Assembly: GCA_021232515.1 (NCBI GenBank)
Contig: JAJPOQ010000040.1
Location: 1 to 41,050 of the forward strand
DNA from: Lentisphaeraceae bacterium
GTDB taxonomy: Bacteria > Verrucomicrobiota > Lentisphaeria > Lentisphaerales > Lentisphaeraceae
DNA length: 41,050 nucleotides
Direction: 5' to 3'
Part shown: piece after piece, positions 1 through 41,050 of the stretch
How positions within the stretch are numbered: position 1 is the first letter of the stretch
Layout of the letters: each line of letters opens with the position of its first letter
The notes under the pieces: generated by a model
Database searches by the model: none
Seen by the model: the letters and a program-made list of their open reading frames with translations, nothing else
What the model was told of the DNA's origin: nothing
Program-made: the position numbers and the translations under genes

Positions 1-66
1 AAGGTGACGTTTAACTGCTGAAACTTTATCTTCTGCACTAAGGTAAGGGCGTTTATTCTCTGACAT
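1..66 (-). CDS. Transposase OrfA N-terminus (HTH_Tnp_1-like), partial
   Basis: Only the first 22 codons are inside the window. The protein begins MSENKRPYLSAEDKVSAVKR, which resembles the amino end of small helix-turn-helix transposase subunits of the IS3/IS66 type, where a basic stretch is followed by a 'SAEEKV..(L/V)(K/R).HL' helix. The ATG at 66-64 is preceded by a good Shine-Dalgarno sequence, GGAGA (minus strand). The subunit would bind the IS ends. The rest of the gene, including any OrfB catalytic part, is off the edge, so the family call rests on a short match. Confidence 0.6.
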   Translation of the reverse strand, partial: MSENKRPYLSAEDKVSAVKRHL

Positions 67-140
67 TTTGTTCTCCGTTTGATTTATAAAAACTCAAATT
101 AACAAAATCTCAATTGCGGATTTCTAAATGAGGCAGGACA
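1..140 (-). mobile_element. End of an IS3-like insertion sequence (partial)
   Basis: The minus strand running off the left edge carries the start of a transposase-like gene (see 1-66). About 75 bases upstream of it, at position 140, a TG dinucleotide begins TGTCCTGCCTCATTTAG, and the beta-helix reading frame loses its family character at exactly this point. IS3-family ends usually start with TG, so I place the element end at 140. The other end and any target duplication lie outside the window. The boundary is inferred. Confidence 0.55.
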
Positions 141-1742
141 AACCTGCTGTTTGATATTATCATAAAGAATATTGTGAGAAATAATATTATTTTTGCCGTA
201 GTGTTGATGAAATCCACCACTTTTCGTGCGGTAAACTAGGTTTTGTGACATATCTATCTCAGTACTTCCTTCATCTGTATAAAGTCCCCAACCACCATAA
301 GAGTATGAGTTGACGTCATGGATAATATTTTTTTGAATTCTAGTACCTTTGCCATTTCCCAGTGTATAAACTGCGCCCATATCACTTATGAGGCCTTTGC
401 CAATATTGTGAAGATGATTGTACTCAACTAGATTATTTTGGGCATAGGATGGACCGTAACCCCAAGTCCAACCGACTGAAATAGCAGAATAAAATAGGTT
501 GCCGATGTCGTTGTGAGTGACTTTGTTGTTTGGACTTTGGCCTATCCATAATCCAACTGCACAAGGGAAGATATGTCCTGCATCGCGAATGATGGAGTTA
601 TTCACAGTTATATTTTGAGTTCTGTCTTTAACTTTACCTCTGTGACTTGGACCAATGCGAATACCGCCAGCACCTCCGTCTTCTATCAAGCACTTGTCGA
701 TAGTTATGTTTGAGCAACCGTCTTTCATCCATAGAGCATAACGACCATAGTGTCTGATTGACGAGTTTTTTATAGAAATGTTTCGAGCGTAGTTGATTTG
801 AACTGCTGCATCAATCGGGAAGGCAGCTTGAGAAGGTTCAAAGCCTTTTGCAGGCACATTTGCTGCAGAGTAAGCAAAGTTAAAGCCTTCAAGTTCTATG
901 TGTTCAACAAATTCTTTAGACTTAGCATTTCCTTCTATGACTAAAAACTTCTCTGAAGTTGGTGCAAAAGCTACAGTATCAGAGATTTTTTGCCCTTCTT
1001 GAGGTTTGTAGTAGACCCAACCATCTTGATCCTGGAACCATTCTCCCGGGCTGTCTAGAGCTTCAAAATAATTTTCGAGGTAAAAGCGAGTATCTTTTTT
1101 CCAGCTGTTCCATGGCTTCATTCTACCGCCATGAGTAGTCAGTTGGCTTTGATTTGTTGCAGTCTCATGGATAAGACGTCGTGTATTGTCCCACTTATGT
1201 AGGATGATGATTTGGGCCGTGCCAAGCTTAGTCGGTAGGCTTTTTACGGCTTCTGGACTGAGGCTAACAGATTGTTTGTGTGTCATCCCCTTCATGGAGC
1301 TTTTTTCTTCTTTGACGCCCGTCATTTTGAAAAAGCTCTTATTTGGTGTTCTTGCTCTTGCGGCACGTTTGTCATTAATAAATAACTGTTGAAACTTCCA
1401 GTTAGCTTTAGTTCTCCATAGTCCATCTTTATAGACTTCGAAGCTTGCTAGTTTCTTGCCTGCATAAAAGTTTGTTTCAGAAGGATTTGAAACTTTATAC
1501 TTCACTGGGGCGTCACTTGTTCCGTTATCTAGCGGAGTTAGTTGAATAGGGGACTCTAAAAAGTAATCGCCTTCATCAATTTCTATGGTTATACCTTCTT
1601 TTGGATAGAAACCTTCTTTTTTGAGGAAGCGAATTTTTTCTTGTGCTTGGCTTAGGCTCATTTCACCTGGTGAGATGTAAAGAGAGTTTGAGCTTTTGCA
1701 GCCAACAAGAAATAGTAAAGCTAGGGATAATACAATTTTCAT
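99..1742 (-). CDS. Right-handed parallel beta-helix lipoprotein, 3' end probably cut by the IS
   Basis: This is a secreted lipoprotein of about 547 residues. The ATG at 1742 is preferred over an in-frame upstream ATG at 1781 because it gives a clean signal peptide, [15 protein letters not shown], with lipobox LVGC. An N-terminal beta-sandwich-like part contains '[18 protein letters not shown]'. Repeated short beta-helix coils follow (N-x-I, 'GGAGGIRIG', '[12 protein letters not shown]', '[11 protein letters not shown]'), typical of beta-helix proteins of the carbohydrate-active type. A polysaccharide-degrading or -binding role at the outer membrane is likely, but no catalytic residues can be named. 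The last 13 residues ([13 protein letters not shown]) appear to be encoded by the inserted element, so the natural C-terminus is missing. Confidence 0.75.
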
Positions 1743-1888
1743 AAATACACACAACCTATATTTTTCTGAATAGTCATACATGAAATTATTTTTTGCAAGA
1801 AAAATTTATGTTTAGCTTTGAGAAATATTAACTTATTTTAAAATCATTCTGATTGAGCACAGCAGTAATTTTTGTCACTTATGTTATC

Positions 1889-1918
1889 TTGAATCAGTTA
1901 TGGTGGTTATTATATACT
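1889..1918 (+). promoter_or_regulatory. Putative sigma-70 promoter for the TerB-like gene
   Basis: TTGAAT at 1889-1894 is followed by an 18-base spacer and TATACT at 1913-1918. A GAGGA ribosome-binding site sits at 1935-1939, ahead of the ATG at 1951. The placement fits, but this is a consensus match only. Confidence 0.4.
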
Positions 1919-1950
1919 CTTAAGAGTAAAGAAATGAGGAAGTTGATTTT

Positions 1951-2958
1951 ATGTACGACTTATATTTTGCCGATGAGACGAGTATGCCCTGCAGTCGTTT
2001 CAAGCGCTTTAGAAATTTCAATAAGAAGGATAAGAATGTTCCTTACGGGACTTTTAGTCATTCTTTTACTCAAGAGAATGTGCTCCAAAGTCAACTTCTC
2101 CCAGCGGTGCAGTTAAGCGAGGATTTAGTTGATGAACTCGAGCGCCACGATATAACAGAGACTGCAAGATTATTCTTAAGAAGCCCTCACAGTAGCCTGA
2201 ATTCACGTGGAGAGGCTTATGTAATAGGCTTTGATGAACTCTTAGTTCTTCTTTGGAAGCCAGACTCAGCGACAGTTTACAATCTAGTTAAGTTAGAGAA
2301 TTCTGAAGTTCTTGACCTTGTTGGTGAAGTAGAAGATGACAATGAAGAGTTGATAGTACTTCGCTTTCTGACAGAAGAAAAAGCGTACAGTATGTGGTTT
2401 CCAGAAGCAAATGCAGATGCTGTAGTTGAGTTCATTAATACTTGGAAAGTTTACATCGCTCATTTGGATGAAGAAGAGTTTGATGAAGGTGCTGTAGAAG
2501 AAGAGCAGGAAGTGGAAGCCAGCTCAGAAGATGATATTCACTACGTACCGGACATACGAGAAGTCGACCAGAAGGATTTACCAAGGACTGTCCTTTTTGG
2601 GACATTGCTGATTGATCAGATGGCAGACCAAGATAACAACATCACTTCTACAGATTTAGAGTACTTGTCGATGGTTATAAGCAATACAGACTTACTTTCG
2701 ATGTGTATTACTAACTTTAAAAAGCATGTGTCTGATGAAATATTAACTATCATCAAAGAAGATTTTAATGATTCCCAAAAGCTGATGCTTGTTTCTAATA
2801 TGGCAGACCTTGCCTTTAGAGATGGTGAGCCACATGAGTTAGAGTTGGTTAGAATCAATGAAATAGTTAAGGCAATAGATTTTGAGACTTCAAAACTAGC
2901 AGAGTTAATGGAGGTTTTTCGAGTGAAGAACGATCCGGCCGTTTTAGAAGACTATTAA
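1951..2958 (+). CDS. TerB-like domain protein of unknown function
   Basis: The product is 335 residues, cytoplasmic, with no signal peptide or membrane segment. The first ~170 residues match nothing I recognise, and an acidic linker follows (about 170-195). The C-terminal ~120 residues ('TLLIDQMADQDNNIT...', then 'LMLVSNMADLAFRDGEPHELE') have the helical TerB/DjlA-N pattern, in which an acidic 'A..DG...E' turn recurs in each half. TerB-type domains occur in tellurite-resistance and membrane-stress proteins, often binding divalent metal, but here the function is unknown. It is a single gene with its own promoter and terminator. The ATG start is supported by GAGGA upstream. Confidence 0.65.
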   Translation: MYDLYFADETSMPCSRFKRFRNFNKKDKNVPYGTFSHSFTQENVLQSQLLPAVQLSEDLVDELERHDITETARLFLRSPHSSLNSRGEAYVIGFDELLVLLWKPDSATVYNLVKLENSEVLDLVGEVEDDNEELIVLRFLTEEKAYSMWFPEANADAVVEFINTWKVYIAHLDEEEFDEGAVEEEQEVEASSEDDIHYVPDIREVDQKDLPRTVLFGTLLIDQMADQDNNITSTDLEYLSMVISNTDLLSMCITNFKKHVSDEILTIIKEDFNDSQKLMLVSNMADLAFRDGEPHELELVRINEIVKAIDFETSKLAELMEVFRVKNDPAVLEDY

Positions 2959-2982
2959 GCTTTAACATTAATTCACTTTAGA

Positions 2983-3015
2983 TGCTGTCACAGTTTTTGT
3001 GGCAGCATTTTTTTT
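2983..3015 (+). terminator. Rho-independent terminator of the TerB-like gene
   Basis: A 10-bp stem, TGCTGTCACA/TGTGGCAGCA with one G-U pair, and a 5-base loop are followed by eight T residues (3008-3015). It lies back to back with the minus-strand terminator of the first small RNA. Confidence 0.85.
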
Positions 3016-3019
3016 GGGC

Positions 3020-3058
3020 AAAAAAAATGCTCCTGAAGGAAGGGCAACCTTCAGGAGC
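3020..3058 (-). terminator. Intrinsic terminator of small RNA A
   Basis: On the minus strand, GCTCCTGAAGG - TTGCCCTT loop - CCTTCAGGAGC is followed by ATTTTTTTT. The stem is a perfect 11 bp. Confidence 0.9.
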
Positions 3059-3167
3059 GAGTTGGAGTGAGTCTACTTAGAAGCGAAGGGAGACGCTTCT
3101 AAGCTTGTCTATATCCAGAAAGCGGTTAGAAGAAAGGGCGGTCTTCTAACCGTAGGATGCTTTCGTG
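3020..3167 (-). ncRNA. Structured small RNA, copy A (about 148 nt)
   Basis: Read on the minus strand, the RNA starts near 3167 and forms an outer stem GAAAGC/GCTTTC (3159-3164 with its mate near 3119-3124). This encloses a 10-bp hairpin (3123-3132 with 3141-3150) with loop CCGCCCTT. A TGGAT-containing linker follows, then a second 10-bp hairpin with loop TCTCCCTT, then the conserved linker ACTCACTCCAACTC, and finally an 11-bp GC-rich hairpin (3029-3039 with 3048-3058) with loop TTGCCCTT followed by an A and eight T residues. The last hairpin is a textbook intrinsic terminator only on this strand, which fixes the direction. The family is not one I recognise. Rfam Acido-Lenti-1 is a motif to compare, but I cannot claim a match. 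Confidence 0.85.
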
Positions 3168-3177
3168 ATATACTATG

Positions 3178-3193
3178 AGCAGTTGTCGAACCA
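3178..3193 (-). promoter_or_regulatory. Sigma-54-type -24/-12 promoter of small RNA A
   Basis: The minus strand reads TGGTTCGACAACTGCT. Compared with the sigma-54 consensus TGGCACG-N4-TTGCW, the invariant GG and GC are present at the required 12-base pitch. The predicted start, about 12 bases beyond the GC, coincides with the beginning of the RNA's outer stem. The same arrangement occurs before the other two copies. Confidence 0.7.
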
Positions 3194-3301
3194 TTTGATT
3201 TTATTGTGGCATAAGTTATTTACTGTAAGTAGTTTAAAAATTCAAATTAAATTTTAGGGTCTTTTTTGGGCGCTCTTATATTGCCTGAAGTGTGCACTGT
3301 T

Positions 3302-3327
3302 AGTCACTAGTGTGACTTTAGTGACAC
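3302..3327 (-). promoter_or_regulatory. Candidate activator site upstream of small RNA A
   Basis: Three GTCAC/GTGAC half-sites lie here, including the inverted pair AGTCAC-TAGT-GTGACT (3302-3317) and GTGACAC at 3321-3327. They sit about 135-160 bases upstream of the predicted start, a usual distance for sigma-54 enhancer-binding proteins. The same half-site recurs at a similar distance before copies B and C. Confidence 0.5.
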
Positions 3328-3362
3328 ATATGTTTACTTTGAAGAGTTCGTCGAATTTGGGC

Positions 3363-3402
3363 AAAAAAAAAAGTCCTTGGAAGAAGGGCAGCTTCCAAGG
3401 AC
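3363..3402 (-). terminator. Intrinsic terminator of small RNA B
   Basis: An 11-bp perfect stem (3373-3383 with 3392-3402) and an 8-base loop CTGCCCTT are followed on the minus strand by ten T residues (3372-3363). Confidence 0.9.
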
Positions 3403-3520
3403 GAGGGTTGGAGTGAGTCGGATAAAAAACAAAGGGAGGTGTTTTTTATCGTTATCTATATCCATAGAAGGCATTGGTTAACAGAAAGGGCAGTCCATCA
3501 ACCGTATGTTACCTTCTATA
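3363..3520 (-). ncRNA. Structured small RNA, copy B (about 158 nt)
   Basis: This is the most diverged copy. Its outer stem is ATAGAAGG/CCTTCTAT (3464-3471 with 3512-3519). The inner 10-bp hairpin (3476-3485 with 3494-3503) has three A-C clashes when read on the plus strand, but all three become G-U pairs on the minus strand. This is independent evidence that the RNA is made from the minus strand. The second hairpin is GATAAAAAACA with its complement (3421-3431/3440-3450) and loop CCTCCCTT. The terminator stem, GTCCTTGGAAG/CTTCCAAGGAC, is fully different from copy A yet perfectly paired. Confidence 0.87.
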
Positions 3521-3530
3521 TATCTAAATT

Positions 3531-3546
3531 AGCAGTTCCCATACCT
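3531..3546 (-). promoter_or_regulatory. Sigma-54-type -24/-12 promoter of small RNA B
   Basis: The minus strand reads AGGTATGGGAACTGCT, with GG and GC at the sigma-54 pitch and the same ACTGCT block as in the other two copies. A sigma-70-like TTGACT-N17-TAATTT overlaps it, but only in this copy. Confidence 0.65.
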
Positions 3547-3644
3547 AAAGTCAAGAGTTAAACTTCAAATCTTTAAGTTAAATGAAGTTACAAAATAAAG
3601 TTGAGGTATAGGCGGAGTTGTTATGTCTTTTCTTTGAGACTTTT

Positions 3645-3675
3645 ATGTCACGTTATTCTTTGGGGAGTGTGACAT
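3645..3675 (-). promoter_or_regulatory. Candidate activator site upstream of small RNA B
   Basis: A perfect 7-bp inverted repeat, ATGTCAC (3645-3651) and GTGACAT (3669-3675), lies about 125-155 bases upstream of the predicted start of copy B. It shares the GTCAC half-site with the region upstream of copy A. Confidence 0.5.
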
Positions 3676-3684
3676 GGATTGTCC

Positions 3685-3722
3685 AAAAAAAAGCTCCTGA
3701 AGGAAGGGCAACCTTCAGGAGC
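3685..3722 (-). terminator. Intrinsic terminator of small RNA C
   Basis: An 11-bp stem (3693-3703 with 3712-3722) identical to that of copy A is followed on the minus strand by eight T residues. Confidence 0.9.
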
Positions 3723-3838
3723 GAGTTGGAGTGAGTGTAAATAAGTGAAAGGGAAACACTTATTTATCTCTTTCAATCCAGAAAGCTAATTAGTGGAAAG
3801 GGCGGTCCACTAATTGTATGTTGCTTTCTTTATTTGTA
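3685..3838 (-). ncRNA. Structured small RNA, copy C (about 154 nt)
   Basis: It has the same layout as copy A: outer stem GAAAGC/GCTTTC (3781-3786 with 3823-3828), inner hairpin AATTAGTGGA with its complement (3788-3797/3806-3815) and loop CCGCCCTT, and a second hairpin TAAATAAGTG with its complement (3738-3747/3757-3766) and loop TTTCCCTTT. The linker and terminator hairpin are identical to copy A. Both inner stems differ from copies A and B on both arms. The 5' leader before the outer stem is slightly longer than in A and B. Confidence 0.87.
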
Positions 3839-3848
3839 GTTATCTAAT

Positions 3849-3864
3849 AGCAGTAGATGTTCCA
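3849..3864 (-). promoter_or_regulatory. Sigma-54-type -24/-12 promoter of small RNA C
   Basis: The minus strand reads TGGAACATCTACTGCT, with GG and GC at the sigma-54 pitch and the shared ACTGCT. Confidence 0.68.
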
Positions 3865-3960
3865 TGTTTTTAAATATAGTCATATCTTATTTATAATGAG
3901 TATTTTATAAATAAAAATAAAAAATTAAGTTGGAGTGCCAGTGCTACTTTTGGTAATTGT

Positions 3961-3968
3961 GTGTCACA
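3961..3968 (-). promoter_or_regulatory. Candidate activator half-site upstream of small RNA C
   Basis: GTGTCACA lies about 125 bases upstream of the predicted start. Only one clear half-site is visible here, so this is weaker than the sites of copies A and B. Confidence 0.35.
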
Positions 3969-4002
3969 GTTAAAAACGTAAATATTCTTACCTTGTCTCA
4001 GT

Positions 4003-4698
4003 TTATTTCTCTTGAGGAGGGTTTAGGGCATCGAGTAGTGAGTCAGTTGTATCTAGCAATATTTGAACTTTCTTGTTTTCTTTACCTCTTTTAATCAATG
4101 AAAGCCTAATTTTTAGAGATTCATCAATTTCATTATAAGGGTAGGGGCCATCTTTGAGGAAAACATTGTTCTTGTCTATGTAAATAAGAGTGTACTCTCC
4201 TTTGTCATTTACTTCATAGTCACCAAGTTTGACAGAATTGTGGTCGATAGGGTTTTTGAGGCTAACTTCGGTAAGAGGCTTTTTAGAGCGAGGTGTTACA
4301 GTTGCACCTGCAGAAGACGCTACGAAGTCGGCGATTTTTTTTACGTCGCGTACAGAGGTTCTAGCGAGTTCATCGAACTTTTCATCAAAGTCACCGAGGT
4401 TTTCTTCAGTCGTTTTGGTATTTTGCTTAATAGCTAAATTTAGCGCTTCTTTAACCTGCTCAGGCTCTACGTCCCATGGCTCAAGTTCATCTGTTGGTCG
4501 CTTTTTAGTTTTAACTATATCTTCAAGTTTTTTGGGTGAAGTTGCTTCACTTTGAGACTGTGAAGAACTTGTCTCACTTGTGCTTGGATTCTTTGATTCT
4601 GGAGGAGCATTTAGGAGCCAGTAAAGTAACCCGGCTGTCAGCAAAACAGCATGGATCGTAATACTGGCAATGACAAGTTTCTTCTTATAACTGAACAC
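4003..4698 (-). CDS. Hypothetical single-pass membrane protein
   Basis: The product is 231 residues, with an N-terminal membrane anchor (about residues 8-28, 'LVIASITIHAVLLTAGLLYW'). A Ser/Thr/Glu-rich low-complexity stretch (about 33-60) is followed by a soluble, presumably periplasmic, part with an 'LGDYEVNDKGEYTLIYIDKN' segment. The GTG start is preceded by GGAG at a normal distance. It lies 57 bases downstream of the flagellin on the same strand and is probably co-transcribed. The short anchor plus extended linker recalls TonB-like or secretion accessory proteins, but no family is recognised. Confidence 0.6.
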   Translation of the reverse strand: MFSYKKKLVIASITIHAVLLTAGLLYWLLNAPPESKNPSTSETSSSQSQSEATSPKKLEDIVKTKKRPTDELEPWDVEPEQVKEALNLAIKQNTKTTEENLGDFDEKFDELARTSVRDVKKIADFVASSAGATVTPRSKKPLTEVSLKNPIDHNSVKLGDYEVNDKGEYTLIYIDKNNVFLKDGPYPYNEIDESLKIRLSLIKRGKENKKVQILLDTTDSLLDALNPPQEK

Positions 4699-4755
4699 GA
4701 TGACTCCGATTAAATCTACATAATTATAGATTTGGAGTTGGAGAAAATCCAGTAA

Positions 4756-5481
4756 TTAACTTAGGAGGGCAGAGACCGTTGAGCTTTCAAGGTTTGCCGC
4801 TTGTGCAGACATGGCGGTTGAAACGTTTGATAAAATAGTGTCGCTACTTAGTTGGCTAAAGACCTGAGCTATGTCAGCATCAGTCATGCGGCTACCAGCA
4901 TCTAGTAGGTTGGCTTCTTCTTCAAGATTGGCGCGAAACTGTTGCTCGAGTATACCTTGTTCAGCACCGAGAGTAGCTTGTTTTTGTGAAAGCATATCTA
5001 TGGCATCCTTGGCAACATCTCCAGCGTTTTCGATTCCGGCTTGGGTTGTTAAGTCTATTTCTTCAAAAGAACTAACCATGTCAGAAAAGTCTGAATCATC
5101 TAAAAGTTTATTGCCGTTAAAGCTAGCGTTTTCCATGTTGGAACGCAGATGTTTAGTGAGCTCGTTAGCTTCTATTTGAATAGCTTCACGGTCTTGTGCA
5201 GAGAGCATTCCGCTATTTGCTTTGACTGAAAGTTCACTTAAGCGGCCTACCGTGTCGTGGCTACTTTGAACAAATGCAGATCGAGTTTGACTCATACTTA
5301 TTTCGTTGACGACATTGCTATTTCTAGCCGAAGCAAACGAGGCATTATTGAGTAGTTTTTGACCTATTGCAAGAACTGCAGGGCTGGTGAAACTAGGGCT
5401 CTTTTTCCCAGAAGAAATCTGTTGAAAACCAACTTCAATTCTTTCAGTAGGAGTTAGTGGACTGCCAATTGCACCGATCAT
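4756..5481 (-). CDS. Short flagellin-like protein
   Basis: The product is 241 residues with both conserved flagellin ends and almost no variable centre. The N-terminal D0/D1-like part has 'QISSGKK' and 'IEANELTKHLRSNMENASFNG', matching the family pattern in which a coiled coil is followed by 'FNG..LL'. The C-terminal part has 'RMTDADIAQVFSQLS' and 'SAQAN', the usual flagellin end. It would polymerise into the filament after export, with no cleaved signal. No other flagellar structural gene is in the window. Its neighbours are a membrane hypothetical downstream and, beyond that, the small RNA array on the same strand. Confidence 0.8.
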   Translation of the reverse strand: MIGAIGSPLTPTERIEVGFQQISSGKKSPSFTSPAVLAIGQKLLNNASFASARNSNVVNEISMSQTRSAFVQSSHDTVGRLSELSVKANSGMLSAQDREAIQIEANELTKHLRSNMENASFNGNKLLDDSDFSDMVSSFEEIDLTTQAGIENAGDVAKDAIDMLSQKQATLGAEQGILEQQFRANLEEEANLLDAGSRMTDADIAQVFSQLSSDTILSNVSTAMSAQAANLESSTVSALLS

Positions 5482-5720
5482 TTAACAAGCTCTTTTTGTT
5501 CATTCTATGGTTTAAGCTAATTGATTTTTGTGACGATTGGAAATTTTTTTACAAAAAACTAAGGATTTCATTATAAATCACAAAAAAGTTTCTTTTTAAC
5601 TACGCATAAACGAGCACAGCAATTGCAATGATTTTTAAAAGGCTTAAAATTATATTAGTGCACTTATTTAAATAGGATGCGCTCTATAAGAAAAAACTAA
5701 CTTCTAGCTCATGAGTTTTT

Positions 5721-6569
5721 GTGGAATTTTCGATTGATTATCTTTGGGTTTTATTTGGTGCTTTTAAAGTCATCATAGAACTCTTTTTGCTCAGTTCGAT
5801 CATTTACCTTGTCCTTCTATTCCTTAAAGGAACTCGTGGAGCCCCTATTCTTGCTGGCTTTACCATAATCGGCATATTCCTTACTTTGATTGCAACTTTA
5901 CTCAAACTTGAGGTTGTTGGTTGGCTTATTGGTCAGATGTGGGCTTTTGCAGCTCTACTTATTTTAATTATTTTCCAGCCAGAGATACGGCGTGCTTTTG
6001 CAGAACTCGGTGTTCGCAACACGATGTTGTTGAAGTCTAAGCAGAAAGAAAAAGAAAATATTCAGATATTAATTGATGCAATTTTCTTTTTAGCTGACCG
6101 CAAAATTGGTGCATTGATTGCAGTAGAACGTGAAATAGGTATGCGCTTTTTAGCTGACTCTGGAGTTTTTGTTGGTGCCCAGATGAGTAAAGAACTATTG
6201 ACGACATTCTTTTACCCGAACACTCCCTTACATGATGGTGGAGTGATTTTGAGGCGGGGCGTGATTCACTCTGCAGGTTGCTTTTTCCCTCTCACACAAG
6301 ATATGACTTTGGCAAAATCACTCGGTACTAGACATAGAGCTGGTGTTGGAGTTACTGAAGAAACAGATTGTGTTTGTATCGTCATTTCCGAAGAAACGGG
6401 AACAGTGAGTTTAGCTTACAGAGGTCGTCTAGCGCGAGGTCTAAATAGAGACAGAATAGAGCGTCACCTCCACAACTTATTGGTTAAAGGCAAATCAAGC
6501 GGCTTGGCAGGAAATGTCGAGAAGATCAAGCAAGCTATTTCCGAAGGAGACGAAGGTGAGTCTATTTAA
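5721..6569 (+). CDS. cdaA: Diadenylate cyclase CdaA (c-di-AMP synthase)
   Basis: This membrane enzyme joins two ATP into cyclic di-AMP. Its 282 residues have three hydrophobic segments (about 10-35, 42-62, 70-86) and then a DAC domain. The catalytic motifs are visible: 'LHDGG' at 170-174, where most family members have DGA, and 'GTRHRA' at 202-207. The GTG start is chosen because TGA stands in frame three codons upstream and the next ATG is out of frame. It is first in a run with a YbbR protein, overlapping by 14 bases, which is the standard cdaA-cdaR pairing. Confidence 0.93.
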   Translation: MEFSIDYLWVLFGAFKVIIELFLLSSIIYLVLLFLKGTRGAPILAGFTIIGIFLTLIATLLKLEVVGWLIGQMWAFAALLILIIFQPEIRRAFAELGVRNTMLLKSKQKEKENIQILIDAIFFLADRKIGALIAVEREIGMRFLADSGVFVGAQMSKELLTTFFYPNTPLHDGGVILRRGVIHSAGCFFPLTQDMTLAKSLGTRHRAGVGVTEETDCVCIVISEETGTVSLAYRGRLARGLNRDRIERHLHNLLVKGKSSGLAGNVEKIKQAISEGDEGESI

Positions 6570-7500
6570 GAACTTCAGACTACCGGTATTTGTAACGGAT
6601 GATATGCCAAGAAAATTAACGGCACTCTTCTTTGCGTGTCTTATCTGGTATTTTGTTAACCAACATGTTTCAGAAGTGGAAACCTTTAAAAATGTGAAGG
6701 TAGATGTATCTCCAGGTTCGAGCAGCCAGGTTATAGTTTCAAACTTTAAGCCAGAGATAACGGTTTCAATTCGTGGTCCTCGAAAAGTTCTAAACACTTT
6801 AGAGAGTAAAGACATACAAGTGACCGTAAATATCACCGAAAAACTACGTCCAGGAATGAACGAGTTACGTGTTAAGGAGCTCGATATAAAACTTCCAACG
6901 GGCTTATCTGTAGAAAACCTTGCGACTAAAACGATAAATGTCGACATCGATAATATCGAAGAAAAAGAAGTGAACGTTCGCTTGCGCTACAACAATCGTT
7001 TGAGTTCTCGGTTTAAGCTTAGGCAAGAACCGAAAGCAGAGCCAGATAGAGTTGTTATAAAAGGCCCATCGCGTCGCTTGAGAAACATAGGTTATGTAGA
7101 TACAAACGCGATTTTCATCGACTCAAGTCGAAAAAGCGACTTTAGGATCACGACTAAAATAAATGTACCTGAAGGCGTTCAAGTGAACTATGATAATGTC
7201 ACCGCTTATGTAGAGCTTGAAGAAAAGCTGATTGAAAAAAATTTGCCAGTTCAGCAGGTTTACCCACTTTATACAGGAGTTGCTATAGCGGCGAACCAGA
7301 ACATCCAAGCTGTAGGAAATGCCTTTGCTTTTGTGAGTGGTTCTCCAGAGGCTATTGCAAAATTGAGCCCAGAGAAAGACGTTAAGCTTTTTATTGAGAT
7401 AGTTGACCGCAAAACAGGTGAATTTAAAGTTCACTTCTGGTGTAAAGACCCTGAGATCCGCTTGGTAAATGTGACGCCTTCAACGATAACTCTTAAGTAG
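6556..7500 (+). CDS. cdaR: YbbR-domain protein (CdaR-like regulator of CdaA)
   Basis: A single N-terminal membrane helix ('LTALFFACLIWYFV') is followed by several YbbR repeats of beta-rich sequence ('VSIRGPRKVLNTLESKDIQV', 'VVIKGPSRRLRNIGYVDT'). The family partners with CdaA and modulates c-di-AMP synthesis from the outer face of the membrane. I prefer the GTG at 6556, because AAGGAG lies 6-7 bases before it, over an ATG at 6514 deep inside cdaA. The product is then 314 residues. Confidence 0.85.
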   Translation: MSLFKNFRLPVFVTDDMPRKLTALFFACLIWYFVNQHVSEVETFKNVKVDVSPGSSSQVIVSNFKPEITVSIRGPRKVLNTLESKDIQVTVNITEKLRPGMNELRVKELDIKLPTGLSVENLATKTINVDIDNIEEKEVNVRLRYNNRLSSRFKLRQEPKAEPDRVVIKGPSRRLRNIGYVDTNAIFIDSSRKSDFRITTKINVPEGVQVNYDNVTAYVELEEKLIEKNLPVQQVYPLYTGVAIAANQNIQAVGNAFAFVSGSPEAIAKLSPEKDVKLFIEIVDRKTGEFKVHFWCKDPEIRLVNVTPSTITLK

Positions 7501-7508
7501 GTTTACAG

Positions 7509-8084
7509 ATGGATTTACTCGATCTCATAAAGAAGCGCAGGAGTATCAAAAAGTTTAAGCAGAAGCCGGTAGAACGCGAGAGCTTACTCAACTTGATCGA
7601 AACTGCTTGTTTTTCACACTCTATCTGTAACCGCCAAAATATCCGTTACTGGGTAGTTCAGGATCCAGCTAAAGTCGACTTTGTTTATCAACATTCTTCT
7701 CTTGGTTGGGTTATTGATGGTGAAGATGGCTTAACAGATGAAAAGTTTGCTCCGCCAGCTTATATAGCAGTCACAGTTCCTGGTTCGGCTTCGCATGCAG
7801 ACTATGCAGATGCCGGTGCAGCCTTTCAAAATATGGCGCTCATGTCTTTACAGACTCAGCTTGGTTTGTTTTGGATTCACGCTTTTAGCGAAGAAATATT
7901 GAAATCCTTTTTGAATCTTCCAGAAGAACAGACAATAATTGCCCTGATAGCTGTGGGCCACCCAGCTGAAAGTCCAGTTGCAATAAACATCGACCCTGTT
8001 GACGCAGACAAGTTTTTCAATTTAAAGGACAAAGCTCAAAAGGTCCCAAAATTGAAAACGAAATACATAGTTAGTTGGCGTTAA
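7509..8084 (+). CDS. Nitroreductase family protein
   Basis: This 191-residue flavin-dependent oxidoreductase begins with the family's N-terminal pattern 'DLIKKRRSIKKFKQKPVE'. The RRS(I)K..F residues normally contact FMN phosphate. Later come 'DAGAAFQNMALMSLQTQLGLFWI' and 'IIALIAVGHPAE', the usual helix and the strand before the C-terminal arm. The substrate cannot be told from sequence. It lies 8 bases after the YbbR gene and overlaps tatD by one base (TAATG), so it belongs to the cdaA operon. Confidence 0.85.
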   Translation: MDLLDLIKKRRSIKKFKQKPVERESLLNLIETACFSHSICNRQNIRYWVVQDPAKVDFVYQHSSLGWVIDGEDGLTDEKFAPPAYIAVTVPGSASHADYADAGAAFQNMALMSLQTQLGLFWIHAFSEEILKSFLNLPEEQTIIALIAVGHPAESPVAINIDPVDADKFFNLKDKAQKVPKLKTKYIVSWR

Positions 8085-8845
8085 TGACAGTTTATGATAC
8101 CCACTTTCATCTTGATGATAAAGATGATGCCCAAGCAATTATTACACGTGCTCGAGAAGCAGGTGTAGATTATATGAACCTTATCTCCTGCACTATCAAA
8201 GATTCGCATAGAAACTTGAAGATTGCAGAAGAAAACAAGATCTTTACCACCGCAGGAGTTCATCCGTTAAACGTTGATGAGTTCGATGGAGACTTTGAAG
8301 CATTTCGCCCTTTTTACGAGAGTGACAGTGTTGTCGCAGTTGGTGAAATAGGTCTAGATTATTACTACGATCAAAAAGAAGAAACCCTCACTTTTCAGAA
8401 AGAAGTTTTTCAAAAGTTTCTACAGTTTTCAGCTGAGTTTAAGAAACCAGCAGTAGTTCATTGTAGAGATGCCTTTGAAGATACTTACAATTTTATCAAA
8501 GAGTTCATTCCAAGAGAGCAGCCTTTTGTTATTCACTGTTACACTGGTGATACTCACTGGGCCGAGAAGTTTGTTGAGTTAGGGGCGTATATCTCTTACT
8601 CTGGAATCGTAACTTTTAAAAATGCCGAAAGCTTACGTGACAGTTTGAAGGTTGTTCCAAAAGATAGAATTCTGATCGAAACCGATTCGCCATATCTCGC
8701 TCCAGTTCCTTTGAGAGGACGTAGGAATGAACCGGCAAATGTCGTTCACGTGCGTGATAGAGTTGCCTTTGAGTTGGGTATGAGTAAAGAAGACCTCTCA
8801 GCTCTAACTCTAGAGAATGGTCAGAAAGCCTTTAGCGTTTCTTAA
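8084..8845 (+). CDS. tatD: TatD-family metal-dependent DNase/hydrolase
   Basis: This is a TIM-barrel hydrolase of 253 residues. Metal ligands appear in order: 'DTHFHL' near the start, 'GEIGLDYY', 'VVHCRDAF', 'VIHCYTG' and 'ILIETDSPYL'. Members are 3'-5' nucleases or related phosphoesterases. The ATG at 8084 overlaps the stop of the nitroreductase gene. It ends with a 4-base overlap with the convergent gene on the other strand. Confidence 0.93.
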   Translation: MTVYDTHFHLDDKDDAQAIITRAREAGVDYMNLISCTIKDSHRNLKIAEENKIFTTAGVHPLNVDEFDGDFEAFRPFYESDSVVAVGEIGLDYYYDQKEETLTFQKEVFQKFLQFSAEFKKPAVVHCRDAFEDTYNFIKEFIPREQPFVIHCYTGDTHWAEKFVELGAYISYSGIVTFKNAESLRDSLKVVPKDRILIETDSPYLAPVPLRGRRNEPANVVHVRDRVAFELGMSKEDLSALTLENGQKAFSVS

Positions 8846-9201
8846 GCCACGCCTTTTAATTCATCGACCGGGTAGATTTTTATACCGCGATTTTGATTTA
8901 CAAAGACTTCGATTTTATCACCAATATCATACTTCATGTAAAGCTTTTGCTCGACATAGTGTTTTATTTGGTGATTGGTCTGCTTGAGCTTCACATTAAT
9001 TAATAAGGTAGGGCTACCACCAATGGTTATTTCTTCACCATCAAAAAACTTATCAATGACAGTGGCTTCCATTTTGACTAAAGGTTTTTTTTGAATTGCA
9101 GCGTTTTCATTGCTGAGGTGTCGCAAAATGACGCTTAAAACAAAGTATAAGACAAAGATAAAAAAGGTCACACCAAAGAACATTATGTAGTAACTAGCCA
9201 A
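8842..9201 (-). CDS. Small membrane-anchored protein, DUF2500-like
   Basis: The product is 119 residues with one N-terminal membrane helix (about 5-26) and a small beta-rich domain ('KMEATVIDKFFDGEEI', then 'YDIGDKIEVFVNQNRGIKIY'). The layout is like DUF2500-type proteins, but the match is by shape only. It starts with TTG at 9201, one base after the kinase stop, and its ribosome site GAGGA lies inside the kinase's last codons. It is therefore translationally coupled to the kinase. Confidence 0.6.
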   Translation of the reverse strand: MASYYIMFFGVTFFIFVLYFVLSVILRHLSNENAAIQKKPLVKMEATVIDKFFDGEEITIGGSPTLLINVKLKQTNHQIKHYVEQKLYMKYDIGDKIEVFVNQNRGIKIYPVDELKGVA

Positions 9202-9202
9202 G

Positions 9203-11218
9203 TTATTTCCTCATAAATTTTTTCTTCTGTTTGGGAAACTTTCCCCAATCAGCTTTTAGTTCCGTTAAACTTTCAATTTCATCGAGTGGACTTAAGTCCA
9301 TAATCCTAGTTTTTATAATGTTAAGCTTTTTTAGAGGCATTTTCATTAGTGGCAGTAAATCCGTAACCCCAGTTTGGCTAATATTTAGTGATTCCAGCGG
9401 CATACGACTTATCTCTTCTAAGCTTACAACATAGGTTTTTGAGATGTTGAGAGTTTTCAGTTTAATTCTTTCGATCCTTTCTAAGCTAGTCACGGCAGTC
9501 CCTTCCAAACTGAGGTGTTTGATGGGAAGAAACTTAAGTGGGTCGATGTTTGTCAAAGTTGGATTCTTTCTTAAGCTTAGAGTCCTAGTGTCGTGCTCAT
9601 AGTCAAAGCTAAGTTGAGTTATCTCAGGGTTTCGTATGAGCAGTATTTCTTTTACGAGTCGCACTCTTTCTGTGATCGGCATCTTTTGAGCAAAGACATC
9701 CTCCATCATAAACTTAACGACCGTATTGGGCTCTGGCGTCATAGAAACTAGAGTCAGGTAGTCATCGTGGTTTAAGCGGCCAGTTTTAGGATTGAGCCTA
9801 GGTAGGCAAAAGTCAGTTAAGGGTCTAAAAAATCCTTTTTGGTGCTGGTCGGCTTTTTCAAAAAAAACGATAGCCTCTTCAATTCGGTAAAATGAGAGAA
9901 GGATCTTTGCCTTCAAAGCATTTGAGCGCTGCATGTTTGGATTGAAAAGAAGGGCTTTCTCAACTTCAGCTAGAGCGCCTTTAAAGTTTAGTGATCTAAA
10001 CATTTGTTCAGCATTTAAAAAATAACGCAGCGAAGAATCTTCTTGGACTTTAAGTTTTTCAGTACGTTCTGCGGCAAATTTTTCGAGAGCTTCACGGGCT
10101 GCTTTTTCTTTGCCTGTGACAATTTTAAAGTTGTCCTCTTGCTGCTTTATAAATAGTAGAAGAGAGCCAAAGATGATCACCGTGATGATGCCAGCGGCTA
10201 GAAATGGGGCTTTATTTCGCATGATCAACAAACTCAGTTGTCGAAGTAGTCCGGCCTTTTCCGCTGTAGTCGCAAAACCTTGTTGGTAGTTGTCTATCTC
10301 AGTGATTATTTCATTGGTCGATTTATAGCGCTGCTCACGTTTCTTTTCCATAGCTTTTAGCCAGATAGCTTGCAGACTTAGAGGTATTTGCTTCTGCAGA
10401 TTCTCTGGTGCTTTTGGTCTTTGAGAAAGTGTTTTTTTGCGAACTTCTTCGAAAGTATTTCCTTGAAATGGTGCTTGTGCAGAAAGCATAAAGTAAAGCA
10501 AAGCACCAAGGCTAAATATATCTGTCTGTTGGTCTTTAAAGGATTTACTACTCATTTGCTCTGGAGCCATGAAGCCTGGCGTTCCCTTTACTTGGCCGTT
10601 TAAAGTCATGTGGTTGACTTCTGCAGCATCTAACGAGTCGTCATCGGCAGGAATCTCTTCAAGATCAGCAGAACAAAGAATTCTGGCTAAACCCCAATCG
10701 CAGATCAGTACATCACCAAACTTACCAACGTAGATGTTTTCAGGTTTGAGGTCGAGATGAATTATGCCTCGAGAGTGTGCATAGGCCATACCTTCACAGA
10801 TCTTTTTGAAAATATCGATTATCTCAACAATAGATGGCTTATTTTTGATGAACTCATCAAGAGTATGGCCCTTGAGTAACTTCATGGTGAAGTAAGGCTT
10901 TTTGTCTTGGTTGATACCTATGTCATAGACTGGAACAATGTTCGGGTGTTGGAGCGCTGCAGTTATTTTTGCTTCGCGAAGAAAGTTTTCAATGATCTCA
11001 TCGGTAGGATTCTCATCGCGAATAATGGCCATGGCAACTTCACGGCTGGTGATCTCGTCACGAATGCTTAGAATCTTTTTCATGGCGCCTTCGCCAGCGG
11101 GACTTTTATTTAAGTAACGCAGGTTTATGGCAGAGATCTGCTCAAGAAGTGAAAGCTTCTCAGCTTGCATATCATGGGCTTTCTCATATAGAGACATAAG
11201 GCTGTCATTGATTTTCAT
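9203..11218 (-). CDS. Membrane Ser/Thr protein kinase with TPR-like and LRR-like sensor domain
   Basis: Of 671 residues, the kinase domain occupies about 40-330. Catalytic 'HLDLKPEN' is at 154-161, 'DWG' replaces DFG at 174-176, and the APE-like 'APEQM' is present. The usual VAIK lysine appears to be alanine ('VAMA', 61-64), while the glycine loop reads 'GEGAMKK' (42-48). One membrane helix ('FLAAGIITVIIFGSLLLFI') follows, then a helical TPR-like region and short leucine-rich repeats ('LNISQTGVTDLLPL') presumably outside. The ATG at 11218 gives a normal start. A longer frame from 11284 would run through the divergent promoter region. It is divergent from an ECF sigma gene 68 bases away. Confidence 0.88.
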   Translation of the reverse strand: MKINDSLMSLYEKAHDMQAEKLSLLEQISAINLRYLNKSPAGEGAMKKILSIRDEITSREVAMAIIRDENPTDEIIENFLREAKITAALQHPNIVPVYDIGINQDKKPYFTMKLLKGHTLDEFIKNKPSIVEIIDIFKKICEGMAYAHSRGIIHLDLKPENIYVGKFGDVLICDWGLARILCSADLEEIPADDDSLDAAEVNHMTLNGQVKGTPGFMAPEQMSSKSFKDQQTDIFSLGALLYFMLSAQAPFQGNTFEEVRKKTLSQRPKAPENLQKQIPLSLQAIWLKAMEKKREQRYKSTNEIITEIDNYQQGFATTAEKAGLLRQLSLLIMRNKAPFLAAGIITVIIFGSLLLFIKQQEDNFKIVTGKEKAAREALEKFAAERTEKLKVQEDSSLRYFLNAEQMFRSLNFKGALAEVEKALLFNPNMQRSNALKAKILLSFYRIEEAIVFFEKADQHQKGFFRPLTDFCLPRLNPKTGRLNHDDYLTLVSMTPEPNTVVKFMMEDVFAQKMPITERVRLVKEILLIRNPEITQLSFDYEHDTRTLSLRKNPTLTNIDPLKFLPIKHLSLEGTAVTSLERIERIKLKTLNISKTYVVSLEEISRMPLESLNISQTGVTDLLPLMKMPLKKLNIIKTRIMDLSPLDEIESLTELKADWGKFPKQKKKFMRK

Positions 11219-11286
11219 AAAGATTCGAACTATTATCTCACTGCTTAATCTTAACAAAATGTAAGTGCTTGGAAGCATAATCACAA

Positions 11287-11880
11287 ATGAATCAGACTAG
11301 ACTAACCTTATTACAGAAACTTCGAGACCGTCACGACGAAGAAGCTTGGGAAGATTTTGTGAAGTACTATGAGCGTTTTGTGTGGGCTGTTTTACTGCAA
11401 ATGAAGCTAAGTCAGCACGATTGTGACGACATAAAGCAAGTGGTTATGTTGAAGGCATGGAAAGTTTTACCAGAATTCGATTATGAGACTTCCAAAGGTA
11501 AGTTTCGGAACTGGTTAGCAGTTATTACCCGAAATGAAGCTCGAACCTTTTTGAGAAAGAAGTATAGAAACTTTGATTTAGAGGGCGGTGAACGTCAACA
11601 GCAGTTGAAAGACCTGTCGGACTCTTGGCAAGACCCAGAGATAGAAAAGATAAGCAAAGACGAATGGAAGAAATATATCATCACTATGGCTTGGGAGAAC
11701 ATCTCCTCGAGTTTATCTAGCAAAGTGAAGAAGTGTTATGAGATGCTCAATGAAGCTATCTCTATTTCAGAAATAGCTTGTTCACTGAGCATCCAAGAAA
11801 ACTCTGTTTACGTATATCGCAAAAGAGTTGAAAAACAGATGATGAAAGAAATCCTTCGTTTAGAAGAACAGCTAGGCTAA
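11287..11880 (+). CDS. ECF-type RNA polymerase sigma factor
   Basis: The product is 197 residues. The sigma-2 region carries 'DDIKQVVMLKAWKVLPEFDY' and 'GKFRNWLAVITRNEARTFLRKK'. The sigma-4 region ends with a helix-turn-helix, 'ISISEIACSLSIQENSVYVYRKRVE'. No anti-sigma gene is adjacent. The divergent neighbour is a membrane Ser/Thr kinase, a pairing typical of PVC-group ECF factors thought to be controlled by phosphorylation. It is a clear paralogue of the factor at 32250-32843. Confidence 0.9.
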   Translation: MNQTRLTLLQKLRDRHDEEAWEDFVKYYERFVWAVLLQMKLSQHDCDDIKQVVMLKAWKVLPEFDYETSKGKFRNWLAVITRNEARTFLRKKYRNFDLEGGERQQQLKDLSDSWQDPEIEKISKDEWKKYIITMAWENISSSLSSKVKKCYEMLNEAISISEIACSLSIQENSVYVYRKRVEKQMMKEILRLEEQLG

Positions 11881-11881
11881 G

Positions 11882-12394
11882 CTATTTCACCATTTGGCAA
11901 ATCACATGCCCTGCAGCAAGAATAGACGTAACGACGTCGTCATGACCTTGGATCTGGTACATCGGATCAGCCAGTATTTCTATACCGTACTCTAGGACTT
12001 TTGATTCAGGAAACTTTTCGTGTAGCTTCAGATCGTAGCATCCTCTGCCATTAACAAAAAACTCGCGATAGTGAACTTTCATTTCCATTAAGTCTGTTAA
12101 ACGGATGATGTCCATCTGACCGTTGTTGTGGCTTTCCACGGCTCTGTAGGCAACGATGATAAACTCACAAAGCGCGTCAGCGTGGCGAGGTTCCATACTT
12201 TGAAATAGACCAAAGTACCAGTTTTTTAGGTAAGGTTGCTGTCCAAAAAGAACTTCAGTTTCAACTCCCATCAAGGTTGGGTTTTGAATGAACTCTGCCA
12301 GTTTTTTGAGAGAGTTTTCTATGTCTAGTTCAGTTAAAGTTCCGTTGTTTAAATGAGGAACAGATGGAGACTTTTTCTTCTTTTTATTCTTCAT
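11882..12394 (-). CDS. Conserved hypothetical protein
   Basis: The product is 170 residues and cytoplasmic, with a Lys-rich start ('MKNKKKKKSPS') and a helical body ('MEPRHADALCEFIIVAYRAVE', 'DLMEMKVHYREFF'). I recognise no family. It lies 10 bases after the TIM-barrel lipoprotein gene on the same strand, with TAAGGAG-like sequence in the gap, and so is probably co-expressed. It converges on the ECF sigma gene with no gap. Confidence 0.55.
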   Translation of the reverse strand: MKNKKKKKSPSVPHLNNGTLTELDIENSLKKLAEFIQNPTLMGVETEVLFGQQPYLKNWYFGLFQSMEPRHADALCEFIIVAYRAVESHNNGQMDIIRLTDLMEMKVHYREFFVNGRGCYDLKLHEKFPESKVLEYGIEILADPMYQIQGHDDVVTSILAAGHVICQMVK

Positions 12395-12404
12395 TTTTTA
12401 CTCC

Positions 12405-13490
12405 TTAGGCTTTGCGACCGATATTTAGGATGTCTTTACAGTAAGATAAACTTTGCTCTAGTTGAGCTTTCATATACTCAGGAGTAAATAACTCCTTTTT
12501 GTCTACTTTAGTTTTATTGTAACTGATAAGCTTATTGTTTCCTTTCGCGGTCATAGTCTTAAATTCATTATAGTCATTTAAGTTGATGTCTTGGTAGTGC
12601 TTCCAGAATTCTTTATCAGTTGGAGGAGGAAAACTTTTAGTTAATCCAGAGATGATTTCCATAAAAATAGGCACTTCAGGACAAGACTTTTGCCACTTCG
12701 AGAAATACAGCGGCCAATCAACAGTGCCTTCTCCCATAGCCGTCCAAGTTGCCGATATATTATTTCCTTTTGAGTGAACAATAGAGTCACGGATACCGCT
12801 GCTCACGACATATGGAGCAAGTAGCTCTAGGTTCTTATAAGGGCTTTCCATAGTCCAAGTTGCGTTTCCTGAATCGATAGTCGCACCGACATAGTCAGGC
12901 CCAGCTTTTTCAATTAATTGTCTTAAGACTCTCGCAGTCAGATCTCCAGCGTGGTTTTCTATAGCAATCTTAACTCCAGCCTCTTTGGCTTTTATTTCGA
13001 CAGATTTACAGACATTTACCGTAGCATTTAAGTGTGGCACAAGTCCACTGGCAGATTTTCTATCGCGAGCAGAACCCAAGTAACAGCGAACTACTGGAGA
13101 GCCTAAAGCTATAGCAACATCCAATGCTTTGTTGAGGTGCACTTCTGCAGTGCCATGTTTATCTTTGAAGGATTTAGAGGTGGGACATATAGAGCCAGTT
13201 CCTGTGTGTAGCTCTATATTTTGCTCTACAGCTTGTGCCTTTAAGTCTTTAAAGTAAGAAGCGTCGAAGCTTTCATAGACGTCCATGTCTGACAGTAAAA
13301 GTGAATCAACTTTCAATTCTGCAGCGTAGTCTATTAATTCTCTAGCATTGAGCTTGAGTGCTCGAATTGAAAAGTTATCGAAGCCGAGTTTAAGCTTGTC
13401 TGAATTGGTGCTTGAACAACCAGACATGAGCATGGCCGTAGCGGTAGTGGAAGAAGCAATAAATTCTCGTCTATTTAATACTGACGGCAT
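12405..13490 (-). CDS. Tat-exported sugar phosphate isomerase/epimerase-like lipoprotein (TIM barrel)
   Basis: The product is 361 residues. The ATG at 13490 is chosen over 13553 because AAGGAG stands just before it and it exposes the signal 'NRREFIASSTTATAMLMSGC', with a twin-arginine motif and lipobox MSGC. The body is a xylose-isomerase-like TIM barrel with family landmarks 'IAIENHAGDLTARVLRQLIE', 'GATIDSGNATW' and 'GEGTVDWPLYF', whose Glu/Asp/His residues normally bind metal. The substrate is probably a sugar or sugar acid in the periplasm. Such exported forms are frequent in Planctomycetes and Lentisphaerae. Confidence 0.85.
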   Translation of the reverse strand: MPSVLNRREFIASSTTATAMLMSGCSSTNSDKLKLGFDNFSIRALKLNARELIDYAAELKVDSLLLSDMDVYESFDASYFKDLKAQAVEQNIELHTGTGSICPTSKSFKDKHGTAEVHLNKALDVAIALGSPVVRCYLGSARDRKSASGLVPHLNATVNVCKSVEIKAKEAGVKIAIENHAGDLTARVLRQLIEKAGPDYVGATIDSGNATWTMESPYKNLELLAPYVVSSGIRDSIVHSKGNNISATWTAMGEGTVDWPLYFSKWQKSCPEVPIFMEIISGLTKSFPPPTDKEFWKHYQDINLNDYNEFKTMTAKGNNKLISYNKTKVDKKELFTPEYMKAQLEQSLSYCKDILNIGRKA

Positions 13491-13615
13491 GGAAGTCTCC
13501 TTGGGTGAACTTGCTGTAGAACTTACCAGTATCTTGGCCGATTTTACAGTCACTCTTCCTTTTTTCTTAGTAATTCCGCAGACATCCCAATTTTAGCTGA
13601 ATCATCGACGTTCTA

Positions 13616-13644
13616 TTGTTAATTTATTTATTAGTTGATATAGT
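13616..13644 (+). promoter_or_regulatory. Putative sigma-70 promoter of the TonB2 operon
   Basis: TTGTTA at 13616-13621, a 17-base spacer and TATAGT at 13639-13644 lie 31 bases before the first ATG. I see no clear Fur box. Confidence 0.5.
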
Positions 13645-13674
13645 ATCGCAATTTTAATTACTGACGGATTTTCA

Positions 13675-14430
13675 ATGACACGTTTTGTTTCAGCATTTCT
13701 ACTCATCTTGCTGTTGCCATATTTTCTTTTAGGTGCTGACCGCCAAGATCTTATGAAGCAACTAGATAAGATAAATGTAGTGAACCGTCAAGCTGCTAAG
13801 GAAAAAGCAGAGTGGTTAGTCGAGAAGGAAACTTTGGAACTAGAACTAAAACTACTAAAAGATAAGCTACTGCAAAAAGAGTTAGATGAGCGTGACTTAG
13901 CCAAGCAGTTAACCGTTTTAAAGTTTAAAAAGAAAAGCTTAGATGACCAACTAGCTAAACTCGAAGCTTCTATCGAACAGATCCAAGAAACGTCCCACCA
14001 GCATTTAAAGCATTTGTCTCTGAGAGTTAACTCACGTTTGCCAAAGTCTTTGAAAAAGCTTGTTAGTAAAGAAGTCGCGGGGATTTTGAAATATCGGGAC
14101 AATCGAGGGAATATCATGGATATGTTGGCCGCCTCTCGAGTTTACTTTAATAGTGTTTTTGATCTTCAGAAAAAAGCTCACTTGGTCAAAGAAGTTATTT
14201 CTTTAAATGATAAGAAACAGCAAGTGACGGTTCTTTACATCGGTACGAGTATTGGTTTCTATATATCACAAGACGGTACATCTACTGGGCAGTTATTTTT
14301 TGAAGAGAATAAGTGGGTGACTAAAGAAAGAAATGACTTAACAGAAAAAATTAAGAGTGCGATCCAACAGTACAATCGAGAAGGAAAACCTGAGTTGATT
14401 GACCTGCCTATAACTGGGGTTGGTAAATGA
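13675..14430 (+). CDS. DUF3450-type periplasmic coiled-coil protein of a TonB2 system
   Basis: The product is 251 residues. A signal peptide ('FVSAFLLILLLPYFLLGA') is followed by a long coiled coil (about 25-105) and a small globular end ('VLYIGTSIGFYISQDGTSTGQLFFEENKW' region). This is the DUF3450 layout, and such proteins are encoded just before ttpC in TonB2-type clusters. It probably sits in the periplasm and assists the energising complex. It is the first gene of a six-gene run and overlaps the next gene by 4 bases. Confidence 0.8.
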   Translation: MTRFVSAFLLILLLPYFLLGADRQDLMKQLDKINVVNRQAAKEKAEWLVEKETLELELKLLKDKLLQKELDERDLAKQLTVLKFKKKSLDDQLAKLEASIEQIQETSHQHLKHLSLRVNSRLPKSLKKLVSKEVAGILKYRDNRGNIMDMLAASRVYFNSVFDLQKKAHLVKEVISLNDKKQQVTVLYIGTSIGFYISQDGTSTGQLFFEENKWVTKERNDLTEKIKSAIQQYNREGKPELIDLPITGVGK

Positions 14431-15788
14431 TGAAGTTTATCCTCATAAGTTTTCTTTTTGTTTCTTCGGTTTTTGCAGCAGATTTTGATAAAGCAGCGAA
14501 AGAAATAGAGACAGACCTAGTTAAGGCAAATCAACTTTTAGATAATCAGCGCACTAGACTTTTTAAGCAAAGACAAGAGTTAGTCCGAGAGATAAAAACT
14601 GAAGAAGTTGGTCTAGAGAATAATGAGAAATCTGTTTCTAAGATGGAAAAGGAAATAGAAGCTCTACTCGAAGAAATAAAGTCTACAGGCAAGAAAATAA
14701 CTCTAAAAGCGAATGAGTTTAATACAGTCAAAAGCCAACTGCGCGGTGTACGACGCAACTTAGAAACTGTTTTACCAAGTGTTTATGGCGACTCTATGAA
14801 TGAGTTCTTTGTGAAACAGGATAAAGTTCAGAAGTCCGGCGATACTCAAGTTTTTTCAAAGCTGTTATGGTCATTTCGCGATAGACTTTTAAATGATGGC
14901 TTTAGTTCGACAGTTTATAAAGTTTCGGGTATCTCTCCAGATGGTTCGGTAAAGGACATGGAACTTATAAGCCTAAGTCATGCGAGATACTTTTTAAAAG
15001 ATGAAACCGCAGCAGGGGTTCTGCAAGAGCTTGGTAGTTCAATTCATCCAGAGTTAGTCGTACACCCAGGTTTGAAAGCAAAGTTAGATAGCTTGCAGTC
15101 TGGCGAGTCGGTTTCTTTACCAATAGACTTTACTGGTGGCTTAGCTTCAAAAGAAGAGTTTAAGAGTAAGTCTGCTGTAGAGCACTTTGCCGCCGGTGGG
15201 GTGATTATCTATCCACTCGTTTTTCTTGGTTTACTCTGTTTACTTGCAGGTTTGTATAAGACTGTTCAGTTATATTCTATAAGAAGCCGTTATGACGACA
15301 AAGTTGTTCATCTTTTAACGCTTTTAAACGAAGGTAAAACAGAAGAAGCTCATAGTTATGTTAAGAGTTTAAAAGATCCAATTAGAAGTCTTTTAACTGA
15401 AGCGCTTAAACACAAAGACGTGACTAGAGAGAACCTTGAGGAACATCTAAACGAAAATATTCTTTCACAGCTACCTAAACTAGATAGGTTCTTAACAGTT
15501 CTTTCCGTAAGTGCTGGTGCCGCACCTCTACTTGGTCTTCTTGGTACAGTTATGGGTATAATCAAAACATTCGAAATGATTGGTATATATGGTACTGGAG
15601 ATGCAAATCGCCTTGCCGGAGGTATCTCAGAAGCACTGGTGACTACCGAGATGGGTCTTATCGTCGCTATCCCAGCACTTATTTGGCATGCTGTTCTAAA
15701 TAGAAGGCTACGTACAATCGTCAGTAATCTTGAGAAAGCGATGCTCAGCTTTATTAATGCTTTGTCGCTGAAAGGTGATACAAAATGA
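14427..15788 (+). CDS. ttpC: TtpC-like protein: periplasmic coiled coil fused to MotA/TolQ/ExbB channel domain
   Basis: The product is 453 residues. A signal peptide (1-18) precedes a coiled coil (about 20-115), a periplasmic domain, a membrane helix (about 258-280, 'GVIIYPLVFLGLLCLLAG') and a C-terminal ExbB-like part with two more helices ('GAAPLLGLLGTVMGIIKTF' and 'EMGLIVAIPALIWHAVL'). In Vibrio, TtpC is an extra component required only by the TonB2 system. Its place between DUF3450 and ExbB supports that assignment. The start is ATGATG, overlapping the upstream stop. Confidence 0.88.
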   Translation: MMKFILISFLFVSSVFAADFDKAAKEIETDLVKANQLLDNQRTRLFKQRQELVREIKTEEVGLENNEKSVSKMEKEIEALLEEIKSTGKKITLKANEFNTVKSQLRGVRRNLETVLPSVYGDSMNEFFVKQDKVQKSGDTQVFSKLLWSFRDRLLNDGFSSTVYKVSGISPDGSVKDMELISLSHARYFLKDETAAGVLQELGSSIHPELVVHPGLKAKLDSLQSGESVSLPIDFTGGLASKEEFKSKSAVEHFAAGGVIIYPLVFLGLLCLLAGLYKTVQLYSIRSRYDDKVVHLLTLLNEGKTEEAHSYVKSLKDPIRSLLTEALKHKDVTRENLEEHLNENILSQLPKLDRFLTVLSVSAGAAPLLGLLGTVMGIIKTFEMIGIYGTGDANRLAGGISEALVTTEMGLIVAIPALIWHAVLNRRLRTIVSNLEKAMLSFINALSLKGDTK

Positions 15789-16402
15789 CATTTTTCTCAG
15801 AGGTTCTCAAATTCTGGCAAGCGGCTGGTTGGTTTGCAGAGCTTTTGGTGATCATGTCTGTTTTTTCATGGTTTTGGCTCTTTAGCCTATACTTCAAACT
15901 TAAAGAAAGCTCTTTTCGCACCAGTAAGTATGAATCGGAAATAACTCAGAGACTCATCGATGGTGAAGAGAAATCGGTTGTTCGCAACTGGTTAGTTGCT
16001 CAAAAAGGCATAGTCCCTAGAATCATCCGTTATGTCTTTTCGGGAAACCTCAAGTCTAAAGAAGCTATGAACTATAGATACGTTGAGGCAAGCGAAGCTG
16101 AGATAAACAGCCTTTACAAAGAGTTCGGAGTGCTTGCTGCCATGGTGACTGCCGCACCACTTTTAGGTTTACTTGGTACAGTTTCAGGAATGATTGAAAC
16201 TTTTTCAGGACTCAGTTCTGTTGGTGGTATGGATGTAGTTGCATCTGGTATATCGAAAGCACTTTTGACGACTCAACTAGGCTTGATTATTGCTCTGCCG
16301 GGTTTGTTTGGCGCGGTTTATTTAAAACGAAAGTTCAATCGTTTAGTTCTAGAGTTAGATCGCTTACAGTTTCATATAAAAGCTCTTGTGGAAGGAGCGT
16401 AA
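15785..16402 (+). CDS. exbB: ExbB proton channel subunit (TonB2 system)
   Basis: The product is 205 residues with three membrane helices (about 17-36, 120-140, 160-185) and the family core 'APLLGLLGTVSGMIETF' followed by 'GISKALLTTQLGLIIALPGL'. With ExbD it uses the proton gradient to drive TonB. It overlaps ttpC by 4 bases and is 3 bases from exbD. Confidence 0.93.
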   Translation: MTFFSEVLKFWQAAGWFAELLVIMSVFSWFWLFSLYFKLKESSFRTSKYESEITQRLIDGEEKSVVRNWLVAQKGIVPRIIRYVFSGNLKSKEAMNYRYVEASEAEINSLYKEFGVLAAMVTAAPLLGLLGTVSGMIETFSGLSSVGGMDVVASGISKALLTTQLGLIIALPGLFGAVYLKRKFNRLVLELDRLQFHIKALVEGA

Positions 16403-16405
16403 ACC

Positions 16406-16816
16406 ATGAAACGACTTTCTAAAGCAATGCGCAGTGAAGATGATGTTCAAAATGTCGATATGACGCCGTTGATCGACATGGTTTTCATTCTTCTTATATT
16501 CTTTATTGTCACGACAGTTTTTGCTAAAGACAAAGGTATGGACATCCAGCGTCCATCTCAGCAGTCATCTGGTGAGCTTGCCAAAGAAAATCTTTTAGTG
16601 GCTATAACTGCTGAAGGAAATATAAGAGTTGGTGGCCAACCTTTGTCTATAAATAGTCTTAGAGCTTATGTGAGCAATCGCCTGCGTAAAGAAGTACTCC
16701 CAGTCGTTTTACTTGCCGATAAAAATGCGCCAGTTGGTTTGCTTGCCGATGTTATGGATGAGTGCCGCATGGCTGGAGCAAAAAACATAAGTTTAGCCAC
16801 AGAGAAAGAGAAGTGA
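16406..16816 (+). CDS. exbD: ExbD (TonB2 system)
   Basis: The product is 136 residues with the hallmark 'VDMTPLIDMVFILLIFFIV', whose Asp in PLID is the proton-carrying residue. A short periplasmic domain follows ('VLLADKNAPVGLLADVMDECR'). It overlaps the tonB start (GTGA). Confidence 0.93.
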   Translation: MKRLSKAMRSEDDVQNVDMTPLIDMVFILLIFFIVTTVFAKDKGMDIQRPSQQSSGELAKENLLVAITAEGNIRVGGQPLSINSLRAYVSNRLRKEVLPVVLLADKNAPVGLLADVMDECRMAGAKNISLATEKEK

Positions 16817-17592
16817 ACACAGGACTTCAAGACAGATTGATTTACCGTTCAACTCGAGGAGCAGTGCGTTTTGCTTGGCGAGTCGTTTTGTTATCTATTG
16901 GTCTTGTTGCTTTTATGTTTGTCATTATTCCTTTTATGTCAAAATTGGATGAAGCGGAAATAGCCGATGTAGAGGTTCGCAAAGTTCCAGAATTAGTCGA
17001 AATTGAAGAGCGAGAAAAGGTTTTTGAAGAAAAGAAACCAGAAGTGAAGCAAGAGACGAGTGCCCCAGAAGTTCAGGAGATTTCGACTCCGCCAACACCT
17101 CCCCCTCCAGCCTTGCCTGTAAATATCGAAGTATCTTCAGCTCCTACCAGCGTTAGTCTTTTTGTAGATAATGATTTTAAGGCAGAGCTCGATTTTGAAG
17201 TAGAAACTATCGTTGCAGTTGCGGCAAAGTCACCGGTAAAAACTGTCACGAGAACTCCGCCGGTTAAGATTGTCAGGCCGAGCACTAATTATGATTCTAT
17301 TTTCTCTGAAAATCAGGTCGATGAAAAAGCTCATCGCCTTCGATATGTTCCACCTATATACTCAACTAGAGCTCGCCGTAGAGGTATAACAGGGAAAGTT
17401 GTTATTAGCTGCATTATCGATACACAAGGTAAAGTGACAAACGCAACTATCACTAAGTCATATCCAACAGGTTATTTTGAGAAAAGCTGTATGAACGTTT
17501 TGCCAAAATTGACTTATAAACCGGCGAAAAAAAATGGCCGCGCAGTTAAGCAAAGAACAATTTTAACATTTGAATTTGGTTTACAAAAATGA
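16813..17592 (+). CDS. tonB: TonB energy transducer
   Basis: The product is 259 residues. The GTG at 16813 is chosen because it overlaps the exbD stop and follows an AGAAAGAG ribosome site. One membrane helix ('VVLLSIGLVAFMFVIIPFM') precedes an acidic and Pro-rich spacer ('PPTPPPPALP') and a C-terminal TonB domain, 'YSTRARRRGITGKVVISCII' to 'LTFEFGL'. It would transmit energy to outer-membrane receptors, none of which is encoded in this window. Confidence 0.92.
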   Translation: MNTGLQDRLIYRSTRGAVRFAWRVVLLSIGLVAFMFVIIPFMSKLDEAEIADVEVRKVPELVEIEEREKVFEEKKPEVKQETSAPEVQEISTPPTPPPPALPVNIEVSSAPTSVSLFVDNDFKAELDFEVETIVAVAAKSPVKTVTRTPPVKIVRPSTNYDSIFSENQVDEKAHRLRYVPPIYSTRARRRGITGKVVISCIIDTQGKVTNATITKSYPTGYFEKSCMNVLPKLTYKPAKKNGRAVKQRTILTFEFGLQK

Positions 17593-18833
17593 GACTTATC
17601 TATCTAACATTTATATTCAGTGCACTGACACTTTTTGGGCAAAGCCCTCAAGAGCCAGTTGTACCTGCAAAAGAAGTTCCGACTTATAGAAAAGTCGTTG
17701 AAAGCATAAAGTCGAATCCAGCTGAAGCACAGAAGTTACTCGATGCTATGCCTGCAACAAGATCAGCTATTTTTGATTATCTCGAAGGAGCGCTTTTATT
17801 TAATGCAGAACAAGGCAAAAAAGCTGAAGCTCATTTTTTGAAAGCGATTGAAAAATTTCCAGATTTCTTTCGAGCTCACGAGTCTTTAAGTGCTTTTTAT
17901 CTTCAAGAAGAAATCTATGACAAAGCATTAGATCACTTATTTAAAGTTGTGAAGTTTGGTCGTGCTGGAGAATCGACTTGGAAAAACATCGCTTATTCAC
18001 ATATAAATAACGGAAACTTTAAAGCCGCTGAAGAAGCTTTGGAGAATGTCCGAATTTTCACTCCGAAAGATAAAACTTTAGACGCGACATTTTTAGATCT
18101 ATTCCTTCAACAAAATGATTATAAAAGAGCCCTGCCTCTCGCTATGGAGTTACTCGACAAAAATTCAAAGGAAAAGAAATACTGGCATGCAGTCATTAGC
18201 TGTTATCAGTATGTAGAAAATTCAAAAGAAGCTCTGAGACACTTTCTTCTATATGACCGCCTTTTTGACTTAACAAATGATGAGAAAATGCGGCTTGCGG
18301 GCATGCTTTACAATGACGGTTTATATAAGCAAGCAGGTGAGTACTATGGTCAGGTAACTGGCAAGCTTCAGAGTAAGGCATTATTAAACAAGGCGTCATG
18401 TGCTTTAGAGATGCAAGACTATAAAGCTTTGCTCATAACTCTGAAAGAACCACTTCAAAAAGCGACTCCAGACCAGCAAGAGAAATATTTCTTACTTAAA
18501 GGCAATAGTTTTTTAGCACTAGACGATAGTAAAAATGCTCTGAAAGCTTTTGAACAAGCTTTGAAGTTTAACTCGACAAACTTCACGGTGAATTTTCAAT
18601 TGGCGCAGATTTATGACGATATGAAGCAGTATGATAAAGCTTTAGACCGTTATGAGAGAGCAAGCAAAGGAACTTACTATGCGAGTTCAGCGCTCATGAG
18701 AAAAGCGAGGATACACTTGCTCAAAAAAGAGTCAAAGCAAGCTTTAGAAGCTGCTGAAAGAGCTCTGCAGATAGATGATTCAAAGCAAGTGAAAAGCTTT
18801 TACAATAGAGTAAAACAGCTAGCTACTGACTGA
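17589..18833 (+). CDS. Exported TPR-repeat protein of the TonB2 operon
   Basis: The product is 414 residues with a signal peptide ('LIYLTFIFSALTLFGQS') and at least nine TPR-like helical pairs ('AEAHFLKAIEKFPDFFRAH', 'ALKAFEQALKFNSTNFTV'). TPR genes close many TonB2 clusters, and the product may help assemble the complex in the periplasm. It overlaps tonB by 4 bases and overlaps the convergent VanZ-like gene by 15 bases. Confidence 0.85.
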   Translation: MRLIYLTFIFSALTLFGQSPQEPVVPAKEVPTYRKVVESIKSNPAEAQKLLDAMPATRSAIFDYLEGALLFNAEQGKKAEAHFLKAIEKFPDFFRAHESLSAFYLQEEIYDKALDHLFKVVKFGRAGESTWKNIAYSHINNGNFKAAEEALENVRIFTPKDKTLDATFLDLFLQQNDYKRALPLAMELLDKNSKEKKYWHAVISCYQYVENSKEALRHFLLYDRLFDLTNDEKMRLAGMLYNDGLYKQAGEYYGQVTGKLQSKALLNKASCALEMQDYKALLITLKEPLQKATPDQQEKYFLLKGNSFLALDDSKNALKAFEQALKFNSTNFTVNFQLAQIYDDMKQYDKALDRYERASKGTYYASSALMRKARIHLLKKESKQALEAAERALQIDDSKQVKSFYNRVKQLATD

Positions 18834-19181
18834 TACTTCTTCATCACTTTTTGGAACTTTGATGAGCAAAACTCTTGAGAGTAAGACGCCACAAAAGTTT
18901 GCGACAAAGTCGAGCCACTCAAAACTGCGATAGCCAGTTAAGCCCTGTGCGCACTCTGTGATCAAGCAATAGGAAAGTAAAAGGATAAAGCCTTTCTTAC
19001 TTCTTTTATACGCCAGTATTTGTAGGACACCAGCCAAGCCAAAGACTGATAAGTGGATGACTTTATCTATTTGACTAGGGCTTCCTGTACTTGGGACTGG
19101 CATGAGGAGCGTTACAGTGAGAAAACCAAGATAAACCCAAAATGCTAGAGTCAGCAGTTTATTTAGAGTTGCTTTGTTTAT
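18819..19181 (-). CDS. VanZ-like membrane protein with apparent AUA start
   Basis: This is a small VanZ-family membrane protein. The first ATG in frame (19103) gives only 94 residues and begins in the middle of the family pattern, at 'MPVPSTGSPSQIDKVIHL'. Upstream of it 26 open codons encode the missing first helix ('LLTLAFWVYLGFLTVTLLM'). The frame is closed by TAA at 19199. No ATG, GTG or TTG lies between, but a strong AAAGGAG (19195-19189) stands 7 bases before an ATA at 19181-19179. With that start the protein is 120 residues, the normal family size. The role is unknown; some relatives give teicoplanin resistance. Confidence 0.7.
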   Translation of the reverse strand: MNKATLNKLLTLAFWVYLGFLTVTLLMPVPSTGSPSQIDKVIHLSVFGLAGVLQILAYKRSKKGFILLLSYCLITECAQGLTGYRSFEWLDFVANFCGVLLSRVLLIKVPKSDEEVSVSS

Positions 19182-19188
19182 GGTAATT

Positions 19189-19195
19189 CTCCTTT
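19189..19195 (-). promoter_or_regulatory. Ribosome-binding site that supports the AUA start
   Basis: The minus strand reads AAAGGAG, then AATTACC, then ATA. The spacing is optimal, and the nearest standard start codon in frame is 26 codons further on. Confidence 0.65.
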
Positions 19196-19413
19196 GTTAG
19201 AGCGAATATATCCATCAATTGAGGTTTAATACAATCTTTTATGGGAATAATTGAGCTTAAATGTGCTCTCATTTGTCCATGAAAAATCACTGACACAGCT
19301 TTTTTATTTGCTAAGTTTACAGGATGTACATGTCCATGTATACTATGGCTCACTTTTGAGTAAACAGTGTAACTACCACACGCTGAAAGATTTTAAAATT
19401 TAAGGAATTTTAC

Positions 19414-20607
19414 ATGGCTAAAAAAACAATTGATGACGTAAGCTTCAAAGGTTTAAGAACTTTTGTACGTTGTGACTTTAATGTACCTCTAAATGACGCG
19501 GGCGAGATCACAAATGATCTTCGTATCGCCAATGCACTACCGACTATCAAAAAGCTAATTGCTGATGGCGGTAAAGTGATTCTTTCTTCACACCTTGGTC
19601 GTCCTAAAGGTGAAAAGAACGCTAAATTTTCTCTAGCACCAGTTGCTGCTCGTCTTACTGAGTTACTTGGTCAAGATGTTAAGCTTCTTGATGACTGCAT
19701 CGGTTCTGCTGTTGAAGCAGAAGTTGCAGCTCTTGGTGAAGGTCAAGTTGTTCTTCTTGAGAACGTTCGTTTCCACGCTGCAGAAACTTCAAAAGATGAA
19801 GCTGAACTGAAAGCTTTCTCTGCTGAACTGGCAAAACTAGCTGACATTTTCGTTCTTGATGCTTTCGGTACAGCTCACCGTGCACAAGCTTCTGTAGTTG
19901 GTCTAGCAGCTCATGTTGAAGCTGTTTCTGGTTACCTACTAGCTAAAGAACTTGAGTACTTCGGTAAGATTCTTGATGCTCCAGAAAAGCCAGTAGTTGC
20001 TGTTCTTGGCGGTGCTAAAGTTTCTGACAAGATCCAACTTATCGAAAACATGCTCGATAAAGTCGACAAAGTTATCGTTGGTGGTGGTATGGCTTATACT
20101 TTCCAGTACGGTCAAGGTCGCAAAGTTGGTAACTCACTTCTTGAAAAAGACTATGTTGAACTAGCTATGTCTCTTATCGAAAAAGCTAAGGCAAAAGGCG
20201 TTGAACTTATTCTTCCTGTTGACACGGTTATTGCTGATGATTTCTCAGCGACTGCAAATACGCAAGTAGTTAGTGGCGACATTCCTGATGGATGGGAAGG
20301 AATCGATGTTGGACCAGAGGCTGTTAAGCAATTCAATGCTGCAGTTGCAGACGCGAAAGTTGTTGTTTGGAATGGCCCACTTGGTGTATTCGAAATAGAG
20401 CCTTTCAGTCATGGTACTAGAGGTTTTGCTGAAGTTGTAGCTAACCTAAATGCGACAACAATTATCGGTGGTGGTGATACTGCTACTGCTATCGCTAAGT
20501 TTGGTCTAGATGACAAAGTAAGCCACGTTTCTACTGGTGGTGGTGCTTCTCTAGAGCTACTTGAAGGCAAAGTTCTTCCAGGAGTTGCGTGTTTAGCTGA
20601 GAAGTAA
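19414..20607 (+). CDS. pgk: Phosphoglycerate kinase
   Basis: This glycolytic enzyme transfers phosphate between 1,3-bisphosphoglycerate and ADP. Its 397 residues are full length. Visible motifs are 'VRCDFNVPLN', 'SSHLGRPKG', 'LLENVRFH', 'VLGGAKVSDKI', 'VWNGPLGVFE' and 'IIGGGDTATA'. A TAAGGA ribosome site precedes the ATG. The strong bias to CTT/GTT/GCT codons, unlike its neighbours, fits high expression. It is a single gene with its own terminator. Confidence 0.97.
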   Translation: MAKKTIDDVSFKGLRTFVRCDFNVPLNDAGEITNDLRIANALPTIKKLIADGGKVILSSHLGRPKGEKNAKFSLAPVAARLTELLGQDVKLLDDCIGSAVEAEVAALGEGQVVLLENVRFHAAETSKDEAELKAFSAELAKLADIFVLDAFGTAHRAQASVVGLAAHVEAVSGYLLAKELEYFGKILDAPEKPVVAVLGGAKVSDKIQLIENMLDKVDKVIVGGGMAYTFQYGQGRKVGNSLLEKDYVELAMSLIEKAKAKGVELILPVDTVIADDFSATANTQVVSGDIPDGWEGIDVGPEAVKQFNAAVADAKVVVWNGPLGVFEIEPFSHGTRGFAEVVANLNATTIIGGGDTATAIAKFGLDDKVSHVSTGGGASLELLEGKVLPGVACLAEK

Positions 20608-20628
20608 TTCCAACTAAATATTCTCTTT

Positions 20629-20660
20629 AAAAGGCTGTCTCATTTGAGACAGCCTTTTTT
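20629..20660 (+). terminator. Rho-independent terminator of pgk
   Basis: AAAGGCTGTCTC and GAGACAGCCTTT form a stem with a 4-base loop, followed by a T run. The stem sequence AAGGCTGT recurs in the proS terminator. Confidence 0.92.
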
Positions 20661-20691
20661 ATTTTATTTATTTCCTCAAAAATTTGTTCTT

Positions 20692-20707
20692 AGGCATAAG
20701 GTCTGCG
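20692..20707 (+). promoter_or_regulatory. Candidate sigma-54 promoter of the chemoreceptor gene
   Basis: AGGCATAAGGTCTGCG has GG and GC at the -24/-12 pitch and matches GGCA and TGC of the consensus. The start would be near 20718, giving a leader of about 29 bases. It is a single site with no family comparison. Confidence 0.35.
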
Positions 20708-20746
20708 AAAGTTACTTAACAGATAATAATGATTTGGGGAATTTAA

Positions 20747-23308
20747 ATGTTTGCTGATATGAAAATTAGTCACAAACTCATGCTTAATACAGGTGTGTTA
20801 ATAGTATTCTTACTTGGTGTCGGATATATCTACAATAGTACAAATACCAAACTTGAAACCACACATAAAGCTTTACTTGAAGAAGAACTTGAAGAAGAAC
20901 TTAAAGCTTTAGAGGTTGAATCGAAGATGCTTGAGGCTAGGCGAAATGAAAAAGATTTCTTGATGCGCTTAGATCTTGATTATGTTGAGAAACATAAAAA
21001 TACAATGCAAAAACTTCGTCATTTGACTAAGAGTATTAAGAGTATTGCAACAAAAACAGATAATAAGAAAATAGTAGATTTGGTGACAGTTATAGATGAA
21101 AAAGCCACCGACTACGAAAAAACTTTTGTAGCAGTTAAAGACTTATGGGTAAAGCGTGGGTTGGACCATAAGTCTGGTATACAAGGTAAGTTTCGGACAC
21201 TAATTAAAGGTATGGAAGCAGAGTTTAAAGCTTACCAGACAGAACGAATTTATTTAGATTTACTTCAGATGAGACGCTATGAAAAAGATTATCAAAGAAC
21301 TATAGGTCAAGAAAAAAATTCTAAGTATTTTACTAAATTGAATATAGCGATTGACAATTTCTTGAAAAATCGTGCTGAAATATCCTTTAGTGATGAAAAT
21401 GCGAAGCTAATAACTAGTTTAGTCGAAGGTTATAAGCAGGCTTTTAAAATTTATAATGATGCTATAGCCAGTGGAAATAAGTCTCTTCAAGAAAAAGAGT
21501 ATGATAATATACGCCATGCAGCTCACGATATTGAGGGTTTTATTAAGGCAAATTATATCCCAGATGTATCCGCTCAGTTACTAACCATTCGTCGTAAAGA
21601 GAAAGATTATCTTTTAAGGTATTCTAATGATGATGCGGCTAGGAAGTATTCTAGAGAGAACCATGAAGCAGTTACTCAATTACTTACAAGTATTTCTAAC
21701 AGTGACCTTTCTGCTGAAAAGAAAACTGAGTTTGAGAAACTTCTAAATAGTTATTCTAGTATGTTTACTAGCTTAACGGAGGTAGATATTTCTATTAAAG
21801 AAAGTGTAGCTGTCATGAGAAAAGCTGTTCAATCCATAGAGCCTTTGCTTCGAGGAACTGAGGAGGTTCCTGGAATGACTAGAATTGCTAGGTCTATGGC
21901 AGAAGCAAAAACTGCAGCGATTAAAGTGCAAGCGGAAGACTCAAATGGTTTCGCAAAGTTTCTGACTTTCTTTGCGGCAGTTCTTGGATTAGGATTGTCA
22001 GTTGTTATCAATAAGTCTTTAAACAGTCCACTTCAAAAAGTTCTAGAATCTACCAAAAGATTAGCTTCTAAAGATTTAACGGTACGTTTAGAATTAAATC
22101 GCAATGATGAATTGGGAGAAATGGCAGCTTCATTAGATGGAGCTATTTCAAACCTAAATGGTCAAATGCAGACTATTCAATCAAATAGTTCCACATTAAA
22201 AACTTCTGTAGATCACATAGGTGATTCTGCCCAGGAAATTAGTAATAGTATGGTTGCGGCTAGCGAAGATGCTTCTATGGTTGAGTCCGTGTCAGACACC
22301 ATGAGTAAAAACATGGAGAAAGTAAGTAAAGAAACAGAGATGCTTTCAGAGCAAAGTATGGAAGTTTCTATGAAAGCTACTGAGATAGCCGATACTATGA
22401 ACAGTGTTGCTGCTGTTACCGAAGAGTCGCAAATAAATATTTCGACTATTGCCGCTTCGTCCGAACAAATGTCTTCATCTATAAATGAAATAGCCGAGAA
22501 TACAGAGAGATGTCGAGGCATTACGACTTCAGCAGTAAGTTCAGTGCAATCAGCAAATGATAAAGTCAACGAACTGGCGATGGCGTCTGCCAAGATTGAA
22601 AATATCATCAATGTTATCGTTGAGATCTCAGAGCAAACTAAAAACTTAGCCTTAAACGCAACTATTGAATCAGCTAGAGCTGGTGAAGCAGGTAAAGGTT
22701 TTGCTGTAGTTGCAAATGAAGTGAAAGAGCTAGCGAAGCAAACGAGCGATGCGACTGTCGAAATTCGTGAAAGCATTATGCAGATGAGTGCTTGTTCCGA
22801 GTCAACTGTTTCTGAGATAAGTAACATAAGTGGCGTGATCAATGAAGTAGATGGCATCGTAAATAGCATCGCTTCTGCAATTGAAGAACAAAGTATTACT
22901 ATCCGTGATAATACTGAAAACATAAATCAAGCCGCTAGTGGCTTGTTAGAAGTTTCAAAGAATATCTCAAATACTAGTATGAATACTAACGAAATCGTTG
23001 AAGTGATCAATTCTTTCAATGATAAGATCAAATTTATAGCAGAAGAGTCTGAGACAACAAAGATGGAAAGTCTGGGAGTTCTAGACAGTATTAAGAGTAT
23101 CAAGAGTGTTGTTGAAATGACTCAAAAGAGTACGGAAGCTTTTGTTAGTTCTTCTGCGGAACTAAATAATTTAGCAGATGGTATGAATACTTTGATAAAT
23201 GAATTTTCACTTGATGTCGAAGAAAACGGAAACGACACTTTAGTCGAAGTTGATCCTGAGGATCTTCCTAAGTCCGATGAAGATGAAGTTGAGGAAAAAG
23301 CTTCTTAA
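20747..23308 (+). CDS. Methyl-accepting chemotaxis protein
   Basis: This is an 853-residue transmembrane chemoreceptor. A first membrane helix (about 11-29) precedes a long all-helical periplasmic sensor (about 35-395) with repeated 'RRxEKDYLLR/FLMR' elements, as in HBM-type sensors. A second helix follows (about 404-422), then HAMP ('RLASKDLTVRLELNRNDELGEM') and the signalling hairpin with tip 'EQTKNLALNATIESARAGEAGKGFAVVA'. The acidic tail ends without a CheR-binding pentapeptide. The ligand is unknown. No che genes are nearby. A sigma-54-like promoter lies upstream. Confidence 0.92.
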   Translation: MFADMKISHKLMLNTGVLIVFLLGVGYIYNSTNTKLETTHKALLEEELEEELKALEVESKMLEARRNEKDFLMRLDLDYVEKHKNTMQKLRHLTKSIKSIATKTDNKKIVDLVTVIDEKATDYEKTFVAVKDLWVKRGLDHKSGIQGKFRTLIKGMEAEFKAYQTERIYLDLLQMRRYEKDYQRTIGQEKNSKYFTKLNIAIDNFLKNRAEISFSDENAKLITSLVEGYKQAFKIYNDAIASGNKSLQEKEYDNIRHAAHDIEGFIKANYIPDVSAQLLTIRRKEKDYLLRYSNDDAARKYSRENHEAVTQLLTSISNSDLSAEKKTEFEKLLNSYSSMFTSLTEVDISIKESVAVMRKAVQSIEPLLRGTEEVPGMTRIARSMAEAKTAAIKVQAEDSNGFAKFLTFFAAVLGLGLSVVINKSLNSPLQKVLESTKRLASKDLTVRLELNRNDELGEMAASLDGAISNLNGQMQTIQSNSSTLKTSVDHIGDSAQEISNSMVAASEDASMVESVSDTMSKNMEKVSKETEMLSEQSMEVSMKATEIADTMNSVAAVTEESQINISTIAASSEQMSSSINEIAENTERCRGITTSAVSSVQSANDKVNELAMASAKIENIINVIVEISEQTKNLALNATIESARAGEAGKGFAVVANEVKELAKQTSDATVEIRESIMQMSACSESTVSEISNISGVINEVDGIVNSIASAIEEQSITIRDNTENINQAASGLLEVSKNISNTSMNTNEIVEVINSFNDKIKFIAEESETTKMESLGVLDSIKSIKSVVEMTQKSTEAFVSSSAELNNLADGMNTLINEFSLDVEENGNDTLVEVDPEDLPKSDEDEVEEKAS

Positions 23309-23331
23309 GCTTCACAAAAATTACGTAAGAG

Positions 23332-23365
23332 AAGGCCTGTTGTTTTCGAACAGCAGGCCTTTTTA
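23332..23365 (+). terminator. Rho-independent terminator of the chemoreceptor gene
   Basis: AAGGCCTGTTGTT and AACAGCAGGCCTT pair with one G-U around a short loop, followed by a T run. It stands between convergent genes. Confidence 0.88.
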
Positions 23366-23368
23366 CTT

Positions 23369-24334
23369 TTAGTAAAAACCAGGAGTGAGGTAGTAAAAAC
23401 CGCCTTTAGATAGTGGCAGTTTCGGCATAGACTCTTTTATCGACTCGCTAGCTTCTCTTATATCTGCGCCCATAAGCGCTTCCATAACAGTAGGTTGGTT
23501 TTTGTACTTGATGATAGTCGCACCCTGGGTAGAAGTAAGACTTTCTAGTTTAGCTATGGCATCTTCAAGGTAACCAAGTTGATCGATGAGCTTTAGATCT
23601 AGAGCTTGTTGAGCAGTAAAAATACGGGCATCACCAATTGGCGATGCTTTTACTTCTTCAAGAGGAATGTTTCTACCTTTAGCAACTATTTCAGCAAAGC
23701 TGTCAAACATTTCTCCAACCATGCCGTCAAATATAGCATTTTCTTCAGCAGTTGGGTTTCTGCTAGGACTTAGTCCGTCTTTTAGGCGACCTGATTTATA
23801 GATTTGTGGTTTAACGCCAATTTTCTCAAGCATGTCCTTGCCATTCCATGTGGAGATGATAACACCGATGCTTCCCGTGATTGTTGTTTTATTTGCGACT
23901 ATATAGTCACTGCCAGCAGCTAGGTAGTAACCTCCACTTGCAGCAACAGACTGCATACAGGTGATGACCTTTTTACCTTTGTTTCTTAGCTTTTGTACTT
24001 CATGGTAGATAACATCAGTCGCAGTGACGCCACCGCCAGGAGTGTCCATGTTTAGAATTATGCCTTTAACTTGATCATCTTTGGCAGCAGCTTTGATCAT
24101 TTCTATGATCGTCTCATTATTTTTATCTGGCATGATGACACCAGTTATGTCGATTATTGCCAGTTTATCCTGACTTAAAGTGTGTTTGATAACTTCTTCG
24201 TTAAATGACTTGTTTTCTGGAAGCTGACTTCCTACTGCCATAGCAGCAATGAAGATAAGTCCAAAAAATCCTGCGATAGCACAAGCAGCAATAATAAAGA
24301 TAATTTTAAAAATGGAAGTTTTTTTCTCGCTCAT
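23369..24334 (-). CDS. sppA: Signal peptide peptidase SppA, short form
   Basis: This S49 serine protease cleaves leftover signal peptides in the membrane. It has 321 residues and an N-terminal membrane helix (about 9-35). The single catalytic domain has 'MDTPGGGV', the nucleophile Ser133 in 'QSVAASGGYY', and the general-base Lys185 in 'KSGRLKDGLSPSR'. Its length matches the short, single-domain type. Confidence 0.92.
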   Translation of the reverse strand: MSEKKTSIFKIIFIIAACAIAGFFGLIFIAAMAVGSQLPENKSFNEEVIKHTLSQDKLAIIDITGVIMPDKNNETIIEMIKAAAKDDQVKGIILNMDTPGGGVTATDVIYHEVQKLRNKGKKVITCMQSVAASGGYYLAAGSDYIVANKTTITGSIGVIISTWNGKDMLEKIGVKPQIYKSGRLKDGLSPSRNPTAEENAIFDGMVGEMFDSFAEIVAKGRNIPLEEVKASPIGDARIFTAQQALDLKLIDQLGYLEDAIAKLESLTSTQGATIIKYKNQPTVMEALMGADIREASESIKESMPKLPLSKGGFYYLTPGFY

Positions 24335-24397
24335 AAATAACCCTGATTTTAGTTGAAGAACATTAGGTGAACTAAGTGGAATTTAAATAGAAACTCG

Positions 24398-25561
24398 TTA
24401 TTTCCTTGCAGATCTTAAAGGAGTAGGAGTGGTTTTCTCCGTTGAGATGAATGGGCCGATTATGTCTTCTGTTTTCTTATTACCAAAGAAATTTATTTGA
24501 ATCACTTTTTTGTTGAAGGCTTTTTTAAAGATTGCGTAAGCTTCTTTTGTGTATCTAAAGTCACTTTTTGAGGGATTTAGAAATAGTGGTCCATTTTCTC
24601 CTGTAAAATTCGCCAGAGACTTTTCGTGAGCGCCTCGAAGTTTACCTGGGATGATGTTGTGAATTAAAAGAGGGTCGGGTTTATAGCTTTTCTGACGTTG
24701 AAAATTTCGGCAGTTCCAAGCCAGGTTGTGATAAAATTTACAGTCTGAAGCATTATTGCTGTGGTAAGCTACATCTCGAGTATTGGTGACGATATTATTC
24801 TGAGCGATTCCATTAAAGTGTTCAGGGGCAACTTTACCGTCTACGAGAGGAAGCCACTGTTTACCAGTTAGACCTCCACCAAAAGATATACCGACGGTTG
24901 TATTAGTTGAAGTACCGTCGACATAACAGCCTTGGATCAAACCATTCTTACCACCACCCTTTAGAAATATACCGTAACTGACACCTTTGGATAAACCATA
25001 GTTGTGGACATAGCAGTTTCTAAGGATCCAATTATCTCCAGAGACTAAGTCAAAACCAGTTTGTGCAATGTTGAAGAGTTCAATCTGTGCTAGTGTGATG
25101 TTATGAGCAGCTTTTTCTCTAGTTCTAGCGGCTTTCATACCGTGAAGAGCGCTCCCAGAGATCTTGCAATCTGATAGTAGAACATCACTACATCCATTTG
25201 GGCCATCCATAAAAACAGTCGCTTGGGTATTTTTTATTGAACCCTCTATGTGTATACCAGAAATTCGCCAAAATTTGCTTTTAACTCGGAAGCCAATCTT
25301 CCCATCCACAATTAGTTTTGCATAGTGCTTCTGCGAAGAGCAACGCATGATGATTGGTTTTGCGGCGGTTCCATCAGAGCCAGTGGCAAATGAGTTACCC
25401 ATTTTATATCGCCCAGGTGAAATGCTGATGACATCTCCGGGTTGAACTTTCTTGAGAGCTATGTGTAGTTCTTTTGCACTATTCACACGAATCTCTTTTG
25501 CAGAAAGTAAGATGGAGAAAAATATGAGAGCTACTGTGAGAAGTCTTTTAAGGTGTATCAC
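24398..25561 (-). CDS. Secreted right-handed parallel beta-helix protein, possible polysaccharide lyase
   Basis: The product is 387 residues. The GTG at 25561 is preferred because it overlaps the stop of the upstream small gene (TAGTG) and gives a clean signal peptide ('LKRLLTVALIFFSILLSAKE'). The start of the helix, 'ALKKVQPGDVISISPGRYKM', is the usual entry of PL6/chondroitinase-B-like beta-helix proteins. Repeated coils follow ('DVLLSDCKISGSALHGMKAA', 'GFDLVSGDNWILRNCYVHNYG'). The substrate is unknown and catalytic residues cannot be assigned by eye. Confidence 0.78.
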   Translation of the reverse strand: MIHLKRLLTVALIFFSILLSAKEIRVNSAKELHIALKKVQPGDVISISPGRYKMGNSFATGSDGTAAKPIIMRCSSQKHYAKLIVDGKIGFRVKSKFWRISGIHIEGSIKNTQATVFMDGPNGCSDVLLSDCKISGSALHGMKAARTREKAAHNITLAQIELFNIAQTGFDLVSGDNWILRNCYVHNYGLSKGVSYGIFLKGGGKNGLIQGCYVDGTSTNTTVGISFGGGLTGKQWLPLVDGKVAPEHFNGIAQNNIVTNTRDVAYHSNNASDCKFYHNLAWNCRNFQRQKSYKPDPLLIHNIIPGKLRGAHEKSLANFTGENGPLFLNPSKSDFRYTKEAYAIFKKAFNKKVIQINFFGNKKTEDIIGPFISTEKTTPTPLRSARK

Positions 25562-25755
25562 TAAAGCCAGCCTGTTTTCCAATTGTTAGGGTCCATGAGT
25601 TCTTTTAAGAAGCAATGGCGGCTTTTTCCACCTAGAGATGGTTTGAGATAAACAGATTTTTCTTTGCGGTTGTATGAAACTACTTCAAAGTGTTTCTGTT
25701 TATTTAGAACAACCTGAGCTGTCCATTTACTATGCATGATGTTTTTGGTATCCAT
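25561..25755 (-). CDS. Small Trp-rich protein, TIGR02450-like
   Basis: The product is 64 residues with the pattern of the TIGR02450 Trp-rich family: 'MHSKWTAQVVLNKQKHFEVV' at the front and 'LKELMDPNNWKTGWL' at the end. The function of the family is unknown. Its stop overlaps the start of the beta-helix gene by one base, so the two are coupled, which is an unexpected pairing. Confidence 0.75.
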   Translation of the reverse strand: MDTKNIMHSKWTAQVVLNKQKHFEVVSYNRKEKSVYLKPSLGGKSRHCFLKELMDPNNWKTGWL

Positions 25756-25806
25756 AGCAATGAAAATAAGCAGTATTTGAGTGTTTACTAGGTTTTATCT
25801 AGACAC

Positions 25807-25834
25807 AAAAAAGCCGAGCACTTAGGCTCGGCTT
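25807..25834 (-). terminator. Intrinsic terminator of the cytochrome gene
   Basis: AAGCCGAGC and GCTCGGCTT form a 9-bp stem around a 6-base loop. On the minus strand it runs into TTTTTT. Confidence 0.88.
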
Positions 25835-25855
25835 AAAATTTTATTTCACGAAGTC

Positions 25856-26251
25856 TTAGTCTTTGTAAGCGCCGTGACAGTCAGAACAGATGCTTTTTAC
25901 ATCTTTCCAGAATTCATTTGCTTTTTTGGAGTCTTTCTTTTTGATTGCCGCTGAAAGTTTACCAAGGTACTCAACAAGCTCGTCAGATAGGTCGTTGAAC
26001 TCTTTGTCTGGATGCTTAATTTTTACGAGTTTTGCTGCGGCTTTCTGTAGTATAACAACATCTTTGTAAAACTTAGGAGTCAAGTACAGTTTTGAAATAG
26101 CCAGTTTTTTGAGATTCTTCTCAGGCTTTTTCATATGTTCCATATTTTTCTCAATAGCTTTCATAGTACGAGCATCGGCTTTGCCTGCACTCATTAAAAA
26201 GAGGCTTAGTACTGAAAGTAGTAGAAAATGTAGGGCTTGTTTTAAAGTCAT
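25856..26251 (-). CDS. Periplasmic class II c-type cytochrome (cytochrome c'-like)
   Basis: The product is 131 residues with a signal peptide (about 1-27, ending 'GKADA'). A helical body follows, with a single haem-binding motif CSDCH at 122-126, near the C-terminus as in the cytochrome c' class. The haem would be attached in the periplasm, and the role may be electron transfer or NO binding. It is a single gene with its own terminator. Confidence 0.85.
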   Translation of the reverse strand: MTLKQALHFLLLSVLSLFLMSAGKADARTMKAIEKNMEHMKKPEKNLKKLAISKLYLTPKFYKDVVILQKAAAKLVKIKHPDKEFNDLSDELVEYLGKLSAAIKKKDSKKANEFWKDVKSICSDCHGAYKD

Positions 26252-26347
26252 TTATTTTATCTCCTTGAGTAATGCTTTACACACGATTGTTTACCTGTAC
26301 TCGGTATAGTATAAGTGTTCTTTCTGGAGTAAGTCCAGAGTTTGAGC

Positions 26348-28306
26348 TTATTTTTTCCGAAGTTCGTTGATTTTATCGCGGAGCGCCGCGGCTCTTTCAA
26401 ACTCTAGATTCTCAGCAGCTTCTAGCATTTCTTTATTGAGTTTTTCGAGGAAGGCCTTGAGATCATATATCTCTTCATCTTCAGCGACCTCTAAGCTTTC
26501 TTCTTTTGTATCTTCTTTGAACATATGAAGATCCATTTGGATAGAGCGCTTCACACTTGTAGGAGTTATGCCGTGTTTTATGTTATAAGCTTCCTGTTTT
26601 TTACGACGACTTTCTGTTGTAGTTAAGAGCTTATTCATACTTTTTGTGATGCGATCTGCGTAGAGTATAACTCTGCCGTTAACATTCCTTGCAGCACGTC
26701 CAGCGATCTGAATTAAGGCGGTATCTGACCTTAAAAAGCCTTCTTTGTCAGCATCGAGTATGGCAACAAGAGAAACTTCAGGTAAGTCCATGCCTTCTCG
26801 AAGTAGGTTGATTCCGATCAAACAATCTATCTCCCCTTCGCGGAGAGACTTTAATATGTCTATACGTTCTATAGTGTCGATGTCAGAGTGGATATACTTG
26901 GCCTTTACTCCTAAGTCACGTAGGTAGTCGCTTAAATCTTCAGATGTCTTTTTAGTGAGGCAAGTGACTAGAACTCGTTCACGTTTCTTTATCCGAATTC
27001 GTATCTCATGGAGGAGGTCATCTATCTGATTCGCCAGAGGCTTGACTTCTATTTCAGGATCCAGTAAACCCGTCGGTCTAACAACGAGCTCTGTTATGTC
27101 GCTTTGCTTACTTTCGTACTCAGCTGGAGTCGCAGAGACAAAGATGGTTTGATTCATCATCGATTCAAACTCGGTAAAATTCAGCGGTCTATTATCGAGA
27201 GCAGAGTGTAGTCTAAAACCATGATCAACTAGCACTTGTTTTCGACTTCTATCGGCATTGTACATAGCGCGAAACTGAGGAACTGAAACATGTGACTCAT
27301 CCATAACTAGCAAGTAATCGTCCGGAAAGAAGTCCAAAAGTGTAAATGGTCTATCGCCTTCATTTCTAGCGGTTATATGTCGAGAGTAGTTCTCGATGCC
27401 GTTGCAGTAACCAAGCTCTTTGAGCATCTCCATATCGTAGTTTGTACGCTGGTAGATTCTTTGGGCTTCAACTAGTTTTCCTTCGGCTTCAAACTTCTTA
27501 ACAGCTTCTTCCATTTCTTCTAGAATTTGTGGAATAACAAGTTCGAGCTTTTCTCTAGGAGCAGCAAAGTGAGTCGCTGGGAAAATGACTGTTTCGTCTA
27601 ACTCTTCGATAGTTTTGTTCGTCAGACTTTCTTTTTGAGTGATAGCTTCGATTTCGTCGCCCCAGAACTCGATTCGAACAAAATCATCACGATATGAAGG
27701 ATAAACATCGACGACGTCGCCTTTTACAGAGAAATCTCCTCGAGATGGCGATATATCGTTGCGGCTGTACTGAGACTCAACTAAGTTTCTGACAAACAAG
27801 TCACGGCTAACACAGTCACCAACATTCAAATCGATTTGCATGGACTGTATGTCTGTTGGGTCACCAAGACCGTAGATACACGACACACTTGCAACAACTA
27901 TGACGTCACGCCTTTCTAGAAGCGAACAGGTTGTTGAGAGTCGGTATTTTTCAATTTCTTCATTTATCGAAGAATCTTTGGCAATGTAAGTATCCGTAGT
28001 CGGGACGTAAGCTTCAGGTTGATAGTAGTCATAGTAACTAACGAAGTATTCGACGCGATTATTTGGGAAGAAGTGCTTAAATTCACTGAAGAGCTGGGCC
28101 GCTAAAGTTTTATTTTGGGAAACGACTAAAGTTGGTCGGTTTACTTTTTCGATAACATTAGCAATCGTATAGGTTTTTCCAGAACCAGTTACACCAAGAA
28201 GTGTTTGTGACTTCTTATTGGCATTTAAGCCTTTTGCTAGTTTCTCTATAGCTTTAGGCTGGTCACCGGAAGGTTTATACTCGGACTCTAGTTTGAACTT
28301 ATTCAC
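26348..28306 (-). CDS. uvrB: UvrABC system protein B
   Basis: This excision-repair helicase-like protein loads with UvrA and verifies damage. It has 652 residues and is full length. Walker A 'GVTGSGKT' is at 38-45, the beta-hairpin region '[13 protein letters not shown]' is near 90-102, 'LLVMDESHV' is Walker B, 'QIAGRAARN' is motif VI, and a C-terminal UVR helix pair ('[19 protein letters not shown]') binds UvrA and UvrC. The GTG start overlaps the stop TAG of the zinc-binding lipoprotein gene by one base. Confidence 0.97.
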
Positions 28307-29175
28307 TATTTTAGTCGGCTTAAGGCTTTGATGTTATTTTCCATGACTTGAATATAATCACCGATTTCGCGATTATTACTGCACTGATCAAAAAGAATGG
28401 TTTCGATGCCAAGTTCTTTAAGTTTTTCTTTAACCGCTAAAGTCGGGCTGCTTGAGGCAATAAGTACCTTACTATGCTTAGCCGCGTCAATTATGTTTTG
28501 CCAATCGGTATCTTTTAAATTGCTAAGGCTGATGTATTTAACATCCCAGTCATTTTCACGAGCGGTGTATTTGAAACTCTCATTATCGCTTAAGAGCTTA
28601 GTTTTTGAAGCTAAGGCTTTATTGAGGCTTTCATGGAGTTTCGTGATTTCAGAAAGAAGTTTACGCTCATTGTTTTTTATTTCTTGAGCTTTTTGGGACA
28701 TAAGACTTTGCAGCTCTTTACTGATATTTTGTATCTGGCCTTTCATAAGTTCAGAATCTAGCCAAGTCGTTGCGATGATGGTGTCATGACTATGTGAATC
28801 GCCGTCATGTTCATGGTGAATTGCATCTTTTATAACGATGAACTTTGATCCTAAACCTTTTGTGGAATTAACTATTTTTATTCTAGGAATGGAAGTAGTT
28901 TCTAGCCATTTTTCCAAAGTTGCTCCATTTATAAATATCCTGTCTGACTGAAGCATATTGTGAATATTTTGAGAACTTGGCTGCCAGTCAGCAGGGTGGA
29001 CATCTTTTGGAATGAGATACTGGATGTTTTCTTTACTGCCTAAGAGAGAATCTGTTATCCAAAAAAGAGGATAATTGGTAACGCTGATTTTGACGTCTTT
29101 TAAAGGCTTTTTTGGAGTGGATTCTTTACAGCTAGTAAGTGAAAGTGTTATAAAGATTAAGAGTAATAAACGCAT
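28306..29175 (-). CDS. ZnuA-like metal-binding lipoprotein
   Basis: The product is 289 residues. The ATG at 29175 follows the permease stop by one base and gives the lipoprotein signal '[16 protein letters not shown]'. It is a cluster A-I substrate-binding protein with a '[13 protein letters not shown]' N-lobe, a His-rich loop '[12 protein letters not shown]', and later '[11 protein letters not shown]' and '[20 protein letters not shown]'. The loop points to zinc or a similar metal. The partner genes are not a ZnuBC pair but a MacB/LolC-like permease and ATPase. Confidence 0.83.
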
Positions 29176-29176
29176 G

Positions 29177-30292
29177 TTAACCTTTTGTGATTTTATCAAA
29201 AATTTGTAATAGAATTGGATTAAGTAAGAGGCTGACAATATAGCCAATGCCGACTCCCAACCCACCAAGTATGATCCACTCAGCATAGACTAAGCGACTA
29301 AAAAAGTCTTTACTTGCACCAATTCTCGTGAACAGCTCTTTTTCCTTTCGGCGCATTTTAAATTGTAAATAAAAGATAAGGATGAAGCCTAGAAGGAAAA
29401 CGAGAATAACCATAAGCATGATAAAAGAAAAAAGTGTATTTATCTGAAAAATCATGGTGAGGAAACCAGCTAAACCGGCTTTAGGTTCTATGACGTGAAC
29501 CTCTCCTTTAGCATTTGCTTCGGCAGTTAATATATTTTTAGCTTTGTTATCTTCTGGTAGTATCAGGGCGGATGTGAGCGGATAGTCTTTTTCATCGCCA
29601 TGGAAGTGAAAAGTCTTTAGGTTTTCATCGGTAAATGTGAGCATTTTTTGACTAAGATCTGGACCTTCCGTTTTTTCAGAATGAGAGTGACCTAGTCCAT
29701 GAGCTGTCCATGCGGTTTTTAGACTACAGAAGACTGCAGAGTCATCTGGAGAATCGGTGTGATTCACTACACCAACAACAGTTAATTGAATAGGAGTACT
29801 GCCTCCTGGGTCAAAGATATTTGTTGGATCTGTGACTAGTTGGTCACCGACCTTTAAGTCAAGCTTCTCAGCAACTTTGGAACCGATAACGCACTCGCCA
29901 AGTTTTGTGAAACTTATGCCATCTCGAAAAGTAAGTTTACGTATGTCAAAATAGTCTATGTCAGTACCAATAAGTGGGAAATTTCTACAACTATACAAGT
30001 TAAACATTCTAGCTGTTGGGACTTCATCTTGTAGTGGCAGGATATACTCATTTTTAACAAAGTTATGATTTCCTTGTTTGAAGTATAGAGAGTCCATGAT
30101 GAGATCGATCAAGGCTCCGGATTTGCCAACTACGAGTATATTACCTTCAGTTCGTTTAGTAAGTTCTTGGGCATATTTATCTAAGGTCGTATTGAGTAAG
30201 ATAAAGATAATAAAGCCGAGGGCGAAAGAACTCACTACTGCGGCAGAAATGAACTTGTTATGTAGAATCTTTTTTAGAGCTAGGCTAATCAT
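29177..30292 (-). CDS. MacB/LolC-type ABC permease with His-rich periplasmic loop
   Basis: The product is 371 residues. The ATG at 30292 is preferred, with GAGG 6 bases before it, over an ATG 4 codons upstream. One N-terminal helix precedes a large periplasmic domain, and three C-terminal helices follow (around 'FSFIMLMVILVFLLGFILIF' and 'WIILGGLGVGIGYIVSLLL'), the FtsX/MacB layout. The periplasmic part contains 'GLGHSHSEK' and 'FHFHGDEKD', unusual for LolC/E but suitable for metal. It overlaps the ATPase gene by 8 bases. Confidence 0.83.
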   Translation of the reverse strand: MISLALKKILHNKFISAAVVSSFALGFIIFILLNTTLDKYAQELTKRTEGNILVVGKSGALIDLIMDSLYFKQGNHNFVKNEYILPLQDEVPTARMFNLYSCRNFPLIGTDIDYFDIRKLTFRDGISFTKLGECVIGSKVAEKLDLKVGDQLVTDPTNIFDPGGSTPIQLTVVGVVNHTDSPDDSAVFCSLKTAWTAHGLGHSHSEKTEGPDLSQKMLTFTDENLKTFHFHGDEKDYPLTSALILPEDNKAKNILTAEANAKGEVHVIEPKAGLAGFLTMIFQINTLFSFIMLMVILVFLLGFILIFYLQFKMRRKEKELFTRIGASKDFFSRLVYAEWIILGGLGVGIGYIVSLLLNPILLQIFDKITKG

Positions 30293-30941
30293 TTTTAGCC
30301 TCATTTATTTTTTCTAAATCAACTATTTTGTCGAATTTCGAGTGTTGGTTTTGGTCGTGAGTGATCATGATTAAAGTCGCGTCATGTGACTGGCAGTATT
30401 CGGTCAATAAGTCAGTGACTATTCGGCCATTTTTAGCGTCTAGACTACTGGTTGGTTCATCTGCAAGAACAATTTTTGGGGCGGTTATAAGAGCTCGACA
30501 TACAGCCGCTCTTTGCCTTTCTCCAGCAGAAACCGAGCTAGGCTTTTTATTCAATAGCTTTGCTATGCCACAAGTTTCGGCGAGTTTCAACAAGTCTTCT
30601 TCACTCACTTTAAGTCGTAATAGCGTTGTCGGAGTGAGTATGTTGTCTCTCAAGTTCAAATACTCTAGCATGGCGGAGTCTTGTAGTACTAGACCTATGT
30701 TTTTAAGTCTAAACTGTCGACGTTTCTGTTCACTTAAAGTTTTCATACTTTGTCCATCGATGTGGACATCGCCTTCATGAGGTAAGATCTCACCAGAAAG
30801 AACTTTGAGTAGAGTAGATTTGCCGCAACCGCTCTCACCTATCAGACCAATTTTTTGTGAGGCATCTATTTTGAATTCATTCACTTTAAGTGAGAAGTCA
30901 GTTTTAGGGTAAGAGAAAGAAATGCTTTTAAGCTGAATCAT
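30285..30941 (-). CDS. ABC transporter ATPase, LolD/MacB/FtsE type
   Basis: The product is 218 residues. Walker A 'GESGCGKST', the signature 'VSAGERQRAAVCRAL', Walker B 'KIVLADEPTSSLD' and the switch 'MITHD' are all present. It would power the adjacent permease. The start overlaps the upstream stop (ATGA). Confidence 0.93.
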   Translation of the reverse strand: MIQLKSISFSYPKTDFSLKVNEFKIDASQKIGLIGESGCGKSTLLKVLSGEILPHEGDVHIDGQSMKTLSEQKRRQFRLKNIGLVLQDSAMLEYLNLRDNILTPTTLLRLKVSEEDLLKLAETCGIAKLLNKKPSSVSAGERQRAAVCRALITAPKIVLADEPTSSLDAKNGRIVTDLLTEYCQSHDATLIMITHDQNQHSKFDKIVDLEKINEAKND

Positions 30942-32149
30942 TTTATAGAGACCTCATAGTCTGGGAGAATTGAGCCTGTGAGTATACGCCAAGATTTTTG
31001 GTTGTACTCGAGTTTAAAAATTGCTGAGTAGGCTAAGTTTTTAGAGTGGACATGGTTCATGTGTTGGACGAGAGCTTCCACATTCCAAGAACACTTTACT
31101 TGATTGTTAGGTAAAACCTCGATGCTATTTACGGTAACATTTTCGGCTATTTTTAAAGTGTCTGTATGCACGAAAATACTTTTATAGAGGGATTGATACG
31201 AATCATTTAAAAAACTTTGCGATGTTGATTCTGCGAGTGAATCATAGAGCTCACTTTTATCTTTGATTGAGAGTGTTTTATATATCTTCGTCAACTTCTT
31301 ATGCATCATAGGCTTGAGGAGTTTATTCTCTGGTAGTTGATATGTTGTGACGCTTTTTGTCTCACTCAAGTCAAAACCAAAAAATATGAAAATGAACACG
31401 AGGAGTAGAAGGGGTAAGAGTAGTTTTGGAACTTTTCTATTAGGCGAAAAGACCCAGACAAGACTAAGTAAAAGAAATAAGCCTCCAAAGATAATAGCAG
31501 CAGTTTCTGTATGAGTTCTTAAAGTTAGCGTTTCTCGTTCTTCTCTGGCTGTATCCTTGATCTCTTCTTTATTTGGATTTCGCCAATTGAATGTAGGTTT
31601 TTTGGAGGATGATTTGAATGTAATTGTCTCTGGTCCAACGAATGTCAAAGCTATTTCATAGTTGCTGGCTTTAGGGTTACCGCCATATTCTTTTTCGGCA
31701 TCGAGTAACTTGTCAGGGAAAAGTAACCACTCTCCAGTTAACTCTTGAGGCTTTATGGGTGTTGAAAATAAAAGAGTGATGGCGATATCAACATTTTGAA
31801 TAAAGTAAAGGTTTGGTGGGAGGTCATTCTTTTCTGAATCCAGAGTGATTTTGACTTCCTTTATAAAGGATTCACATTTCTTACCCGCACTATTAAATTG
31901 GATGATTGCATCTTTATTTTTTTTAATAGCTGCTTCCAATTTCTCTTCATGATTCGTATGATAGAACTCAGAAAGGAAATCTAGTTCAAAGTTTTCTTGA
32001 AGCAGAGGAAGCGAACAAAATATATGGACTTCGAGAGGTCTCGAGTCGTCATAAATAGCCATACCACTTATTTTCGCAGGCTCTTTGTGTGCCATTGCAA
32101 ATTGACTGAAAAATAGTATATTAGCGCATATGATAATTAGTGATTTCAT
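30938..32149 (-). CDS. Unknown membrane protein of the metal-associated ABC operon
   Basis: The product is 403 residues. A signal peptide (about 1-20, ending 'FAMA') would leave a mature N-terminal His (HKEPAK). A first extracytoplasmic domain (about 20-205) is followed by two membrane helices (about 216-235 and 242-260) and a second extracytoplasmic domain with 'QHMNHVHSK' near residue 360. I recognise no family. It heads the minus-strand run ATPase-permease-ZnuA-like-uvrB. The His-bearing ends suggest metal handling, but this is inference. Confidence 0.65.
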   Translation of the reverse strand: MKSLIIICANILFFSQFAMAHKEPAKISGMAIYDDSRPLEVHIFCSLPLLQENFELDFLSEFYHTNHEEKLEAAIKKNKDAIIQFNSAGKKCESFIKEVKITLDSEKNDLPPNLYFIQNVDIAITLLFSTPIKPQELTGEWLLFPDKLLDAEKEYGGNPKASNYEIALTFVGPETITFKSSSKKPTFNWRNPNKEEIKDTAREERETLTLRTHTETAAIIFGGLFLLLSLVWVFSPNRKVPKLLLPLLLLVFIFIFFGFDLSETKSVTTYQLPENKLLKPMMHKKLTKIYKTLSIKDKSELYDSLAESTSQSFLNDSYQSLYKSIFVHTDTLKIAENVTVNSIEVLPNNQVKCSWNVEALVQHMNHVHSKNLAYSAIFKLEYNQKSWRILTGSILPDYEVSIK

Positions 32150-32249
32150 GGGCTAATAAACAGCATTAGCCAGACTTCGTCTATGTGATTTTACAGCTCA
32201 AGTTCTAGTTCGAGCTTATTTTTAAATTTCTAAAAGTGTATTGTGATTA

Positions 32250-32843
32250 ATGAGCGAAAGTTTAAACACCCGAAAAACCTTAATTGAAAGAGTAAGAAAG
32301 CTCAAGGATAATGATTCTTGGGAGGATTTTGTGCACTACTATCGCGCTTATATTTTTGCGGTAATTCAAGGAATGGGTTTATCGAATCAAGAAGCTGAGG
32401 ATTTATCCCAGAAAGTTCTACTCAAGCTTTGGAAGAGTTTGCCAGAGTTCGAGTATCGACCAAATAAATGTAAGTTTAGGACTTGGTTATGTACTGTAGT
32501 TCGCAGTGTGGTTTTCTCAGACTTGCGTTCTAAGAATAGTCGCGGCAAAGGGTATGAACGCTTTAAGGCGGATAGTGATGAAGATGCTTACTCTTTACCA
32601 GAAATAGAACAACTTGCGAATCAAGAGTGGAAAGCTCATATTGGCAAGATGGCTTGGGAAAACATCAAGGATTGTTTTACAGATAAAGTGATCGAAGCAT
32701 TTTTATTGTTTTCGGAAGGACTTACTACTCCGGAAATAGCTGAAAAGTTAGGAGTAGAAGCCAACACTGTAAATGTTTACAAGAAACGAGTTCGCGACAA
32801 GCTTTGTAAAGAAATAAATTTATTAGACAGTGAGTTAGCTTAG
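32250..32843 (+). CDS. ECF-type RNA polymerase sigma factor
   Basis: The product is 197 residues, of the same length and family as the factor at 11287-11880. The sigma-2 region contains '[20 protein letters not shown]' and '[19 protein letters not shown]'. The sigma-4 HTH is '[20 protein letters not shown]'. Shared blocks such as 'SWEDFV.YY' and 'MAWENI' mark them as paralogues. There is no kinase or anti-sigma neighbour. The divergent gene heads the metal-associated ABC operon, 100 bases away. It overlaps ridA, on the other strand, by 4 bases. Confidence 0.9.
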
Positions 32844-33220
32844 TTCTTACAGGCTATGCAGGAGATCTCAACTTTAACAAACTTTGGCAAGTTGGCTACT
32901 TCAACAGCTTGCCTTGCAGGCTTTGGATCGTTGGTGAAGTATTCAGCATAGATACTGTTCACGATGGCGAAGTCATTTATATCACTCAAGAAAACTTCAA
33001 CCTTAACAACTTTAGCTAAGCTTGTGCCTGCGGCTTCAACTATTGCTTTTAAGTTATCCAAAACTCTTCTAGTTTGAGTTTCGATTGTATCTTCAACCAG
33101 TTCGCCAGTTTGTGGATCAAGCGGTATTTGGCCTGACACATAAACAAAGCCGTTTGCTTCTATTGCTTGAGAATATGGGCCTATGGCAGCAGGAGCTTTT
33201 GGGGTAGAGATCTCTTTCAT
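32840..33220 (-). CDS. ridA: RidA-family enamine/imine deaminase
   Basis: The product is 126 residues and forms a trimer that hydrolyses reactive 2-aminoacrylate-type enamines. Signatures are '[28 protein letters not shown]' (given in family form), then '[17 protein letters not shown]', with the catalytic Arg, and 'VKVEISCIA'. It starts 5 bases after the receiver gene, so the two are co-transcribed. Confidence 0.94.
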
Positions 33221-33225
33221 GAAAA

Positions 33226-33594
33226 TTAGTCAGTTAGTCTTTCGACTAAATCCGTAAGAAGTTGAATGTTGAAGTTGTCCTTGATCATGACAGCATCAAA
33301 GTTTTTGTGAGCTGCCTCAGGGTCAGTTCCTTTGCTAAGAACACCAAGCACAGGTAGCGGCTTAGTTCTGTTATTCTTTTTAAGGAAATCTTTTAATATG
33401 TCTGTAAACGTTCCAGGATCTGGACATTCATCGATGATAACCATATTTAGATCTGTTACGACGCTTTCTTGAACTTTCTCAAGGTCGTCTGCGCTATCTA
33501 AGTAGATCACTTCAAAGCCGTCAATATAAAGAACTCTTGTGAAAAAATCCTTTAAAAATTCGTCTTTTTCTATTAATAAAATAGTTTTGAACAC
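33226..33594 (-). CDS. Stand-alone response-regulator receiver domain
   Basis: The product is 122 residues, a single receiver domain without an output domain. The acidic pocket is E9/D11, the phosphoacceptor is probably D55 in 'MVIIDE', Ser87 stands in the Thr/Ser position and Lys105 is conserved. It may act as a phosphate shuttle or bind a protein partner. No kinase is adjacent. Confidence 0.78.
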
Positions 33595-33703
33595 CTTGTT
33601 CCCGACCTCTCATACAGACTGGCTGTAATTTCAAATTTATGTGTTAGTTTACAGGGCAAATTAGAGTTTATAAACAGTAAAAGTCAAATTCAGAAGAAAA
33701 ATT

Positions 33704-35434
33704 ATGAAATTATCAAAGCTTATTGGGCAGAGAATCAAGGAAACACCTAAGGACGCTCAAAGTGCAAGTCACATCTTTTTAATCCGTGGCGGCTACATAA
33801 GACCTCTTTCAACTGGTATCTATACCCTTCTTCCCCTAGCGAAAAGAATCGTTACTAAAATCGAGAATATCATTCGCGAAGAAATGAATATGATCGAAGG
33901 CCAGGAAATCTCGATGCCAGTAGTTAACCCTGCTGAAATATGGGAAGAAAGTGGTCGTTACCAATCTGTTGATCAAACTCTTTTAAAGTTTAAGGATAGA
34001 AACAGTAAGGACATGGTTTTGGCGATGACTCATGAAGAGGCAGTTTGTCACATGGCTCGTACTGAAATTACTTCATACAAGCAGATGCCAAGCATGGTTT
34101 ATCAGATCCAGACTAAGTATCGCGATGAAGCCAGAGCTCGTGCAGGTTTGATCCGCGTTCGCGAATTTACTATGAAAGATGCTTACTCTTTTCACGATAG
34201 TGATGACTGCCTAGCGGCATACTATGAAAAAGCTCATCAGGCATATGAAAACATTTTCAGAAGAATCGGCATGAAAGAGGTACTATCGATTGAGTCAGAT
34301 GCTGGTATGATTGGTGGTTCTGTATCGCACGAATTTATGGCTATTTCTGAAATAGGTGAAGATACAATTATCGCCTCACCTTGTCGCAAGTATTTAGCAA
34401 ATAGAGAGATCGCTACTTCTTCTTATAATCTTAAAAATGAATCGCCTCTTGCGATCGAGAAAGTCGAAACACCAAATACTGAGTCTATCGAAGACGTTGC
34501 GAAGCTATTGGGTGTTGAGACAAGTGAGACTTGTAAGGCAGTTCTTTATCAGTCAAATGACATAGACGAACTCATCTTTGTAGTTATCCGTGGCGACATA
34601 GAAGTCAATGAAGTGAAAGTGAAAAACCACTTGAAGATTCACACACTTTTCCCTGCTGAAGACGATAAGATTAAAGAGTGTGGCGCAGTTCCAGGTTATG
34701 CTTCTCCTATGGGAGTAAACTTTGAAAATGTTAAGCTTTTAGTCGATAAGACGGTAAAGGGTTCATCAAACCTAGTGACAGGTGCAAATGAAGCTGGTTA
34801 TCACTTAAAGAACTTTAACTTTGATCGCGATTGCGGAGATGTTGGTGAAGTCGTTGACGTGGCTACAGTTCGTGCAGGAGACCCATGCCCAGTTACAGGT
34901 GCTCCACTTGAAGAGATTCGTGGTATAGAAGTTGGCAATATTTTCCAACTTGGTACTAAGTACTCAGAAGCCATGAATGTTAAGTATCTTGATAAAAATG
35001 GTAAGTCCCAGACTGCTATCATGGGTTGTTATGGTATCGGTGTTGGTCGAGCGTTGGCGTCTGTTTGTGAGCAATCGAATGATAAGTGGGGGCCGGTTTG
35101 GCCATTAGCTATCGCTCCATATCAGCTTCACATAATTGGTTTAAACATGAAAAAGTCTGAAGCTGTTCGAGAGAAAGCGGATGAACTCTACTCAGAGTTA
35201 ACTAAAGCAGGTATCGAAGTTATTTATGACGATCGCGATGCAAAAGCTGGTTTCGCTTTCAACGATGCAGACTTGATCGGTGTTCCTTACAGAGTTGTTG
35301 TTTCACCTAAAACTCTAGATCAAGATAGCGTCGAGTTTAAGACTAGAGACGGAAGCATCAAAGAAATGATCGCAGCTGATTCAGCCGTTGATTATCTAAA
35401 GAAACTTATCACAGAGAAGTTATCTGAGATTTAA
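33704..35434 (+). CDS. proS: Prolyl-tRNA synthetase
   Basis: This class II synthetase has 576 residues, the bacterial type with an inserted editing domain (about 225-385). Visible are 'GIYTLLPLAKRI' in motif 1 surroundings, 'TKYRDEARARAGLIRVREFTMKDAYSFH' in motif 2 and 'CYGIGVGRALA' in motif 3, followed by the anticodon-binding domain ('IYDDRDAKAGFAFNDADLIG'). It is a single gene with a strong terminator. Confidence 0.97.
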   Translation: MKLSKLIGQRIKETPKDAQSASHIFLIRGGYIRPLSTGIYTLLPLAKRIVTKIENIIREEMNMIEGQEISMPVVNPAEIWEESGRYQSVDQTLLKFKDRNSKDMVLAMTHEEAVCHMARTEITSYKQMPSMVYQIQTKYRDEARARAGLIRVREFTMKDAYSFHDSDDCLAAYYEKAHQAYENIFRRIGMKEVLSIESDAGMIGGSVSHEFMAISEIGEDTIIASPCRKYLANREIATSSYNLKNESPLAIEKVETPNTESIEDVAKLLGVETSETCKAVLYQSNDIDELIFVVIRGDIEVNEVKVKNHLKIHTLFPAEDDKIKECGAVPGYASPMGVNFENVKLLVDKTVKGSSNLVTGANEAGYHLKNFNFDRDCGDVGEVVDVATVRAGDPCPVTGAPLEEIRGIEVGNIFQLGTKYSEAMNVKYLDKNGKSQTAIMGCYGIGVGRALASVCEQSNDKWGPVWPLAIAPYQLHIIGLNMKKSEAVREKADELYSELTKAGIEVIYDDRDAKAGFAFNDADLIGVPYRVVVSPKTLDQDSVEFKTRDGSIKEMIAADSAVDYLKKLITEKLSEI

Positions 35435-35459
35435 TATTTATTTCTGAGAAAAATCTTTT

Positions 35460-35488
35460 AAAGGCTGTATTTTTATACAGCCTTTTTT
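35460..35488 (+). terminator. Rho-independent terminator of proS
   Basis: AAAGGCTGTAT and ATACAGCCTT form a stem with a TTTT loop and a T run. It has the same stem base as the pgk terminator. Confidence 0.92.
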
Positions 35489-35529
35489 ATTTCTAAGTTG
35501 AGCGTATTACTTGTGAGACAAGCTTCTAC

Positions 35530-36909
35530 ATGACGAAAATTTTACTCATAGACGATGAACCATCTGCTCTTAAGCTACTGTCTAAGATGGTGGAATCATT
35601 AGGCTATGAATACATCGCTGTCACTGATCCACGTGAAGGCCTTGACCTTATTCGTCGTGAAAAAATAACAATTATCCTCACAGACTTGATGATGCCAGAG
35701 ATCGACGGTCTTGAGGTTTTAAGAAGATCTTTGAAACTCAATAAAAGTCTACAAGTGATTCTAGTAACCTCAGTTACAGAACTAGAGCCAGCAGTAGAGG
35801 CGATAAAATCTGGTGCAGCTGACTACATACAAAAACCTTTGGATGTAGATCAGATCCAAGCTGTTTTAGTTCGGATCACGAAAAACCAGAAGTTGATTGA
35901 AGAAAACCGTCAACTGAAAGCGAAGCTTGAGCATTACAGTAGTCATTACGATATTATAGGTCGTAGTGAATCGATGATTAAGATTTTTAAGACTATTGAG
36001 CGAGTCGCAAAGACAAATGCCAGCGTACTTATCCATGGAGAGAGTGGTACAGGTAAAGAAATGATTGCAAATGCCATACACAAGATGAGCGATAGAAGTC
36101 ATCGAAATTTTGTTGGTGTTGATTGTGTTTCTATTCCCAAAGAACTTTTTGAAAGTGAAATATTTGGTTATGAAAAAGGAGCTTTCACAGGAGCACAGAG
36201 TTCTCGTAAAGGTTTACTTGCCGAAGCAAACTCAGGAACCTTCTTTTTCGATGAAGTAACGGAAGTTGATTACGCCGTCCAAGCAAAACTCCTCCGTGTT
36301 CTCCAAGAAAGAAAGTATCGACGAGTGGGCGGTAGAGAATTACTTGATTTAGACATAAGAGTCCTTGCTGCAACAAGAAGAGATCCCTTAGAAGCTGTTG
36401 AGCAAGGGATATTCCGGGAAGACTTATACTATCGACTAAATGTCTTGCCGATAGAGTTGCCTGCCTTAAGAGATAGAAGAGAAGATATACCTTTGATGGT
36501 TGAGTCTTTTATTGAAGACTATCGACAAGAGTACAATACAGAAATGGAAATGTCTCCAGAAGCCTTACTCAAGATCCAGTCCTACTCTTGGCCAGGAAAT
36601 GTTCGAGAACTTAAGAATATTGTAACCCGTCTGTGTATCATGGCAGTTGATCATCGTATAGTTGAGGAAGACTTGCCGGCTAACATAACTCAATACAATC
36701 GTGGCAATATAAGTTTTGAATGGCTAAGTAATCTAAAATTTAAAGAAGCAAAAGAAAAATGGCTAGAGGGCTTTGAGGTAAAATACCTTGAACACGTTTT
36801 AAATCGACACGACGGAAACATCTCAGAAGCAGCTAGAAATAGTGGAGTTAATCGCAAAACTTTTCAAAGGTTAATGACCAAGCATAACCTTCGTGAAAAT
36901 TTAAAATAA
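35530..36909 (+). CDS. NtrC-type sigma-54 response regulator
   Basis: The product is 459 residues. The receiver (1-115) has D8/D9, phosphoacceptor D52 and K102. The AAA+ domain (about 140-370) has Walker A 'GESGTGKE' at 170-177 and the sigma-54 contact loop 'GAFTGA' at 217-222, so it is a competent activator. The Fis-type HTH is at about 418-459 ('NISEAARNSGVNRKTFQRLM'). No histidine kinase is adjacent, making it an orphan regulator. It could be the activator of one of the sigma-54-type promoters in this window, but nothing in the sequence proves that. Confidence 0.95.
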   Translation: MTKILLIDDEPSALKLLSKMVESLGYEYIAVTDPREGLDLIRREKITIILTDLMMPEIDGLEVLRRSLKLNKSLQVILVTSVTELEPAVEAIKSGAADYIQKPLDVDQIQAVLVRITKNQKLIEENRQLKAKLEHYSSHYDIIGRSESMIKIFKTIERVAKTNASVLIHGESGTGKEMIANAIHKMSDRSHRNFVGVDCVSIPKELFESEIFGYEKGAFTGAQSSRKGLLAEANSGTFFFDEVTEVDYAVQAKLLRVLQERKYRRVGGRELLDLDIRVLAATRRDPLEAVEQGIFREDLYYRLNVLPIELPALRDRREDIPLMVESFIEDYRQEYNTEMEMSPEALLKIQSYSWPGNVRELKNIVTRLCIMAVDHRIVEEDLPANITQYNRGNISFEWLSNLKFKEAKEKWLEGFEVKYLEHVLNRHDGNISEAARNSGVNRKTFQRLMTKHNLRENLK

Positions 36910-36915
36910 CTTGCC

Positions 36916-36944
36916 TTGCGCCACATAAACACTTCTAGTATAAT
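36916..36944 (+). promoter_or_regulatory. Putative sigma-70 promoter of the polysaccharide locus
   Basis: TTGCGC at 36916-36921, a 17-base spacer and a perfect TATAAT at 36939-36944 give a predicted start near 36951 and a leader of about 95 bases. Confidence 0.5.
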
Positions 36945-37046
36945 TATCGTTACCATTGGAAACGATAAGAGTCAATTGAGGACAAAAATGTCCCCTTGAC
37001 GGGGCGAAGCCTGTTTAGGTTATTTTTAAAAGTGGATTAGGGAAAA
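36945..37046 (+). promoter_or_regulatory. Folded leader before the polysaccharide genes
   Basis: The region holds TTATCGTT...AACGATAA (8-bp arms, about 36944-36968). Next comes GTCAA...TTGAC enclosing GGACA-AAAA-TGTCC, then GGGGCGAAGCC, which can form a short GGC-GAA-GCC hairpin before a T-rich stretch. Surface polysaccharide operons often carry leader elements for processive antitermination. This one does not match the E. coli ops/JUMPStart sequence. Its role is inferred from position only. Confidence 0.35.
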
Positions 37047-37949
37047 GTGAAAAATTTTGCATTAATAGGAGCAGCAGGTTACATAGCTCCAAAACATATG
37101 AAGGCAATTAAAGATACCAACAATGCTTTAGTTGCTGCAATGGATCCATTTGATTCTGTAGGTATCATAGATTCATATTTTCCTGAGTCACGTTTTTTTA
37201 CCGAAATAGAAAGGTTTGATCGCCATTTAGAAAAGCTTAGACGTAATGATAAAAAAGTCGATTATGTCTCTATTTGTTCTCCAAATTATCTTCATGACTC
37301 TCATATCCGATTAGCATTGCGTTTAAAAGCACATGCGATATGTGAAAAGCCATTAGTAATTAACCCTTGGAATCTTGATGCTCTTCAAGAATTAGAGAAT
37401 GAATACGATACAAGTGTTTATACAATACTACAGTTAAGGCTTTTGCCTTCAATGATTGCTCTAAAGCAAAAGTTAGAATCTCAACAAAATAGAGAAAAAG
37501 TTGAGATTAATTTGAAATATATAACTAGGCGAGGGCAATGGTACCACACTTCATGGAAGGGCAATGAAGATAAGTCAGGTGGTGTAGCTATGAATATAGG
37601 TATTCATTTTTTTGATTTGCTCATTTGGTTATTTGGAGATGTTAATCAGTTACAGGTGAATCTACGTCAAAGAGATAAGGTGGCAGGTAAGCTAGAGCTT
37701 GATTGGGCTACGGTTAATTGGCATTTATCCACAGATGCAAGTGATCTGCCTGAATCAGCTAAAAAAGAAGGTAAATACGCTTACCGATCTATGACTCTGG
37801 AAGGAGAAGAAATAGAATTTAGTAATGGGTTTACAGACCTCCATACAACATCATATAAAGAAATTTTAAATGGCAATGGGTTTCGAATTTTAGATGCTAA
37901 GAAGTCTGTAGAGCTAGTTTACAGAGTTAGAACTGCGGAGTTGAACTGA
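37047..37949 (+). CDS. wlbA: UDP-GlcNAcA 3-dehydrogenase (WlbA/WbpB-like, Gfo/Idh/MocA family)
   Basis: It oxidises C3 of UDP-N-acetylglucosaminuronic acid on the route to 2,3-diamino-uronic acids of surface glycans. The product is 300 residues and begins 'MKNFALIGAAGYIAPKHMKA', the NAD-binding motif specific to this subgroup. 'DYVSICSPNYLHDSHIRLAL' and 'ICEKPLVINPW', with the conserved EKP, follow, then 'NIGIHFFDLLIWLFG'. The GTG start has an AGGGAAAA site before it. It abuts wlbB. Confidence 0.9.
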   Translation: MKNFALIGAAGYIAPKHMKAIKDTNNALVAAMDPFDSVGIIDSYFPESRFFTEIERFDRHLEKLRRNDKKVDYVSICSPNYLHDSHIRLALRLKAHAICEKPLVINPWNLDALQELENEYDTSVYTILQLRLLPSMIALKQKLESQQNREKVEINLKYITRRGQWYHTSWKGNEDKSGGVAMNIGIHFFDLLIWLFGDVNQLQVNLRQRDKVAGKLELDWATVNWHLSTDASDLPESAKKEGKYAYRSMTLEGEEIEFSNGFTDLHTTSYKEILNGNGFRILDAKKSVELVYRVRTAELN

Positions 37950-38479
37950 TGTCTGACTATTTTGTTCATGAGTCTTCATATGTAGATAAAGGCGCTCAAA
38001 TTGGCAATGGAACAAAAGTTTGGCACTTTTCCCATATCTCAGCTAAAGCTCAAATTGGTGAAAATTGTAAATTCGGACAAAATACCTTTGTTGCAGATCA
38101 TGTCAAAATCGGCAATAACTGTAAAGTTCAAAATAACGTATCAATCTACACTGGAGTAGAACTAGAAGATAACGTTTTTTTGGGCCCTTCTTGTGTTTTG
38201 ACGAATGTGACTAATCCGCGTTGTGAAGTAAATCGTCAAAATGAATACAAAAAGACACTTATCAAAAATGGAGCTTCAGTAGGAGCCAATGCCACAATCG
38301 TATGTGGAGTGACTCTTGGAGAGTATTGCTTTATAGCTGCGGGAGCCGTTGTGACTAAAGATGTGCCTGATTTTGCTATGATAGCTGGGGTTCCAGGAAA
38401 GGTTATTGGTTGGATGAGCAAGAATGGTGAGAGTTTGGAATTTGATAAAAGGCCAATAGTAAATGGTAGCAGTAAATGA
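37949..38479 (+). CDS. wlbB: UDP-2-acetamido-3-amino-uronate N-acetyltransferase (WlbB/WbpD-like)
   Basis: The product is 176 residues with a left-handed beta-helix acyltransferase of hexapeptide repeats ('ISAKAQIGENCKFGQNTFVA', 'GASVGANATIVCGVTLGEY') and the end 'AMIAGVPGKVIGWM'. It acetylates the C3 amino group two steps after wlbA. The aminotransferase for the step between (WlbC/WbpE) is not in the window, though it may lie downstream. It overlaps the next gene by 4 bases. Confidence 0.92.
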   Translation: MSDYFVHESSYVDKGAQIGNGTKVWHFSHISAKAQIGENCKFGQNTFVADHVKIGNNCKVQNNVSIYTGVELEDNVFLGPSCVLTNVTNPRCEVNRQNEYKKTLIKNGASVGANATIVCGVTLGEYCFIAAGAVVTKDVPDFAMIAGVPGKVIGWMSKNGESLEFDKRPIVNGSSK

Positions 38480-39576
38480 AGAAGGAAATCTTTGGAAAGT
38501 GTATTCAAATAATATCTGAAAATAAGTGCATTTACGATATCCTAACTTCAGAATTAAGACATTATCGTGATGCAGAGCAACGAAGTATAGATTGCCAAAT
38601 TATTTTTAGTGGTGAGCTTTCTGTAAGTAGATATTCAGTTAACCCAAGTAGCCATAAAACCTTTAAAAAAGGTTTTATAGCGGATTATGGGGTTTATCAG
38701 GTAATGTGCTCGAAAGAAGACTCTCTAATAAAATTCGAAATAAAAATTGACAAGGTAATCACTTTTAAAAATCGAGTTTCTAATTTTTTAAGAACTTATG
38801 ATAATAATCTCTATTTTGATATCATAGGTCAAGTTCTACATGAACTCATTCTTGTACCCTATGCACATTTTATTAAAGATTTAGCAGTAGTTCATGCATC
38901 TGCATTTAGAATTCAAAATTCTACCGTGCTTATAAGCGGTACAGGAGGGGTGGGAAAAACATCATTAGAACTAAATTTTTGTAATGATTTAGGTGCAAGC
39001 TTTTTAAGTGACGATATATGTCTTCTGGAGAGCTCGGGTAAAATTAAACCGAACTTTTCTTATCCTAAGATCTATGGTTACAATACTTTTGATTTAGTAA
39101 TCAAAAAGAAGCTTTTAAAAGGGAGGAGTTTTTTGGACCGGTTACAATGGTATTATCGGTATAAATTATTTGGTCCAAATAAAGTTAGGCGAAGAGTCGA
39201 CCCAGTAGAGTTTTATTCTAGCCCAGTTGAATATGATAATAAATTAACTCATTTCTTTTTGTTGTTTAAAGATAATTCTGTTAGGACTATCTGTATTGAA
39301 AAGTTAAGCTTGAATGATGCAGTAAATTCAAATATTGAAATTATGAAGTCAGAATATAATATTTTCTATAATCATTTAGCATGGCATAAGTATAATTGTA
39401 TTAATAGCAGCTTTAATGAAATTCTTGATTTAGACTCAGTTTTTGAAAATTGGAGAGTTGCTTTAAGTAATGCATTGAAGAATGTTAACATATATCGGCT
39501 CAGGATACCTGAAAATATAGATCATCAAGTTTTAGTAAGTGATCTTCAAAAGAAAATACTTAATGTTATTGAATAA
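38476..39576 (+). CDS. HPr-kinase-like P-loop protein of a glycan locus
   Basis: The product is 366 residues. A unique N-terminal half (about 1-130) precedes an HprK-type core: 'VVHASAF' at 138-144, P-loop 'SGTGGVGKTS' at 154-163 and 'ASFLSDDICLL' after it, the usual acidic site. The C-terminal part is not recognised. HprK-like proteins occur in many polysaccharide and peptide-modification loci, where their substrate is unknown. No HPr gene is nearby. The base composition is more AT-rich than upstream genes. Confidence 0.72.
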   Translation: MKKEIFGKCIQIISENKCIYDILTSELRHYRDAEQRSIDCQIIFSGELSVSRYSVNPSSHKTFKKGFIADYGVYQVMCSKEDSLIKFEIKIDKVITFKNRVSNFLRTYDNNLYFDIIGQVLHELILVPYAHFIKDLAVVHASAFRIQNSTVLISGTGGVGKTSLELNFCNDLGASFLSDDICLLESSGKIKPNFSYPKIYGYNTFDLVIKKKLLKGRSFLDRLQWYYRYKLFGPNKVRRRVDPVEFYSSPVEYDNKLTHFFLLFKDNSVRTICIEKLSLNDAVNSNIEIMKSEYNIFYNHLAWHKYNCINSSFNEILDLDSVFENWRVALSNALKNVNIYRLRIPENIDHQVLVSDLQKKILNVIE

Positions 39577-39579
39577 CCT

Positions 39580-40800
39580 TTGAAACTCTTATTTTTAACT
39601 AACTCATTTCCTTATGGAGTCGGAGAAGAGTTTATAGAGACGGAAATACTTTATTTAGCGAATATATTTGATGAAGTATTTATTGTGCCATTTACCTGTA
39701 AAAAGGGAATAGTTCGGAAGTTACCTCCAAATGTAACAGTACTTGAGTGTTTATATGATGAAAAGCATGGTAATGCATATAAGTTCTTTTATCTAATCTT
39801 CTCAAGATACTTTTATCTGCACCTTATAGAATATTTTTGCAATAAGAAAAATTATTCCCTGAAATTATTTTTACGATTTTTAGGAATTACATTTAAGTCT
39901 ATCAAGTCATTCTATAGCTTTAAATTTATTTACCATTCACTATCAAAAAGAGTTAAGGTAGATCTTGTATATAGTTTTTGGGGTTTAGGTGGAGGTGCTA
40001 TCTTGCCTTTTTTAGATCGAGTAGAAAAAAATTTACCATCTATTACTAGATTACACAGGTATGATTTATATGATGACGTTAGTCTTATAGGATACTTTCC
40101 TATGAGAAAGAAATTATTAGAGTCAATTACTTTGTGCGCACCTATTTCAAAGCATGGGAAAGAATTCTTGCAACAAAAGTATCAAAAAGTGAATTGTAAT
40201 CTCAAAGAGTTCTATCTTGGGACTAAAGATTTTGGTGTAAGTAATCCAAGTAAAGATGGTATCTTTAGGATACTAAGTTGCTCATCCTTAATTCCTGTCA
40301 AAAGAGTAGAAACCATTGCAGAGTCACTTCTCAAGTTAGACTTTCCATTTATTTGGAATCACTTTGGTACTGGAGAGTTATTAGGTAAATTAGAGTCAAT
40401 TATTTTGACGATTAAAGATAAAGTTATTTTACATGGCCACTGCTCTAATGAAAATGTGATGAATTTTTTATTAAATACATCTAATGACCTTTTCATAAAT
40501 GTCAGCTCTTCTGAAGGTATTCCAGTTTCAATAATGGAAGCGCAATCGTTTGGCATACCTATAATAGCAACGGATGTTGGAGGTGTGAGTGAAATAGTAA
40601 ATAATAGCAACGGCCGGTTATTGAATAAGTCTATTACAGCACATGATCTAGCCTTAGAGATTGAGTGGTTTTATGAGAACTGGGAAAAAAATAAAATGTT
40701 TTTGCGTGATGAATCTCGGGAAAGTTGGTTGTTAAATTTTCAAGCAGAGAAAAATTATACTAAATTTTGTGACGAAATAAAAAAAATATTAGGCAATTAG
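39580..40800 (+). CDS. Glycosyltransferase, GT4-like (GT-B fold)
   Basis: The product is 406 residues. The N-terminal half begins 'KLLFLTNSFPYGVGEEFIET', as in GT4 enzymes. The donor-binding half has 'ILSCSSLIPVKRVETIAESL', 'HGHCSNENVMNFLL', 'FINVSSSEGIPVSIMEAQSF', with the E-x7-E type motif, and 'GIPIIATDVGGVSEIV'. The sugar is unknown. The start is TTG, 3 bases after the HprK-like gene. It is AT-rich. Confidence 0.88.
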   Translation: MKLLFLTNSFPYGVGEEFIETEILYLANIFDEVFIVPFTCKKGIVRKLPPNVTVLECLYDEKHGNAYKFFYLIFSRYFYLHLIEYFCNKKNYSLKLFLRFLGITFKSIKSFYSFKFIYHSLSKRVKVDLVYSFWGLGGGAILPFLDRVEKNLPSITRLHRYDLYDDVSLIGYFPMRKKLLESITLCAPISKHGKEFLQQKYQKVNCNLKEFYLGTKDFGVSNPSKDGIFRILSCSSLIPVKRVETIAESLLKLDFPFIWNHFGTGELLGKLESIILTIKDKVILHGHCSNENVMNFLLNTSNDLFINVSSSEGIPVSIMEAQSFGIPIIATDVGGVSEIVNNSNGRLLNKSITAHDLALEIEWFYENWEKNKMFLRDESRESWLLNFQAEKNYTKFCDEIKKILGN

Positions 40801-40803
40801 TTT

Positions 40804-41050
40804 TTGAGTGAGGAAGAAAAGTTTGAAAGAAGGACGTTCCTAAAAAATTTATTTTCGGTAATTTTTAGGAGAATTATAAGTAGTGTAATAAGTTTTTTTT
40901 CAATAATATTGATTGCTAGAAATTTTGGGGTTAAAGCAAATGGTGAGTATGCAATAAGTTTATTAGTAAGTTCAATGTTTGTTACATTTTTTAATTTAGG
41001 TCTATCTCCTGCTAATGTTTATTTCATTGCATCAAAAAAACTTAGTATTA
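40804..41050 (+). CDS. Polysaccharide flippase (Wzx-like), N-terminal part
   Basis: The frame is open to the window edge for 82 codons. It begins at a TTG 3 bases after the glycosyltransferase stop. The translation has a basic N-terminus followed by 'SSVISFFSIILIARNFGVKA' and 'GEYAISLLVSSMFVTFFNLG', which match the first two helices of MATE-like oligosaccharide flippases. No ATG or GTG occurs before residue 62, so the TTG start is likely but not certain. Confidence 0.75.
   Translation, partial: MSEEEKFERRTFLKNLFSVIFRRIISSVISFFSIILIARNFGVKANGEYAISLLVSSMFVTFFNLGLSPANVYFIASKKLSI

What the first reader, a model, noticed from the sequence alone, without database searches (positions are those of the whole stretch)
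3020..3838. Three tandem copies of an apparently undescribed structured small RNA
Each of the three units has the same four-part layout: an outer stem, an inner hairpin, a middle hairpin and a terminator hairpin. Loops and linkers are conserved, while stem sequences are replaced on both arms between copies. The strand is settled twice over. The poly-T tracts follow the GC-rich hairpins only on the minus strand, and the three mismatches in the inner stem of copy B become G-U pairs only there. I do not recognise the family; Rfam Acido-Lenti-1 is a motif to exclude.
Basis: partly seen in the sequence, partly recalled or inferred. Interest (0 to 1): 0.93.

Follow-up and report, generated by a model that had tools for sequence, protein, structure and literature searches.

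The report
Triple-loop small RNAs, three in tandem
A bacterium that likely belongs to the Lentisphaerales carries, side by side, three copies of a predicted small RNA absent from the Rfam catalogue, whose three hairpins all show the same CCCUU in their loops; the loops would likely grip the ribosome-binding sites of messenger RNAs and are predicted to block their translation.

Summary
Three units (window 3828-3685, 3516-3363, 3164-3020, minus strand) each fold into a 5' double-stem hairpin, a middle hairpin and a terminator hairpin with T-tract (folding z -6.5 to -8.1). A sister species has five copies: four in the same gene neighbourhood, one of them decayed, and one elsewhere. Across seven intact copies 96.9% of stem cells pair and 22 of 42 pairs changed on both sides, while loops and a linker stay fixed. 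No Rfam family reaches its gathering score. Only 2 of 59 relatives (own included) carry it; 387 phylum genomes added none. AAGGG, the loops' complement, lies in the ribosome-binding zone of 29 of 522 sampled genes against 6 of 522 further upstream. I infer a multi-seed antisense RNA that blocks translation initiation, convergent with rhizobial NfeR1/alpha-r14 and Listeria LhrC, in a lineage without detectable Hfq. Against this: the commoner GCCCUU loop matches those zones no better than its own permutations do, the enrichment is not significant in the sister alone, and there are no expression or target data.

The parts
3685..3828 (-). sRNA unit A, 144 nt, 5' end placed at 3828 (inferred)
   Evidence: fold z -7.32; model hit 153.9 bits
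3781..3828 (-). unit A hairpin 1: outer stem 3828-3823/3786-3781, inner stem 3815-3806/3797-3788, loop CCGCCCUU 3805-3798
3738..3766 (-). unit A hairpin 2, 10 bp, loop UUUCCCUUU 3756-3748
3725..3736 (-). unit A linker ACUCACUCCAAC; its first 11 letters are invariant in the 7 intact copies
3685..3722 (-). unit A hairpin 3, intrinsic terminator, loop UUGCCCUU 3711-3704, T8 3692-3685
3363..3516 (-). sRNA unit B, 154 nt, 5' end placed at 3516 (inferred)
   Evidence: fold z -6.53; model hit 141 bits
3467..3516 (-). unit B hairpin 1, loop CUGCCCUU 3493-3486, three G.U pairs in the inner stem
3421..3450 (-). unit B hairpin 2, loop CCUCCCUU 3439-3432
3407..3418 (-). unit B linker ACUCACUCCAAC
3363..3402 (-). 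unit B hairpin 3, intrinsic terminator, loop CUGCCCUU 3391-3384, T10 3372-3363
3020..3164 (-). sRNA unit C, 145 nt, 5' end placed at 3164 (inferred)
   Evidence: fold z -8.13; model hit 166 bits
3118..3164 (-). unit C hairpin 1, loop CCGCCCUU 3141-3134
3075..3104 (-). unit C hairpin 2, loop UCUCCCUU 3093-3086
3061..3072 (-). unit C linker ACUCACUCCAAC
3020..3058 (-). unit C hairpin 3, intrinsic terminator, loop UUGCCCUU 3047-3040, A then T8 3027-3020
3829..3852 (-). possible promoter of unit A: TGCT at 3852-3849, 24 nt upstream
   Evidence: the consensus scan did not flag it
3517..3554 (-). possible promoter of unit B: TTGACT 3554-3549, 17 nt, TAATTT 3531-3526; TGCT 18 nt upstream
   Evidence: the consensus scan did not flag it
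3165..3181 (-). possible promoter of unit C: TGCT at 3181-3178, 17 nt upstream
   Evidence: the consensus scan did not flag it

Best explanation
The array is predicted to encode three related structured small RNAs that likely act in trans as antisense RNAs, whose three CCCUU loops would pair with AAGGG-type ribosome-binding sites and block translation initiation. Shown: the predicted three-hairpin fold with compensatory stem change, fixed loops and linker, terminator-like 3' ends, conservation in a sister species, and over-representation of AAGGG in ribosome-binding zones of the own genome. Inferred: transcription, a promoter per unit, redundancy of the three loops and of the copies, a further seed in the linker (its CUCC is complementary to GGAG), and action without Hfq. 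Not known: the targets, the inducing signal and any helper protein.
For: 21 of 21 apical loops of 7 intact copies in two species fit NNKCCCUU (the decayed eighth copy left out), while 22 of 42 stem pairs changed on both arms. Identity by region: loops 0.93, 0.80, 0.88; the three hairpin stems 0.68, 0.54, 0.74; outer stem 0.87. ACUCACUCCAA is invariant in 7 of 7, even in the copy whose UGGA partner became UAAA, so pairing with UGGA does not explain it. AAGGG lies at -18..-3 of 18 of 257 ATG starts sampled in the own genome against 2 of 257 at -60..-45 (Fisher p 0.0003), and 11 against 4 of 265 in the sister (p 0.11); together 29 against 6 of 522 (p 9e-5). In the own genome it is the commonest of the ten permutations of its letters there, narrowly (18; AGGAG 17). 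Exact complements of six of the eight loop octamers lie at -22..-1 in 6 of 522 starts, expected 0.65; AAGGGA 17 of 522, expected 1.43. Three loop-2 octamers (UCUCCCUU, UUUCCCUU, CCUCCCUU) reach -7 kcal/mol in 76, 46 and 68 of 522 zones at -25..0 against 19, 16 and 19 of 522 at -60..-35. Same layout in NfeR1/alpha-r14: three hairpins with one identical anti-Shine-Dalgarno motif and stems that differ, Hfq-independent (PMC10746234, passages); and in LhrC: multicopy, three redundant CU-rich sites in a loop, a linker and the terminator loop, Hfq dispensable for lapB control (PMC4132741, passages). No Hfq match in 6 of 6 family genomes.
Against: The commoner loop form GCCCUU would best match AAGGGC, which is only slightly enriched at starts (4 of 522, expected 1.37). 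The three GCCCUU octamers tested reach -7 kcal/mol in 54, 60 and 46 of 522 start zones against 47, 33 and 31 far upstream, and for UUGCCCUU 32 of 60 permutations of itself prefer start zones as much or more. In the sister alone AAGGG enrichment is not significant (p 0.11) and AAGGG[CA] is scarcely enriched (5 against 3 of 265). No target was shown to be conserved between species. No expression data. The near-uniform loop size on 10-11-bp stems would equally suit a protein-binding hairpin. The promoter scan flagged no site on this strand in the window region. Gene starts in the samples are simple longest-ORF, first-ATG calls.
Confidence: 0.52

Rival explanations
1. The RNAs are a multivalent decoy for an RNA-binding protein: the nine CCCUU hairpins of the array bind and titrate a regulator that otherwise acts on mRNAs, as CsrB does to CsrA but with a different motif.
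For: Near-uniform geometry (8-nt loop on a 10-11-bp stem in most hairpins), shared loop letters, multiple copies. GCCCUU is not tuned to ribosome-binding sites.
Against: No protein with such specificity is known to me; CsrA, present in both species, reads GGA (recalled) and 0 of 21 loops contain GGA. The invariant linker is not explained.
Confidence: 0.24
2. The RNAs are sponges for another small RNA, or partners of one specific mRNA that carries AAGGGC repeats, by loop-loop kissing.
For: Short loops on rigid stems suit kissing; one sampled start (L030:1708) has two AAGGG, one of them AAGGGCAA, the exact complement of UUGCCCUU.
Against: No partner RNA was found, and none was searched for genome-wide; loop 2 varies at the letter before CCC.
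Confidence: 0.1
3. The elements are cis-acting terminators, attenuators or riboswitch-like leaders, not free RNAs.
For: Each unit ends in a terminator-like hairpin.
Against: Units A and B are followed by another unit, and C by the 3' end of a gene on the opposite strand. The solo sister copy (L012, about 4184-4333) ends about 60 nt before a sulfatase-like gene (name from memory) but with a complete terminator. No shared downstream gene.
Confidence: 0.06
4. Chance repeats or a mobile palindromic element without function.
For: Tandem copies, one decayed copy in the sister species.
Against: Covariation beyond all shuffles; retention at a syntenic place in two species whose flanking proteins are 41% and 69% identical; the 150 nt upstream of the units are only 50% alike against 47% when shuffled. 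No blastn match in plasmids or phages at E 1e-5 and no exact pattern match in viral contigs.
Confidence: 0.03

Closest known systems
alpha-r14 / cuckoo RNAs, founding member NfeR1 (Sinorhizobium meliloti)
   Same: Three hairpins, each with the same anti-Shine-Dalgarno motif in the unpaired part; stems differ greatly in sequence; 123 nt; Hfq-independent (PMC10746234, passages).
   Different: Motif is CCUCCUCCC there, CCCUU here; here an outer stem round hairpin 1, an invariant linker and tandem copies; another phylum. No such family among the Rfam matches at E up to 10; whether Rfam holds a model for it was not checked.
LhrC1-5 (Listeria monocytogenes)
   Same: Five copies; [quoted passage not shown] binds the G-rich stretch upstream of the lapB start and impedes translation; Hfq dispensable for that (PMC4132741, passages).
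   Different: Two stem-loops instead of three hairpins; copies almost identical there, 67-86% alike here among intact units of one array; no LhrC among the Rfam matches at E up to 10.
FsrA and suhB/mmgR (sub-threshold Rfam matches)
   Same: Small RNAs; FsrA is named in PMC4132741 among RNAs whose UCCC motif binds targets (passage).
   Different: 16.6 and 15.6 bits against gathering scores of 80 and 41, E 1.2 and 2.6; taken as chance.
CsrB/RsmZ-type sponge RNAs (recalled)
   Same: Many hairpins with one repeated loop motif.
   Different: Loop motif there is GGA for CsrA (recalled); here CCCUU, GGA in 0 of 21 loops.
Acido-Lenti-1 motif
   Same: Occurs in Lentisphaerae (recalled from its name).
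   Different: No match at gathering score or at E up to 10.

Membership tests
alpha-r14 / cuckoo RNA (NfeR1) | CCUCCUCCC motif in each of three hairpins | tested here: not met
   21 of 21 loops are NNKCCCUU
alpha-r14 / cuckoo RNA (NfeR1) | three hairpins with a common unpaired motif and divergent stems | tested here: met
LhrC | match to the LhrC family model | tested here: not met
   no LhrC hit at gathering or at E up to 10; that Rfam holds an LhrC model is recalled
LhrC | three CU-rich sites, one in the terminator loop | tested here: met
   CCCUU in all three loops of 7 of 7 intact copies; their redundancy was not tested
Antisense sRNA that blocks translation initiation | seed complementary to ribosome-binding sites of the host | tested here: inconclusive
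   AAGGG 29 against 6 of 522, UCCCUU loops well matched, GCCCUU loops not better than permutations, sister alone not significant
Antisense sRNA that blocks translation initiation | repression of a target through base pairing | not testable with these tools
   needs reporter assays with compensatory mutations
CsrB/RsmZ sponge | GGA in hairpin loops | tested here: not met
   0 of 21 loops
Acido-Lenti-1 | match to the Rfam model | tested here: not met
   that the model is in the library is recalled
Independent sRNA gene | own terminator per unit | tested here: met
   for A, B, C; for three of the sister's four tandem copies
Independent sRNA gene | own promoter per unit | tested here: inconclusive
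   TGCT 17-24 nt upstream in 7 of 7 intact copies, absent in the decayed one; the consensus scan found none on this strand in the window region, one TTGACA-17-TAATAT before a sister copy among 6 sites where 4.4 are expected
Independent sRNA gene | a discrete transcript | not testable with these tools
   no transcript data at hand

The most novel reading that the evidence does not exclude
A new class of RNA decoy: nine CCCUU hairpins in three tandem RNAs titrate a yet unknown hairpin-binding regulator, a C-rich counterpart of the CsrB-CsrA system, in bacteria without detectable Hfq.
Probability: 0.2. Interest if true: 0.8.

Novelty: new variant of a known kind. Interest (0 to 1): 0.55.

Why it matters
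I saw no paper on a trans-acting small RNA of Lentisphaera or its kin: one search listed all 14 papers that hold both its terms, one search listed 12 of 1,003; both were judged from titles and abstract openings only, so this is a weak negative. If the reading is right, the three-hairpin, one-motif design arose independently in rhizobia and here, with LhrC as a related solution, and works in a lineage without detectable Hfq. The loop, the linker and the reporter motifs are defined closely enough to be tested directly.

Tried and rejected
Akkermansiaceae hit L040 of the collection scan: no model match, lies inside a coding frame; chance. Weak model hits: five in G003, G004, G005 (two) and G023 (E 1.27-7.81) and one in G086 (E 0.048). 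All six were aligned; none shows the CCCUU loops together with the linker, though L045 has CUCACUCCA and L042 has UUUCCC in one loop; all rejected. The plus-strand hit G001:C61:3470-3572 (22.7 bits) overlaps a true copy on the other strand.

CsrB-like sponge: CsrA is in both carriers and in 0 of the 3 other family genomes searched (G002 was not searched), the same split as the RNA, but no loop holds GGA. CsrA sits beside a FliW-like gene (name from memory), so the split may just follow flagella.

CCCTT followed by a T-tract, six family genomes: counts are near or below those of the backward control (41 against 36 in the own genome), and the list of places was capped; nothing gained beyond the known copies.

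Internal helix UGGA/UCCA round hairpin 2: invariant in six copies and broken in one; not claimed. A coding reading: of eight units only four have any start-to-stop frame of 10 codons or more, with no shared one.

Dropped before counts: the decayed sister copy (L011:3198-3055) from alignments A4 and A5 and the loop counts; two spurious rows of A3. The TGCT window was chosen after seeing the sequences. On the second check of this report I corrected the loop count (21 of 21), the account of the terminator scan and promoter B's place, added the sister-only test, inspected the last weak hit, and lowered confidence from 0.55 to 0.52 and raised the decoy rival from 0.22 to 0.24.

Full report
What is there. 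The window is contig C126 of an unnamed 5.26-Mb assembly, 86.67% complete. Between a gene of unknown function with a weak TerB match below the curated cut-off (1951-2958, plus) and a small gene without a Pfam match (4003-4698, minus), itself next to a flagellin-family gene (4756-5481, minus), lie three units on the minus strand starting at 3828, 3516 and 3164. Each has an outer stem (GAAAGC/GCUUUC in A and C, GAAGG/CCUUC in B) round an inner 10-bp hairpin, a 10-11-bp middle hairpin and an 11-bp terminator hairpin followed by T8 or T10. The folds are more stable than all 200 shuffles each.

Homologues. A covariance model from the three copies finds exactly these three in the own genome at E up to 10 and five copies in one species of the same genus. 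Four of the five are in tandem between homologues of the same two flanking genes (69% and 41% identical). The fifth lies alone between a tgt-like and a sulfatase-like gene (names from memory). One of the tandem four is decayed: broken pairs, a ruined terminator hairpin and no TGCT upstream. Of 59 genomes searched, own included, only these two carry the RNA. With a seven-copy model, 16 genomes at E up to 10 gave no further acceptable match, and in 387 genomes drawn from the phylum, own included, the only other match, E 0.048, was rejected by eye. That draw did not list the sister among its matches, and searches of over 40 genomes use stricter filters, so distant relatives may be missed. A pattern scan of the named genome collection gave three records: two of the sister MAG and one chance match.

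Structure. On seven intact copies 96.9% of 291 cells pair and 22 of 42 pairs have changes on both sides; the covariation score is 0.476 against 0.248 in shuffles, 0 of 500 as high. The number of further pair types is not above shuffles (476 of 500 reach it). Sliding partners by one column drops pairing to 56-58%. The alignment was fitted to the model, so these counts lean towards the structure. The strand is favoured by the T-tracts and by 11 G.U against 3 A.C cells. Two terminator-stem types, which differ at five pairs on both sides, both occur in both species, so at least two lineages of copies probably predate the species split.

The shared loop. Loop 1 is C[CU]GCCCUU in 7 of 7, loop 3 NNGCCCUU in 7 of 7, loop 2 NNUCCCUU in 5 and UUGCCCUU in 2 of 7. 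So 21 of 21 loops show CCCUU; in copy A and in the solo sister copy loop 2 is longer than eight. The linker ACUCACUCCAA between hairpins 2 and 3 is unchanged in seven; the decayed copy has ACUCACUCCGA.

Function. CCCUU is complementary to AAGGG. In samples of both genomes (365 kb and 400 kb, simple longest-ORF gene calls, 257 and 265 ATG starts) AAGGG is over-represented just upstream of starts: 18 against 2 (p 0.0003) and 11 against 4 (p 0.11). Exact complements of six of the eight loop octamers occur 6 times at 522 starts where 0.65 is expected. Three loop-2 octamers match start zones well; the GCCCUU loops only weakly, 46-60 against 31-47, and 32 of 60 permutations of UUGCCCUU do as well or better. 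So a general anti-Shine-Dalgarno role is supported mainly for loop 2. The linker's CUCC is complementary to GGAG, which lies in 82 of 522 such zones against 10 of 522 further upstream (36 and 5, 46 and 5), but longer linker complements are rare there (GGAGTGA in 0 of 522). The G before CCCUU in most loops points to a narrower target set, such as starts with AAGGGC (two sampled starts carry AAGGGCAA, L030:1708 and L034:15843), or to a protein. I commit to the antisense reading at 0.52.

Precedent. NfeR1 of Sinorhizobium, founding member of alpha-r14, has three hairpins that each carry the same anti-Shine-Dalgarno motif with stems of very different sequence, and is Hfq-independent (PMC10746234, passages). 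LhrC of Listeria has three redundant CU-rich sites, one of them in the terminator loop, and does not need Hfq for lapB control (PMC4132741, passages); its five copies were tested with a promoter fusion each (PMC5880928, two passages). Neither family appears among the Rfam matches. The RNA here works like these by inference; it is not filed as a member of either. Hfq was not found in 6 of 6 family genomes, with the search ringing in 5 of 14 control genomes.

Expression. No transcript data could be reached. TGCT lies 17-24 nt upstream of all seven intact copies and not of the decayed one, chance about 0.03 per copy (window chosen after the fact). Unit B and one sister copy also have a TTGAC-type -35. 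The consensus promoter scan of the window region found no site on this strand.

Noticed in passing
200 nt upstream of the units: window 3829-4028, 3517-3716, 3165-3364; L011 and L012: GTCAC/GTGAC occurs 10 times in the 1600 nt upstream of eight copies (7 of 8 copies), shuffles mean 1.6, maximum 7 in 500; 9 of the 10 sit 124-166 nt upstream and may be a regulator's site. Unexplained.
   Followed up: partly
L079 1501-1758 (own genome C21) and L078 (sister): CsrA is present in both species that carry the RNA and in 0 of 3 other family genomes searched; in the own genome a FliW-like gene (name from memory) precedes it.
   Followed up: partly
window 4756-5481: A flagellin-family gene of only 241 aa (Flagellin_N and Flagellin_C) is the second gene from the RNA array; a similar gene lies at the same place in the sister (by eye).
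   Followed up: no
window 5721-6569: A CdaA-type diadenylate cyclase gene (DAC and CdaA_N) is close to the array; a similar gene lies there in the sister (by eye).
   Followed up: no
L011:3055-3198: A decayed fourth tandem copy in the sister species, 59-68% identical to the others, suggests that copies are being lost.
   Followed up: yes
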